Assembly: GCA_907163375.1 (NCBI GenBank)
Contig: CAJQUW010012901.1
Coordinates: forward strand, 1-64,000
Direction of reading: 5' to 3'
Source of the DNA: Prostheceraeus crozeri
Lineage: Eukaryota; Platyhelminthes; Polycladida; Euryleptidae
Length of the DNA: 64,000 nt
Position numbers and translations under genes: made by a program. Shown piece by piece: positions 1-64,000 of this stretch (position 1 is its first letter; every line of letters starts with the position of its first letter). A model generated the notes under the pieces. The model ran no database searches, was not told the origin of the DNA, and saw nothing but the letters and a program-made list of their open reading frames with translations.

Positions 1-2268
<2,268 letters not shown>

Positions 2269-2344
2269 AACATATCAGTACTTGCTTTTGAATTCTTACT
2301 TTCTTTTAATAAATCATCCAATCCAACAACATATTAGATGAAGT

Positions 2345-2635
2345 TTATCCATGGATAATTCCTTCTTGTCGAATAATGTTGCGACTTTGCAATTCCTGAA
2401 ACAGCGACGGTTGATAAATACCATAACACCAAATCACTCGATTGATAGGTTCCTTAAACAACTCCCTTCTTTTATCCAATAAATTCAGCGTGAAAACAGT
2501 TTTACCTGCATGAGATGGACCTGATACAGTCAGAACTTTATCACATTGAAGTCTGAAATCCAGTTTATTACTTTGAGACTCAACATTTGCATAATTAACG
2601 CTTAGAGCCAAAGATATTTCCCAATAGGTTGCCAC
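2345..2635 (-). CDS. P-loop NTPase fragment, possibly a packaging-ATPase-like protein of a virus-like element
   Basis: The 96-residue frame carries a clear Walker A motif, GPSHAGKT, about residues 39-46, preceded by a hydrophobic strand (VLTVS) and followed by a helix. A segment VIWCYGIYQPSLFQEL follows. That spacing and the WCYG-x-xQP segment resemble DNA-packaging-like ATPases that I associate with Polinton-like or other virus-like elements in invertebrate genomes; this attribution is from memory and is inference. The frame stops soon after, before any Walker B motif can be seen, so it is truncated or decayed. A small basic ORF lies upstream on the same strand (2817-2972), as expected for a row of small virus-like genes. 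No capsid, polymerase or integrase is visible. It could also be an exon of an unrelated P-loop protein. Confidence 0.45.
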   Translation of the reverse strand: MATYWEISLALSVNYANVESQSNKLDFRLQCDKVLTVSGPSHAGKTVFTLNLLDKRRELFKEPINRVIWCYGIYQPSLFQELQSRNIIRQEGIIHG

Positions 2636-2816
2636 GGCAGGAGTATCATTGGAAGTATTGCTGAAAAAGGTGGGGAAAACCGCCCTTTTGTAGTTAGTGT
2701 TTTTTCCTCTTTTCTTTGAAAGGGCGACTTTAAGGATTGGAGATTGAAACGCAATTTCGTAGCATATCGCTTAAGTAACTTCGTTGTTTTGGAGCTAATT
2801 TCTTCGTCTCAACTTC

Positions 2817-2972
2817 TCACATGAGATATAATTTCACAAATGAAATTTTATCGTTAGCATGTCGTATAGCATTGTATCGCTGATTTGCTTTCATTCGTCG
2901 GAGAGCTTGAATGGCTGAAGAACACGTTGAAGACTTTTGACTTTTACGTTTCGTCATTTTTACGTTCGCCAT
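2817..2972 (-). CDS. Small basic ORF of unknown function
   Basis: This 51-codon ATG-to-TGA frame on the minus strand is rich in Lys and Arg and begins MANVKMTKRKSQKSS. It lies about 180 bases upstream of the P-loop ORF in the same orientation. Between them the reading frame is broken but still basic, with Arg/Lys clusters, which suggests that a longer basic protein has decayed. I do not recognise a family with certainty. A small basic protein next to a P-loop ATPase would fit a virus-like element, but this is inference only. Confidence 0.25.
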   Translation of the reverse strand: MANVKMTKRKSQKSSTCSSAIQALRRMKANQRYNAIRHANDKISFVKLYLM

Positions 2973-3024
2973 TTTCCGTGTTAGTCTTTGCTAAAAACCT
3001 ATCTTTACTCACATTTGATAGGTA

Positions 3025-3324
3025 CTAACTATTGCGACATAAGTGACACTCGAAATGAGCAATATCACAGTGGTTACATTGGCAAAGTTGAATGCAATTA
3101 CGTATGAAACAGCGTTGACAAAAAGCATGCTTACATCTCTTGAAGATGCGCTTTTCATTTCCATCCTTTCGCTTACATACATTCGCAACACATAGTTTCA
3201 CGTTACTGATGTCTATAGCAGGTCTTTTTGAAGATATGAATTTGCTAGCCTTTTTTCTAAATAATAGACGCATGTTACAGAAGGAATATACTTCGAGAGT
3301 GAGCAGAATAGCTCGAAAAACCAC
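3025..3324 (-). CDS. Cys/His-rich, RING-like ORF of unknown function
   Basis: This 99-residue frame has a C-terminal half rich in metal-ligand candidates. It runs from about residue 64: CVANVC, RCKHAFCQRCF, then C-x(5)-C-x-C-x(2)-C and a final CHLC. The CKHAFCQRCF segment looks like the centre of a RING or related zinc-binding fold, but the full C3HC4 spacing is not met cleanly. The N-terminal half has no recognised motif. It lies on the same strand as the P-loop and basic ORFs downstream of it and could belong to the same decayed element, or be a transposase zinc-binding tail. No other gene is seen beside it. Confidence 0.3.
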   Translation of the reverse strand: MVFRAILLTLEVYSFCNMRLLFRKKASKFISSKRPAIDISNVKLCVANVCKRKDGNEKRIFKRCKHAFCQRCFIRNCIQLCQCNHCDIAHFECHLCRNS

Positions 3325-5872
3325 GTTGTGCTACAATCAGAGTGTACCACTGCATTTTCAATTTTTTCTTTATGGAAAGTTTGAATGTGAATATCTGAAA
3401 TCGCTTCAATCACTAGGACTGCCTACCATGATGGTTAAATGCGTTTACAGACGTTCAGCAATTTTTATCATATGTCTTTTAAAAAATTCTGGGGGATGGG
3501 TGGGTGGAGGGTGATCCTACCACTTCCATTCGAATAAGAAGCAAAATGGAACTCGAGCGACTTTCTCACCCTCTTCTTTCCAAAATGACTAAACTTAATT
3601 TTCGCAACTAATCGCGCCATGATAATGCTATCAGAGAAATGTATTCATTAACTCTAGAAATAGAGAGCTAGCATCATCGACCACTGCTTCGATGTCGGGG
3701 GTCCTCATCTTTATGATCATTTTAATCACATAATCTTGAACAGCTCCTTTTATACTTTGCCTATGAAAAACGTAATCGTTCGCAGTCGTTGAGAAAGACA
3801 TGATCGCCCTTTATCCGTAACCATCCATTTGCATGATACAAACAACACTATTCTCATAGGTAACATTTATTGAATAATGGTTAACAAGCATGCATTATAA
3901 ATCAATGGTTTGAAAGAGATAAAAATAGATACAGCTGGTAACTATCATACAGCGAGCAATGATAACCATAAGGACTTTGGCAGTGTTGAGGTTGAAGGAG
4001 GAAAGAAGCATTGGTTATGAAACGTAGCTATACAACGAACAGACATAAATAATGGAACACACAAAATCCTTAAAACGTTTTGTGACTTATGTTAATGTTG
4101 ATTCACTCTACTTCCCAAGGTGGGAGCAAAATATCATCATGATTAGATTGGGAAATACTTTCCTCTCCTTACCAGGATTATTACAAAAGATGCGTATAAC
4201 ATTGAAAGCAGCTAACCATCGTTTAAAGTCAATAAGAAGAGCACTTCCACAAGAAAAGCCATAGTCTTGCAAATATTTCAGATTAAGTCCATGAATGTGT
4301 TTTCTCGCCCATTGATCAACATTTGGGATGCAGTTGGCATGTTGATGATAGACACTAACAATTGAATGTCCAATTGTTCATAGCAATAGCACTGAGTCCT
4401 TGTACAGGTTCACCTCACATCCATAAAAAATGATGATAGAAGCCTAAAACGGAAATTTACAATCTAAGGAAACGTTCTATAACATTATTACAAAATGAGA
4501 ATTACATCGATGCGCTTTTCACGACAAAATACACAAATGATATGATGGCACGAAGAGTAAAATGTATCTAATAAGACCACGTCTACGACACTCACCGCAC
4601 ATAAGCGAATTGTCATAGGGTAGAGTTAGGAAAGGACTAGCAATTTCTCCTTCTTTGATTTGCGTTTTGGATTGTAGCATTCTTCTAGCCGACTTGCGCT
4701 TCTAATACATGTGTTAAGGATTTGATCAATTATGTCGTCCACGTTGGGTGGTTTGGAATATATAGGATGGATTCCCATATGCATGGAGAGAGAGGCTATG
4801 TTTTTTTATCCTTGTGTTCGACCATAATATAGGCCATTCACTTTGAAAAGGATATCTCCAAGTACCTTCTCCGGAGCTCATCACATCTGATGGGTATTGA
4901 ATGATCTCCTCTTCTTATAGTAAGTACACCCAGTGATACGGTAGGGCACAATGTGATTACTCACCCAAATCTTTCTATAGGGAGTATCCTTGTCATCTCT
5001 CGCCTTCCACTCTTGAGCAAGAGGAGTAGGAATGTCCATATTTAATGTCACGTACTCCTCAATAATATCAAGTTGGTGGCGAATGTACGACTCATCGGGG
5101 ATCAGTATGTAGTCCCATACTGATTGTGCATTATCTTGACATCGTGGAAGGGAGCATTCCGTTTGGTAAGTACTTAGCTATGATCATACATAACGCAAGG
5201 TTGTTTAATTTAGCTGTAGCGGTTGTAGGTTATGTACCTTGGATGTTTCTTCCAATGGCCTAGTATGTAGATGTTCTGACTCGTAGCGAACCTTGTAACG
5301 TTTGACCGCCTTTTGTCCTACTAGTGCACGCAGATGGAGTAGATGCCTGAAAATGAAAAAAGATTGTATTAAGTTTACGTTCAAGGAGGAGAGGTGAGGG
5401 ATAGTAGGCGGACTTACATTTAGTTGGATAATAGAACAGGGAACTAGAGAGGAAATGTGGTCCGTCACTCGTTTGTGTGTGATTCAACGATGAGATTGAT
5501 TCTCACTGTGGAAGGCCTCGCTATTTATAAAGAATAATGCGTGTGATTTCTCATTTGGATGATGATCCTCATTGGGACAATAACATCAAGTTCTGATTCC
5601 AAATCTGGAAATCCGTATACCAATCTCCAGATAGTTCGTTTTGAAGCTTAACAAGAGCCCACAAACGTCTCCCCCCAAATTCTAATCTTCTGTCGTTTTT
5701 TTCACTCAATGTCCCCAAAAACTCATTAAATGGCGTCTCTCATGTAAACGAAGGCAGATAGGAACAAGCCGATTGTTTCAGATCAGTCACACACATGAAT
5801 TTGTCTCACATCTTAGCTTTCAAAACGAGCTATCGCGCATCGACAAAATCCGTCCACCTGGGAAAGCAAGCT
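3325..5872. other. Stretch without recognised genes
   Basis: Short frames of 60-90 codons occur on both strands, but none shows a domain, splice context or codon pattern that I can defend. No repeat family from elsewhere in the window was recognised here. Confidence 0.5.
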
Positions 5873-6330
5873 GTTCCAGGGGGGGGAGGGACGTCAGGCC
5901 GAAAATTTTTTCTCTCCCGAATTTCGCTGGAAACATCCTTCCTAACCCAAAATTTCACGTAGATTCCGAATCTGGCCTCCGTTTTCTCATCCGATGCTTC
6001 GTTTGGGCGCTACACACCAAAAACATCACACACTATAGCCTCAAGACTAATCCTGGCGGTCGCCCACGTCAACCTAGACGGTCGCCCACGTCCACCAGGC
6101 GGTCGGACCCACGCACCCGAGTCTCACACTCTGTCGTTGCAGAGGGGGGGGGGGACGTCAGCGAACATGTTGTGAACGTGGACCCACCCGGCCGGCACAC
6201 CACGACAGACCACAACCTCTGTCGTTCCAGAGGGGGGGGGGACTCAGACACGAAGCACCACGGCGGCCGACCACGACACTCTGCCGTGCCAGAGGGGGGG
6301 GGGGACTCAGCCACGACGGCGGCCATCTTG
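5873..6330 (+). repeat. GC-rich island with four G-run motif copies
   Basis: A motif of the form TSTTSCAGAGGGGGGGG followed by GACGTCAG or GACTCAG recurs at about 5870-5906, 6131-6161, 6220-6247 and 6281-6310, with G runs of 7-11. Between them GGCGGTCGCCCACGTC-like 16-mers repeat near 6055-6105. The island contrasts sharply with the AT-rich flanks. A 226-codon frame (5773-6453) spans it but has low-complexity Pro/Arg/Gly content and no domain, so I do not call it a gene. The G runs have G-quadruplex potential. CpG density is also high, so a regulatory island is possible. Confidence 0.6.
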
Positions 6331-9159
6331 CGCTATCCAGTATTTGTCACTTGCTTACTACTCTCACAAAAGATTTTTCGCAAATATCTGATTTCAGAAA
6401 CTTGCTACTACTGCCATCTACTCTTTCTTAGGAGCCATTTTGTTAATACTTAACTACCTAAATTATAAAAAATAAATAGATAAATGAACGTTGTTTATAC
6501 TCGGAAGCACATTAGGCACGGAGCCTTTCTTCCATGTGGCCGAGTTGTCATTTACCACTTTCATTCTTTTCCGTGCTGGTTTTCCATTAATATTGCACTG
6601 ATATTTCCCATCAATTCTCTCTGTCTTGGAATGCATCGAGCTTGAGGGTATAGGTCCACCCCAAATTTCCCGGCACCTGGAGGAACTGAAGTCGATCAGT
6701 GGCGGCGACTGCACAAGCAACAAAATTTTTGCATCTGTTTGCAGGAAATTGCAGGAATAATTGGTAGTCGCATTAATCTGATGATCACATTATTTCTGCA
6801 ACAGACGAAGGTCTTAGACCGAAAACTTGTGTGCCAATGAATCTAATTCGAGCAGAACAAAATGTGCTTTCCTGCAGTATTATCAACTCCGGCTCGATAG
6901 TTCTACAGCATATTAATGTTTTCCATTCCCTCGTGTTTCTTTTTGTCCGATGCCTCTATCTTTTATCTCTTAGTGCTCTGAAGCATCGAATTTATTGTCA
7001 CAAAATTATTTTCCTTTTTTTGCTGTAACTGTTTTCCACTTTTTTTGATGGTGATCTGTCCTCTTGTTCTTTAAAACAAGCCTTGGAATGCCGCTTGGCC
7101 AACGACACTTTTTACGAAGACTGCCTGTGGTTGGCAACGTGTGGCAGAACCACAGAAATTGACAACAATAAACAGACAACTAAAAAGATAAAATTGCTAA
7201 CTTCAGATAAACAGTTTATTTCTATGGGCAGAACTGATTGTCGGCAGCTAGGTCAACGCTCACACACTGTTGATCAAAAACAGATGTCTCGAGATTCGGA
7301 CATTTCATTTTTATGGACTTTGCATCATTTAAGAGAAAATTCCATAACAGTCTATTTTCCAGGGTCAGCTATGAAATTTTCTGCCTATCTGGTATAAAAT
7401 GGGGTACATTTTTTGCAGCATCCACGTCTTTAGAATGCGCGTTCAAATTTTCTGAATGGAAGGTAAGAACCGTTTGTAAGATGAGAGTACATTCATTTAA
7501 CATCACTCATCGCTTGATTTGATCTTTTCGGGTGATCTTAAAAACCACCAGCTGTTCGAGGATATTTTGGACAACTTAATGGCAATGCAACTGATAACAC
7601 AAGGCTAGACATTGTGTTTTCTGCATCCATCAGAGCCGTTGCATCGTTAGCTGAATATCAAAAATATGAGTAAATCGTATAGGAAGTGTGGAGCGCTTCA
7701 AATGACTCCAGTTGCGTTCAGAATTTCAGGCATCGAGCGAGTGTACAAAATGAATTTCAATGCATATATCCGACAACAATACTCATATTAATTTGAATTT
7801 TATTTGTTTTTGTCTATACATCAATTGAAAAATTATTTGAAATCAAGTCGCTTATCATTCTTCTATAGAACTATCGGCAACTTCTTAAACATGGCTTTGA
7901 CAGCTTCGTATGCGGTTACAACATCCACAGTAACTCAGTAGATGCTCGGAACTGCTGCTGCAATTCTTTTATTTTACTGAATCTGTTACAAGATGTAAGA
8001 CGCTGTGAATAATATGAATGAAGCTTTAACTAAATGATAACGTAATGAATAACATGCTAATTAGTTGTTATTAGTTTGCCTTTTCCATCCTGTAGACCAG
8101 TGTTTATTCTATAAGACAACATAGGTTCATTTAAATGTAAGAATTACAAGGGTCAATTTTTTTCCCAGCGAGTTCATTTTTTTAAACATTTTCGCAGATG
8201 GCCGACCACTGCTATAGATCTGCCATTTAATATTACGTGCAATTATATACAGATTTAGATAGTTCTATATATAACGAAATTATCAACCGACCTTTTGATA
8301 TGGCATATTTGAATTAGTTAGCATTGCTCAGTTAACCGGACTGTTCAAGGTCAATGACATACGGTAGTCTAGTCATGTCAAGTTTTGATAATGCCATGAA
8401 TTTGGAATACATGCACATGTACTCGCTACGCAAATATATTTTGGTTTGATCAGTCTGAAATTGACAATTATTCTCATCTGGTACAGAAAGAAGGCACAAA
8501 TATTAAGAGAAGAACCAGGCCTACATGTAAATAATATCAGGATATCTGTTGAAAACTGTAAAACATACGTGTGTATTTAACGAAAATCAGAAAACAATTA
8601 AAAAAATAAATCTACTAGTGCAAAAAGTCTAAACATAACAACTCCTTAATTACATCTCTACACAAATTTGCATCATCTATTTACTTAATATGGGCCTATA
8701 AAAGCAATGAGTAGGCTTTTGAACAAGATGCCAACAAGACAGCCCCAATCATTACAACAATCCTTCACTCGTTCACAATCAAGTCAATGTCATCATCTAA
8801 AGAGCTAAGTGAACTGTTACAATCTTCACAACACGGGGTGTGAAAGACGGTTTCTCAGTTTTGTGTGTGTCGGTGCGTATAAGCTGAATACTCGCACCGT
8901 ACCAGCACTGGATGGAGGGCAACTGTGGACAGCAGCTGCAAGCTCAGCAAATTTTCACTAAGACGTTTTCATCCGCATTTACTTGGACGAACCGCCAAAC
9001 TTGACGGCTTATTTTTTTGATTTCACTTGAAAAACAGGTGATATGAAAGATATGCAAGACAATAAATCAGTTATCGTCCGCTAAGCTCCTTTATCCTTTC
9101 AAAAAATATACACTACGAGTGTGTAGGCACAAAACTCTCCCGATTGTTGTTAGGCCGAA
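6331..9159. other. Stretch without recognised genes
   Basis: Frames at 6463-6723 (minus) and 7083-7397 (plus) are open but show no domain or repeat relationship that I recognise. Nothing else is supportable. Confidence 0.5.
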
Positions 9160-9370
9160 AATTATAATGACTTAAATAAAGACACAAGGTGGCCGACGTT
9201 TCCCGTCCTGACGCTTTATCAAGGCTTAATATGATAAAAGTGAAGCACTACAGTAGATGGAGCCGTGTTGCGACTGCCTCGTGACGCCTGTTCATCCGAG
9301 GTTTACGATTATTGATCAGACGACATTCCACCAAGCTGGTCTCCAGCGGATCACTCACACACTTTAACCC
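9160..9370 (-). mobile_element. Possible 3' scrap of a Penelope-like element
   Basis: On the minus strand, 9225-9191 reads TTGATAAAGCGTC, then GACGGGAAACGTCGG. This has the same order of parts as the hammerhead-like motif in the Penelope array at 25-36 kb: a CUGANGA-like block, a short hairpin CGUC/GACG, then GAAA and a self-complementary ACGU followed by C. The core is altered (UUGAUAA), so it should be inactive. The minus-strand sequence just upstream (9370-9240) keeps a partly open, degenerate frame. Assignment to a Penelope 3' end is inference from this layout. Confidence 0.3.
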
Positions 9371-12300
9371 CTTCACTGCGGCATGGCTCGCAGAGCGTGC
9401 ATATACCGTGAAAATTCCTTTATCCTTTTACCGACGACAAGCAGATTTAGATGTTACCTGACTTCTGACTGCACCCTGATAAATAATGGTCTTCAAGAAA
9501 GAAACCTTCACCGAGCGCAAACATCACTGATAAACAGGGGCAATGAAAAATTAATATCAAATAATTGCTAGGGATTTGCTACAATTAGGTGCAATTAATT
9601 AATTTCTCAATTGACGAAATTAAGCTGACAATCCATTTGATTTTTTGGATAAAATTATTGCAATTAATTGGTCGGCCTACATAAACGTACATTACCTATA
9701 GGCTATATGCGGGGATGAGAACGGGCAGTTAGGGGCTCTGACAAAAAATCAACTTTTGAAGGGCCCTAACACGGAATCCTCTAGAATTCCGTGGGCCCTA
9801 AATAGAAAATTAAAAAAAATCATTATAGCCTTTCAAGGGACACTGACGGAAACGCGTATCCGCTAAAGATTTTCATCCCTGTTATGCGAAGTTGCATCCT
9901 CTCTATCAATATCAATTTTTGAAGGCTGCAGTCATGGTATTTAATTTTTAAATTTAAATTCTACAATCATTTGCAAATAAGAATGACCAATAAATTCACT
10001 ATGACTGAGATACTTCTTAGTTGTCTAAACTAATTTAGAGACGCATATGAAGACCAAAGATCTGTTATAGTGCCCGCTACTTTTGATAAGTGATCCTTAG
10101 ATAACTTCGTTATAAATTAGTTCTGAGCTGCCAACGACTGTAAGTCGTCGTGCGAGGATTTCATAGAAGACTTAATTGGTTGTAGTCAAAGTAAAAGCAA
10201 TTAAATAGACAATTAAAATGTGTGGTACCAAATAGTCACCACAGAATTCTGTTAAATACTGGTTGAATATGTGACAGTGAATTCATAGTCTTGGGAGCAA
10301 GGGCTGGTTCAACGCGGTATTGAAATCTTATCAATTTAAAATTTTTGAGTGATGAATATGTTTAAAGTGTTTTCAGCAAAATATTACTGAATTCCAGTTA
10401 TTGTATTACACATTACTGTATCAAGTTATTGATTATTATTGAATTCAAGCGAGGTGATGATAATCCAGTCAACCAGTGGCTGTGACTGTACACTCCTCCC
10501 CCAAACTAAGTAGATACGGGTAGTACATGATTGTCATAACAGAGAACCCATATATTGTGACACAAATTACATGATGACTTACATGGCACAATCCACATAC
10601 TGAGGACTGGTTCAAAATACATTCACTTTGACAATAAGTAGGAAGTATAAAATAGATATTCAACAAATAGAAGCAGACATAATTATATTAATGTATTGCA
10701 TGCAAACACAATTCAAAAAAAAATATTAAGAATGCAACATAAGTACTTCACAATAGACTCAGTATTATACCCGCGACTGCCGATCAATATCATTTGCCAC
10801 AAAATATCCAGGATTACAAAACATTCGGAAGCTCTGACATATCAGTCGTTATGAAAATTAAACGACTTACTTTTATAACCAGCTAAATCACGAATGAGGT
10901 CCATTTGGTCAACCGTCTAATGTAGCTAGCTTGAGCCCTATTTCTTAATCAGGGGATGGGACCATTTGGATTCATGCAGCCTCATCTAAAAAAAGCAAGT
11001 ATCCACCTACTACTCGTCTCAAACATGCTGTATAAACCGAGTACAGTGGCGCTGCTTTCTGAATTATTTTGAGTCATGACCGCAGAATGTACGCATTAAA
11101 ATTCGGTTCAGTGGTTGAGAAAATAAGGTTTCATTTCAAGACCTCATGTGTTGATTCATTTTATAGTATATTATAATATCATGTTTTTCAATTTCATTAA
11201 TTCATGATTTTAGCATGACACTTAAAAAATTGCAGAAATCTTACTAATTTCCAATTTACAATGTTACCCTCTATCAATTGGCCTACTTAGTTTCCCCGCC
11301 TGATACTACCTGAAACCTTGATGCTGTAAACCTAGTACGCACTACATCTACCGGCTGAACAAGGAGTAAAACATAAGCTTTTTTTGAATTCCTACCCAGT
11401 CTAAAACAGCCGTGTTGCATTCTCCAATATCTATTCCCGAATGAAACCCGGGTCAGAGTGAGAAAAAGAAATGGAACCCTCAATTGAAGCACAGTATAAA
11501 AATGATCACGCTGAAAATGATGCGACGCTTGAACTTTCCTACTGAATTTCAGAAAAATATTCATTGTTTTTAAATCAAAAACTTTAGCACCGGTAGGTCT
11601 AGAAAAAATGTTAAATTTTTATTCAATCTCAAGCACATTATTTCAAAAAGGAGACCATGAAGGTGTACGCTTACAGCTAAAATACATTTTAACTCACTTC
11701 ATGGAATAATAACTTGGCTTGTAGCATGAGTGATCGTCTTACCTTCTTTTACGAGGCCTCCAGCACGTAAACTTGAGAGAATCGGCAGAAATTGAGTCAC
11801 ACAGGTATTCGATTCATACATCTTCTACCATACTTCCTTTAGTTCGAAGAAGATTCACGAAATCATAGTTTGCCAATGTAAAGAATCAGCATGAAAAGTC
11901 GTTGGCACATCCAGTGAAAGCTTTACAATTCACAGCCCTTCTGTTCGAGTGAGGAGCGCACATCGAAACGAGCGCAGCAGTATGGCCAGACAGTGAGGTC
12001 ACGCATTGTTAAAAGAAACGCAAAGTAAGTCAATGCGCGCCAAAGACGGCGGGCGAGGACACGCGCACACTATGCGTGAGTCACTCTATAAAGCAATGAT
12101 CCTACGTGTAAGGCAAGATTGATGTTGTTATGACGTCATTCGATCGCATTATACAGAAGTCCTCGACTGAAGGCATGCAAGGAAGAAACAAACGCTCATA
12201 TTAATGTAGACCTGCAATTATTAATGAAGTATGGGAAATATGGGTGCTGCTATTGTGCTTGTCTGTGAAATCAAACTGCATGTTCATCGACTTCGCTAGT

Positions 12301-12649
12301 GCAAGTTACACTGTTCAAGTTCAATTCCATTGTTCACGTGTTTGTCTTAGAGATTCGGTTCCGTTTTGACCATAGATAAGAGATAGAATAGATGGCCATT
12401 CATCAACAATTACAACGTGCGAGGCGTTACCAAATCTGCATTGAGAAAACAGCACTCGTTTAGGGAAGATAAAATAATCGATAAGTGTTGCGCACCGCAG
12501 GTTTTGATACTGTATTCCCGTTCTGATTTCGGATCAGTCATTAAGCGTAAATATGGTCTCTTAGTTAAGGTGGTTCTAGACAAATATTCACAGTGGATAG
12601 TATCAAATTCGATGTCTTTGAATAATTATTGATACTCGTCTACAATATA
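9371..12649. other. Stretch without recognised genes
   Basis: The stretch is AT-rich with scattered stops. The frame at 11283-11564 (minus) is open for 93 codons without a recognised domain. A CpG-rich block at 11940-12140 is listed separately. Confidence 0.5.
12077..12138 (+). promoter_or_regulatory. Promoter-like cluster: AP-1, TATA and CRE-type sites
   Basis: A locally CpG-rich block (about 11940-12140) contains TGAGTCA at 12077-12083 (AP-1 consensus), TATAAAG at 12087-12093 and the palindrome TGACGTCA at 12131-12138 (CRE consensus). An AAAGTAAGT donor-like sequence lies at about 12023. No open reading frame was tied to it, so it may be chance or may serve an exon that I cannot see. Confidence 0.22.
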
Positions 12650-13901
12650 CAGATTGTTTCATAAAAAATGGATCACCCTTAAACATCGCCTTAACTTCAA
12701 TTTTGTCTAACTCCGCCAAACTTGAACGAATTTCTCTGAAATTTGGAAGATATGTCAGTTGCGCTTGCTAATATCATTGTTGGAAATTTCAAGCATGAAT
12801 ATTGAGTTGTTTTCCTGTTATAGATAAAAAAGTAGTTGATAATTTGATCTTCATTTAGCAATGTTACACAAAATCATACCTCACTCTTATAAAATTACAT
12901 TTGTTTCCTTTGTTATGTAATATGTTGTTCTACAAGTCAAAAGGTATCAAGCAAAACAAAAATAAAGAAAATCGGTCAATCAGAGCCAGTATAGCACCAT
13001 TATTCATCAACAATAATGTAACTGCTACATGTGATTAACTGGACTTCATGTTCCATAGCTTCCTGACTTCGTTGCGGTCGTGTTGGCAGCATTCCTGATT
13101 GCTTTCAGCTAGAAATCTATCTGTTACCGTTTGAAAACAAAACAAGGCACAAATGAACAATAACGAGATCGCATTCACAAAAGGCAATTCACAAAAGAGG
13201 GCTCTGGCCGTCAACGCAAAACATCCAAAAGTAGAGACCGCCTAATTTTGAGATTTGTTAAAGTTGATCCAAGTCTCTCGTTAACTGAGATGGCTGCACT
13301 AGACTTTTACACTAGACATTTACATCGTCCTCGGGTACACGGTGGTGCGACTCTACTGATTTTGGCTGGCATTTGGACCAATGGCCGCTCTGAACTTCAC
13401 ATACAGCAAGGAACCATGAATTCTGAACGCTGTGTGAATGGTTTACGAATGAAGATTGGCCAAATGACAGATCAACTGGGTGATCCATCGACTTGGTTAT
13501 TTATGGATGATAATGCTACGTGTCACAGGAGTAGTAGAGTCAACTTATGCAAGTCTCAATTAGGGCTTAGGACATTATCTGGCCAGCTCGTTCTCCTTAT
13601 CTGAATCCCATAGAAAATGTATGGAGTATTCTAAAACGTAACGTTCGTCGTTCACTGCTACCTACAGATGGCGTATCACAACTTACGTCACTGTTAAAAA
13701 GAGAGGGGAGAAAGTTAGATCAGTCAAAAATCAACGATATGATCGAATCAATGCCTAGATGAATTGGTAATGTTATTGACAATAAGGGTAGGGCCACAAA
13801 ATATTAGCTTCTTAAGAACCGTTACTGTATCATACTTATGTTTTACGAGTAGGCCTATTTAGTCAAATTTTAGGATGATCCACTTTTTATGAAATGGACT
13901 G
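12650..13901 (+). mobile_element. Internally deleted Tc1-like DNA transposon (copy 1)
   Basis: The element begins CAGATTGTTTCATAAAAAAT and its right end is the inverted complement of a matching sequence (CAGTCCATTTCATAAAAAGT read from the right). A TA dinucleotide lies immediately outside each end (12648-12649 and 13902-13903), as for Tc1/mariner insertion. It is 1252 bp, about 630 bp shorter than its relative at 56409-58289. The comparison places the missing part inside the transposase, between the N-terminal and DDE regions near 13285-13320. Subterminal DNA is also shared by both copies. Confidence 0.9.
13248..13762 (+). pseudogene. Tc1-like transposase remnant (DD34E type)
   Basis: The remnant keeps the middle Asp motif, WLFMDDNATCHRS, near 13497-13534. 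After a frame change around 13560-13570 comes the motif IIWPARSPYLNPIENVWS, whose NPIEN supplies the last catalytic Glu, then a stop at 13760-13762. The first catalytic Asp and the helix-turn-helix region are largely lost through the internal deletion seen against the copy at 56409-58289. The protein would have cut and joined transposon ends at TA sites. With a deletion and a frameshift, this copy cannot make active enzyme. Confidence 0.85.
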
Positions 13902-13903
13902 TA

Positions 13904-14493
13904 GTCGTAATATACAGTAATATTTTCAACACGAACCGTCCACTGATGAATTATAACAGGGTAGGCCCAACTGATAGAATAATGAATAAGCTTAATTTGT
14001 GTACAAACCAGCATCACTTAACATGCATTTTTTCCATAACCTACATGTATTTTTAGGTATTGAAATATCAAAACAATTAACTCGTGTCAAAGGAAATTTA
14101 TTGTTAATAGAATCGCACAAGAAGTTTGACATATTATTCTCAGAGATTTTTTACTCTAAGAGAACGAAACAAACGCTGTCTTTGACCTTTCATATGAGAA
14201 TCTTTTGCGATTTTCTTTATCCGGAGATCGAAATAAACAGAAACAACAGATCTTATAAGATGAAGTTTATGACTTTCGATGCCTTGACTGCATTCAGTGG
14301 CGTGAGTATCAATGACTGATAACACTGATCGTGGAAGACCATCCATTATTTTACTCACAACTAAGCTCTCTTCGTGTTGTGCACATGGCGAAGTTTTCTG
14401 ATATGCCTCTCAGTTTCTACTGTAATATGCATGACATCTTTGCTGGGGAAAATCAAACCACCAGAGCCATCTCTTCGTTTTTTCTCGACGTAC
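13904..14493. other. Stretch downstream of the THAP exon
   Basis: Open frames on both strands at 13999-14358 show no domain. This would be the first intron of the THAP gene on the minus strand if the predicted donor at 14493-14488 is used. Confidence 0.4.
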
Positions 14494-14703
14494 AGCAGCA
14501 ATCCATTTTCTCCGCATTTCGATATCCTTGGGAAATCGGTGAAAAGAATAAGGTGATTCTTTATTTTGGATGTTTTTGCATCCATATGCAGCACACGTTT
14601 TTCGGTATCTTGTACTTGTAGTCCTATTCACTGATGCTGGCGGAGCTGAATCAGAAGTTGAAGACAAGTCCATGTCAAGATCAACGTCAACTTCGGAGCT
14701 CAT
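14494..14703 (-). CDS. First coding exon of a THAP zinc-finger protein
   Basis: The minus-strand frame from the ATG at 14703 begins with an acidic leader (MSSEVDVDLDMDL). It then shows the start of a THAP domain: the CAAYGC ligand pair, SFHRFPKD and RRKWIAA, the usual C-x(2-4)-C, F-x-FP and W landmarks. THAP domains are C2CH DNA-binding modules of animal transcription regulators and of P-element-type transposases. The expected distal CxxH is absent because the exon ends at a strong donor, GTACGT (14493-14488), in phase 0. The next exon should carry the rest of the domain, but I could not locate it. The frame stays open past the donor without THAP-like sequence, which supports splicing. It could be a host gene or a domesticated or active P-like transposase. 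Confidence 0.7.
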
Positions 14704-15340
14704 TACTGTTCGTGTGAATAGAGCGAAGGCAGTCAAGAAACTGACAACGGCAAAGTGCCTTTTATCTAGTGACCGAGCATATTTGCTATTCACTGTATGT
14801 AAAGCATTCGTCATCCGTCAACCGTGCTACCCTTATTGATTATTTATCTTCCCTACGACTGAGCCATTCTGCTGCAGTGAAAGTGGTAACGCGTGAATCC
14901 AGACAATGGCCATCTATTTCCTATATTATCTATGGTTTTGACACCAGCTGCTGGCTAGTGATAAAAAGTTGTGAATTTTCAATCATTTGACGTAAACATT
15001 GTTATCATGTAGCTAAACAGATGATTTCAGAAGTCCGCTTACTGCACTGTTTAATGCTAACAATTACATAAGTATGCAGGAATATTTTTGTTACATCGAC
15101 AAATTAATTCATAAATATTTGTAAAATGTTTCAGATATGAACATTTAGGTGATTATGATAATATTTGTCAAATAATAGTCAAAGATGTATCAAAAATTAT
15201 TAAAAAATATCAAATATGCAGTATTTGATTGTTTTATAAAAACAATTATCTAATATTTGTAAAATTTGTCACCATCAGTCAGATATTAGATAAATTATCT
15301 CGGTTTTTTCAACCCGGGAATACTGTAAGAATTGAAAAGC
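14704..15340. other. Stretch upstream of the THAP exon
   Basis: This is the 5' flank of the THAP exon and would hold its promoter or 5' UTR. No core promoter element is convincing. The distal part is AT-rich. Confidence 0.4.
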
Positions 15341-15732
15341 ATAATCTTTATTTTATCAATGCGAATTTATCATGAATGTTCAACCGGGATTTATGCATGA
15401 ATCATCAATGCAAGTTTTTAACATATTATAATTGCGTATTTTTGGTTCAATAATGATAATCGATGTATTTTGACAATGCATATAAGCTTTCCAATCATTA
15501 AACATGCTTACCAACAATGATTTTCAATTTTGAATAATCTTTATTTTATCAATGCGAATTTATCATCAATGTTCAACCGAGGTTTATGCATGAATCATCA
15601 ATGCAAGTTTTTAAGATAGGCTATTGTAATTGCGTATTTTTGGTTCAATAATGATAATCGATGTATTTTGACAATGCATATAAGCTTTCCAATCATTAAA
15701 CATGCTTAACAACAATGATTTTCAATTTTGAA
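15341..15732. repeat. Tandem duplication, 193-bp period
   Basis: 15341-15533 and 15534-15732 are near-identical direct copies, each starting ATAATCTTTATTTTATCAAT and ending CAACAATGATTTTCAATTTTG-like. The second copy has a few substitutions and a ~5-bp insertion (GATAGGC in place of CAT near 15615). Few differences suggest a recent duplication. Confidence 0.9.
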
Positions 15733-16720
15733 TTTTCCATGGATTTATTGGAATCATCGATCATGGATTCTGTGTCCATGGCTGGGCTACTAGGGAAATG
15801 TAATAAATAACGTCCGCAATGTAATAAAGGTAATGTGAATAGGTTGTATCAACATGAGTCACATTTACAAATGAGTTTCGCAAAATATCTGAAAAGTAGA
15901 ATGTCAGACAATTAAATTTGTTATTTTGGTATTTATCTGTCTACGAAATATGAAAAAAAATCAGCTAAATTGATCTTTCACCATAAATAATTATGTTTCA
16001 ATTTTGCAATTACTAAAATTATTATGCAATATAAAGAGAATTTCATTGCTCGCTTACAAATATTATCAAAAGCTCATGCAATGTCAGTTGATTCTTCTGA
16101 TTCCGTTGCATACAGCAGACCTACGGGAAAATGACGAACATTTCCAATCAAACCCTTTATTTCTGGCTTCTATTCAATGATTATTATCTAATCTTATAAT
16201 ACTGTAATATATAATTATTTTCCTTTTGAGCCCCAAAGACAAATCTGCTCCAACTACCCATTCGCTGATAACGGCAACTCCCTTTGATGCTGAGTGAACA
16301 ATGGGAGCATTATACAGCAATGACGTGCAGTGTGGGCCTATGTCATGGGAAGGTTCTCGTTGAGGCAGTTTTGTCAGCTGCTAGTCAAACACTTACGCAG
16401 GTGCCCGCATGAACGTCATCCGGCTCAAGAGGTCATTGATTTCAAGTGTCCCATTTCTCATCGAAAGAAAAGTGCTCTTAGTTCTCTATATTGTACCTTT
16501 TGGGAGCCATTTAGAAATTTCCGGTTGATATGCAATGAAAAAGGATAGCTCAAATTCCATCAAAGAACAGACAGAGGCATAGCAACGCAATAAATGCCTC
16601 TTTTTTGAGTTTTAGAAATTATGCTTATATTTCATGCCTCATCTATATTCCCACGACCTATCGTCCATTATCTTCAGATTTTACTCCGATTAAAAACCAT
16701 ACTTGAAAATCAATCAAAAT
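15733..16720. other. Stretch without recognised genes
   Basis: The stretch is AT-rich and holds one 72-codon plus-strand frame (16330-16548) without a domain. It lies downstream of the 3' end of the minus-strand coiled-coil gene. Confidence 0.45.
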
Positions 16721-16726
16721 TTTATT
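16721..16726 (-). terminator. AATAAA polyadenylation signal
   Basis: The plus-strand TTTATT reads AATAAA on the minus strand, about 230 bases downstream of the coiled-coil gene's stop codon at 16954-16956. The distance suits a short 3' UTR. Confidence 0.45.
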
Positions 16727-16953
16727 GTGATCGCTCTTCAGAAGAGATTCTGATGAAAAACTAAAATACAACAGGGAATGAACGGAAAATGCAATTGTGG
16801 GAATATTAATCGAAACACATGATTTTCAAATTAAAAAAAAATCGAGGAAGCAATTTGTCGGCATCATGAGATCATCGGCAAAAAAGAGATTGAATGAGTG
16901 AGCATCAAGAGCAAGTGGCAAGACTTGAGCATTTACAATGGAAAGAAACGGTT

Positions 16954-17115
16954 TCAGTGGTTCAGTTTTGGTCTCCCAGCACTGTAGCGGGCGGATTTAG
17001 GACGATTGTGGGCTGACAACACTGGCGAAGGAAAATCATCGTCTGAATCATCGAGACTTTCAGCATCTAAATTGCAGTCCTCTGTGATGTCCGAGCTCGC
17101 AACGCTGAGAGTCTC
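16954..17115 (-). CDS. Terminal exon of a coiled-coil, Ser-rich protein gene
   Basis: On the minus strand a polypyrimidine stretch and TTTCAACAG acceptor (17116 upward) lead into a 53-codon frame that ends in TGA at 16956-16954. The start is phase 0, matching the phase-0 donor of the exon at 23709-24190. The peptide is acidic and Ser-rich (ETLSVASSDITEDC, then DDSDDDFPSP) and ends with a basic tail, KSARYSAGRPKLNH. This reads as a disordered C-terminus with possible casein-kinase-type acidic Ser sites. AATAAA follows 230 bases downstream. The gene is not identified. Confidence 0.7.
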   Translation of the reverse strand, partial: ETLSVASSDITEDCNLDAESLDDSDDDFPSPVLSAHNRPKSARYSAGRPKLNH

Positions 17116-19780
17116 CTGTTGAAAGAAATGAAGCGGTATGTTAAACGTATAAGAACAATGGAGGTTGAATGAACAATCAATAATATAGTAATAAGCAATT
17201 TTGTCAATTCAACTGAAAATCACGCAAGAAATTTCATCTCCTTTAAGACTTCGTAATCATTAATACGTATGCTACAATGACATTTTACGGACGTTGCTCA
17301 ACATGACTAGAACATTTTTGTAACTTTGATAATGTGACAAAATGCGATACTTAATAATGCCATATTGAAATGTTATTATATCTTTGTGCATATCTATGTG
17401 CATACCTTATGCACATACTTATAGGTCATTGGTATACACATAAATTCATGAAGACATGATTCGAAATGTCAAATTAATTTTAGATATATTTCTTCATTCC
17501 AATCAGAATTTCGAATTTTTAGTAGAATTAAAGATTCGAATTTTAACTTACAAATGGTTTTCTACGCAGCGGCACTTCCATGTTGGCCTATACCCTACAC
17601 GTAGATATATGTACCGCATTTAATCTAATAAATCTAACCAAAAACCACTTGAAAATAGCAGCAACGCTAAACATAGCATAGAAGCCTCATCTCTAATGAT
17701 CGTTCCTCTTCAATACAAGCTTACCCCCATAAATCACTTAACAAAAATAGACTCCCATGGGCATATAAAAGAGAAAACACGCTCCTAAATTACGAGGGTA
17801 ATAGCATGACAACATATCTCTCTCTAAGAAGAATAATCAAGGTATTTACCTTGACATGATGGCTATAAAAACAAAGTCATTATTCAATTATCTTTCCTTT
17901 TGGTAGACGGATTGGTTGCGAATATCAGTAGAATGATGAAGTCTTCAAATATGCGAAAGATCCGATTATTATAATTTTTCTGTCAAAGTTATCATGATTC
18001 AAGAGTAGGTGGCAGACAATTGCCAGTCATAACACAAGTGTTAAGCAACGTCGGTTGGTTCCAGCTTTATACTTTACATGATGAATAATGATCGAAAATG
18101 CATACCTTACTGGTTAGTGGATCAATGTCGCAAAACGATCCTGCGTGAGATGGTGTTTGTATTGACACATAATTTGAACTTATAAATTCATGCAAACTCA
18201 TAATTTATGTTTTGTGATCAAATTGCATGATATTTTGTGACTACTTTTTCTTTTTTGCATTTTTTTTGAGTAAAATATTGTCAGAATTTCCGAATTTCAG
18301 TACACTTCTACCAAAAGAAATCACATGTCTTTGATGTTAGAAAGATCACTAAAATGAAAGTCAAACATGTTACATTTTTTTAGACTTTTAAATACACAAT
18401 ATACGTCGTACATCACATACAGAACGTCAGCATGCTCTGGATAAAAATCATCTATCTTTTCTTGCTTTTGTCTCATAATTTGCACCGATTTTATGAGTAT
18501 AGAGGATCGTCGCTGAAGTTGAAACAATGTCACAAAATTAGTACTTCATAAGCTCGTTCATGCTGCCTATGAAGTTCATAAATCATGTTAGAGGAGCTTC
18601 AAAATTTCCCCGTTTTTGGAGAAATTTTCCAGAAATTTTATTTACACTACCTACCTATGTAGGCTATGTGACCAGTAAGTAGACTTGATTAGATCTGTTG
18701 CAAGAAATGTGAGTATAAAAAACGGTCGTGATGAATGGCTAGCACGGATGCATTGAGTAAGACTGTTATGTTCAATATGTCAGAAAATTTGATGCTTGGA
18801 TGGCTGCAAAGTCAATTTTGAAGAAGCTTCTGATCACTCTTCCAAACATTGCGTTCTGGATGAAGTTAGTGTTGATTCAAGTGATAATCAGTAGTTAACT
18901 GGATCTCAACCAGAAGCTTAAAATCAATTAGAACATTACTAAACTCAAGGTCAAAGCAAACTTCAAGAAACAATTAAAAATCAAAATAGACACAGAGCTC
19001 AAGTCACGTAGATGTAGATTCAAGGCGACTTTCAAAGTTCAGACTCTCAAATTCTAAAATCCAATCTAGAGAAAACACTTTTCAGAAAATGTGTATGCGT
19101 CATAAAGCTTGATGTGACAAGAATGTACAAAATAATGGAACTTCCTGAAAATAATGCGAAATGCATCACTTTGAGTCAGATGATCATGTAGTTTTGTACA
19201 TTTTACTTGAATAGGGAGGGTACCTTCTTAAACATCACAATTGTTCTGTTTCACTTGGCATCTAATATTTTCTATGTGCTAACTCAATCGTACAAAATTT
19301 CATGTACAAAATTGAAGGTGCAAGTAAAGCAAAAAACAAGGATACAAAAATCATATTTGCATAGGTATCTTGTGAGAACACCATCCGTGTATGTCCGAAA
19401 GTGTCTAAAATTTTGAATTGAAATTCTGACTTGGCAAATGTATACCTGACACTTGAGTGTGAGTTGGTCAAAGCTGAAAAGGCCGCTGAATAAGGTATAG
19501 TGTGCAGTAAGTCTCAGGAAGTTTCAGTCAAAATTTTCATTTCACTGTGTATCAAAATTAGATTAGACTATACTGTTTAACTATCGTTTTATAACGGAAA
19601 CCGCACAGAAGTCCAAGAAGTCAACCATCAGCATTTTATCAAAAAAATAAGCATCAAATCATTTTGCACATTATTATGCATGTTACTTATTTTTACAAGT
19701 AAGTAGCATCTTTAGTCCTGAATTCCATCTTCACATAATTAAATATTTTGTAGTCAACCGAATCGGACCAACATTGCTGA
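17116..19780. other. Distal part of the last intron of the coiled-coil gene
   Basis: The stretch is AT-rich with no supportable coding sequence. It forms part of the ~6.6-kb intron between 23709 and 17115. Confidence 0.5.
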
Positions 19781-19815
19781 TCAACCAACATTGCATCGCG
19801 GATATGATGCGGCAA

Positions 19816-19996
19816 CTATCTTTGTCTTAAGCGAGTTGTGACTCGATTCATTGTGGAAAAGCTCCCTTCCACGGACGCTGTTCCTAAAGGCGCACATACA
19901 ACCCTCATTGAGATGTCCGACAACATCGGGAACCCCAATGCCAAATCTTTGCCGGAAGCTAACTTGATGAGATAATTCTTCCATCATAGGGAGGGA
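19816..19996 (-). pseudogene. hAT transposase C-terminal (dimerisation) scrap
   Basis: On the minus strand a ~60-residue stretch ends APLGTASVEGSFSTMNRV and then TTRLRQR before a stop at 19816. The TASVE-x-SFS-x-MNR-x-x-TRLR pattern is the hallmark of the C-terminal dimerisation region of hAT transposases, where the family usually has STASVERSFS. The preceding residues (SFRQRFGIGVPDVV) come from a second frame, so at least one frameshift lies near 19905. No N-terminal zinc finger, DDE region or paired terminal repeats were found nearby. It is a dead fragment inside the last intron of the coiled-coil gene. Confidence 0.7.
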
Positions 19997-20010
19997 TTCT
20001 GACATTTAGG

Positions 20011-20026
20011 GGGGGGAATTCCCCCC
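20011..20026. repeat. Perfect 16-bp palindrome G6-AATT-C6
   Basis: GGGGGGAATTCCCCCC is its own reverse complement. It sits 15 bases from the hAT scrap, just before CAGGGCTAGA, which could be the decayed end of that hAT element. The core also resembles a Rel/NF-kB site (GGGGAATTCCCC). Confidence 0.6.
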
Positions 20027-20082
20027 AAAACAGGGCTAGATAAAACACTGACATGTGCAATGACAGTCCAAGCAATATACAG

Positions 20083-21440
20083 TATATTTTAACCCACCAC
20101 AAATTGCAATAGTTTCAAGAATAGGTTCACCTTGCAGAGAAAATTTCCTAATCAACATATCAAAAATCTAGGAAAATCTGGTTAGTGGACCATTCTGAGC
20201 TTTCCACTTGAAGTCACGAGTCTTATCGAAAAATAGCTATCGGTATTTGGCCTCACTAAACATGTTTAATGAAATCGTTTCTAATCGTGTTTTATGAAAT
20301 CGTAGATGCAGATCGCAGCAGTCAATCAAAATGATCCGTTGCAGCTTCGTCTCATTTCCTGCATTTACCTCCTACATGGTTCTAACCGATACCAGCTATA
20401 TGCTTTCTGAATTATGTCCTTTCCAAGCGGCTAGATTTCTCAGTCACTAGATCAACAATACTTGTAACTATATGAATACGTACTTGTTAAGTTAAGTTTA
20501 AGAATACTTGTAACTACCGGTAACTATCTGCAGATGCAAACTAATTGAGATTTGAGCAAGATTTATGTCACAAATCTGCGAGTTTTACCATCAATAGGCG
20601 ATTACTTTTTGAAACTACCATTTTGTGAAAACTCGTAGGTGCTCAAGCCGCTAGGTCGAAAATGCGTTTGCGCACCCATAACTCGCAATTTTTTTTCTGA
20701 GTTGGGATACAAACTTTCATGTCTTTCATCAATAAGTGAAGCCTTTTTTGCAAGCACTATCTTATGAATATGCATAGAAATTCAAGCATTTATATCAAAA
20801 ACACGTTTACGCACACTCATCATTTAACACACATTCCGAGATACCTGTAGATGTAAATTGATGCAGATTGGTATATGGTAAGGAATAAATCTCTGTGTAT
20901 TTCTATCACCATACCATCCATTTTATAACTACTCTCTCATGACAGCACATGTTATAAACCTGGTTGTCTACTTCAGCTTGTTCTCGCAGAAAAAATTGAC
21001 TAAAAGGCGATCATTCTGTGTCACTGCATGCTTTTCCATATACATGTACAAGTAATTATGAAATGGATCTATATGTAGGTTCTATGCATAGATGCATATT
21101 CACAAGAGAGAAAGCTTACTAGCAACAAATCTTTATCAATTGTACCAAACAGGCACAATAAGGGAAGGGTGCGCAAGTGCACCTTTCGATCTAGCGGTTA
21201 GAACAACTGCACGCGCTTTCACAAGACGGTAGTTGCAAAAAGTAATCGTTTATTGTGACAGTTACTATTGACTGAGAAATCTAGCCGCTTAGAAAGGGCA
21301 TAATTCAGAAAACACTGTTCAACTAACTGGTTTTCATAGATTTATGATGCTGATAAGGGAAATTTTGTTTACAAGATGAACCCATTCTAGAAACTATCGC
21401 AATTTGTGGCGGGTTGAAGTAGAATTCACTATAGATAGCC
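20083..21440. mobile_element. Foldback element, family F1 (copy 1)
   Basis: The left end (CAGTATATTTTAACCCACCA, then ACAAATTGCAATAGTTT) is the inverse of the right end (AACTATCGCAATTTGTGGCG, then GGTTGAAGTAGAATTCACTA). The inversion continues inward over parts of 20090-20690 and 21165-21430. Landmarks in both arms include TAGCGGCTTGA-like, GTAATCG and TGACTGAGAAATC blocks. The right arm lacks ~250 bp present in the left. The centre (20700-21130) resembles 48490-49200, and the left arm is the inverse of 50165-50716. No transposase is encoded, so it is a non-autonomous foldback or long-TIR element in the last intron of the coiled-coil gene. Confidence 0.7.
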
Positions 21441-22900
21441 TGGAATAGGATTATCATGATGATAGCAGATAACAGCTAATTAAGCTAACTCGTTTAGTAG
21501 TGCACGCTAGCGGGAAAGATATCAGAAAAAACAGTTTCACTGTTGGACGAACGAAATGTAATTAATATAAAGTTTTCCAATTATTTATATATCATATATA
21601 TCATACATTTTTTCCAGTTAAAATTTTATTTGGAAATAGGAATCTCGATCGCGCAATCCCTCTCAGACTTCAAAGGGACTGAATTTTCCGGTCCGATCAA
21701 AGCTCGTATTGAAAAGGCCTATGATTGCTGTTGAGATAGGTGACATTTGCCTCAAATTCATACCTCCATGATTGATGCTCCTGAATACATCATTTCCATA
21801 ATAATGATTGATAATGATTATGGACTTGAATTTGATTTTAGCCATAATCTAAGCATTGACAAAAACATATTTTTGGATATTCATAGCTAAAACCTTAAGT
21901 ATAGTAAACTATTATAAAGCAAAATCAATTCAATCGGTTGTAAAACAAAAACGTGCAGCATTTTACGCGCCCCAAATGAATAACATAGACATATTTTTCT
22001 AAATATCTAATAGTTCCAATAACTCTATTTTTGAATTCTGTGTTTTATTTTTCATGCATCCCAAAAGTCGGGATATTTTCGATCACGACAGCGGTTACTC
22101 TTGATTTGCGTGATTCGCACAGAGCCTAACTTGGATGCTCTGTTAGATCATAACATTTTAACTTGGATGTGTGCAAAGGCCACATTAAAATCATTTAGGA
22201 CTAGTCTTAATATCACACACTTTGCATCAAAACATTTCCTCAGAATCAGACCATGACATATTGGATCCATAATTTACAGTCCAGACTGGTCCCCAGTCCC
22301 GTTTCAATTCGAATTCATGGTGATGATTCAAAGCATACTTTCATCTTTTGAATAACGGAATTACGAATAATTGTTACGATACTGGATTTTGACTCTGTTC
22401 CAATGAAACATAAACTGTGAACTGGTGAAGTGCACCACCATTATCATCAATCATTCCGCAATAAAAATCCTCAATTCAAGTGAATGAATCTATCATCACC
22501 CGTCATGCTTGAACATTTGAATGAATAGGGAACCGTAAGGCGCACGCATGGACTATTGTTGTACATGGTGAATATCTCCTGTTTTCATTTTTCTGCAGTG
22601 CATCCACAAACCCCTCGAAGCCCTATGACTTGTGGTGCACATCAGCTGAGCACTTGCAGAAGTGGCGGGAGTGAGCTCTTAACAACACTGCTCCAATTGT
22701 CCATGACATTTCTTAGACGTAATGCCACAGATTTATCGATGCTTTTCACATTATCTTTTAGTCAACTCATTTGTGACTTTGAACACTGACACTTGAAATA
22801 AATTTTCAACTAAATAAGATCGTAGGAAATGCGTCCTACACTAAAAAGTTGACCAATCTCGGGTCTGATATTTGTCTACATTCAAGTTTGACCGAACTTC
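21441..22900. other. Intron stretch without recognised genes
   Basis: The stretch is AT-rich, and short frames (21543-21734, 22556-22789) carry no domain. Confidence 0.5.
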
Positions 22901-22914
22901 GTAAAAAATCAAAA

Positions 22915-23620
22915 AATGTTAAGAAAATCAAAGAAGGAGTCAGTTTTCTCAACCAAAATTCTATTACAACGAGATTATAATGTAATAAAATGCCCAACGC
23001 TTCGTCATCGACTTAGTCATGAGGAAAAGAAATGTCATTCATTGAATTGCTGTGTAAACTTGTCAAGAAAATATTTTTGATTAACATTTGAATACGAAAA
23101 GCCAAAAGTTGAAATATATTTGTTCATATATACGAGTATTAGATAGAATTCACTGCGAGCCATGTTCTCGAAGGTGAGCACGTGTTTGTATCTTTGATTC
23201 CCCCACATACTTTTCATTGCAAATATTGCAGGTGATGAGGTAAACAGTATTCTTCACCTGACAAGATATCGGAGAACATTACTCGCCTTAAAGAACATCG
23301 CTCACGGGCGAATTCCGCAGTCTTTCAATATCTTGTTCTTCATTCTTTATCAATTAAACTACGTGATTATAATCACGTAGTTTAATTAATAAAATTTTCT
23401 TGACAATTTCACACAGCAGTTTGATCAATGACAGTATTCGCCGCAGGGTGGAGGTGAGTGAAATTCACCGCCTCGGCCCTGTACTCAACACCATGTTATT
23501 GCAGATTCATTTCTATTGCTCATGACTAAGTCGATGACGAAGCGTCGCTCATTCTATTTCATTACAATCACGTTGTAATACAATTTCGGTCGAGAAAATT
23601 AATTCCTTTTTTGATTATGA
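22915..23620. mobile_element. Foldback structure with GIY-YIG (Penelope-type) remnants
   Basis: Outer arms of about 100 bp at 22920-23024 and 23518-23618 are inverted copies; both contain the core GCTTCGTCATCGACTTAGTC or its complement. A second inverted pair is 23043-23075 against 23390-23425. On the minus strand near 23253-23165 the frame reads VYLITCNICNEKYVGES, then RAHLREH, the start of a GIY-YIG nuclease as found at the end of Penelope ORFs. On the plus strand near 23276-23350 the frame reads RLKEHRSRANSAVFQY, a later part of such a domain. So the two halves of a decayed Penelope-like 3' end lie in opposite orientations. It is far diverged from the array at 25-36 kb. Confidence 0.55.
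23352..23387. repeat. Perfect 36-bp palindrome
   Basis: AATTAAACTACGTGATTA is followed without spacer by its exact reverse complement. It lies within the foldback at 22915-23620 but off its centre (~23268). It could extrude a cruciform or mark an inversion junction. Confidence 0.9.
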
Positions 23621-23708
23621 TGTTGGTACCGACCGATGGCCAAGCTCACTGAATATAAAAACATAACAATATAAATAAATAAATAGAGAATAATTCCCAG
23701 CATCTCAC

Positions 23709-24190
23709 CACTGGAATCTGACGAGGAGGCACAGGTACAACATCACGTTCTGAGAGGGTCGGTAAGGAGCCGTGAATGGGGGAGCCGGATCTGCGATGAT
23801 TGCTCTGACATTCAGCTGGAGGACCATCTGAATCTAAGCCTGAATCCCTCCCACCCCCGGCGGAGGCCTGTCGCAGCGAGTCAGAAGACACAGGAGGCTT
23901 CGTGATGGAACAGTCAGATCGTTCTCTCCTGTCCAGGCTTTGCGACTGTTGCTGTCGGGGAGAATTCCCCAGGCCTGGACGGTTTTGAGATAGTTTATAC
24001 TCCAGCTGCTTGATGAGACGATCTCTTTCGGCAATACTTCGCTCCAGTCTTTTGATTTTGTCGGATTGGTCGGTGACTTGTTGAGACAGTTCCACGATCA
24101 GACCGTGACTTCGAGGAACGGGTGAAGAATTTGGAGAAGGAAGCTCTGACGAAGTTTCTTCAACGCCTTCAGATGCTCCGGGAAGTGGGA
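23709..24190 (-). CDS. Internal exon of the coiled-coil protein gene
   Basis: A TTCCAG acceptor (24191 upward) and a GTGAGA donor (23708 downward) bound a 482-base exon, entered in phase 1 and left in phase 0. It encodes about 160 residues. First comes a Ser/Pro linker (ETSSELPSPNSSPVPRSHG). Next is a heptad-rich helix of ~40 residues starting LIVELSQQVTDQSDKIKRLE and continuing to LIKQLEYKLSQ, a good coiled coil. A long polar Ser/Arg/Gln region follows. Within it DSGLDS (about 24100 minus 3 x 75 bases) matches the DSG-x-x-S beta-TrCP degron pattern. SGSPIHGS and SPVP are candidate Pro-directed kinase sites. The function is likely scaffold or adaptor-like, but the gene is not identified. Confidence 0.8.
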
Positions 24191-24916
24191 CTGGAAATTA
24201 TATATAAAAGAACAAGGTGAATACATTGAGGGGTGAGTAGGCTCTCATATGCCATCGATTATAATCAACTGCTGATGGTGAAACATTATCATTGTCTGGT
24301 GCTAGTTCAAAAATGTGGTATCTGATCCAAATAAATGAGCGAGGTCATCGATTTGAATTTTAGATAGTCAACCATTATCGGAAAGTTTAGCTAGAAAGGC
24401 TTTTTATTTCATAAGCATTAAGTTTAATAGAATCTAACATCGTGTGATCGGCTATCAAGTACATTTTCTAACTTAGATATCTCAGGACTGTTTTCCACAT
24501 TTACGTATTGTCGATTCTGGCATTGTCTAATTCGTTTTTACAGACAATTCAGGAAAAGCACAAATAATGACGACAGATCACCGAGGTAGGCCTACTACTC
24601 TAGTTAGAAGTTTGTGAGATAGCGAGCCTAAAGATCATCTTGATAAGTGTTAGTCGATCAATTTGAAGCTGTGTAGCTAACACACCATACGAACAATTTA
24701 CAATACGAGATAAAAGCTGCAAGTACATCATAAGAACTGAGAATAAGCTTGGGGCATGTGACATTAACTTATCAAGAAGCATATCGTTTTTACTTGGGTA
24801 TTCTATTACATAAATAATATCGTAAGAACTTGTCAAGCTAAAAGAATGATTGGCAATTGCGTCTAAAATCACAGAAACTGAATACAAGAACAGTAACATT
24901 CGGAATTGATTTGTAA
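24191..24916. other. Intron stretch without recognised genes
   Basis: This is the 3' part of the 28.9-kb intron of the coiled-coil gene. A 99-codon minus frame at 24600-24899 shows no domain. Confidence 0.45.
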
Positions 24917-25042
24917 TTACTTGCGTTTTAAGTCAAAGAAATTGATGTCACAATGATAAACATGCTTCCCGTTGGGCTGGTAGTCCCACCCAATCCCAAT
25001 ATCACAGATGCTATCAATGGTACTTCCATAATGGTTGCCGTA
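24917..25042 (-). CDS. Possible terminal exon of an unidentified nested gene
   Basis: An acceptor-like ATATACACAG precedes a 41-codon frame ending TAA at 24917. The peptide is YGNHYGSTIDSICDIG, then WDYQPNGKHVYHCDINFF and a Lys/Arg end. Its balanced composition and Trp/Cys/His content look like folded protein rather than random AT-rich DNA. It starts in phase 0, whereas the surrounding intron of the coiled-coil gene is phase 1, so it cannot be an alternative end of that gene in the same frame. No partner exon was found. It may be chance or a transposon fragment. Confidence 0.25.
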   Translation of the reverse strand, partial: YGNHYGSTIDSICDIGIGWDYQPNGKHVYHCDINFFDLKRK

Positions 25043-25140
25043 CTGTGTATATTCTCACGAATTGTGCAAAAAGGTTATTCTAGTCAGAAAAACTTCAATT
25101 TTTATCATTTTGATACATGATAGGAGAATGGGCTAATGGC

Positions 25141-25204
25141 GGTTAACCGGTTCATCTGTCTTGACCGGTTAACCGGTTGAAGATTATGATTAACCGGTTA
25201 ACCG
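25141..25204. promoter_or_regulatory. Cluster of AACCGGTT / GGTTAACC palindromes
   Basis: In 64 bases there are three perfect AACCGGTT sites (25145-25152, 25171-25178, 25192-25199), one GACCGGTT (25163-25170) and three GGTTAACC (25141-25148, 25167-25174, 25196-25203). AACCGGTT is the known Grainyhead/CP2-family binding consensus. The cluster lies in the large intron, ~370 bases left of the Penelope array. Confidence 0.55.
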
Positions 25205-25574
25205 AATCGTTGTCTCTGATTTCTTTCTGATTCAACGCTGGTGAGGCAAACCAAACACAATTCAAGCGATAGTTCTCTATTGGCTCTGAGGCAAACTCGG
25301 CTGGTGAACTCATGATACTGTACATGTATACAAATTAATTATGTGAGTGACTCTCACTCCTGCTGTTGATGACTGAAATGTGGCTACTTAACGACGGTGA
25401 CCGGTGTGCAAAAATGCGGATGAAAAAAGAAAGTAAATGATACACGGAGTTTTTTGGTTTTGGTTGTGGTAGTCATAGCCTACCTACATATGGAAAAGAT
25501 AAAGCAGAACAATTATTTTTTTCAAATTCCACATCAATATTATTCGTTTTACATCAAATTCGCAACATGCAAAC

Positions 25575-25587
25575 ATATCAATATGTA
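25575..25587. repeat. Left 13-bp target-site duplication of the Penelope array
   Basis: ATATCAATATGTA occurs here and again at 36245-36257, immediately outside the outer ends of the five-copy array. The inner TGTA/TACA is shared with the element, so the true duplication is 9-13 bp. Confidence 0.85.
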
Positions 25588-28102
25588 CGCGAGGCTGCCC
25601 AAATTCATTTCACAAATGAAAAGTCGATGTGTCACGACCGGTTTCAGTCTATTTCAGACCATCTTCAGGTGTATGTACAGACATGGAAAAATCGACTTAT
25701 ATACTAAAATGATTAAAACTAAAGGAGAAGTGATCAGTAAAATTTCGTCGGTCACAGAAATTGCGAAGGTCACAGAAAGACCCTCAGCTTGTATGACGAA
25801 TCGTGTTCATTCAATGTTCTGTCAGTGCTATGGCAAAGTGCAATACTTTCAGCTATTTTCGTGTACTTGGTTTTGTAGATTATCGTAAAATCGTCAAAGT
25901 CCGCATTGTGCAGATGTTTAGAAATTTCAGTTTCATTAGGAATGCCGCGAATATGTTCTTTCATTCTAGTGTAGAGATGACGCTTAGTCTCACCAATATA
26001 GCTGCTTGAGCACAGCTTACAGGAAAATTTATAAACTACATCAGAGGAGAGACTAAACTTCAACCTGTCTTTGTTTGGAAAAAGGTTAGCAGTCTTAAGT
26101 GTTCTGTAAGAAACAACAATTTTATGATTCGCTGGAAGGAATTTGTTCAAACTATCAACAGTCTTTCTAGTTTGGCTCTCAAGACTTTTGACAAAAGGGA
26201 GGCGCCAGTATATGTTTTTAATATTACGATCGCTAGGTTGGAAATTGTCAACATTATTTTTATTTAATTCTATCGATTTGATCATTAGAGTAGCCATTGG
26301 CAATGAAAATACCTTTGATGACAGAGAAACTGCTTTCATAGGCATTTCGACTGCCACTTAAACGCTTAGCTCGAATAATCAAGGCGCGAATAGCCGAGGT
26401 TTTATAACGAACAGAGCATGAGCACTGTTTGGAATGTACAAACCAGTGTTAGTATCTTTTAAATGCCAATGATAATTCAGAGAATTAGCATTTTTAGTGA
26501 CCATGACATCAAGGAATTTCAATTGATTATTGACCTGTTCCTCACAAGTAAAACGAATGCTACTGTGAATATTGTTAAGAGAATGCAAAACCTTTTCAGC
26601 ATCCTTTTCGTCTCTATCGATTGCAAAAATATCATCAACATACCGACGATAGTACATGGGAAATCAATAATTTTGGACTCAATTAAATTCATCGCAAAAG
26701 AGGCCAGAGTTGGGCCGAGGATCGATCCCATGCCAACGCCTTCGATTTGATGGTATAGATTATCATTAAATTGGAACAACATATTTTTGCACGATAAATT
26801 TAGGAGGGAAATCAGGGTTCCTTTATCGACCGGAAAGCTGGTAAAATCAATTAGATTACAAATATGATTGAAAGTATCATCGAGAGGAATACTCGGAAAT
26901 AAGCTCACTACATCATACGAAACCATATAAAAATGGTCATGAGAAATATCTTTGATCGAATCAACGAATTCGAAGGAGTCTTTCAGCTCTAAAGAGCGAG
27001 GAATGTATGGTTTCAGAATTTGATTCAACCACCTACTTAGGCTAGTATTGTAGGCTTTTGGCATACTTAAAATAGGCCGTAAAGGCGGATCGGTACGCGA
27101 TTTGTGTATTTTAGGCAGGCCATAGAGCCTGGCTGGCTGACTACCAGTGCTTCTAACTTCACTATAAACACTTTCAGGAAGCTTGCCTTTTTTCTTTAAA
27201 TCAGACAGGCTACGGTTGAACCTCTCCTCCGCAATAATGAATTGACTTTTGTCTTTGGTAGACGGTTTCAAATTTTTGAATTTGCTACGATCACTTAGAA
27301 TTTCATGAATTTTATCATTATACTTGTGTTTATCCATAATACACACGCCGTTACCTTTGTCAAACTTGGTAACGTGAAGGTTTTTATTTTTCGCTAAAGT
27401 ACGGAGAGTTTTGATTTTATCAGTCAAGAACTTTTGGCGAGACTTGTCATTAATGTAAGTGTAAGCTAAAGACTTGAATTTGGAACGAACACGATCCTCA
27501 TCTTCCTTACTCAAACTTAGTTTCGCAACATTGTTGAAAACCACTTCAGTTTCTGTTTTTACATCAAGCGCATTGACCTTTTGAGGCCAGCACATGGATA
27601 AGCCCAAACTAAGAGCCTGGGTTTCTTCTAGACTGAGTTCATGACTGCTGATGTTGACGATGCCGCTACCATCCACATTTGAAGGTGAATTACACCGCCT
27701 TGTTCTGTTGATTAGATTTTGGAATTTCTTGTTATGTCGAATTGAGATTTGCTAGAGATTCTTCTTGTTGTAGTGTTGAATTATTGTGACCATACTTGTC
27801 CATGTTGCTTGATGCTGTTGCCGCAGTAGAGAGACTTGTTCTTGAAGATTTTCGCAGATTTGCCTTGCTGACTTGATCTCCTTCCTGAGCTCCTTGAGTT
27901 GAAATTTCTTGATATTGGAATTGAGACAGTTGAATCTCGAAGGAATTTTGAAGTACATAAACTTAGGGATCACTTCGTTATTAAGACACTTTTCTAAGAA
28001 CTGCAACCGTAGGAGACTAGTTTGGTGTTTCATCCATGGCTTCTGTGCAGACTTCACCTGAGCTAGCCAGCTTGGTTTCAGGGAGGACTTCAGTGAATTG
28101 TA
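25588..28102 (-). mobile_element. Penelope array copy A (outermost left, full length)
   Basis: This full unit is read right to left. Its 3' end runs ~48 bases past the predicted ribozyme cleavage point into the start of the next unit (CTGCCTCGCG-like) before the target duplication. It carries more point lesions than B. Confidence 0.9.
25623..25696 (-). ncRNA. Hammerhead-ribozyme-like motif, copy A 3' end
   Basis: The minus strand has CUGAAGA, the 5-bp stem II GGUCU/AGACU, GAAA, self-complementary ACCGGU and C, with predicted cleavage between 25636 and 25635. Stem I is CAC/GUG plus GUCGAU/AUCGAC. Stem III has no loop, so a dimer is the likely active form. Confidence 0.55.
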
Positions 28103-28150
28103 CGCGAGGCTGCCCAAATTCATTTCACAAATGAAAAGTCGATGTGTCAC
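25770..28150 (-). pseudogene. Penelope-like RT/endonuclease ORF, copy A (broken)
   Basis: The same protein as in copy B is broken in at least three places. A CTGGAG-to-CTAGAG change makes a stop at ~27752, after the N-terminal 132 codons. A one-base loss near 26657 breaks the frame just before the RT catalytic YRRYVDD. Another one-base loss near 26418 breaks it again. The RT motif-B segment has GVGMGS where the sister copies have GVAMGS. The GIY-YIG part (26357-25770) is intact, with CKLCSSSYIGETKRHLYTR. The breaks make this copy non-coding as a whole, although it can still be a template in trans. Confidence 0.85.
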
Positions 28151-28211
28151 GACCGGTTTCAGTCTATTTCAGACCATCTTCAGGTGTATGTACAGACATG
28201 GAAAAATCGAC
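28138..28211 (-). ncRNA. Hammerhead-ribozyme-like motif, junction of copies A and B
   Basis: The sequence is the same as in copy A, with cleavage predicted between 28151 and 28150. The A-copy frame opens at 28150. All core positions are kept. Confidence 0.57.
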
Positions 28212-28284
28212 TTATATACTAAAATGATTAAAACTAAAGAAGAAGTGATCAGTAAAATTTCGTCGGTCACAGAAATTGCGAAGG

Positions 28285-28872
28285 TCACAGAAAGACCCTC
28301 AGCTTGTATGACGAATCGTGTTCATTCAATGTTCTGTCAGTGCTATGGCAAAGTGCAATACTTTCAGCTATTTTCGTGTACTTGGTTTTGTAGATTATCG
28401 TAAAATCGTCAAAGTCCGCATTGTGCAGATGTTTAGAAATTTCAGTTTCATTAGGAATGCCGCGAATATGTTCTTTCATTCTAGTGTAGAGATGACGCTT
28501 AGTCTCACCAATATAGCTGCTTGAGCACAGCTTACAGGAAAATTTATAAACTACATCAGAGGAGAGACTAAACTTCAACCTGTCTTTGTTTGGAAAAAGG
28601 TTAGCAGTCTTAAGTGTTCTGTAAGAAACAATAATTTTATGATTCGCTGGAAGGAATTTGTTCAAACTATCAACAGTCTTTCTAGTTTGGCTCTCAAGAC
28701 TTTTGACAAAAGGGAGGCGCCAGTATATGTTTTTAATATTACGATCGCTAGGTTGGAAATTGTCAACATTATTTTTATTTAATTCTATCGATTTGATCAT
28801 TAGAGTAGCCATTGGCAATGAAAATACCTTTGATGACAGAGAAACTGCTTTCATAGGCATTTCGACTGCCAC
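28285..28872 (-). CDS. GIY-YIG endonuclease domain, copy B
   Basis: In the +1 frame relative to the RT, the meaningful part starts near SIELNKNNVDN at the RT stop. A linker with NIYWRLPFVKSLE and FPNKDRLKFSLSSDVVYKF leads to CKLC and the catalytic SSYIGETKRHLYTRMKEH. It finishes with conserved AESIALCHSTDRTLNEH and a stop at 28285. The GIY-YIG nuclease nicks target DNA for primed reverse transcription. In typical Penelope-like elements RT and GIY-YIG are one polypeptide. Here the join needs a frame change at ATT AAA TAA AAA, shared by A, B, C and D, so it is either a programmed +1 shift at the stop or a lesion of the source copy. The formal ATG lies upstream, in RT-coding sequence. Confidence 0.88.
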   Translation of the reverse strand: MAVEMPMKAVSLSSKVFSLPMATLMIKSIELNKNNVDNFQPSDRNIKNIYWRLPFVKSLESQTRKTVDSLNKFLPANHKIIVSYRTLKTANLFPNKDRLKFSLSSDVVYKFSCKLCSSSYIGETKRHLYTRMKEHIRGIPNETEISKHLHNADFDDFTIIYKTKYTKIAESIALCHSTDRTLNEHDSSYKLRVFL

Positions 28873-30667
28873 TTAAACGCTTAGCTCGAATAATCAAGGC
28901 GCGAATAGCCGAGGTTTTATAACGAACAGGAGCATGAGCACTGTTTGGAATGTACAAACCAGTGTTAGTATCTTTTAAATGCCAATGATAATTCAGAGAA
29001 TTAGCATTTTTAGTGACCATGACATCAAGGAATTTCAATTGATTATTGACCTGTTTCTCACAAGTAAAACGAATGCTACTGTGAATATTGTCAAGAGAAT
29101 GCAAAAACTTTTCAGCATCCTTTTCGTCTCTAACGATTGCAAAAATATCATCAACATACCGACGATAGTACATGGGGAAATCAATAATTTTGGACTCAAT
29201 TAAATTCATCGCAAAAGAGGCCAGAGTTGGGCCGAGGATCGATCCCATGGCAACGCCTTCGATTTGATGGTATAGATTATCATTAAATTGGAACAACATA
29301 TTTTTGCACGATAAATTTAGGAGGGAAATCAGGGTTCCTTTATCGACCGGAAAGCTGGTAAAATCAATTAGATTACAAATATGATTGAAAGTATCATCGA
29401 GAGGAATACTCGGAAATAAGCTCACTACATCATACGAAACCATATAAAAATGGTCATGAGAAATATCTTTGATCGAATCAACGAATTCGAAGGAGTCTTT
29501 CAGCTCTAAAGAGCGAGGAATGTATGGTTTCAGAATTTGATTCAACCACCTACTTAGGCTAGTATTGTAGGCTTTTGGCATACTTAAAATAGGCCGTAAA
29601 GGCGGATCGGTACGCGATTTGTGTATTTTAGGCAGGCCATAGAGCCTGGCTGGCTGACTACCAGTGCTTCTAACTTCACTATAAACACTTTCAGGAAGCT
29701 TGCCTTTTTTCTTTAAATCAGACAGGCTACGGTTGAACCTCTCCTCCGCAATAATGAATTGACTTTTGTCTTTGGTAGACGGTTTCAAATTTTTGAATTT
29801 GCTACGATCACTTAGAATTTCATGAATTTTATCATTATACTTGTGTTTATCCATAATACACACGCCGTTACCTTTGTCAAACTTGGTAACGTGAAGGTTT
29901 TTATTTTTCGCTAAAGTACGGAGAGTTTTGATTTTATCAGTCAAGAACTTTTGGCGAGACTTGTCATTAATGTAAGTGTAAGCTAAAGACTTGAATTTGG
30001 AACGAACACGATCCTCATCTTCCTTACTCAAACTTAGTTTCGCAACATTGTTGAAAACCACTTCAGTTTCTGTTTTTACATCAAGCGCATTGACCTTTTG
30101 AGGCCAGCACATGGATAAGCCCAAACTAAGAGCCTGGGTTTCTTCTAGACTGAGTTCATGACTGCTGATGTTGACGATGCCGCTACCATCCACATTTGAA
30201 GGTGAATTACACCGCCTTGTTCTGTTGATTAGATTTTGGAATTTCTTGTTATGTCGAATTGAGATTTGCTGGAGATTCTTCTTGTTGTAGTGTTGAATTA
30301 TTGTGACCATACTTGTCCATGTTGCTTGATGCTGTTGCCGCAGTAGAGAGACTTGTTCTTGAAGATTTTCGCAGATTTGCCTTGCTGACTTGATCTCCTT
30401 CCTGAGCTCCTTGAGTTGAAATTTCTTGATATTGGAATTGAGACAGTTGAATCTCGAAGGAATTTTGAAGTACATAAACTTAGGGATCACTTCGTTATTA
30501 AGACACTTTTCTAAGAACTGCAACCGTAGGAGACTAGTTTGGTGTTTCATCCATGGCTTCTGTGCAGACTTCACCTGAGCTAGCCAGCTTGGTTTCAGGG
30601 AGGACTTCAGTGAATTGTACGCGAGGCTGCCCAAATTCATTTCACAAATGAAAAGTCGATGTGTCAC
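28775..30667 (-). CDS. Penelope-like reverse transcriptase ORF, copy B
   Basis: The frame is open for 630 codons. It opens with GTG exactly at the predicted hammerhead cleavage point (30668/30667); the first ATG is the tenth codon (CEMNLGS), a more likely start. Order of parts: a coiled-coil-like N-terminal region (residues ~85-135), FDKGNGVCIMDKHKYNDK (~residue 265), GLPKIHKSRTDPPLRPI (~345), RT motif A VSYDVVSLFPSIPLDD (~425), motif B IEGVAMGSILGPTLASF (~490), and catalytic motif C YRRYVDDIFAI (~520). These match the RT of Penelope-like elements. The protein would copy element RNA onto nicked chromosomal DNA. It stops at TAA (QIDRIK*) while the endonuclease continues in the +1 frame, overlapping 28872-28775. 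Confidence 0.92.
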   Translation of the reverse strand: MTHRLFICEMNLGSLAYNSLKSSLKPSWLAQVKSAQKPWMKHQTSLLRLQFLEKCLNNEVIPKFMYFKIPSRFNCLNSNIKKFQLKELRKEIKSARQICENLQEQVSLLRQQHQATWTSMVTIIQHYNKKNLQQISIRHNKKFQNLINRTRRCNSPSNVDGSGIVNISSHELSLEETQALSLGLSMCWPQKVNALDVKTETEVVFNNVAKLSLSKEDEDRVRSKFKSLAYTYINDKSRQKFLTDKIKTLRTLAKNKNLHVTKFDKGNGVCIMDKHKYNDKIHEILSDRSKFKNLKPSTKDKSQFIIAEERFNRSLSDLKKKGKLPESVYSEVRSTGSQPARLYGLPKIHKSRTDPPLRPILSMPKAYNTSLSRWLNQILKPYIPRSLELKDSFEFVDSIKDISHDHFYMVSYDVVSLFPSIPLDDTFNHICNLIDFTSFPVDKGTLISLLNLSCKNMLFQFNDNLYHQIEGVAMGSILGPTLASFAMNLIESKIIDFPMYYRRYVDDIFAIVRDEKDAEKFLHSLDNIHSSIRFTCEKQVNNQLKFLDVMVTKNANSLNYHWHLKDTNTGLYIPNSAHAPVRYKTSAIRALIIRAKRLSGSRNAYESSFSVIKGIFIANGYSNDQIDRIK

Positions 30668-30728
30668 GACCGGTTTCAGTCTATTTCAGACCATCTTCAG
30701 GTGTATGTACAGACATGGAAAAATCGAC
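30655..30728 (-). ncRNA. Hammerhead-ribozyme-like motif, junction of copies B and C
   Basis: The sequence is the same as in the other minus-strand copies, with cleavage predicted between 30668 and 30667. The 630-codon B frame begins exactly at 30667. Confidence 0.57.
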
Positions 30729-30801
30729 TTATATACTAAAATGATTAAAACTAAAGGAGAAGTGATCAGTAAAATTTCGTCGGTCACAGAAATTGCGAAG
30801 G

Positions 30802-31816
30802 TCACAGAAAGACCCTCAGCTTGTATGACGAATCGTGTTCATTCAATGTTCTGTCAGTGCTATGGCAAAGTGCAATACTTTCAGCTATTTTCGTGTACTT
30901 GGTTTTGTAGATTATCGTAAAATCGTCAAAGTCCGCATTGTGCAGATGTTTAGAAATTTCAGTTTCATTAGGAATGCCGCGAATATGTTCTTTCATTCTA
31001 GTGTAGAGATGACGCTTAGTCTCACCAATATAGCTGCTTGAGCACAGCTTACAGGAAAATTTATAAACTACATCAGAGGAGAGACTAAACTTCAACCTGT
31101 CTTTGTTTGGAAAAAGGTTAGCAGTCTTAAGTGTTCTGTAAGAAACAATAATTTTATGATTCGCTGGAAGGAATTTGTTCAAACTATCAACAGTCTTTCT
31201 AGTTTGGCTCTCAAGACTTTTGACAAAAGGGAGGCGCCAGTATATGTTTTTAATATTACGATCGCTAGGTTGGAAATTGTCAACATTATTTTTATTTAAT
31301 TCTATCGATTTGATCATTAGAGTAGCCATTGGCAATGAAAATGCCTTTGATGACAGAGAAACTGCTTTCATAGGCATTTCGACTGCCACTTAAACGCTTA
31401 GCTCGAATAATCAAGGCGCGAATAGCCGAGGTTTTATAACGAACAGGAGCATGAGCACTGTTTGGAATGTACAAACCAGTGTTAGTATCTTTTAAATGCC
31501 AATGATAATTCAGAGAATTAGCATTTTTAGTGACCATGACATCAAGGAATTTCAATTGATTATTGACCTGTTTCTCACAAGTAAAACGAATGCTACTGTG
31601 AATATTGTTAAGAGAATGCAAAACCTTTTCAGCATCCTTTTCGTCTCTAACGATTGCAAAAATATCATCAACATACCGACGATAGTACATGGGGAAATCA
31701 ATAATTTTGGACTCAATTAAATTCATCGCAAAAGAGGCCAGAGTTGGGCCGAGGATCGATCCCATGGCAACGCCTTCGATTTGATGGTATAGATTATCAT
31801 TAAATTGGAACAACAT
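30802..31816 (-). pseudogene. Penelope-like RT (C-terminal) and GIY-YIG, copy C
   Basis: An RT frame (31816-31292) holds motifs B (GVAMGSILGP) and C (YRRYVDD). A +1-frame GIY-YIG ORF (31389-30802) follows, intact. The N-terminal half and RT motif A are missing through the truncation at 31919. The RT stop and frame change are the same as in copy B. As the frame lacks its start, no full protein is possible. Confidence 0.85.
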
Positions 31817-31925
31817 ATTTTTGCACGATAAATTTAGGAGGGAAATCAGGGTTCCTTTATCGACCGGAAAGCTGGTAAAATCAATTAGATTACAAATATG
31901 ATTGAAAGTATCATCGAGACTTTCA

Positions 31926-33564
31926 TCCGTACTTTAGCAAAAAATAAAAACCTTCACGTTACCAAGTTTGACAAAGGTAACGGCGTGTGTATTATGGATA
32001 AACACATGTATAATGATAAAATTCATGAAATTCTGAGTGATCGTAGCAAATTCAAAAATTTGAAACCGTCTACCAAAGACAAAAGTCAATTCATTATTGC
32101 GGAGGAGAGGTTCAACCGTAGCCTGTCTGATTTAAAGAAAAAAGGCAAGCTTCCTGAAAGTGTTTATAGTGAAGTTAGAAGCACTGGTAGTTCAGCCAGC
32201 CAGGCTCTATGGCCTGCCTAAAATACACAAATCGCGTACCGATCCGCCTTTACGGCCTATTTTAAGTATGCCAAAAGCCTACAATACTAGCCTAAGTAGG
32301 TGGTTGAATCAAATTCTGAAACCATACATTCCTCGCTCTTTAGAGCTGAAAGACTCCTTCGAATTCGTTGATTCGATCAAAGATATTTCTCATGACCATT
32401 TTTATATGGTTTCGTATGATGTAGTGAGCTTATTTCCGAGTATTCCTCTCGATGATACTTTCAATCATATTTGTAATCTAATTGATTTTACCAGCTTTCC
32501 GGTCGATAAAGGAACCCTGATTTCCCTCCTAAATTTATCGTGCAAAAATATGTTGTTCCAATTTAATGATAATCTATACCATCAAATCGAAGGCGTTGCC
32601 ATGGGATCGATCCTCGGCCCAACTCTGGCCTCTTTTGCGATGAATTTAATTGAGTCCAAAATTATTGATTTCCCCATGTACTATCGTCGGTATGTTGATG
32701 ATATTTTTGCAATCGTTAGAGACGAAAAGGATGCTGAAAAGGTTTTGCATTCTCTTAACAATATTCACAGTAGCATTCGTTTTACTTGTGAGGAACAGGT
32801 CAATAATCAATTGAAATTCCTTGATGTCATGGTCACTAAAAATGCTAATTCTCTGAATTATCATTGGCATTTAAAAGATACTAACACTGGTTTGTACATT
32901 CCAAACAGTGCTCATGCTCCTGTTCGTTATAAAACCTCGGCTATTCGCGCCTTGATTATTCGAGCTAAGCGTTTAAGTGGCAGTCGAAATGCCTATGAAA
33001 GCAGTTTCTCTGTCATCAAAGGTATTTTCATTGCCAATGGCTACTCTAATGATCAAATCGATAGAATTAAATAAAAATAATGTTGACAATTTCCACCCTA
33101 GCGATCGTAATATTAAAAACATATACTGGCGCCTCCCTTTTGTCAAAAGTCTTGAGAGCCAAACTAGAAAGACTGTTGATAGTTTGAACAAATTCCTTCC
33201 AGCGAATCATAAAATTATTGTTTCTTACAGAACACTTAAGACTGCTAACCTTTTTCCAAACAAAGACAGGTTGAAGTTTAGTCTCTCCTCTGATGTAGTT
33301 TATAAATTTTCCTGTAAGCTGTGCTCAAGCAGCTATATTGGTGAGACTAAGCGTCATCTCTACACTAGAATGAAAGAACATATTCGCGGCATTCCTAATG
33401 AAACTGAAATTTCTAAACATCTGCACAATGCGGACTTTGACGATTTTACGATAATCTACAAAACCAAGTACACGAAAATAGCTGAAAGTATTGCACTTTG
33501 CCATAGCACTGACAGAACATTGAATGAACACGATTCGTCATACAAGCTGAGGGTCTTTCTGTGA
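31926..33564 (+). pseudogene. Penelope-like RT and GIY-YIG, copy D (broken)
   Basis: The N-terminal part is cut at the centre of the mirror. A single inserted T (GGTAGTTCAGCC near 32190) shifts the frame between LPESVYSEV and the GLPKIHK motif, giving frames 31898-32221 and 32160-33074. The second runs from ARLYGLPKIHK through YRRYVDD to the standard RT stop at 33074. The GIY-YIG ORF (32977-33564) is open and carries a change, NFHPSDR for NFQPSDR. The copy could code for endonuclease only. Confidence 0.85.
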
Positions 33565-33637
33565 CCTTCGCAATTTCTGTGACCGACGAAATTTTACTGA
33601 TCACTTCTCCTTTAGTTTTAATCATTTTAGTATATAA

Positions 33638-33710
33638 GTCGATTTTCCATGTCTGTACATACACCTGAAGATGGTCTGAAATAGACTGAAACCGGTCGTG
33701 ACACATCGAC
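33638..33710 (+). ncRNA. Hammerhead-ribozyme-like motif, junction of copies D and E
   Basis: CUGAAGA lies at 33665-33671, GAAA at 33688-33691 and the ACCGGU-C block ends at 33697, giving predicted cleavage at 33697/33698. Stem I outer pairs are GUCGAU 33638-33643 and AUCGAC 33705-33710. One T fewer lies in the stem I loop side than in the other copies. Confidence 0.57.
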
Positions 33711-36083
33711 TTTTCATTTGTGAAATGAATTTGGGCAGCCTCGCGTACAATTCACTGAAGTCCTCCCTGAAACCAAGCTGGTTAGCTCAGGTGAAGTCTG
33801 CACAGAAGCCATGGATGAAACACCAAACTAGTCTCCTACGGTTGCAGTTCTTAGAAAAGTGTCTTAATAACGAAGTGATCCCTAAGTTTATGTACTTCAA
33901 AATTCCTTCGAGATTCAACTGTCTCAATTCCAATATCAAGAAATTTCAACTCAAGGAGCTCAGGAAGGAGATCAAGTCAGCAAGGCAAATCTGCGAAAAT
34001 CTTCAAGAACAAGTCTCTCTACTGCGGCAACAGCATCAAGCAACATGGACAAGTATGGTCACAATAATTCAACACTACAACAAGAAGAATCTCCAGCAAA
34101 TCTCAATTCGACATAACAAGAAATTCCAAAATCTAATCAACAGAACAAGGCGGTGTAATTCACCTTCAAATGTGGATGGTAGCGGCATCGTCAACATCAG
34201 CAGTCATGAACTCAGTCTAGAAGAAACCCAGGCTCTTAGTTTGGGCTTATCCATGTGCTGGCCTCAAAAGGTCAATGCGCTTGATGTAAAAACAGAAACT
34301 GAAGTGGTTTTCAACAATGTTGCGAAACTAAGTTTGAGTAAGGAAGATGAGGATCGTGTTCGTTCCAAATTCAAGTCTTTAGCTTACACTTACATTAATG
34401 ACAAGTCTCGCCAAAAGTTCTTGACTGATAAAATCAAAACTCTCCGTACTTTAGCGAAAAAAAAACCTTCACGTTACCAAGTTTGACAAAGGTAACGGCG
34501 TGTGTATTATGGATAAACACAAGTATAATGATAAAATTCATGAAATTCTAAGTGATCGTAGCAAATTCAAAAAATTGAAACAGTCTACCAAAGACAAAAT
34601 TCAATTCATTTATTGCGGAGGAGAGGTTCAACCGTAGCCTGTCTGATTTAAAGAAAAAAGGCAAGCTTCCTGAAAGTGTTTATAGTGAAGTTAGAAGCAC
34701 TGGTAGTCAGCCAGCCAGGCTCTATGGCCTGCCTAAAATACACAAATCGCGTACCGATCCGCCTTTACGGCCTATTTTAAGTATGCCAAAAGCCTACAAT
34801 ACTAGCCTAAGTAGGTGGTTGAATCAAATTCTGAAACCATACATTCCTCGCTCTTTAGAGCTGAAAGACTCCTTCGAATTCGTTGATTCGATCAAAGATA
34901 TTTCTCATGACCATTTTTTATATGGTTTCGTATGATGTAGTGAGCTTATTTCCGAGTATTCCTCTCGATGATACTTTCAATCATATTTGTAATCTAATTG
35001 ATTTTACCAGCTTTCCGGTCGATAAAGGAACCCTGATTTCCCTCCTAAATTTATCGTGCAAAAATATGTTGTTCCAATTTAATGATAATCTATACCATCA
35101 AATCGAAGGCGTTGCCATGGGATCGATCCTCGGCCCAACTCTGGCCTCTTTTGCGATGAATTTAATTGAGTCCAAAATTATTGATTTCCCCATGTACTAT
35201 CGTCGGTATGTTGATGATATTTTTGCAATCGTTAGAGACGAAAAGGATGCTGAAAAGTTTTTGCATTCTCTTAACAATATTCACAGTAGCATTCGTTTTA
35301 CTTGTGAGGAACAGGTCAATAATCAATTGAAATTCCTTGATGTCATGGTCACTAAAAATGCTAATTCTCTGAATTATCATTGGCATTTAAAAGATACTAA
35401 CACTGGTTTTGTACATTCCAAACAGTGCTCATGCTCCTGTTCGTTATAAAACCTCGGCTATTCGCGCCTTGATTATTCGAGCTAAGCGTTTAAGTGGCAG
35501 TCGAAATGCCTATGAAAGCAGTTTTTCTCTGTCATCAAAGGTATTTTCATTGCCAATGGCTACTCTAATGATCAAATCGATAGAATTAAATAAAAATAAT
35601 GTTGACAATTTCCAACCTAGCGATCGTAATATTAAAAACATATACTGGCGCCTCCCTTTTGTCAAAAGTCTTGAGAGCCAAACTAGAAAGACTGTTGATA
35701 GTTTGAACAAATTCCTTCCAGCGAATCATAAAATTATTGTTTCTTACAGAACACTTAAGACTGCTAACCTTTTTCCAAACAAAGACAGGTTGAAGTTTAG
35801 TCTCTCCTCTGATGTAGTTTATAAATTTTCCTGTAAGCTGTGCTCAAGCAGCTATATTGGTGAGACTAAGCGTCATCTCTACACTAGAATGAAAGAACAT
35901 ATTCGCGGCATTCCTAATGAAACTGAAATTTCTAAACATCTGCACAATGCGGACTTTGACGATTTTACGATAATCTACAAAACCAAGTACACGAAAATAG
36001 CTGAAAGTATTGCACTTTGCCATAGCACTGACAGAACATTGAATGAACACGATTCGTCATACAAGCTGAGGGTCTTTCTGTGA
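33698..36083 (+). pseudogene. Penelope-like RT/endonuclease ORF, copy E (broken)
   Basis: The N-terminal 262 codons are open from the GTG at the cleavage point (33698), then the frame is lost in an A run (GCGAAAAAAAAACC near 34460). Further length changes occur near 34610 (ATTCATTTATTG), 34915 (extra T before ATATGG), 35409 (extra T in GGTTTTGTAC) and 35523 (two extra T). The last of these joins RT and GIY-YIG into one frame (35409-36083), the only copy where the junction is open. Nearly all changes are in A or T runs. They may be real decay, or uncorrected long-read errors in a repeat where short reads do not map uniquely. RT motifs A-C (34910-35260) and GIY-YIG are otherwise as in copy B. 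Confidence 0.85.
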
Positions 36084-36244
36084 CCTTCGCAATTTCTGTG
36101 ACCGACGAAATTTTACTGATCACTTCTCCTTTAGTTTTAATCATTTTAGTATATAAGTCGATTTTTCCATGTCTGTACATACACCTGAAGATGGTCTGAA
36201 ATAGACTGAAACCGGTCGTAACACATCGACTTTTCATTTGTGAA
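33746..36244 (+). mobile_element. Penelope array copy E (outermost right, full length)
   Basis: This full unit is in plus orientation. Its 3' end lies only ~27 bases past the ribozyme cleavage point, before the right target duplication. It has more homopolymer-length differences than any other copy. Confidence 0.9.
36157..36230 (+). ncRNA. Hammerhead-ribozyme-like motif, copy E 3' end
   Basis: CUGAAGA lies at 36185-36191, GAAA at 36208-36211 and cleavage is predicted at 36217/36218. It differs from the other copies by CGTAAC in place of CGTGAC after the cleavage point, which spoils the third pair of inner stem I (C-A). Confidence 0.52.
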
Positions 36245-36257
36245 ATATCAATATGTA
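36245..36257. repeat. Right 13-bp target-site duplication of the Penelope array
   Basis: ATATCAATATGTA is identical to 25575-25587. Flanking bases differ (C before it on the left, A on the right), so the match ends at 13. Confidence 0.85.
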
Positions 36258-37259
36258 ATTCAATGAAAGATTGAACAGAGATTACAGCGAAAAATAATGT
36301 GTCTACTTGGTTTATGCTTTTAAAATGCTTTTGCAATTACGTTGACATATAGGTTACATGCACGAATATTTACCAAAATTCAAATTCTGTCATAGGCCTC
36401 TCAAACTATTATTTATTGGTGTAGTGATTCATTGAATTGCCGCTTTATCAGATATTTCATATGGAATAACCACCAACAGCCCTAGATGACGTGATTATCA
36501 TGAATATACCATTATATTCCAAATAATAGATAGGCTATGAGTTATGTATCACACGTGCCCTTCGTAAAAATTTAGAACGATAATTTTTGAAATCTCTACT
36601 TTTTCGAATCACTACTCGTTCTATGACTTTGACATGAAAATGGTTTGCAATTAGCAAGTTAGTGAAATTTCGACGGGCAGTCATAAAATACTATTTAATA
36701 CACTACTGGCAAATCGCCTAAGTTAGTGCGCCTGCAATAATTGATAAATGCTGCCTTTTACAAACACTATGTAAATAGGATAATTAAAAACTAGGCCTGT
36801 TGATGATTCCTAATATTGGATGAAATGGCAGCTATTCAGGACTGTTCCTATTTTTCAACTGAGGATGGAACTCAATATTTAATTCTCTTTACATGAAAAT
36901 GGTTGTCGATTGAAACGGGCGAGTCATTGGTGAATTTCGGAGCAGCTAAGTATTTCTGTTACGGATGCTAATATTTCTTTCTGTTTTTGAGATTTGAAGG
37001 CCGCATCAAAATTCTTGTTACATCAATATTCTCTGTACCACAAGCCTCTCATAGGATGTCTCGTTCATGAGTAGAAGCTAAAATGAACATGCTTAGTAAT
37101 GCTTAATAATTTCCAATCACTGACTCAACAGTCCTAAAAGTCATTCAAACCCTTGCAAGTAGGGCACTCGCGAAGCAGGTAATTCTTGTCACATGGAGAC
37201 GGCACCATGTTCATATGCGATGTAATCAGTAAAAATGTGAATTCAATACAACATTCTTT
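36258..37259. other. Intron stretch without recognised genes
   Basis: This is AT-rich DNA between the Penelope array and the second Penelope-like element. No coding or repeat signal is seen. Confidence 0.5.
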
Positions 37260-39230
37260 TTGATGAGAGGTTGGATACAAATTAACATTTTACTATTCAG
37301 AGATGAGCCTACTTGTGTTACAGATATTTTAGGTTATTATAGAGCTGATCATAAAAAACCGACCTCCCAAATTTCACTGAAATTTAATCGATTCTCATAC
37401 CTTCCAATCGCATTGCACAACAACGTACCATATATCATTCGATAGCTTGCATTCTCAGCTTTAAAATGAGCTCTGATAGATATGCATCCGTTATTGGATT
37501 TGCTGAGCAGTGCTCAAAATGTGAAAATCGTTCAATTTATAAATCGCTATTTTTCAAAAAGAAAACATGTGAGTATGAGAATGAATCAGGCACGAGGAGA
37601 ACAAGCATTTTCTGAGCTCTCTTTTGGCATACTGGCAATCAAAATCGGTGAACTAATAAGAAACTAGTGACATCATGAAGTTATCACAAAATCATGACCT
37701 TTTTGGTTGAAAATGTTATGTCCTCACTTTTTTATCAAAAGTGTTCATGTTTGGTATCCTTTGAATCCTTGTGATGTGAGAAGTACGAATATGTAAGTTA
37801 TATTCATGTACTCATAATAAGATGTAATTTTTTCCAGAATTTTCGCCTTCTAGCTTTGTCAATGGAACATGTAGAAATGCAAGCAATGCAAATCTGGCCA
37901 CTACCAGTGCAGCGTGAGCAACATTTAAAAAGTAATTTACAGCAGAAGTCAAAAATGAGTAAATACTACTAAATACAAATAAAAGTAAGATGAAGGAAAA
38001 GACTTATTTACAAAAGAAAGAAAAGGATGAAGTTCATGAATGGCAAGCGAGGTTAAGTCCATAACATCCATTCATCAGATTTTGCTTCGGAAATTTGTTG
38101 ATGTATAGCGACTCTAATGTTCTCCTTTTAGTAGTATATGAGACGCCTGTGTGCAGTAATGTCCATTCGAAGTCAATTCGGCCTCCATGCATATTCATCG
38201 CATGCAATACCACATGGCTGCAGTTGTTGTTTGGATTTAGGTGCTCCATAATTCTGCTCTTTATCATTCTTTGAGTCTCTCCAATGTATATCATCCCACA
38301 AATTTTGCAAACAATTTTGTACACCACTTCCTTGCTTTGGCACATATGGGCACGGATAGCACATCTGCAGCTTCTACTAGAAGAATCGCATAAGGAACTC
38401 TCCTTAGGAGGTCGAAAATATTGTTTAACGGGCTTGTTAGAGAAACAAACGTAAACTTTGTCATTTAGACCAGTTCTTAGACCAGTTTTTAGACCATTCT
38501 TGTTCTTTAGTGGCCAGATTTGCATTGCTTGCATTTCTGCATGTTCCATTGACAAAGCCGGAAGGCGAAAATTCTGGAAAAAATTACATCTCATTATGAG
38601 TACCCGAAGAAATTTTCGATTCTCTCAACGGTCTGTCCGGGTACGTGGAGAACCACATCATGCATTTATATTCATGTAAGTTCAATAGTTCTTTTACAAA
38701 CTTCTTCAATATTTTTTCTCGTTCCCGCAAAAGTGCACAAGTAATGAAGGTAAACAAATGGCAGTCACCATGAGAGAATAAAGTCATGCCCTCGCTAATT
38801 GCCTTGTTTTGAACCTTCGTTCACCCTACAGCGTGTTTGTTTGCTTTTGCGGAAATGAGAAGAAATATTGATGATTTTGTGATAACTTCATGATGTTACT
38901 GTCTTTTTATTAGTTCCCCGATTTTCATAACTAGTATTTCAAAAGAGAGCTCAGAAAATGCTTCTTCTCCCCGTGCCTGATTCATTCTCATACTCACAAG
39001 CCTTCTTTTAGAAAATTTGCGATTTGTAAATTGAGCGATTTTCACATTTTGAGCACTGCTCAGCATACACAATAACGGATACAAGTCTATCATAGCTCAT
39101 TTTGAAGCTGAGAATGCAAGCTATCGAATGATGCACATTGTTGTGCGATGCGATCGGAAGGTATGAGAATCGATTTAATTTCAATGAAATTTAGGTGGTC
39201 CTTTTTGATCAGCTCTGTAGATTATCTGAG
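37260..39230. mobile_element. Second, decayed Penelope-like element in inverted arrangement
   Basis: A left arm (~37340-37905, plus) and a right arm (~38505-39225, minus) are diverged inverted copies. They share CGATAGCTTGCATTCTCAGC, GAGCAGTGCTCAAAATG, GAATGAATCAGGCACGAGG-like and TTTTCCAGAATTTTCGCC blocks, and matching frames (AQNVKIVQF against AQNVKIAQF; MRMNQARGEQAFSELSF against its counterpart). The right arm continues into a GIY-YIG domain at 38594-38034 that the left arm lacks. Arm divergence far exceeds that of the array at 25-36 kb, so it is older and of a different family. As in the array, the 5' parts are duplicated in opposite orientation. Confidence 0.7.
38034..38594 (-). CDS. GIY-YIG endonuclease domain of the second Penelope-like element
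   Basis: In the 186-codon frame, a linker with NDKVYVCFSNKPVKQYF leads through Cys-rich SSRSCRCAIRAHMC to VVYKIVCKICGMIYIGETQR, the GIY-YIG core, followed by SRIMEHL. It ends RRTLESLYINKFPKQN and GCYGLNLA, a C-terminal signature seen in many Penelope proteins. The Cys pair before the core (C-x-x-C) matches the CKLC of the main array. Sequence similarity between the two elements is low, so they are separate lineages. The RT part is not present in frame upstream, so this is a remnant. It may be intact as a domain. Confidence 0.8.
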   Translation of the reverse strand: MRCNFFQNFRLPALSMEHAEMQAMQIWPLKNKNGLKTGLRTGLNDKVYVCFSNKPVKQYFRPPKESSLCDSSSRSCRCAIRAHMCQSKEVVYKIVCKICGMIYIGETQRMIKSRIMEHLNPNNNCSHVVLHAMNMHGGRIDFEWTLLHTGVSYTTKRRTLESLYINKFPKQNLMNGCYGLNLACHS

Positions 39231-40179
39231 TGGAAATCCCCAAGAAATTATTAAGTTTCCGTATACGAGTAAAGTACTTACTAAACATTCAAATGAACTT
39301 GTGATGCACTAATCCCATTAAAAGAATTATAGTATTAAAGCCTCTCTCTGAAACCGGCGTGAGACATTCAAGTGTTCTGTCGAAGCACAGAAACTAATCC
39401 TAAGCTGGCGAATGCAATCTCGGATGTCTATGCATCCACTCAACTTGTGAACTTAATAATCATAGACATAAGTTGTTTATCTGATGTTGACTGCAATAGA
39501 AATTGACTCAAGGTTGCGTCATCCCCGAGAGAACCACATTACATGTTGCATCTCACAGGTAGCACGTTTATCGAATTCTATCTTAAATCTTAGTCCTCCT
39601 CTCATCTTATCTTTCTACAATCACTTGCTTGCTGCAGGCTTTTGATGAATAATTAATGGAGAACAAGATGACCGCTGAAATGATTGTTCTAGATATTCTA
39701 ACAGTCGGACAATTGTCTATTATCTTAAATTCACATCGTGATCCGATGATCTACAAGAATAACTGATTAATGATGACATAATCGCAGCAAGACAATCTTC
39801 TATCAGCAAACATTGACTGGTAACTTAATCAGAATTTAATCGGATATTCTTCCGTCCCTAAAACCATCAAACAACAGTGTTGAAACACAACAGGAAAGTA
39901 ATGATGAACTAACGGAAATAGAAAATTGCAGACGAAACCACAGATAAGAATCTGGGATAGAATTGCATCAGTGCTGAAGACTCAGGGTGAAATTCTGAAT
40001 GACTGACATGACAGACTCCGTTTTCAAAGAAACTTGTCTCACACCTCTTGCCTAAAACCATGTCGATGTTGTTCTCGGCTGCATGGTTAAAATTTAATAG
40101 CATCGCGGAGAGCCTCCCATGTATTTTTTGTATGTTCCAATGAATCATTCGGACAATAGATTTCATGTCACTATCGTCT
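39231..40179. other. Intron stretch without recognised genes
   Basis: No gene or known repeat is seen. The stretch ends at the 5'-truncation point of an RTE-like LINE. Confidence 0.45.
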
Positions 40180-40980
40180 TAGACATAGGCGATTTGAATT
40201 TCGCGAGAGAAACGCGAGAGGAAGTGCAGCAAAGGCTAGAAGTAAGGAGAGAAGTGATGGAAAAGAGAGGAATGAAAGTGAGCAGGCAAAAGATGTAATA
40301 TATGAAGCTGAAAGCAAGACAGGAGAGAGTAGAGACGAAAGTGAGGCTACAAGGGGAAGTGTCACGACAAGTGAATGAATTCAATTACCTGGGATCGACG
40401 GTGCAAGCAGACGGTGGATCGGAGAAAGAGGTGAAAAATGAATCCAAGCTGATTGAGCTGCTTGGAAAAGGATTACAGGAGTAATGTGCGACAGGAAAGT
40501 GCCAGAGAAAGTGAAGGGGGAGATGTTTAAGGTAATGGTGAGACCGGCGATGTTGTACAAAATGCAGACAGAAGCGGTGACGAAAGCTAAAGAGGAAAAA
40601 ATGCAAGTAGCAGAAATGAAAATGCTTCGATGGTCGTTGGGCCTGACAAAGTTAGATAGGGTAAGAAATGAGAACATCGGAAGGCGAGTGCACATCTGCT
40701 AGTTCAAAAGTGAAGTCAGAGAGACAAGACTGAGATGGCTGGGGCATGTGACGGGAGAGAGGTGGATTATATGGGGAGGAGAGTGAGAGGAATGGAGATC
40801 GGGAAGCGAAAGAGAAGATGGAAGGGTTGCACAAATGATGGTCACGAGATTGACGGAAGAAGACACAAAGGACAGGAAGCGATGGAGAAATGGAATCCGG
40901 AGTTCGAGTGATATCCGCAGTGACGACCCCATTTGAAGTGGGACAAAGCCCGAGGAAGAAGTCGTGTCGTGTTGATTAAG
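40180..40980 (+). mobile_element. 5'-truncated RTE-like LINE, 3' end
   Basis: Frames (40302-40484, 40484-40702 and a further shifted one) together show the C-terminal part of a LINE reverse transcriptase: NYLGSTVQADGGSEKEVK, VPEKVKGEMFKVMVRPAMLY, AEMKMLRWSLGLTKLDRVRN and ETRLRWLGHVTG. This order is characteristic of RTE-clade LINEs just after the RT catalytic region. At least two frameshifts and a stop break it. The 3' UTR is short and ends GACCCCATTTGAAGTGGGAC, then AAAGCCCGAGGAAGAAG, the usual RTE-type tail with a hairpin. 5' truncation is normal for LINE insertion. GC and purine content exceed the surroundings. Non-functional. Confidence 0.85.
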
Positions 40981-41515
40981 GTGATGTAGTCGCGGTCGTG
41001 TTTCGCAGAAGAACTTGTCGTTTTGAGGGCAAATTACCGACGACTGCAGACGTCTATTGCCGATGGCTTGTAAAGGACACAGCAAGTGAAAACTTTCGGA
41101 TTGTGGAATAAAATGTTTGACTATTGTGTGTAGATCAGGAGCTAGAGCAAAGTTTTACATGGAGCGAAGTCGTAGCTGAAACTTTTGCATTGTATGAAAC
41201 ATGAAAAACTCTAGTTGTAGAATGCAGTCTAACATTCTGAATTATTTCATCAAAATAATGTTATTTTCAATAGGACATTTCCATGCAGTACATACGAGTA
41301 GGTAAAGAGAATGGCGTCAAATCTTGAAAATTTCACTAAAATGCAAGGTACTGTGATCAAGAGCAGTGCAAGACAATGTCGCCATTCTCACTCGTAGATG
41401 CCATACAAGCATCATGATAGTAGAAATAAAACTATAATGGAATTCTATACATTTCCGCGGTTGCAGTTTTTATTTTTATATATTTTTCTGTTGGTTTTGA
41501 TGCCTTTTCTCACTA
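40981..41515. other. Intron stretch without recognised genes
   Basis: This short unannotated region lies between the LINE and the hAT-like element. No signal is seen. Confidence 0.45.
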
Positions 41516-41964
41516 CAGGGTGTCCGCGGCTTTCCTGAAGTGTTTTTCCAGGTTTTTTCCAGATATTTTCCAGGTTTTCCAGGATCTATCAAATGAGACA
41601 GATTAGTTTGATTTTCGAAATACGCATATACGACAACAGGAATATACATGGGAAGTCCTATATATTCCAATAAACAACACAAAACGATTGTTCTTATAAT
41701 ATCATTTCTTAAAATATAACAAACTATTTCTATAATACAACAACCTCATAATATATCAATAACAACTTTGATAAGAATGTAAAAAATAAAGATAAAAATG
41801 CGAATAGCAAAAGGACATGGAAAATGTTTCTGACTAGCGGATTCTGTCATATGTCATTCGAAGATAGTAAAAAAAACAAAAACTGCACTGCACGGTAGTG
41901 GTAAATTTGCCAATGAAATCAACACTAAAAGGAGGAAATGTTGGCAGGAGGAAAATGATGAGGT

Positions 41965-42200
41965 GTTTATATTACTGTAAATTCTTGATCTCATCACTGA
42001 CTGATATGATGTTGTCCTGTACTTCCTGTACTTCTTTTCTCTTGCCGTTTCTCTGATTGCATTCGATTTTGCGAGGAAGAGGAATTCACGCTTTGTCTCA
42101 GCCTCAAGGGCGCGCCAGATCATTGGCTTCTTTCTCCAGCATCGTTGCCTCATTCTCCAATCGTATTTTCTTTTTAAAAAGTTCATCTTTTTCTGCCTGA
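41965..42200 (-). pseudogene. Coiled-coil block of the hAT-like element
   Basis: After a CTGCCTGAAATT-complement acceptor region, the minus strand encodes a charged helix, DELFKKKIRLENEATMLEKE. A one-base frame change near 42117 follows, then EAETKREFLFLAKSNAIRET, and a second change near 42025 leads to VQDNIISVSDEIKNL. Continuous heptad-like helix across two frameshifts points to a decayed coiled-coil end of the same element-encoded protein. Confidence 0.5.
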
Positions 42201-43657
42201 AATTAAAAGATTTTTCGTTAGAAATAAATTCGATTGCAAAACATATACTCGTAAGTGTACTTGAAATCAATTTTATACAAAGGTTTATTTAGCTTCTTGA
42301 ATTTTTTGAAATTCAAATTATCAAGAAAATAAATTAATCTACTCATGGTTATAGCACTCACGGTCATCTTGTACTTTTAGTGAACGTGAGATGAGAAATC
42401 ATAGCACACGATATCCTATCATCCTATAATCTATCTATATCTGTGAAATACATACAAGGGTACGTAGATGTGCTTACTTTTTCTTCTTTTCAATACATTT
42501 TCCTTTCCGTTTTGCTTGATATCCTTTTTCTTTTCTTCTAAGTGAAGACGATAAACTCCTCTCGAGTGCCGAAACTTGGCGAGCATTTCCTTCGAGATCG
42601 AAACTTCGGTCTCACCACCAGCTGCAACTCATGCACCATGTACCTGGAAATTGATTTTAAGTTGATTATATGAATGTAGGCTATAAGAAGAGGTCAAGTA
42701 TGTTTACTCGGCAGTTTGCAAATCCTTCAAGCTCTGAAGATAAAAAACTATGAGACATGTTTTCCTACTATAGTCAATGGGAACTTGGGGTCAATGGGGT
42801 TAGATGGGGGACAATAGATGAATTTGATGAGACATATATATAGATAATCAAATGTTATGCAATTATATATTTAGACTATCATAGAGAATGAGTCCTCTCA
42901 AACTAGGGCAATTCCACGCGTTATCACACTATTCAGAGCGTTTACTAGCTTTGCGCTCACTTTTTGAAAGTAGAACATTTAGTTGTACGGCTGCAGCATT
43001 AATAAATCAATATTTCCGTTGCGGTTGCTTATACAATACCATGCCAAATTTTGCCTGATTGAATAGTAGTGAGGCTGTTTAAGGCTATTTATTTGATAGA
43101 ACATATCTGTTCTCATAACAAGCAGTTTTTGTGAGCAACTTTCACATTTATTTCTATCTCTACCAGTGCCTTTAGAAATGAGAAATTTTCGAAATTTTCT
43201 CAGTTTTTCAACTAAAAGTATAAAAGGACATTTTTGTGAAAATGCTTAAATCTGGACTCAATCCGACCTTAATTATGAAAAATATGTGTGCGGGTCTGGA
43301 TAATAACATCAGTGTTATTGAAATTAATATCTGAGAACTTCTAGAAAATCCTCTCCAGGATGACATGCGCGTGGAATTGCCCACTAGTAAATCTGTCATC
43401 TTTCACTTCTAATGATGTTCCATAAATAGTTGCATACCACCATAGTCTACGCCAAATTGGTCTACGCTTTTCAAATAATACGTGTAGCTATCAATATCAT
43501 TCACTAACGACTTAATGATTTCATTTACGAAATTGATCATCAGCAACTATCACTTCAGTTAAGAAAATAAGGAGGAAACAGTACCTGGCGCATTGCAGTT
43601 ATTGTCTCAAATGACAGTCCTTCCTTGAGCATTTGTTTATTGACTGAGAATCCTCCT

Positions 43658-44302
43658 TCAGCGGAGGCTTGACCATGGGATAAAAGTCAATAAAACTTTG
43701 ATGACTTCGAATAGGGCCGTATAGCATGTCATCTTGCTCAACGTTTCGGCGAAGAAATCATCGATACGATCTTTCGAGCGATCGAAGGTGCAGGTCTCGT
43801 TTGCCAGTAAAAATCTACGACATTGGACGAAGGCTGCATCACAGGTTTCTTCATCAAACCGTTTCGAATTCAACAGATACAGCAAAATAGCTTTAAACTG
43901 AGAAGCCGAGTTTTCACGGTCATTCGTGAACGTGGATGGTGCTAAGCATGACAAGTCTCGTATCATGGAATTCTTCAAAGGCGAATGTTTTAGTAGACAT
44001 TCTGTCAGTGTGACTAATCCTTTTCGACAATTGACTTTGAAAGTCAGAACTTTACTAGGAGGGGCTTGTGAATCCTCAATAGCCAAGGCGACACCAAAGC
44101 CAAAATCGATGTCATCCAATTCTCGGAAATTGCTTTCATTTGGTACATCAGAAACAGAGATATCTTTCAAATCAACAGATTCAATGAAAGAAAGCTTCAA
44201 GTATCTGCCCATGACCGAGACAAGCATTTCGGAGAAATCATTTGCCAAACAAAGCAATAATGGCGCATCACCCTGAAATTTTGTCAAGAAGAAAATAATC
44301 AC
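43658..44302 (-). pseudogene. Transposase-associated ORF of the hAT-like element
   Basis: The frame is open for 214 codons. Segments such as TLTECLLKHSPLKNSMIRDL, LNSKRFDEETCDAAFVQCRR and DRIDDFFAETLSKM look like the helical C-terminal half of a hAT-like transposase or its partner protein. I recall similar sequences in invertebrate genomes but cannot name the family. A TTGACAAAATTTCAGG acceptor-like site at ~44275 suggests that the first ~10 codons are intron. No catalytic DDE or RW motif is visible, so upstream exons are missing or decayed. It lies on the same strand as the coiled-coil block at 42200-41965. Confidence 0.5.
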
Positions 44303-44878
44303 ATTGGCAAATACAAGTCAAACGATGGTCTAGCTAGAATACTTAATGCAAACAATTATGCTCTGAACGTAATTCAAACAATTCAATTGTTGAAAATACA
44401 GGATAGTGTTTTTTGTCTGTGATCATATTCATAACTGAATTATAATAGACTTATGCATGCAGAAGGGATTTAGCTAGTGTACATAATCACAGATATGGAA
44501 TAAACACTGATATTTAATATAATAATACACATGCAAACATACAATTTAATTGAAGATAATGCGGCATGAAGACCCACTCTTTCAGTACATTGTTATCAAA
44601 TAAAAACAAATTGTGATAATTGAATACTTTATTGAAGATATGTCAGGATATAACAGAGTATTAAAAAGATTTCACTCTATAAAATTTATAAAGATAAAAT
44701 CACTCATATAAACTCACATCATTAAAATGTTGAGTGCATTAGCAGCTAGTTGAATTTCACTAGGTAACTTAACTTCACGTTATCCAGGATCAATCAATTT
44801 CCAGGTTTTTTCCAGGTTTTTCCAGGTTTCTTTAATTTCCAGGTTTTTTCCAGGTTTTCCAGGGGCGCGGACACCCTG

Positions 44879-45597
44879 TCTCTACCAACATCTTAGTGGA
44901 AAGATGAACAGTTGCCAAAGGGAGATTTTTGGATTACGAATGCAGTTGGGCAATGTATGGGAAAGGAGGAAAGGATGGTGTTCGTGTGGTGATATCTGCA
45001 ATTTCTGCATCGATGCATTGGAAGATATTTTAGAAATCTCAATTAGCGTGTATCTACATTGTGTACTCATAGCATGGTGTAGCATGCATATGATTATACC
45101 ATACCATGATTCCTATTGTTAGTTTTTTTGTCTTTTTCTAATAAAAAGTATATTTAGATGAAATCACAAAACACTGTACAAGATATGATGGCCAATTACC
45201 TATAAAAAATGATGAAAAAAACTAATAAAAGTCACACTCAGGAAAGGTGTTGCGAATGCAGTGAGCATTGCCACGTATGATGGCCAAGTTCAATCTCTGC
45301 CACAACCACATCCCTTCCATATTGTGCCCAGTAGCCGTCATCATCTTAGACCCAATGATGTTGATGAAATTTTTCGTTGTGGGGCCACACATGGGGTCTC
45401 GAAAGCCAGAGGCTCAAATATGCAGATGTCGGTTAAGGACTGGTATTTCCTCCTTATTGTTAGTATTCTATGATCTCTGTATGTAAATCATGGACTAAGT
45501 CCAGGATGTCTCTGAACCATAGACAGTTCATTGATAGAACCATCTATGGTTCATAGACTTTCCGATTAATCATAGTACATGTTTTCATTCATATTTG
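44879..45597. other. Intron stretch without recognised genes
   Basis: Several 70-codon frames occur and none shows a domain. An imperfect inverted pair (GAACCATAGACAG / CATCTATGGTTC) lies at ~45513-45552. Confidence 0.45.
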
Positions 45598-45655
45598 TCG
45601 TGCATTTTTATCGTGCATTTTTACCGTGCATTTTTTTCGATAAAAATGCACCATA
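45598..45655. repeat. GTGCATTTTT triplicate with inverted copy
   Basis: TCGTGCATTTTTA-like units occur three times in a row (45598-45638), followed by TCGATAAAAATGCAC (45637-45652), which pairs with them as a hairpin. Confidence 0.7.
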
Positions 45656-48070
45656 AAACTTTCTTCTGCAAGCAATAGATATAAGAAATTCCATACAATA
45701 TTGTTTTCCATTTGTAATCATAGCATAGAAATTAGGATTGTTAAGATTTAGAATACTAACAATGTGCATTCATAGCATTTGATGCCCAGTCCATTTCAAT
45801 TGCGAACAATATCAACATAGACTTTTTCGGGCAACAACGCAGTACATTTTCAGGAGCTTTCGCGCCATCAAGTGTCATACATTATTGCCCTCAAGAATCC
45901 ACGTTAATATTAGATTGTTGCATCAAAGTATTTCATTCAGTGGTCGTTTTCTAAAATGAAAAATGCTGAGCGTGCAAAAGGGTAATAAAAGTGCTCAAAA
46001 TACTCTACTCAAGTCTTTACTCAAAAGATAATTTGACCTTGACCCCACTGAATGTCTGCGTAACGGAAGTGCAGATCAAAGTATAGCGGAAGACCATTAT
46101 CATTTATGGCATCGTATAGCTACAGTTTACACAATTTGTTTGAATACATTATTTTACTTCATTTCAGAGGAGAGAAAAAGAACGCACCATTCACGAACGC
46201 ATTCAAAGAACCCACGACTGATATTCTCATTGCTTGATATTCAATATCCAACCAAGCGTCAGACTTTCCTTTGTTTTACCATTAGTCAATGTCAGACAGT
46301 CTATCAGAATGACCGCTACAAAACTACTTTTGCTAAGACATTGTAAAGCTGCGTAACAACCGAAGCCGGGAACACAGCAAAGCTAAAACGCATCGTTTTT
46401 ATCACCAAGGTAGCATGTTGATTGGATAACAATAAAGAAACCTTGCACTTTTAAATTAGGCTAGCTGGAAAATTAAAAACAATGGATAACAAAATAAGGC
46501 AGCAATAGCAGAATTTGAACTTCCTCTTAGCATTAAACATTACAAGCTTTGAACAATGAGGTCTGCCGACTTGAAAATTAATTTGAATTTGAATAACTGT
46601 CTTTGAAAGGTTGAATGAACGTATTACTGCATGATGCTACACCTTGGCAATCTGTTGTGTAGATTTGTAAAGGTCTAGATCATGAATGGACATTTTACTT
46701 GTCCATGAAATGCTACCATGCAATTTAAATAGTGGTAGACAAGAAAATGGACACCGTCGAATAATAGTTCATTTTATATGATTATAAGCAGAATAAGTAA
46801 GTGTATAGAAAACCAAATGCTTTTGATCTTTCTTAGCTGCATAAATATTTAATATGCAAATATTTCGATTATTATTTAATAATTTTTATTTTGAAATATT
46901 TAATATTTCATGCATTTTTGAAGCGATCATTATACGTACAATATCGGGCTTTTACCATCAGACGTCACAGAAGTCGCGGGATTTGCATTTCGATTTGAAA
47001 ATCACATGCCAGGTTTTATGCGCTTTCTGCATAAACAGTTCATTTCAAGAACTCTTTCATAAAATTTTGTAAATACTATTTTATGTCACTTTTTTCAGTT
47101 TTCTCCATTGCTTCCTCCTTTAGCTTATTAACATCAATTTATTGATATTTTGTAATGTACTCTCAAAGTTCAACAGAGAGACGATAAAGATGATCATTAT
47201 TATTAATGCGATAACGTATATTGTGTACGATAGCCAGATGTACTGATTGTTATAGTTTATGTCTGCATGTGAAAAAGAAAACTTATTATGAAGTGATGGA
47301 CATTTAGGCACACGTCTATCTGATATCATAAGTTTTATTGTACACTGCATCGTTCAGAATACTCGTCTAAGAATTTAAAACAATGCCTAGTATTGTCCAG
47401 CCTACGCTAGCCTAAGCACACTATCAGCAAATGCATTAAGCTTTGTTAATCACGCGGGATGAATCCCGCGGTCCGAGATCACGAAAAATCACGGGATCAG
47501 AAAAGATCGGGATTTTGAAAACCACAGACTATTGCTCCTTCCAAACTCTGAAAGTAATCACTGATGTTATCAATTGTTCTTTGTACAAAGGTCCATCTGT
47601 GACACTGACTTTCCGCTATGCTGAGAGGAGCACATGGATCTACAGATGCTCACTTTGATATTCAATGTCTTCTATCATTTTCTCAATCTTTGAATCGATA
47701 TAGGAGGACAGAAATGCATCACATTTCCTCACATTTGGATGATATCCATATAGAGGGCCTCACAAAACTTCTCACTATTTCTTCATTTCTTCTAAGAATC
47801 CAACATGAAAACTGTCGTCGGCTATTTCTTGTATTCAATTGCCAATTTCAATGTTCAATTCGCTTATCAATGATGCTACGCCAAGAGCACGGCATGACAT
47901 TGAGCAACGGTCACCATGAAAAGAGACTTCTTTCGACAAAGGAGCTTAGCATTAAATCACTCATCTTTGAAGTTTTTTGTCCAATGTTTTAGAATACCGT
48001 TGCATTCAGTCAGTAATGATGACAAATTGCCTTCTCTCTAACTCACTTGTTCACTCCACATTTAACGTCT
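45656..48070. other. Intron stretch without recognised genes
   Basis: Frames at 47443-47992 carry no domain. The only structure seen is the hairpin at 47453-47470. Confidence 0.45.
47453..47470. repeat. GC-rich perfect hairpin
   Basis: CGCGGGAT, GA, ATCCCGCG forms an 8-bp perfect stem with a 2-base loop in AT-rich DNA. It is followed by further CACGGGAT and GATCGGGAT pieces to 47512. Confidence 0.7.
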
Positions 48071-48370
48071 TATTTTCACCGTTTTGCGATGGTTGGACGC
48101 CGTCTAATGCTGGTCCACCTTGATGGCTCTCCACGCTGTTCGGTCTTGTGGGATGATGTTATGAAGACTGAGCTTTCGCACATCCTCCTTGATGTTATTA
48201 AGCCACCTCCTCTTGGGGCGACCGCGTGGGTTCTGTCCAGGAACTTCAAAGGACAAGATCTCCTTTGGCCACGAGTCCTCATTAACCGCTGCATGTGACC
48301 ATACCAGCGAAGTCTTCTTGTACGTATTACTTCTTCAACCTTGCGAATGCCGAGCCTCATGTGCTCTATA
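48070..48370 (-). mobile_element. LINE reverse-transcriptase C-terminal scrap
   Basis: On the minus strand, RLGIRKVEEVIRTRRLRWYG followed by HMQRLM is the post-RT segment of RTE/CR1-type LINE proteins. After one frame change the sequence reads GQNPRGRPKRRWLNNIKEDV, then LHNIIPQDRTAWR, the usual end of such proteins, and stops (~48095). It is distinct from the LINE at 40180-40980. It is truncated on both sides and frameshifted. Confidence 0.8.
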
Positions 48371-48489
48371 ACTCTTATAATCTTGATTCCACATGTATTA
48401 CATCGTCTTTTGGTTTAGACGTCGGTGATATTCTTTGTAACATAATTGGAATATAAACACGCATGATTGATCAGTCTTGTCCTGTAGGT
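48371..48489. other. Short unannotated gap
   Basis: No signal is seen between the LINE scrap and the foldback piece. Confidence 0.4.
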
Positions 48490-49200
48490 AACTTTCCTAA
48501 GTACCTGTAAGGTACAAATTGATAAAGATTTGTGTCAGTTAGGGCAAAATTTTTAATTAATCCATCAACAAGCGAAGGATTTTGCAAGGTATTCTCTTGT
48601 GAATATGTATAGAAATTCAAGCATCTTTATCAAAAACACGTTTACGCACACTTATCATCTAATACACATTCTAAGGCACCTGTAGATGTAAAATTACGCA
48701 CATTTGCCTATGGCAAAGGAAAATCTGCGTATATCTCTATCACCAAAACATCCATCTTATAATTACTTCAATACGAAAACGCATGCAGCAGCATCGAGTG
48801 ATTGTCTTTAATCAAATTACGGCTTCTGCAACATCACCCTGAAGCAGACAAACAGAATTATGGTATGAGTTTTCTTAGTTTTCATCTAGAGTCTTGAAAT
48901 TCTATCCATTTTCATGAGAGAGGAGTTGCTAAAGTGGATGTTAGTGATAGAGATACACGCAGATTTCCCCCTTGCATAGGCAAATTTGCTTCAATTTACA
49001 TCTACAGGTGCCTTAGAATGTGTATTAGATGATAAGCGTGCGTAAAGATGCTTAAATTTCTATGCACATTCACAAGAGGATACTTGTAAAAATGCTTCGC
49101 TTATTGATGAAACAGTGAAAATCTGTGTCCCAACGTATACAAATTTTTATCAATTTGCACCCTACAGGTATCTAAAGGTCCATATACAAGCAAATTTTAT
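48490..49200. mobile_element. Foldback element, family F1 centre (copy 2)
   Basis: 48600-48770 and 48900-49100 are inverted copies: TAGAAATTCAAGCATCTTTA, ACACGTTTACGCACAC and CACCTGTAGATGTAAA blocks are mirrored. The same blocks occur once at 20760-20870 in F1 copy 1. Together with 50165-50716 this looks like one F1-family element split by 49200-50165. Confidence 0.65.
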
Positions 49201-49496
49201 CATACAATTTTAGTTATCGTTCAATCAAACGCCTTTGCGTCTGAAGATGCAGTTTGTAGCACAATATGAATTGTATGTAATGTAAACACTCGATCAACAT
49301 GTTCTGAGAACTTGTAACGCAGTATTGATGCCGTAAATATCTACAATTTTTCTTGTAGAACGTGAACAACGATTCAATAATAATACAAAATGTTGCACGC
49401 ATTTCAGTCAGTATCAGTTCGATGAACTTCATTTATCTGGATTAAAAAACTCGCAGAGATTAGAACGTAGTGCTAGTTTGTACAATAAGTTTCAAT

Positions 49497-49730
49497 ATGA
49501 CGGCTGAGAAATTCATGTGGACATTTCAAAGCATTCAGATTTTGATCAATGCCTACAAGGAAATACCTTGTTTATGGGATACGAAATCGAATGAACATAA
49601 AGACAGATCAAAAAATGATTCAGAATTAACTAATTTGTCAAACACTGTATGCAATGCATCATTTGATGAAATCAAGAAGAAAATTCGAAATCTTCGAACT
49701 CAATGTGCAAGAGAACGCAAGAAAATGAAT
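49497..49730 (+). CDS. Exon encoding a MADF-like (Myb/SANT-type) domain
   Basis: From the ATG at 49497 the frame gives MTAEKFMWTFQSIQILINAY, then KEIPCLWD at the usual MADF position. DSELTNLSNTVCNASFDEIK and KKIRNLRTQCARERKKMN complete helices two and three. MADF modules bind DNA in animal regulators and in the accessory proteins of PIF/Harbinger transposons. A GTAAGA donor follows the last codon at 49731, and the frame stops 20 codons later if unspliced. The exon sits between two pieces of foldback family F1 (48490-49200 and 50165-50716), so it may be cargo or the protein gene of a larger relative. Which of these is true cannot be told here. Confidence 0.65.
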
Positions 49731-50164
49731 GTAAGAAATCCTGACAGCGCCGGATCATCGGCACCATCTAGTGCGAAATGTCAATACTAAAAATATACTT
49801 GAGCGAAATGGCCTAAGTGTAGCAGCCAACTTCTCCTTTGCTGGTACAGATTTTCTCATTGGAACGTCCATCTTCCAGATGCTTCATTACGTAGATTCCT
49901 GACCGATTTCATTAAGTAGATCTTCTAAATCTGTCATAGTGATTCTGAAAAATACTTTCAGTTCGATAGAATCTTCTATTGTGAGTTCCATCCATCATAG
50001 AATTTCTATATCCTCCCAGTTGTTCCCTTCTGGCTATCACTGGTCTCACCCAACAAGATCTAGCCCTTCTCTTCTTATTCTGCCGTTGTCCTTCAAATTT
50101 CTTTAGTACTACTAGTGCCGCGGCAACCTTTCGCTTGTTTATCTTGCAATAATGTACAATGTAC
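49731..50164. other. Stretch after the MADF exon
   Basis: If the donor is used this is intron. No following exon with a DDE or other transposase domain was seen before the F1 arm begins. Confidence 0.4.
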
Positions 50165-50716
50165 AGAAGAGAGCTGTCTACAAGAGAAGTTTATGTAAAC
50201 GCGTCTTCCACCTAGCGGCTTGAACACCTACATGCGCTTTCACAAAACGGTAGTTGCAGAAAGTAATCGTTTACTGATGGCAAAAGTCGCCGATTTGTGG
50301 CTTAACTTGCTTAAATCTCCATCAGTTTGCATCTGCAGATATTTATAGGTGTTGTTGAACTAGTGACTGAGAAATCAAACCACTGGGAAAGGATATAACT
50401 CAGAAAACATAGATGGTATTGGTGAAAGTCATGTGGAAGGTAAATGTAGTAAATGAGACAAAGCTGCAATGCTCCATTTTGATTGTCTGTTGCTATCCGA
50501 CTCGGCGATTTCATTGTAGTAAACATGTTTACTGAAGCTTAATACCAGAAATTATTTTCCGAAAAGACTCGTGACTTCAAGTGGAAGGCTCAGGGTGTTT
50601 CACAAACTAGATTTTCCTAGATTTTTGAAATGTCGATAAGGGATTTTTCCTCTGCAAGATGACCCACTGTTAAAACTATTGCAATTTGTGGCGGGTTAAA
50701 ATACATTATATACAGG
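50165..50716. mobile_element. Foldback element, family F1 right arm (copy 2/3)
   Basis: This is the inverse of 20090-20690: ACCTAGCGGCTTGAACACCT, AACGGTAGTTGCAGAAAGTA, GACTCGTGACTTCAAGTGGA and the end AAACTATTGCAATTTGTGGC, then GGGTTAAAATAC, all match. It is more complete than the right arm of copy 1. Confidence 0.7.
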
Positions 50717-51529
50717 GATATGATTGACCAAACGAAAAAAATCGGGAAGCAAATTTTTTGATCAGGAAAAATCACATCCCTGTATATGCTGCCTGGACTA
50801 ATGTGGCCACGATAATCCAACATCAATGTTTGCAACAACAATCTGCCCACCGATAGCGAAGAAAAGCCTTCAATAATATTTGATCACGCGACCTATCCTA
50901 GTCCATGATTCATGCAACTCACACCAGTACATAGAGGAAAGTAAGTCAGCTTGTTTCAAAGCTAAGTTGACAATTCGATCACACCCAAGATAACATCTGT
51001 CGGTTACACCACTTTCGACCAAATTGAAGATTCGCACTCATGTCATCGCTCGTAGTGTAATTTTCTATCTCCTAACATTGGTCAATAGATACACAGCCGG
51101 CCTACTACAAGGTCTACTTTCCAACACCAAACATATCATGTTTTGAAGACAGAGCTTCAACAGCCAGTCTGACTTTGCTGTAATTATTGTTATTCATGAT
51201 TTTGTACTTGCGAGTAACCTCGTCCCAGATTTTCGAATTTGTCTTCAACCTGTGAGACGTGTAGTAAATGAACGAAATCTCTACCTGTGAACAAGATTTC
51301 ATTCAGAATGAATTAGTTAATGTTAAGTGTAAGTGATTTCCGCTGGTCATATAATAGTCTGAGTAAGATACACGGTGCTCATCTCTCCAACAAGCTTTTG
51401 CCACGACTTTTGAAATGACAGTGAAATTGGCATTGATAACATTGAAATCAGCGGCTTTTGGTAGGATGCTGACAATTTTTGAGATCATTTCAAAGAACAT
51501 CTGATAAAATTACAGACAAAAAAATCGAA
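50717..51529. other. Intron stretch without recognised genes
   Basis: Minus-strand frames at 51114-51302 and 51303-51500 are open. The first has SKIWDEVTRKYKIMN, faintly MADF/Myb-like, but this is too weak to call. Confidence 0.4.
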
Positions 51530-51936
51530 TTACTTCTATCCCCCCCCACATTTCTGTTGTTGACACTCGAAAGTGTTGCATCGTCAACGATCTTCTCTTG
51601 CTCCTACGGGCAGTCTCACTAGCGTCGTATAGCGTTGAGTGTGTAAAACTCCTCTTATCTGACTTATAGAACATTTACAGCCTCAGAATTAGACAACTGC
51701 TACAGACATTTGACTGTAGACAACAATCACACGAAGCTCATGATCACAGTTGTACCTTGCATTCTGAGTATCCAAGGGACCAATCTTTCATCCCAGGGTT
51801 CAACTAAGACTTTTCAGTCCTGCTGTAGTGTCACTTAGTGACAGGCAAGTCTATTCTAAATCCAATGTGACTCACTTTGGCGAAATTTGATGACTTTGGA
51901 AAGCTTGAAAAATGTGGGGGGGAAGAATAGAAGTAC
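51530..51936. mobile_element. MITE-like element, 0.4 kb
   Basis: The left TTACTTCTATCCCCCCCCAC, then ATTTCTG, is the inverse of the right AAAAATGTGGGGGGGAAGAA, then TAGAAGTAC. Terminal inverted repeats are ~27 bp and no coding sequence lies inside. The C-run next to CACATTT resembles the ends of the element at 52030-52692. Confidence 0.55.
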
Positions 51937-52029
51937 CCAAATCATATGCATCTGCTTTTGAAGTGCTGGGAACATTTCACTGACGCTTCATGCCAACGTC
52001 TCTTCTTCAAAGATAACTCTATATTGATC

Positions 52030-52692
52030 AAATAGCACTAAAATTTGTGGCAATTATGGGTTATCTCCCCCCCCCCACGTTTTCAATTTTGTCTGCAGTC
52101 CGTACAAATGAATCAATAATCACAAAACTTCAGTGACACGTATATTAGCATATTTTCTACCCACATGCAGAATTTTATGCAAATCGGACAAGTACTTTTG
52201 AATTAGAGAAGATTGCGTGAAGTGTAGCAATGTCAGCAGCTTGATATGACTTCGCCTGACCTCATCGTCTGAGCAGATAGCACTAGGTCAACAAAGTCAT
52301 GTCGCGACAACTCTACAAGTGATAATGACCCAGACCACATCCTTTCCATCAATGTGCTTAACTTAAGAAAGGTGTGGTGGGGTACTGGTCGTGAAAAAAT
52401 TTCAAATAACAATGGATGAGACGGAGACGGAAAGAGAACAATGCACGAACGAGTAGCAATAATGCGTCGAACACTGACTGTGAACGTCACTGAATGACAT
52501 CGCTACACTTCACGTTATCGTCTCTATTTCAAAAAGTACTTGTTGGATTTGCTTGATTTTTTGTATGTGGGTGTGTAGAAAACATACTCAAATACGTGTA
52601 TCTGAAGTTATGCGACGGTTCAGTCAATTTTACGGATTTTAAATAAATTTGAAACCTGGGGGAGATAACCCTTAAGTACCAAATTTCTGTAT
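52030..52692. mobile_element. Foldback/MITE element with ~220-bp inverted arms
   Basis: The left AAATTTGTGGCAATTATGGG, then TTATCTCCCCC, mirrors the right GGGGGAGATAACCCTTAAGT, then ACCAAATTT. Inner blocks also pair: ACACGTATATTAGCATATTT, ACAAGTACTTTTGAATTAGA and GCGTGAAGTGTAGCAATGTC with their counterparts at 52490-52620. A 85-codon frame in the centre (52233-52490) has no domain. Confidence 0.7.
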
Positions 52693-53108
52693 GGAGATTG
52701 GTAGGTTTCAGCGGGTTTCAGACATTTTCAAAAACGCGGGAGGAAATAACCTGGAAATACTATTATTTCAACCTCGACCAAGGAAAGAGACATCGAGAGA
52801 GTCATAATTCAAACACCTATCGGAACATTGAAGTAGCGCTACATTCAAGCAAAGTAACCACTTCCAATATTCGCTATTATCTCGTTGCAGCAGTTCCTTA
52901 TCTCTGTTCCTTAACAAATGCTCAGTTAAAGAGGTTAATGATAGTCAATATGACCATGTCATTAGAGATTGTCACTTGCAATTAAACCTGGTAAAACTGG
53001 AACACTTACCCCTCATGCGCGCACGCTGGAGCGGAACAATGAGGTGCATTACCAGCGTCTTCTCTGACCTGAGTAGAAAAGCAAGAAAGAATAATGTTGT
53101 TCACTTAC
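52693..53108. other. Intron stretch without recognised genes
   Basis: The 95-codon plus frame 52698-52985 shows no domain. Near 53010 a GC-richer patch precedes the coiled-coil gene donor. Confidence 0.4.
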
Positions 53109-53241
53109 CGGCCAATCTACGTTGCTCCTCTGTTATCCGTTGAAGTTCCTGTCTCAATTCCATAATCCTCAACGCCGATGTCTGCTTGCATTCCGAGAGC
53201 TGAGCCGAACAGTGTTTTAGTTTCCGCCGCCACTTCAGCCG
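53109..53241 (-). CDS. Internal coiled-coil exon of the host gene
   Basis: A TTATCTCAG acceptor (53242 upward) and a perfect GTAAGTGA donor (53108 downward) bound 133 bases. Only one frame is open: 44 codons, entered in phase 0 and left in phase 1. The peptide RLKWRRKLKHCSAQLSECKQ, then LRIMELRQELQRITEEQRRL, is a strongly charged alpha-helical coiled coil with Leu/Ile at a/d spacing. The phase-1 exit pairs exactly with the phase-1 entry of the exon at 24190, making Val at the join, across a 28.9-kb intron that holds most of the window's transposons. Confidence 0.78.
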
Positions 53242-56200
53242 CTGAGATAAAAAACACAGAGTTAACCAATAGCTAGACTTCCCAACGTGGAGAGTAAATA
53301 CAAAGCGTATTGTTTAGTACTCTGAAGATAACAACGTTCAAAAACCGATGCATAAGGTGAAGTATGAAGCTGAGCTGTTGCTCCTTTCACTTAATTGCAA
53401 GAAGCATCTTCGATGCTATAGAAGACAGAAATATACCCGGTTTATAAGAAAATTCATCGCTCTATTAAATCACTCATTGTGACACAGAGGCATGGATTCT
53501 GTTTACAATTGCAGCAGTTAAATGCAAACTTATTTGGTTGTCTCTAAGTAAAACAATGCGCCAATGGAACCATCAGAATCTCTTTGAAAATCCAGGTTTT
53601 CGGTGACATGAGACGGGATCAAACAATGTCAGAGAAACAATTCGGCCCATTAACAATGAAATATATTACTCTTGAAGTCAATTTTATGGACATTGCTTTC
53701 ATGTCCATTTTTATGATCCTGCAGAAATTAAATCATACTTAAGTATGCATTCATGAAAACTTATAGACTATGTTAACCAGCTTACGCAAGGTCTACTTAT
53801 AAACATGTATGCTTACTGTATTCAGAACTGTAAACAACATACTAGTAGGATGAGTTCGTCATCATAGCTAAGCGAGTAAGACTTGATGGACCAATATACT
53901 CGTAATGTGTTTATGTCTTTGTTGAAATGGTACAATAACCGCATTTAGATGGTACTGTCGAGCTTGAGCAACCATGCGTAGTAGCAGATGTTGGTGAATA
54001 GGAATAAGAGATATCGGAGATACTGGGAGTTCCCGTGACCCAAAAGCATCTTCAACCTCGTTCGATTAGGTGATAATTTATCTATTACTTACTCAAAAAA
54101 TCACAATTTTAACCAAACCCGAATCCGACATTTTTCAACCATTCAACATCTCTACTATATATTGCCTCACAAAAAGAATCTACCATTGATTCACGTTTCA
54201 GACTTCTTCCTAAAATCTCGCAAAATGACTTAGAATCCATGCTTATATAGGCGAATGAAATGACCATTACCAAACAATGTTTCCATGTTAATCCAAGTAA
54301 CTTAGACATCAGCAAAAAGTCAAATTTCTATGGTTTCACTGCCATTTTGAATTTTAGGTAGATCATAGGCATTTGAAACGCAGCAGTTCATATTTAAAGT
54401 CATGGATTTGTACGAGTTATGGCTTATTTAAGAAACCATTTGTCAGTAGCAGAATTCATTCAATCAAAAATGGATGGAATAATTATTTATGTGACTCCCG
54501 AAATGCATGTTCGATACAGTGTGGACGCTTGACATTATTGACATGGTCATTGTTTAACATACAATGACCTTAGCGCTAGGCAGACCGATGCATCGTTTTC
54601 AACACCACGCTAACCGTTGACCTGCCAAAACATGGTAAGATGGAGTCGAATCATGGCTTGGAGGCAACACATTTCCTGATTTGTTGCGCTAAGCTTTCCA
54701 GATATAATTAAACTGCCTTCGGATTTCTGGAAACTCCATGACAACAAGTTCACCTAGAAAGACCATGGTTTCAATCTTGATAACAGACTTGCATATGGCT
54801 GGAAAGAATATTACAGCAACACAGATTAAGTAATTGCTTAGTTCAATGGGAGCTAGCCAAATTCTCGTGACCTGTCCTACATCAAATATTGCGATATCCA
54901 CATACTTTTCGAAATTGTCTATTATATATAACATAATAATTAACATATATTGATAAAATTATATATTACTACCTATATTTGGAGTGAGGTTTTCAGTAAT
55001 GTGGTAACCAAAATTTGGTAGCAAAGAACCTTGTGATGCTACGCCTCAATGAGGGTAAATCCATTTTTCATAACATTTGTCAAAAAAACGTGTCTTTTTG
55101 TCAGTGAAATCCTTGGTTCTGAACAGATTTTCATATTTTTTCATCTTGATCCTTAGGAAATCCTCATTTAGATCATGATAAATTCAAATCAATCCTACAG
55201 AGTTTTCTCAATGACGAAATTAACTCAAGGCAAAAGAAGTACCAAAAAGTCTGTCCCGCGCATGGGTACTCTATCTTCTGGAATACATTTCGTTGTGATC
55301 TACTTGAATTATGTAAATAAAGTTATGTATCATGTGAAGGCGCATAAGGCCGTACTTTTAACCAGACTGTAATTCAGGATTTTTTCTTTTTACACTGACT
55401 TGAGATTTTTTCAATTGTCTCCAAAATTTGTCTTCTGACCGATTGCACATTTACTCAACTAAAGATATGTTTCTATTTTCTTTGGATGACAAAACACGTC
55501 ACCTGTATGGTGGTTGATGCGATCCAAAAGAAAAAATAAAACTATGGACACACCACTGAGCAATAGTAAATATAAGAAAACATAGAAATCCGACCACTGT
55601 ATAATAAAGAATAGGGACTAGACAGGCCATGGAGAATGAGAAACAGAGCGTTATGAATATGCGTGTCATGACAGCGGTACCTATACGATGGCGGCTTCCT
55701 GTGGTTGACATTAGGAAGACACCGGCAGCTTATCTTCGTGAGCTGTGACTTTGTAGATAATTTATAGTTGCTATCATCTCTCCTTACATACATTAAACAT
55801 TTTGACTTACGGCAAGAATCTACAAACTGTTTCATGTTTCACTGATTTGAATTCTTCTAAAAGGATCTAGCAAATGGCATACTACGCCGAGCAGCTGCAA
55901 TTTCCTTTCAACAAACAGCTATTTTCCATTCTAGTGTTCCATCTGACCGCGCAAAATGATCGGTCAGGAAGCATAGAAATGATAACGAAAAGTACTAAAC
56001 ATTTAGAATGGAAGTTAAAACTTAATGCAATATAGGAATAGTATCGCACTTTTAGGGGACACAAAATGCATGGATTTGTGTTAATTTTGCATTTAGCGTC
56101 CGATAGAAGTGGATTATTATTGGCATTCTAATATCTCCAATGAAGTAGATATCTATGGCGATGTCAACAAACAATTTAAAAGACAATCTATGTTTTTAAT

Positions 56201-56408
56201 TATCGACAGCTGGGAAGTTTTGCTCCGTATAAATTTCTGACTAGTTGCAAACTTTTCTTCCGGCTGATATCTTTGGGCTTAGAATTAGTCACAGCGTGCA
56301 ATTCTAAGCTTTTTCCAAGTGGTGGTGTCAGTGCCACTCCAACTTAGTTCCCCCGGATGTTCCGCGACCTTGACTTGATTCCCATTTCAGTCAACTTCAG
56401 ATAAACTA
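53242..56408. other. Intron stretch without recognised genes
   Basis: This is part of the 8.2-kb intron between 61480 and 53241. The frames are short and unconvincing (54689-54946, 55542-55835). No repeat family was recognised until the Tc1 element. Confidence 0.5.
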
Positions 56409-58289
56409 CAGTCCGTTTCATAAAAAGTGGATCATCCTAAAATTTGACTAAATAGAACATAAGTATGATACAGAAAGCATTTTTCATGTTATTTTATGTC
56501 CCTAATATATTTAAATGTCCTTATATAATCTAGATAAGCTATGATGTCAGTCAGTAACGGTTCTTAAGAAGCTAAGTAATTTTGTGGCCCTCACCTATTG
56601 TCAATGACATTACCAAATTCGTCTAGGCATTGATTTCGATGATATCGTTGATTTTGACTGATGTCTATCTTTTCTCCACTCTCTTTTTAACAGTTGACGT
56701 AAAGTTGTGATACGCCATCTGTAGGTAGTCAATCGTTGAACGTACGAACGTTAAAGTTTTAGAATACTCCATGACATTATGTCATATGGGATTCAGATGC
56801 AGGGTGAGAAACGAGCTGGCCAGAAGATAATTTTCCTTAAGACCTAATTGAGAACTTGTCATTAAATTGACGCTATACTACTGCACTGTCGGACACGTAG
56901 CTATTAAGCTCGATCCAATAAAATAACCAAGTCGATCGGTATGTCAACAAGCTTTGATCTGTCACTCATTTGGGCGATGTTTGTCATTCGTAAAACATTC
57001 ACCATAGTCGTTCGAGGGAATCATGGTTTTCCTTGCTGTTATGGTGAAGTTCAGAGCGGGCCATTGGTCCAAATCGCCAGCCCAAATCAGTAGAGTCGCA
57101 CCACCTTGTACCCGGGGACGATGTAAATGTCTCGGAATTTCCTGATCAGCATTTTAGTCCATAAATCTCAATCGACCCATCACTATTGCTTCAGGACGGT
57201 ACTGTATGCCTCAATGCGCAGACCAGCACAACCGTATCCCAGTTGAAAATTTTGTCGCCAGTGTACAATGACTCAATTGGCCCTATCTTGAAGACGTTTC
57301 TTTTGTATGCTGATCTGATAATTCGATCTTGGAGAGGGCCTCTATACAGCTCTTGAAATTTCGACTCAAATAAGTCTTTTACGAATAGGTGAGATTAGAA
57401 AATTAGACGAGTCTAGCTCGACTAGCGCATACTCAGTTAACGACCCCCCAGACCCCCTCTAATGGGCATCAACCCCTTTACCAACAATCACCCCCCCCAA
57501 TAATGTCAGCCCCCGATCTCCCCCCCCCCCTTCCCACGTTCGGATGTTTTGATGATGCGCCTGGCCAGCACGAGCCCTCTTTACGGACAGAGCTCGAAAA
57601 GACCTAATCATTATGCCATCGGATGCACATTTGTATAAGGGACATTGTAGTGTCGACTTCGCTTGTAGCTCGCAAAGAAAACCCTAGTTCTAGCGCAAGG
57701 CTGGACACTTTGCCGTTCTTCTGAATTGCGATCTCTTGTACTAATTGTTGTCATTTGTGCTTTGTATTGTTTTGAACCTGTGTAAAGAGATAGATTTCTA
57801 GCTTAAAGCAATCTGGAGTTTGCAACACAACCGCACGAAGTCAGGAATCTATTTAACAATCAGTCATTAACTCCATACTCATATTCAACACAAATCCCTT
57901 TGTGTTTTTGGCCTTTGTGGCGACCGTAGGATGAAATAATGGTGCTATACTGGCTCTGATTGACCGATTTTCTTTATTTTTGTTTTGCTTGATAGCTTTT
58001 GGCTTGTAGAACAACATATTACATAACAAAGGAAACAAATGTAGTTCTATAAGAGTGAGGTATGATTTTGTGTACCATTGCTAAATGAAGATCAAATTAT
58101 CTACTACTTTTTTATCTATAACAGGAAAACAACTCAATATTCATGCTTGAAATTTCCAACAATGATATTAGTAAGCACAAATGACATATCTTCCAAATTT
58201 CAGAGAAATTCGTTCAAGTTTGGCGGAGTTAGACAAAGTTGAAGTTAAGGCGATGTTTAAGGGTGATCCACTTTTTATGAAACAATCTG
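56409..58289 (-). mobile_element. Tc1-like DNA transposon (copy 2, longer)
   Basis: Ends read CAGTCCGTTTCATAAAAAGT on the left and, inverted, CAGATTGTTTCATAAAAAGT on the right. TA lies just outside each end (56407-56408, 58290-58291). At 1881 bp it keeps the internal part that copy 1 (12650-13901) lacks. Shared non-coding blocks include the GGTCAATCAGAGCCAGTATA region near 57945. A C-rich segment at 57443-57530 interrupts the coding part. It sits in an intron of the coiled-coil gene. Confidence 0.9.
56600..57620 (-). pseudogene. Tc1-like transposase remnant (copy 2)
   Basis: The minus strand carries degraded coding sequence parallel to copy 1: the block around the RPRVQGGATLL equivalent near 57110-57080, the middle Asp region near 56950, and the PIEN region near 56780. 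The helix-turn-helix and first catalytic region, absent from copy 1, lies between 57440 and 57130. Multiple stops and frameshifts are present, and a C-run insertion near 57480 breaks the 5' part. No usable protein. Confidence 0.65.
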
Positions 58290-58291
58290 TA

Positions 58292-59040
58292 TTTACTTCA
58301 ATGGTCCAAAGACACCAGCAATATATAGTGCAAATACAATAACTTCTACAAATACTCATTTGGTGTGGTCGTCATTATGATTTTCAAGTTCATCATGAAA
58401 AGTTGACGCCATATGCAAATTTTCAAAGGAAACAGAGTTGCAAGTTGAAAGACAAATATTGCCCGATGTTTGTACATTAAATTGATTTACCCTGAGATCG
58501 TGCCTGCTACCTTGGATCTTCAGCCCAGTCTCAAAGTATTGAAGTAGGGTCCACACGAGAAAACACCAATCGGAACTTAACATATATTTTCAGGAGTAGT
58601 GATTCGATGTTAAGCGTGTGGCACGCAGATGGTCGTATTTGACCATCTGAAGAGAGGAACAGAATTATCGTCGATTTACTCGACAACAATAAGAAACAAT
58701 TTGTCATTTCACTCACAGTTTCATCATATCTGATTGATATATCTTCCAGCTTGCCGTTCGAGCTCTTTGATCATCGTGTCTTTTGCTGAATGGTTTCGGT
58801 TGATGATGCTTCGAGGAGACGTGAAGACATGCGGCGTTGAGATTGACGAATGAAAAGACCGGCGTTCCTCGTCTCTATCCTATCTCTGAGTTCGTAAACA
58901 CAACTTTTTACTACGGTAGTTTCACCTTTATAGGATAAACGTTTGGCTCTAACAGTTTTTACTTGATCATTAAGATCGAAGTTTTGTCCTTTCTATTTCT
59001 GCAACCAAACGCCCAAAACCCCCAAAAAAAAACCCCCCAA
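58292..59040. other. Intron stretch without recognised genes
   Basis: Minus-strand frames 58356-58583 and 58531-58716 have no domain. Confidence 0.45.
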
Positions 59041-59088
59041 CCCCCCCCCCCCCCCCCCCCCCCACACAAAAACCCCCCCCCCCCCCCC
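59041..59088. repeat. Poly-C tract (C23 and C16)
   Basis: C runs at 59041-59063 and 59073-59088 are separated by ACACAAAAA, with AC-rich lead-in from 59010. The proline- or glycine-rich frames across it are spurious. Confidence 0.9.
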
Positions 59089-59579
59089 ATCCAGTCGCCC
59101 AGCTCTTTAGGCTGTGGTTTGACAGTTCTCTTTCTTCTGCCATCGACAGGAATCTCTGACAAAATACCGCTCCAATTGATCTTTCTGTTCAATAGAAATA
59201 CAGTTCGGTTCGAAAATTGATCCAAAAATTTAGGTGAAAATCAATCTACGGTGTCACCAAAGTCGGGGACCATAGGGAAAATAAGAAAGAATAAGATATT
59301 AAATATAGAAAGAAGAAAAAAATGAAGGAACATTGCGGTCTAACTTGCACTTTTTTAATCTCATCTCGGTTTGAAATGATGGTTTGGACTAAATGGCTTA
59401 GAAGCTGACTTAATCAGTCACTCACACTCTGGACGCTAAATGCAGATCATAGGACGAAAACCAATTTGCCTCCACTGTGGTTTCGCTTAGGCGAAGTTTT
59501 CCCTATATTTGTCAACGAGTCGTCCGTTATGTTTTCTATCACTCGCTTTAGAGCAGTAGCTCGATTGCTCATTTATTTA

Positions 59580-60640
59580 CGGATGTCGTTAACAAAGGAT
59601 GTGCGAGTGGAAATTGTTTTTGATGGCAGGTAACATGAGAGCTTCACATCGTGAAGTTGAGCCAAGATGAATACTAAGAGTACCCTACTTATAACATAGC
59701 ACCTCAACCGTTGGAAAGATAGTCCGAAAATTTCAAGGAGACGGGAAAGGTTGCTGGACAGACAGCGGCTGGAAGACCCGATAGACGGACGACACAAAAG
59801 CTGATGATACTGGCGAAGTTCGTGGCGCGTCTAGAAAATCACTGCGGAAGTACAGCCAGTGAGCTCGGTGTTATTCCGAAAAAGCACGGTTCATAAAATG
59901 CTCAAGCTAGAAGAAAAATTCCACCCATACAAAGATCTCCAACTCTTACAGTATTTGAATGATGACGATATGATCGACGATCAGAAATGTGTGGAATGGT
60001 TTCTCGATCATATAAATGAGGGGTGGGGGGGGGGGGGGGGGGGGGGGGGGGTGTGGGGGTCAACGCAATTTTTTGGAAGAGGTTATGGTTCGCGACGAAG
60101 CCTGTTTCCATGTGTTAGCGAGGTCAATAAGCTGAACATGCGATAAGGGGGAGCCAAATCAATCTTCACTGGATGCGAGTTGATTAATGGTCACGGTTCG
60201 CGAAGGGACTGTGTGGTGTGGTTATGGGATCTCGTTTGATGGACCTTTCTTTTTCCATGAAACTGTGATCGGCGACACTTACTTGAAAATGCTGCAGGAG
60301 CAGTTGCTGCCTGTGATTTAATGATATGGATTCAAGCCCACCTGGTGTCAAAACAAGATGGTGCACCGGCCGATTTACTCTGTCAAAGTGAGAAATTGGC
60401 TCGATGAGGTACTTTGATTAGCGGGATCGGTCGGCGAGGAAACTGTCGATTGGGCTCCGAGGTGTCCTGACCACCACTCCTCTCGATTCCTTTCTTGGGG
60501 GTCCATATTAAGAACAGGGTATATCAGACCGAATCAGAGATGTTATCTCCTTGCAGAGAGAATCTGGGGGAATGCTACGAGATGCGCAAATATGAGGTGA
60601 TGCTGCGAAATGTGCACATGATATTTCAAGCGATTTCGAA
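59580..60640 (+). pseudogene. Mariner/Tc-like transposase remnant
   Basis: Landmarks in order: a degraded helix-turn-helix region (59590-59880), then VRDEACFHV near 60085 (first catalytic Asp). TVWCGISFDG and PFFFHETVIGDTYLKMLQEQ lie near 60200-60305. QDGAPA near 60355 gives the second Asp, and WAPRCPD near 60455 the third acidic site. FFLGVH then follows. This is the pattern of a DDxD mariner-type transposase common in arthropods and other invertebrates. A G27 run (60025-60051) sits just before the first catalytic block. Several frameshifts and stops are present. Inactive. Confidence 0.8.
60025..60051 (+). repeat. G27 homopolymer inside the mariner-like transposase remnant
   Basis: GGGGTGGG leads into 27 G and GTGTGGGGG, between the codons for LDHINE and the first catalytic block. 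The surrounding coding sequence is otherwise recognisable, so the run is an insertion or expansion. Confidence 0.9.
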
Positions 60641-60855
60641 GTGGCATTGAGGGGCATGGTGAGTACTTCGAACATTTACTATAAACACATACATGTACAT
60701 AGGCCTACAAGTTGGCTGTGCTAAGTATAAAAGTTGTTTTCACTTCATTGTTCATATAATATATGTCCCTTATCACGAACTATGCTGATTGTTCCATATT
60801 ATACTCATATTTTCTACTCAATCCCTATGGTTCCCGACTTTGCGGACACCCTGTA

Positions 60856-61479
60856 TATAATTAGCACTGGGTAAACAACAATTCAGTATTAACCCCAACC
60901 CCGTTGAGAGGAGGTATTATGTCCTCCATCCCGATCTCCTATACAGCGGAACGGTGTTGCAGATGCTAACAATAGTCCGTTGATTGGAAGAAAAGCTTCC
61001 ATAGATGGACAACTTAAGTCATCCTACCCTTTCGTCTCTGCTTATATTCAATTATAAAATGCTAATCGAATACAAAAGATATGAAACGGATGTTAATTAG
61101 AAGCGCAGCATTCCATTCCGGAGATTTATTGGAAGTCCTCTAGGTGAACCCGTGCATATACGCAAGGAATCACTTACCTCTCCTAAGGCTCCCGTGTAAT
61201 CAAAGCAGGATCCGGCCGGCTATTACTCCCGCATAGCCCCGAACCCTCATCCTTGAACATTCAATGTCTCTATGCAATGAGGCATGGTAGTGTGTACTAT
61301 GTAAATCCTTATTAGTTTAATTAATGTGCAGTATTTATATAAAGGAGGCTTATGCGCTTCTGATCTAATCATATCTAATCAAATGACATGGATGCGAGAT
61401 ACAACTACAGTGAGTTCAAAATACAGCGCATCTAATATTGTTGCATTTAATGGTAAGATAACTTCTTAAAAATACTTAC
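60856..61479. other. Intron stretch without recognised genes
   Basis: No coding or repeat signal is seen before the coiled-coil exon donor. Confidence 0.45.
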
Positions 61480-61525
61480 CAAAGACCGCGCACATTGTGG
61501 CTCCAGTTGAGGTCTATTTGGAGAT
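61480..61525 (-). CDS. Short upstream exon of the coiled-coil gene
   Basis: A good acceptor (TTGTCGTTTTGTAG) and a GTAAGT donor bound 46 bases. The one frame that exits in phase 0, to match the exon at 53241, is open and reads SPNRPQLEPQCARSL. A micro-exon of this size rests mainly on splice signals and phase, so it is less certain than the others. It is the most upstream exon that I can place; the start codon lies outside the window. Confidence 0.5.
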
Positions 61526-62917
61526 CTACAAAACGACAAAACATTCTTTGTGTATAGATCGATATCCATAGAGATAAAATTGCCTTTTGAATGTAAAATG
61601 TTCAGCAGAAATACGATTGAAATATGTTGCAGTACTATAAGAAAGCAATATCGGAGTATTTCTCCGAATCAAATTGAACAAAAGCTAATTTGACATGTAC
61701 ACTTTAGAGCACACACGTCCACGAGTTTCCTGTAATGTAAAAATTATCTCTTGTGCGTTTTGAAATAATGGTTTAATTATTGCTGAACGCAAGAAATAGA
61801 CTCACAAGTGATCTAGAGTAGATCTAGAATGAAGAAAAGATTTCGAGCCGCTACTCTCTGCTCTGTGAGGAAAGTGAATTTGGAAACGGGACACGGTTGA
61901 AAACTGCATAAAATGAACTCTGAGTTCAAGAAATCCAAACTTCATCGATAGATTCACTATTTCGCCTATGGACAAAAAACAAGTTTGATTTGCTAAACAT
62001 CGTTAGATATTTAAATGTCATAGTATTCCTTCTTGATACATACATAATGTGGCCCGAGCCAGACACGAGCCGGCTTGCCCTAGTTTTGAATTACGCATTC
62101 TTTCAGGATTCGGAGGGAAATTCGCAATAACTATTGACTTTAACAGCATATCCCAGTCATTTAAAATTTCTTTTTGGTGTTAACACGGACTTGATAGCCA
62201 CTAATTGCACATTTATGCAATAATGCTCAGTAGATGAGTTCATATCTGCCAGATAACACAAGGCTTGTAAGTACATTGAATAGGTGTACGTGCAAGGGAA
62301 CAAAAATAGCAGTTTTTGCAGTATGTCTCTTTAAAAAATGTCTTAAAGCTGGTTTTAAGGCAGGTTTTTAAACATGAATTAACTCGGTTTTGTCAACGAT
62401 AAAGTTGAACAGGCCAGACAGAGTGCGACCCTTAGGTAAATGGGCCTTACCCGAGCCCTAAAACGAACGCCTAAGGTGGTCAGACTTGAAGGTGGCACGT
62501 TTTCAATTCTCAGCTTATTAACTGAACACACAAAGTCTTGTCCTACGTAATTCCAGTGTAACTGAAGTCATCATTGTAATCAAGCTTTAGACTAATTAAG
62601 CTGCTAAATATCTAAGTTTGTTTAGCTGATGGTTAATACTCAACTATTCACTTAAAAATTATGAACTCTAATATCATAAAAATTCTAATCAAATCATTTT
62701 GTCGAATACTTCCAAGACATTTATTCATGCCAATTACCGACCGCGTCTGTCGAAGTTAAAAGGCTACATGTGAGAAGCAGCTGAATATGGCTGCATCCTT
62801 GAATCATTCTTGAGGTAGTGAAAGTAGAGCTGGCTGGATGACTGAACCTTCCATTCTTATTCGAAGTAACGTCAGGTGACTGTTATTTGACAAAGATGGA
62901 GAAAGTGTAGTGCATTT
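61526..62917. other. Stretch without recognised genes
   Basis: This is probably intron of the coiled-coil gene. No exon with defensible splice signals was found. Confidence 0.45.
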
Positions 62918-63644
62918 TAGTCCGGCAGCCAGAACGAGTTTCTGCAGGGAACGAGGCCGAAAGTGAGACTTTCACAGAATGCTGTACATCCTATGCCTAC
63001 TACGAATCGGCACGTCTTCCGCGTTCTAGTGAGTTCCTCTTCTTGTCAGACAAGATCAAAGAAAAACACATGTAAATCCAATGGGACGCAGATTGCAGTT
63101 TTTAGCTAAAATGAAATTTTCCATGTTTTCTCTGATTAAACGAAAATTATTAAGCCCAGAGTCATAATTTTTGACATGGAATGTCTTCAGGTCATTTCCT
63201 ATCATGTTCATGCACTCCTGTCTATAAAGCTAAACAAATTTAGATTTGGCGAGCTTCTTAATGTCGGCAAACACAAACATTTTGAGCAACTTTATCCATA
63301 TTTAACCACATTCTCGCATGCATTCCCGATTAGATGCATGATAAAAGCACATGCATATCATAGGAAATGACCTGAAGACATTCCATGTCAAAAATTGTGA
63401 CTCTGGACTTAGTACTTTTCGTTTAATCAGAGAAAATATAGAAAATTTCATTTTTGCTGAAAACTGCAATCTGCGTCCCATTGGCTTTACATGTGTTTTT
63501 CTTTGATCTTGTCTGACAGGAAGAGGAACTCACTAGAACTCGGCAGACGTGCTGATTCGTAGTAGGCATAGGGTGTACATCATTCTGTGAAAGTCTCACT
63601 TTCGGCCTCGTTCCCTGCAGAAACTCGTTCTGGCTGCCGGACTA
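62918..63644. mobile_element. Foldback element with ~290-bp inverted arms
   Basis: The left arm 62918-63206 (TAGTCCGGCAGCCAGAACGA onward) is the inverse of 63355-63644 (ending TCGTTCTGGCTGCCGGACTA), with only scattered mismatches. The loop is ~148 bp. Landmarks mirrored: CGAGGCCGAAAGTGAGACTT, CCTATGCCTACTACGAATC and GACATGGAATGTCTTCAGGT. TTT lies outside both ends and may be a short target duplication. No protein is encoded; frames at 63176-63370 and 63587-63802 are chance. Confidence 0.85.
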
Positions 63645-64000
63645 TTTGTCATAATCAGCTAATTAGGACGGGAGCTACTAAAGATTTCCTAAATTGTCGC
63701 ACAAATGGCTTGAATGCATGGATTTGTAAATTTGTAGTATTGACAGCCCGTATACAAAAATCAAATTCTAAAGTGGCACAGGCCAGTCGCTTTTGGTTAT
63801 AGGTTAAGGTTAAAGGACCTCCCATTGGAATCCATATTTACAATGGCAAATTTCAAGAAATATTTTTGGATTGTGAAAAAAACAACCATCGGCAATTTTC
63901 GTACAATTTTCTTTTGCAGAAAGAAACTATTTATTCAGAATGCCATGAAATCAAAACTGATTCGGTTTTTCAGAACTTTAACTTCGATGTATAGTTAATG
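63645..64000. other. Right window edge, no recognised gene
   Basis: AT-rich; nothing recognised. Confidence 0.45.

Follow-up and report, generated by a model that had tools for sequence, protein, structure and literature searches.

Mirror-image insertions of a Penelope-like element in Prostheceraeus crozeri pair one long with one short outer end and are very likely primed from both sides of a staggered break

Head-to-head, outward-facing insertion is the commonest form among the resolved insertions of a Penelope-like element (PLE) family in Prostheceraeus crozeri, and in 28 of 30 two-ended mirror insertions one outer end is long and tailed (L) and the other short and tail-less (S); two L ends were found in none of the 30. 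We consider it very likely that such insertions are made by double target-primed reverse transcription from a staggered break, with one strand primed at S and the other at L, followed by end joining. The sequences hold a single target-site duplication (TSD), outward 3' ends, the L/S pairing, private variants shared by the two arms, and filler or microhomology at the centre.

In the window (the whole stretch of DNA that was analysed, 64 kb), a 2517-bp unit is present in five copies at 25585-36246 (contig C10706), with all element 3' ends facing outward (Table 1). Alignment to the unit bore out the mirror-image layout described in the first-pass annotation, and copies A, C, D and E are 99.4-99.7% identical to copy B. 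The head-to-tail unit junctions are seamless, and BLAST found no further unit copies in the window. An exact-match search of the 64 kb agreed that the 13-mer ATATCAATATGTA occurs once on each side (25575 and 36245) and never between copies; its reverse complement is absent from the 64-kb window. By exact match, 4 nt of microhomology are seen at the left TSD/element junction and 2 nt at the right. The 6-bp filler reported at the joined inner ends was likewise confirmed in the sequence. Both outer ends are element 3' ends, as had been proposed, but their end points differ, with A extending to unit 2517/2518 and E to 2495, so that A carries the L end and E the S end.

Table 1. Positions of the features of the array and its target in the window.
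Feature	Position	Strand	Remarks
Target repeat, left part	25461-25587	+	old dispersed repeat of ~330 bp
Left TSD, 13 bp	25575-25587	+	terminal GTA common to TSD and element end
Copy A	25585-28099	-	full unit; outer end is the L (tailed) 3' end, unit 2517/2518
Copy B	28100-30616	-	full 2517-bp unit; reference for comparisons
Copy C	30617-31919	-	unit 1215-2517, 5'-truncated; inner end of left arm
Central filler CTTTCA, 6 bp	31920-31925		joins C and D
Copy D	31926-33748	+	unit 695-2517, 5'-truncated; inner end of right arm
Hammerhead-like core in copy D, CTGAAGA-stem II-GAAA-CCGGTC	33665-33697	+	by eye
First in-frame ATG of the RT ORF	33725-33727	+	unit 2494-2496; same as S start position
Copy E	33749-36246	+	unit 1-2495; outer end is the S (tail-less) 3' end
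Right TSD, 13 bp	36245-36257	+	
Target repeat, right part	36258-36460	+	continuation of the ~330-bp repeat

The joined flanks of the array match at least 38 longer paralogs at 74-85% identity, mostly over query 187-516 (a lower bound, since only the best candidates were scored), and in 36 of these 38 listed matches one continuous alignment covers the junction. All seven aligned paralogs are uninterrupted by the element and contain a single 13-mer region, which varies among them by some substitutions and one 8-bp insertion. The empty-site check proposed earlier thus succeeded for paralogs (7/7 without insert) but not for alleles: in an assembly search, no empty haplotype was found and the joined flanks matched at 100% only the window itself. 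Since the paralogs read across the site without the element, the 13-mer is a genuine duplication of the target; identity over 13 bases at two predefined junctions, together with the uninterrupted paralogs, argues against a chance match. The sequence GTAATTCAATGAAAG in the right flank was considered as an old element end and rejected, as it belongs to the target repeat. Most simply, the 10.7-kb array would have entered as one insertion, as first supposed, and this is supported by the one TSD outside the array, the paralogous empty sites and the insertion-private variants present in both arms.

On its predicted domains and anatomy, the unit is assigned to the endonuclease-containing PLEs. In copy B, the Pfam model RVT_1, a general RT model that is not specific to PLEs, scored 35.2 bits (E 1.3e-08, cut-off 29.6), and GIY-YIG, the C-terminal endonuclease, scored 23.1 bits, barely above its cut-off of 22.6. 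The two domains are in different reading frames, which overlap near unit 1745-1839. When copy B is doubled, the RT ORF continues across the unit junction, and the unit is without internal boundary. Tandem and partial tandem copies forming pLTRs occur in the window and in other arrays, and a TSD with an inverted copy and a tail at one end, also typical of PLEs, characterizes 28 of the 30 two-ended mirror insertions.

The assembly (2.05 Gb, 14,165 contigs) was searched with a 38-mer around the hammerhead-like core, which gave 205 genome sites at up to 2 mismatches and none with the reversed control. The first 100 of the 205 sites were listed, all of them exact matches, and more loci were taken from the best 40 of 317 candidates. 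Among the 100 listed sites, opposite-strand neighbours within 15 kb (a limit of our choosing) formed 19 outward pairs and no inward pair; beyond 15 kb, C571 has two neighbour pairs, an outward one at 17.6 kb and an inward one at 60 kb. The first-pass annotation had seen in the window array a very clear snapshot of the mechanism. It is no rare one: the mirror insertion is the usual mode among resolved insertions of the family, and the array is a new, long, ordinary but clean product of the known head-to-head kind.

In thirty mirror insertions each of the outer ends lies near unit 2494 or near 2517. Arm length ranges from 31 bp (C2349) to several units (window, C2540, C7567, C7570), and 11 of the 28 L/S inserts are shorter than 1 kb. 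Other products were also found. At least four single-arm insertions have a TSD, one ending in L (C1169) and three in S (C6867, C9732 and C5286, the last with extra bases). At five loci an L end is paired with an outer end at another unit position (2260 in C3462, 2469 in C1330, 2430 in C9576, 1098 in C6782 and 505 in C14154, where the second arm is a 25-bp match); a TSD was recognised in only two of them, an exact one of 13 bp at C3462 and, by eye, one of 12 bp at C1330. Two arrays run in one direction, C1869 with 6 core sites and C8402 with 18. Given these single-arm loci, L-plus-other loci and one-direction arrays, the two-ended reaction is usual and not obligatory. The five L-plus-other loci are outside the 28, as are C1822 and C6026, which belong to the 30. 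Left out altogether were C12720, C7432 and C571 (three sites, apparently duplicates of C7999) and the unresolved C8854; C169/C2078 (one locus twice) and C9018 (the same insertion as C2296) as repeats; the four single-arm loci with TSD; C1971, C2832, C3163, C5724, C7600, C8255 and C9541, with one arm and no clear TSD; and the two one-direction arrays. The repeats L059/L066 (C169/C2078) and L067/L101 (C2296/C9018) are each one insertion on two contigs, and the assembly seems to keep some haplotype duplicates. In C8402, the 18 core sites (5412-48162) are about 2.5 kb apart in a satellite-like arrangement, with units sharing variants in patches.

It can be seen that the two outer ends fall at two narrow positions. 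The S end lies near unit 2494, at the first ATG of the ORF; by exact match it falls at 2477-2502, with 25 of 28 at 2491-2502 and the remaining three showing changes near the end (the altered short end of C9638 was scored by eye). The L end lies at unit 2512-2526, 10-49 nt and usually about 22 nt beyond the S end. Independent ends would give at least 28 L/S pairs in 30 with a one-sided p of 4e-7. We take the 34-bp extension of Drosophila virilis Penelope to be the same tail. The exceptions are C1822 and C6026; each has S at both outer ends, with its flanks inverted, and resembles a fold-back of the locus or a (chimeric-read) assembly artefact. At both (L041, C1822:285350-287350; L046, C6026:322100-325150) element plus flanks form an inverted palindrome with no direct TSD.

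The same pairing was seen by eye in a second family, in 5 of 5 mirror insertions (L108, L110, L113, L114 and L115, on C6715, C14126, C8485, C8076 and C3127 respectively; L110 and L111 represent the same insertion and were counted once). One arm ends at or just before ATTGCATCA and the other is about 20-30 nt longer; an ATG lies at the short-end point, where the ORF start is putative. This family is diverged and much older, and is putatively Penelope-like by its core motif CTGAAGA..CGAAACGTCG. A first motif guess for other families found no sites; the second gave 68 sites, with 10 for the reversed control. Close opposite-strand pairs in the 68-site list comprise five outward (C6430, C6715, C11880 and C14126 twice) and one inward, at C4564, where the sites at 139817 (+) and 149475 (-) are 9.7 kb apart and probably represent two separate insertions. 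L107 and L109 (C6430 and C11880) have a third motif type, are apparently one insertion present twice, and stand outside the L/S scoring.

The TSDs reveal the geometry of the break. They are exact in 23 of the 28 L/S insertions, with a length of 12 bp in 11 cases, 13 bp in nine, 14 bp in two and 11 bp in one; C2296 and C3808 have 1 mismatch, C538 and C1266 have 2, and C8153 has no clear TSD (that of C4422 was scored by eye). When the 23 exact-TSD insertions were oriented with the L end on the left, the nicks on both strands tended to fall directly 5' of RTT. On the L side, T was present at +1 and +2 in 15/23 and 15/23 and a purine at 0 in 19/23; on the S side the corresponding counts were 17/23, 19/23 and 19/23. 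This preference agrees with that of the Anolis enzyme for ATT targets (PMC11167929). On each side the TSD adjoins the start of the cDNA, as 3' overhangs would give.

No order of priming was assigned to the two ends, as the three indications disagree. The S arm is the longer in 17 of 27 insertions (by eye, C7999 left out as complex; p = 0.25). A is present at +6 in 21/23 S-side nicks versus 14/23 L-side nicks (p = 0.035, uncorrected and for one of many positions). Where the second end is non-canonical, the other, canonical one is L at all five loci (p = 0.06).

Judged from the variants that they carry, the two arms of an insertion probably copy one source. Six SNPs are common in the family; at these, 69 of 72 comparisons between the arms of one insertion were concordant, and left and right arms of different insertions are discordant in 22.5% (380/1688). 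In addition, 23 variants are common to both arms of one insertion and present in no other of the 28 (a rule without independent null), among them three in the window (unit 501, 1510 and 1561), three in C2540 and two in C7672. Variants found in one arm only number 100 (61 left, 39 right), with 27 of them in the indel-rich C3105, and would be explained by mutation after insertion and by sequence errors. Palindromic arms could also undergo gene conversion, which would add to the sharing.

Multimeric arms imply a template longer than one unit, either a tandem transcript or a circle. The window has the multi-unit arms that had been described, of 2.5 and 1.7 units, but their number of units could have been altered after insertion through unequal exchange. 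The window units differ by 3-10 substitutions per pair, mostly private to one unit, and all four combinations are seen at sites 1510 and 1561, which requires conversion, recurrent change or a mixed template. In C1869, C7567 and C2540 the units are nearly identical (0-2 differences per compared pair) and lie between TSDs, exact in C7567 and C2540 and seen by eye in C1869; this indicates that multimers form at or near insertion. A circular template would suit the identical units of these three loci. A tandem transcript would suit the mixed units of the window, where A and D could be one template unit.

Centres with filler or microhomology are the typical look of error-prone end joining. Twenty-six centres were read (C7999 and C8395 are outside this number), and they comprise 15 with filler of 1-51 bp, 10 with microhomology of 1-12 bp and one blunt joint; they look like products of error-prone end joining. 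In the window, a 7-mer at 31903 recurs inverted 16 bp away as ACTTTCA (31919), and the filler looks like the result of templated snap-back.

From these data, the following course of events may be proposed. A Penelope-like RNP would cut both strands of AT-rich DNA 12-13 nt apart, giving 3' overhangs, and both 3' ends would prime reverse transcription on element RNA from one source, one end starting at S (unit ~2494, the first ATG) and the other at L, about 22 nt further 3'. Each cDNA would then extend a variable distance toward the RNA 5' end on a tandem or circular template; in the window the L start would have yielded the 2.5 units of A-B-C and the S start the 1.7 units of E-D. Host end joining would unite the two unfinished cDNAs, in the window with the 6-bp filler, and gap filling would produce the 13-bp duplication. 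We infer the order of these events, the holding of both sites by a single RNA-protein complex, the pathway of end joining and the kind of template. Priming from both 3' ends followed by end joining, as the first-pass annotation had suggested, is supported by the filler centre and by 27 further insertions of like anatomy. Counted against double priming are the lack of an allelic empty site in the assembly, the 100 one-arm variants, the differences among the window units, the two S/S cases in 30, the five L-plus-other loci and the single-arm insertions, at least four in number. A stricter reading, which we hold tentatively and at slightly less than even confidence, is that insertion of endonuclease-containing PLEs is a concerted two-ended reaction. 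A single RNP, which would probably be a dimer bound to one RNA or to RNAs from the same source, would present two fixed start sites next to each other and assign S to one of the 3' ends and L to its partner; a proper two-ended insertion would then always have one tailed and one tail-less end. If true, the normal product of a PLE would be a double-strand-break-like double target-primed reverse transcription resolved by end joining, with multimers as a by-product.

A cDNA or antisense template might instead fold and prime its own second strand to give an inverted repeat, as was suggested for Adineta Penelope from head-to-head repeats whose inverted junctions carry palindromes (PMC3846280). Such a fold-back predicts equal outer ends, inverted flanks and a simple loop. 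The outer ends are unequal in the window and in 27 other insertions; the flanks are direct TSDs (of the 28, 23 exact, four with 1-2 mismatches and one unclear); and the inner ends of the arms lie at unrelated points, mostly with filler. Only C1822 and C6026 of the 30, with their two S ends and inverted flanks, match the expectation, and as the origin of the window array a fold-back is extremely unlikely. The same two contigs look artefactual, and homopolymer indels in several copies and haplotig duplicates are present, which would suit an assembly or read artefact joining separate insertions or fold-back chimeric reads into one array. We regard this as most improbable in view of the like anatomy at 28 loci, with 11 inserts below 1 kb and thus easily spanned, the direct TSDs and the paralogous empty site.

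The possibility that a small double-primed insert was enlarged by unequal exchange, or that copies inserted into copies, draws on C8402, where 18 core sites point one way and five compared loci share variants in patches as is typical of exchange, and on the differences among the window units. It is unlikely, since the array lacks internal TSDs, its unit junctions are seamless, both arms share private variants, and near-identical units occur between TSDs elsewhere (C1869, C7567 and C2540). Twin priming is known from L1: both nick ends prime, the second at an internal and variable point of the RNA, and the arms do not overlap, their 5' ends being joined with microhomology or filler. A corresponding event, with one target-primed cDNA and an internal second priming on the same RNA, would account for centres that resemble those of L1 and for the five loci where L is paired with a different unit position. 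In contrast to L1, the arms here start at most about 22-30 nt apart on the RNA; the second start is fixed at S in 28 of the 30 insertions rather than at a random internal point, and the arms overlap on the same template sequence in 27 of 28. Twin priming of the L1 type is therefore very unlikely. Double priming at S and L remains our preferred explanation.

Comparatively little is known of PLE transposition (PMC11167929). The closest parallel is the Penelope/Poseidon element PAc of Anolis carolinensis, which likewise has GIY-YIG and RT, tandem genomic copies and AT-rich targets. The purified PAc enzyme cuts and extends both strands in vitro, and reverse transcription starts at two adjacent internal RNA sites whose interval corresponds to the genomic tail. 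PAc most often starts 111-118 nt inside the ORF, unlike the element described here, with its starts at the ATG and 19-32 nt beyond. In the portion of that paper available, the strand-specific assay reads each strand alone, no difference in start site between strands is reported, and whether a single event combines both starts is unaddressed; such an assay would not reveal the use of one start of each kind per event (PMC11167929). In Adineta vaga, Penelope inserts are completed by an inverted pLTR, head-to-head arrangement is the most frequent, TSDs are 8-10 bp, partial tandems occur, and a 31-bp tail is optional on one inverted pLTR; from few copies, the authors favoured self-priming on antisense RNA (PMC3846280). 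That tail is called optional, whereas exactly one end is tailed in 28 of 30 insertions here. Head-to-head PLEs, TSDs, partial tandems and the optional tail (PMC3846280) as well as two start sites (PMC11167929) are already published. The pairing of a tailed with a tail-less end as a rule was not found in the literature searched, whose scope did not extend to key older papers; the available part of PMC12910113 contained nothing on structure. What some thirty young insertions with readable ends add is that they favour two-ended priming over fold-back and show a stagger of 12-13 nt as well as a preference for cleavage at RTT on both sides. They also suggest that each insertion uses the two start sites known in vitro once each. 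The L/S pairing would place a sharp constraint on how the RNP holds RNA and DNA.

The hammerhead-like core was recognised by eye from the layout of the motif. Its 3' part is present in all five copies, near the unit 3' end, and in the second family stem II differs in a paired fashion (by eye). Rfam returned no hammerhead at the gathering score, nor did 33600-33800 give one at E<=10. Hammerheads of PLEs have been reported as a minimal type without helix III (PMC6155905). Retrozymes also carry hammerhead motifs in terminal repeats, and circular RNA is a possible template of their tandem copies, as it is a candidate template here; unlike the present RT/GIY-YIG element, they are non-autonomous. 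At the position of the would-be stem III lies the palindrome ACCGGT, within ACCGGTC at unit 2460-2466 (e.g. 33691-33697). It is possible that ACCGGT pairs two RNA copies or two units and might thereby hold two templates together.
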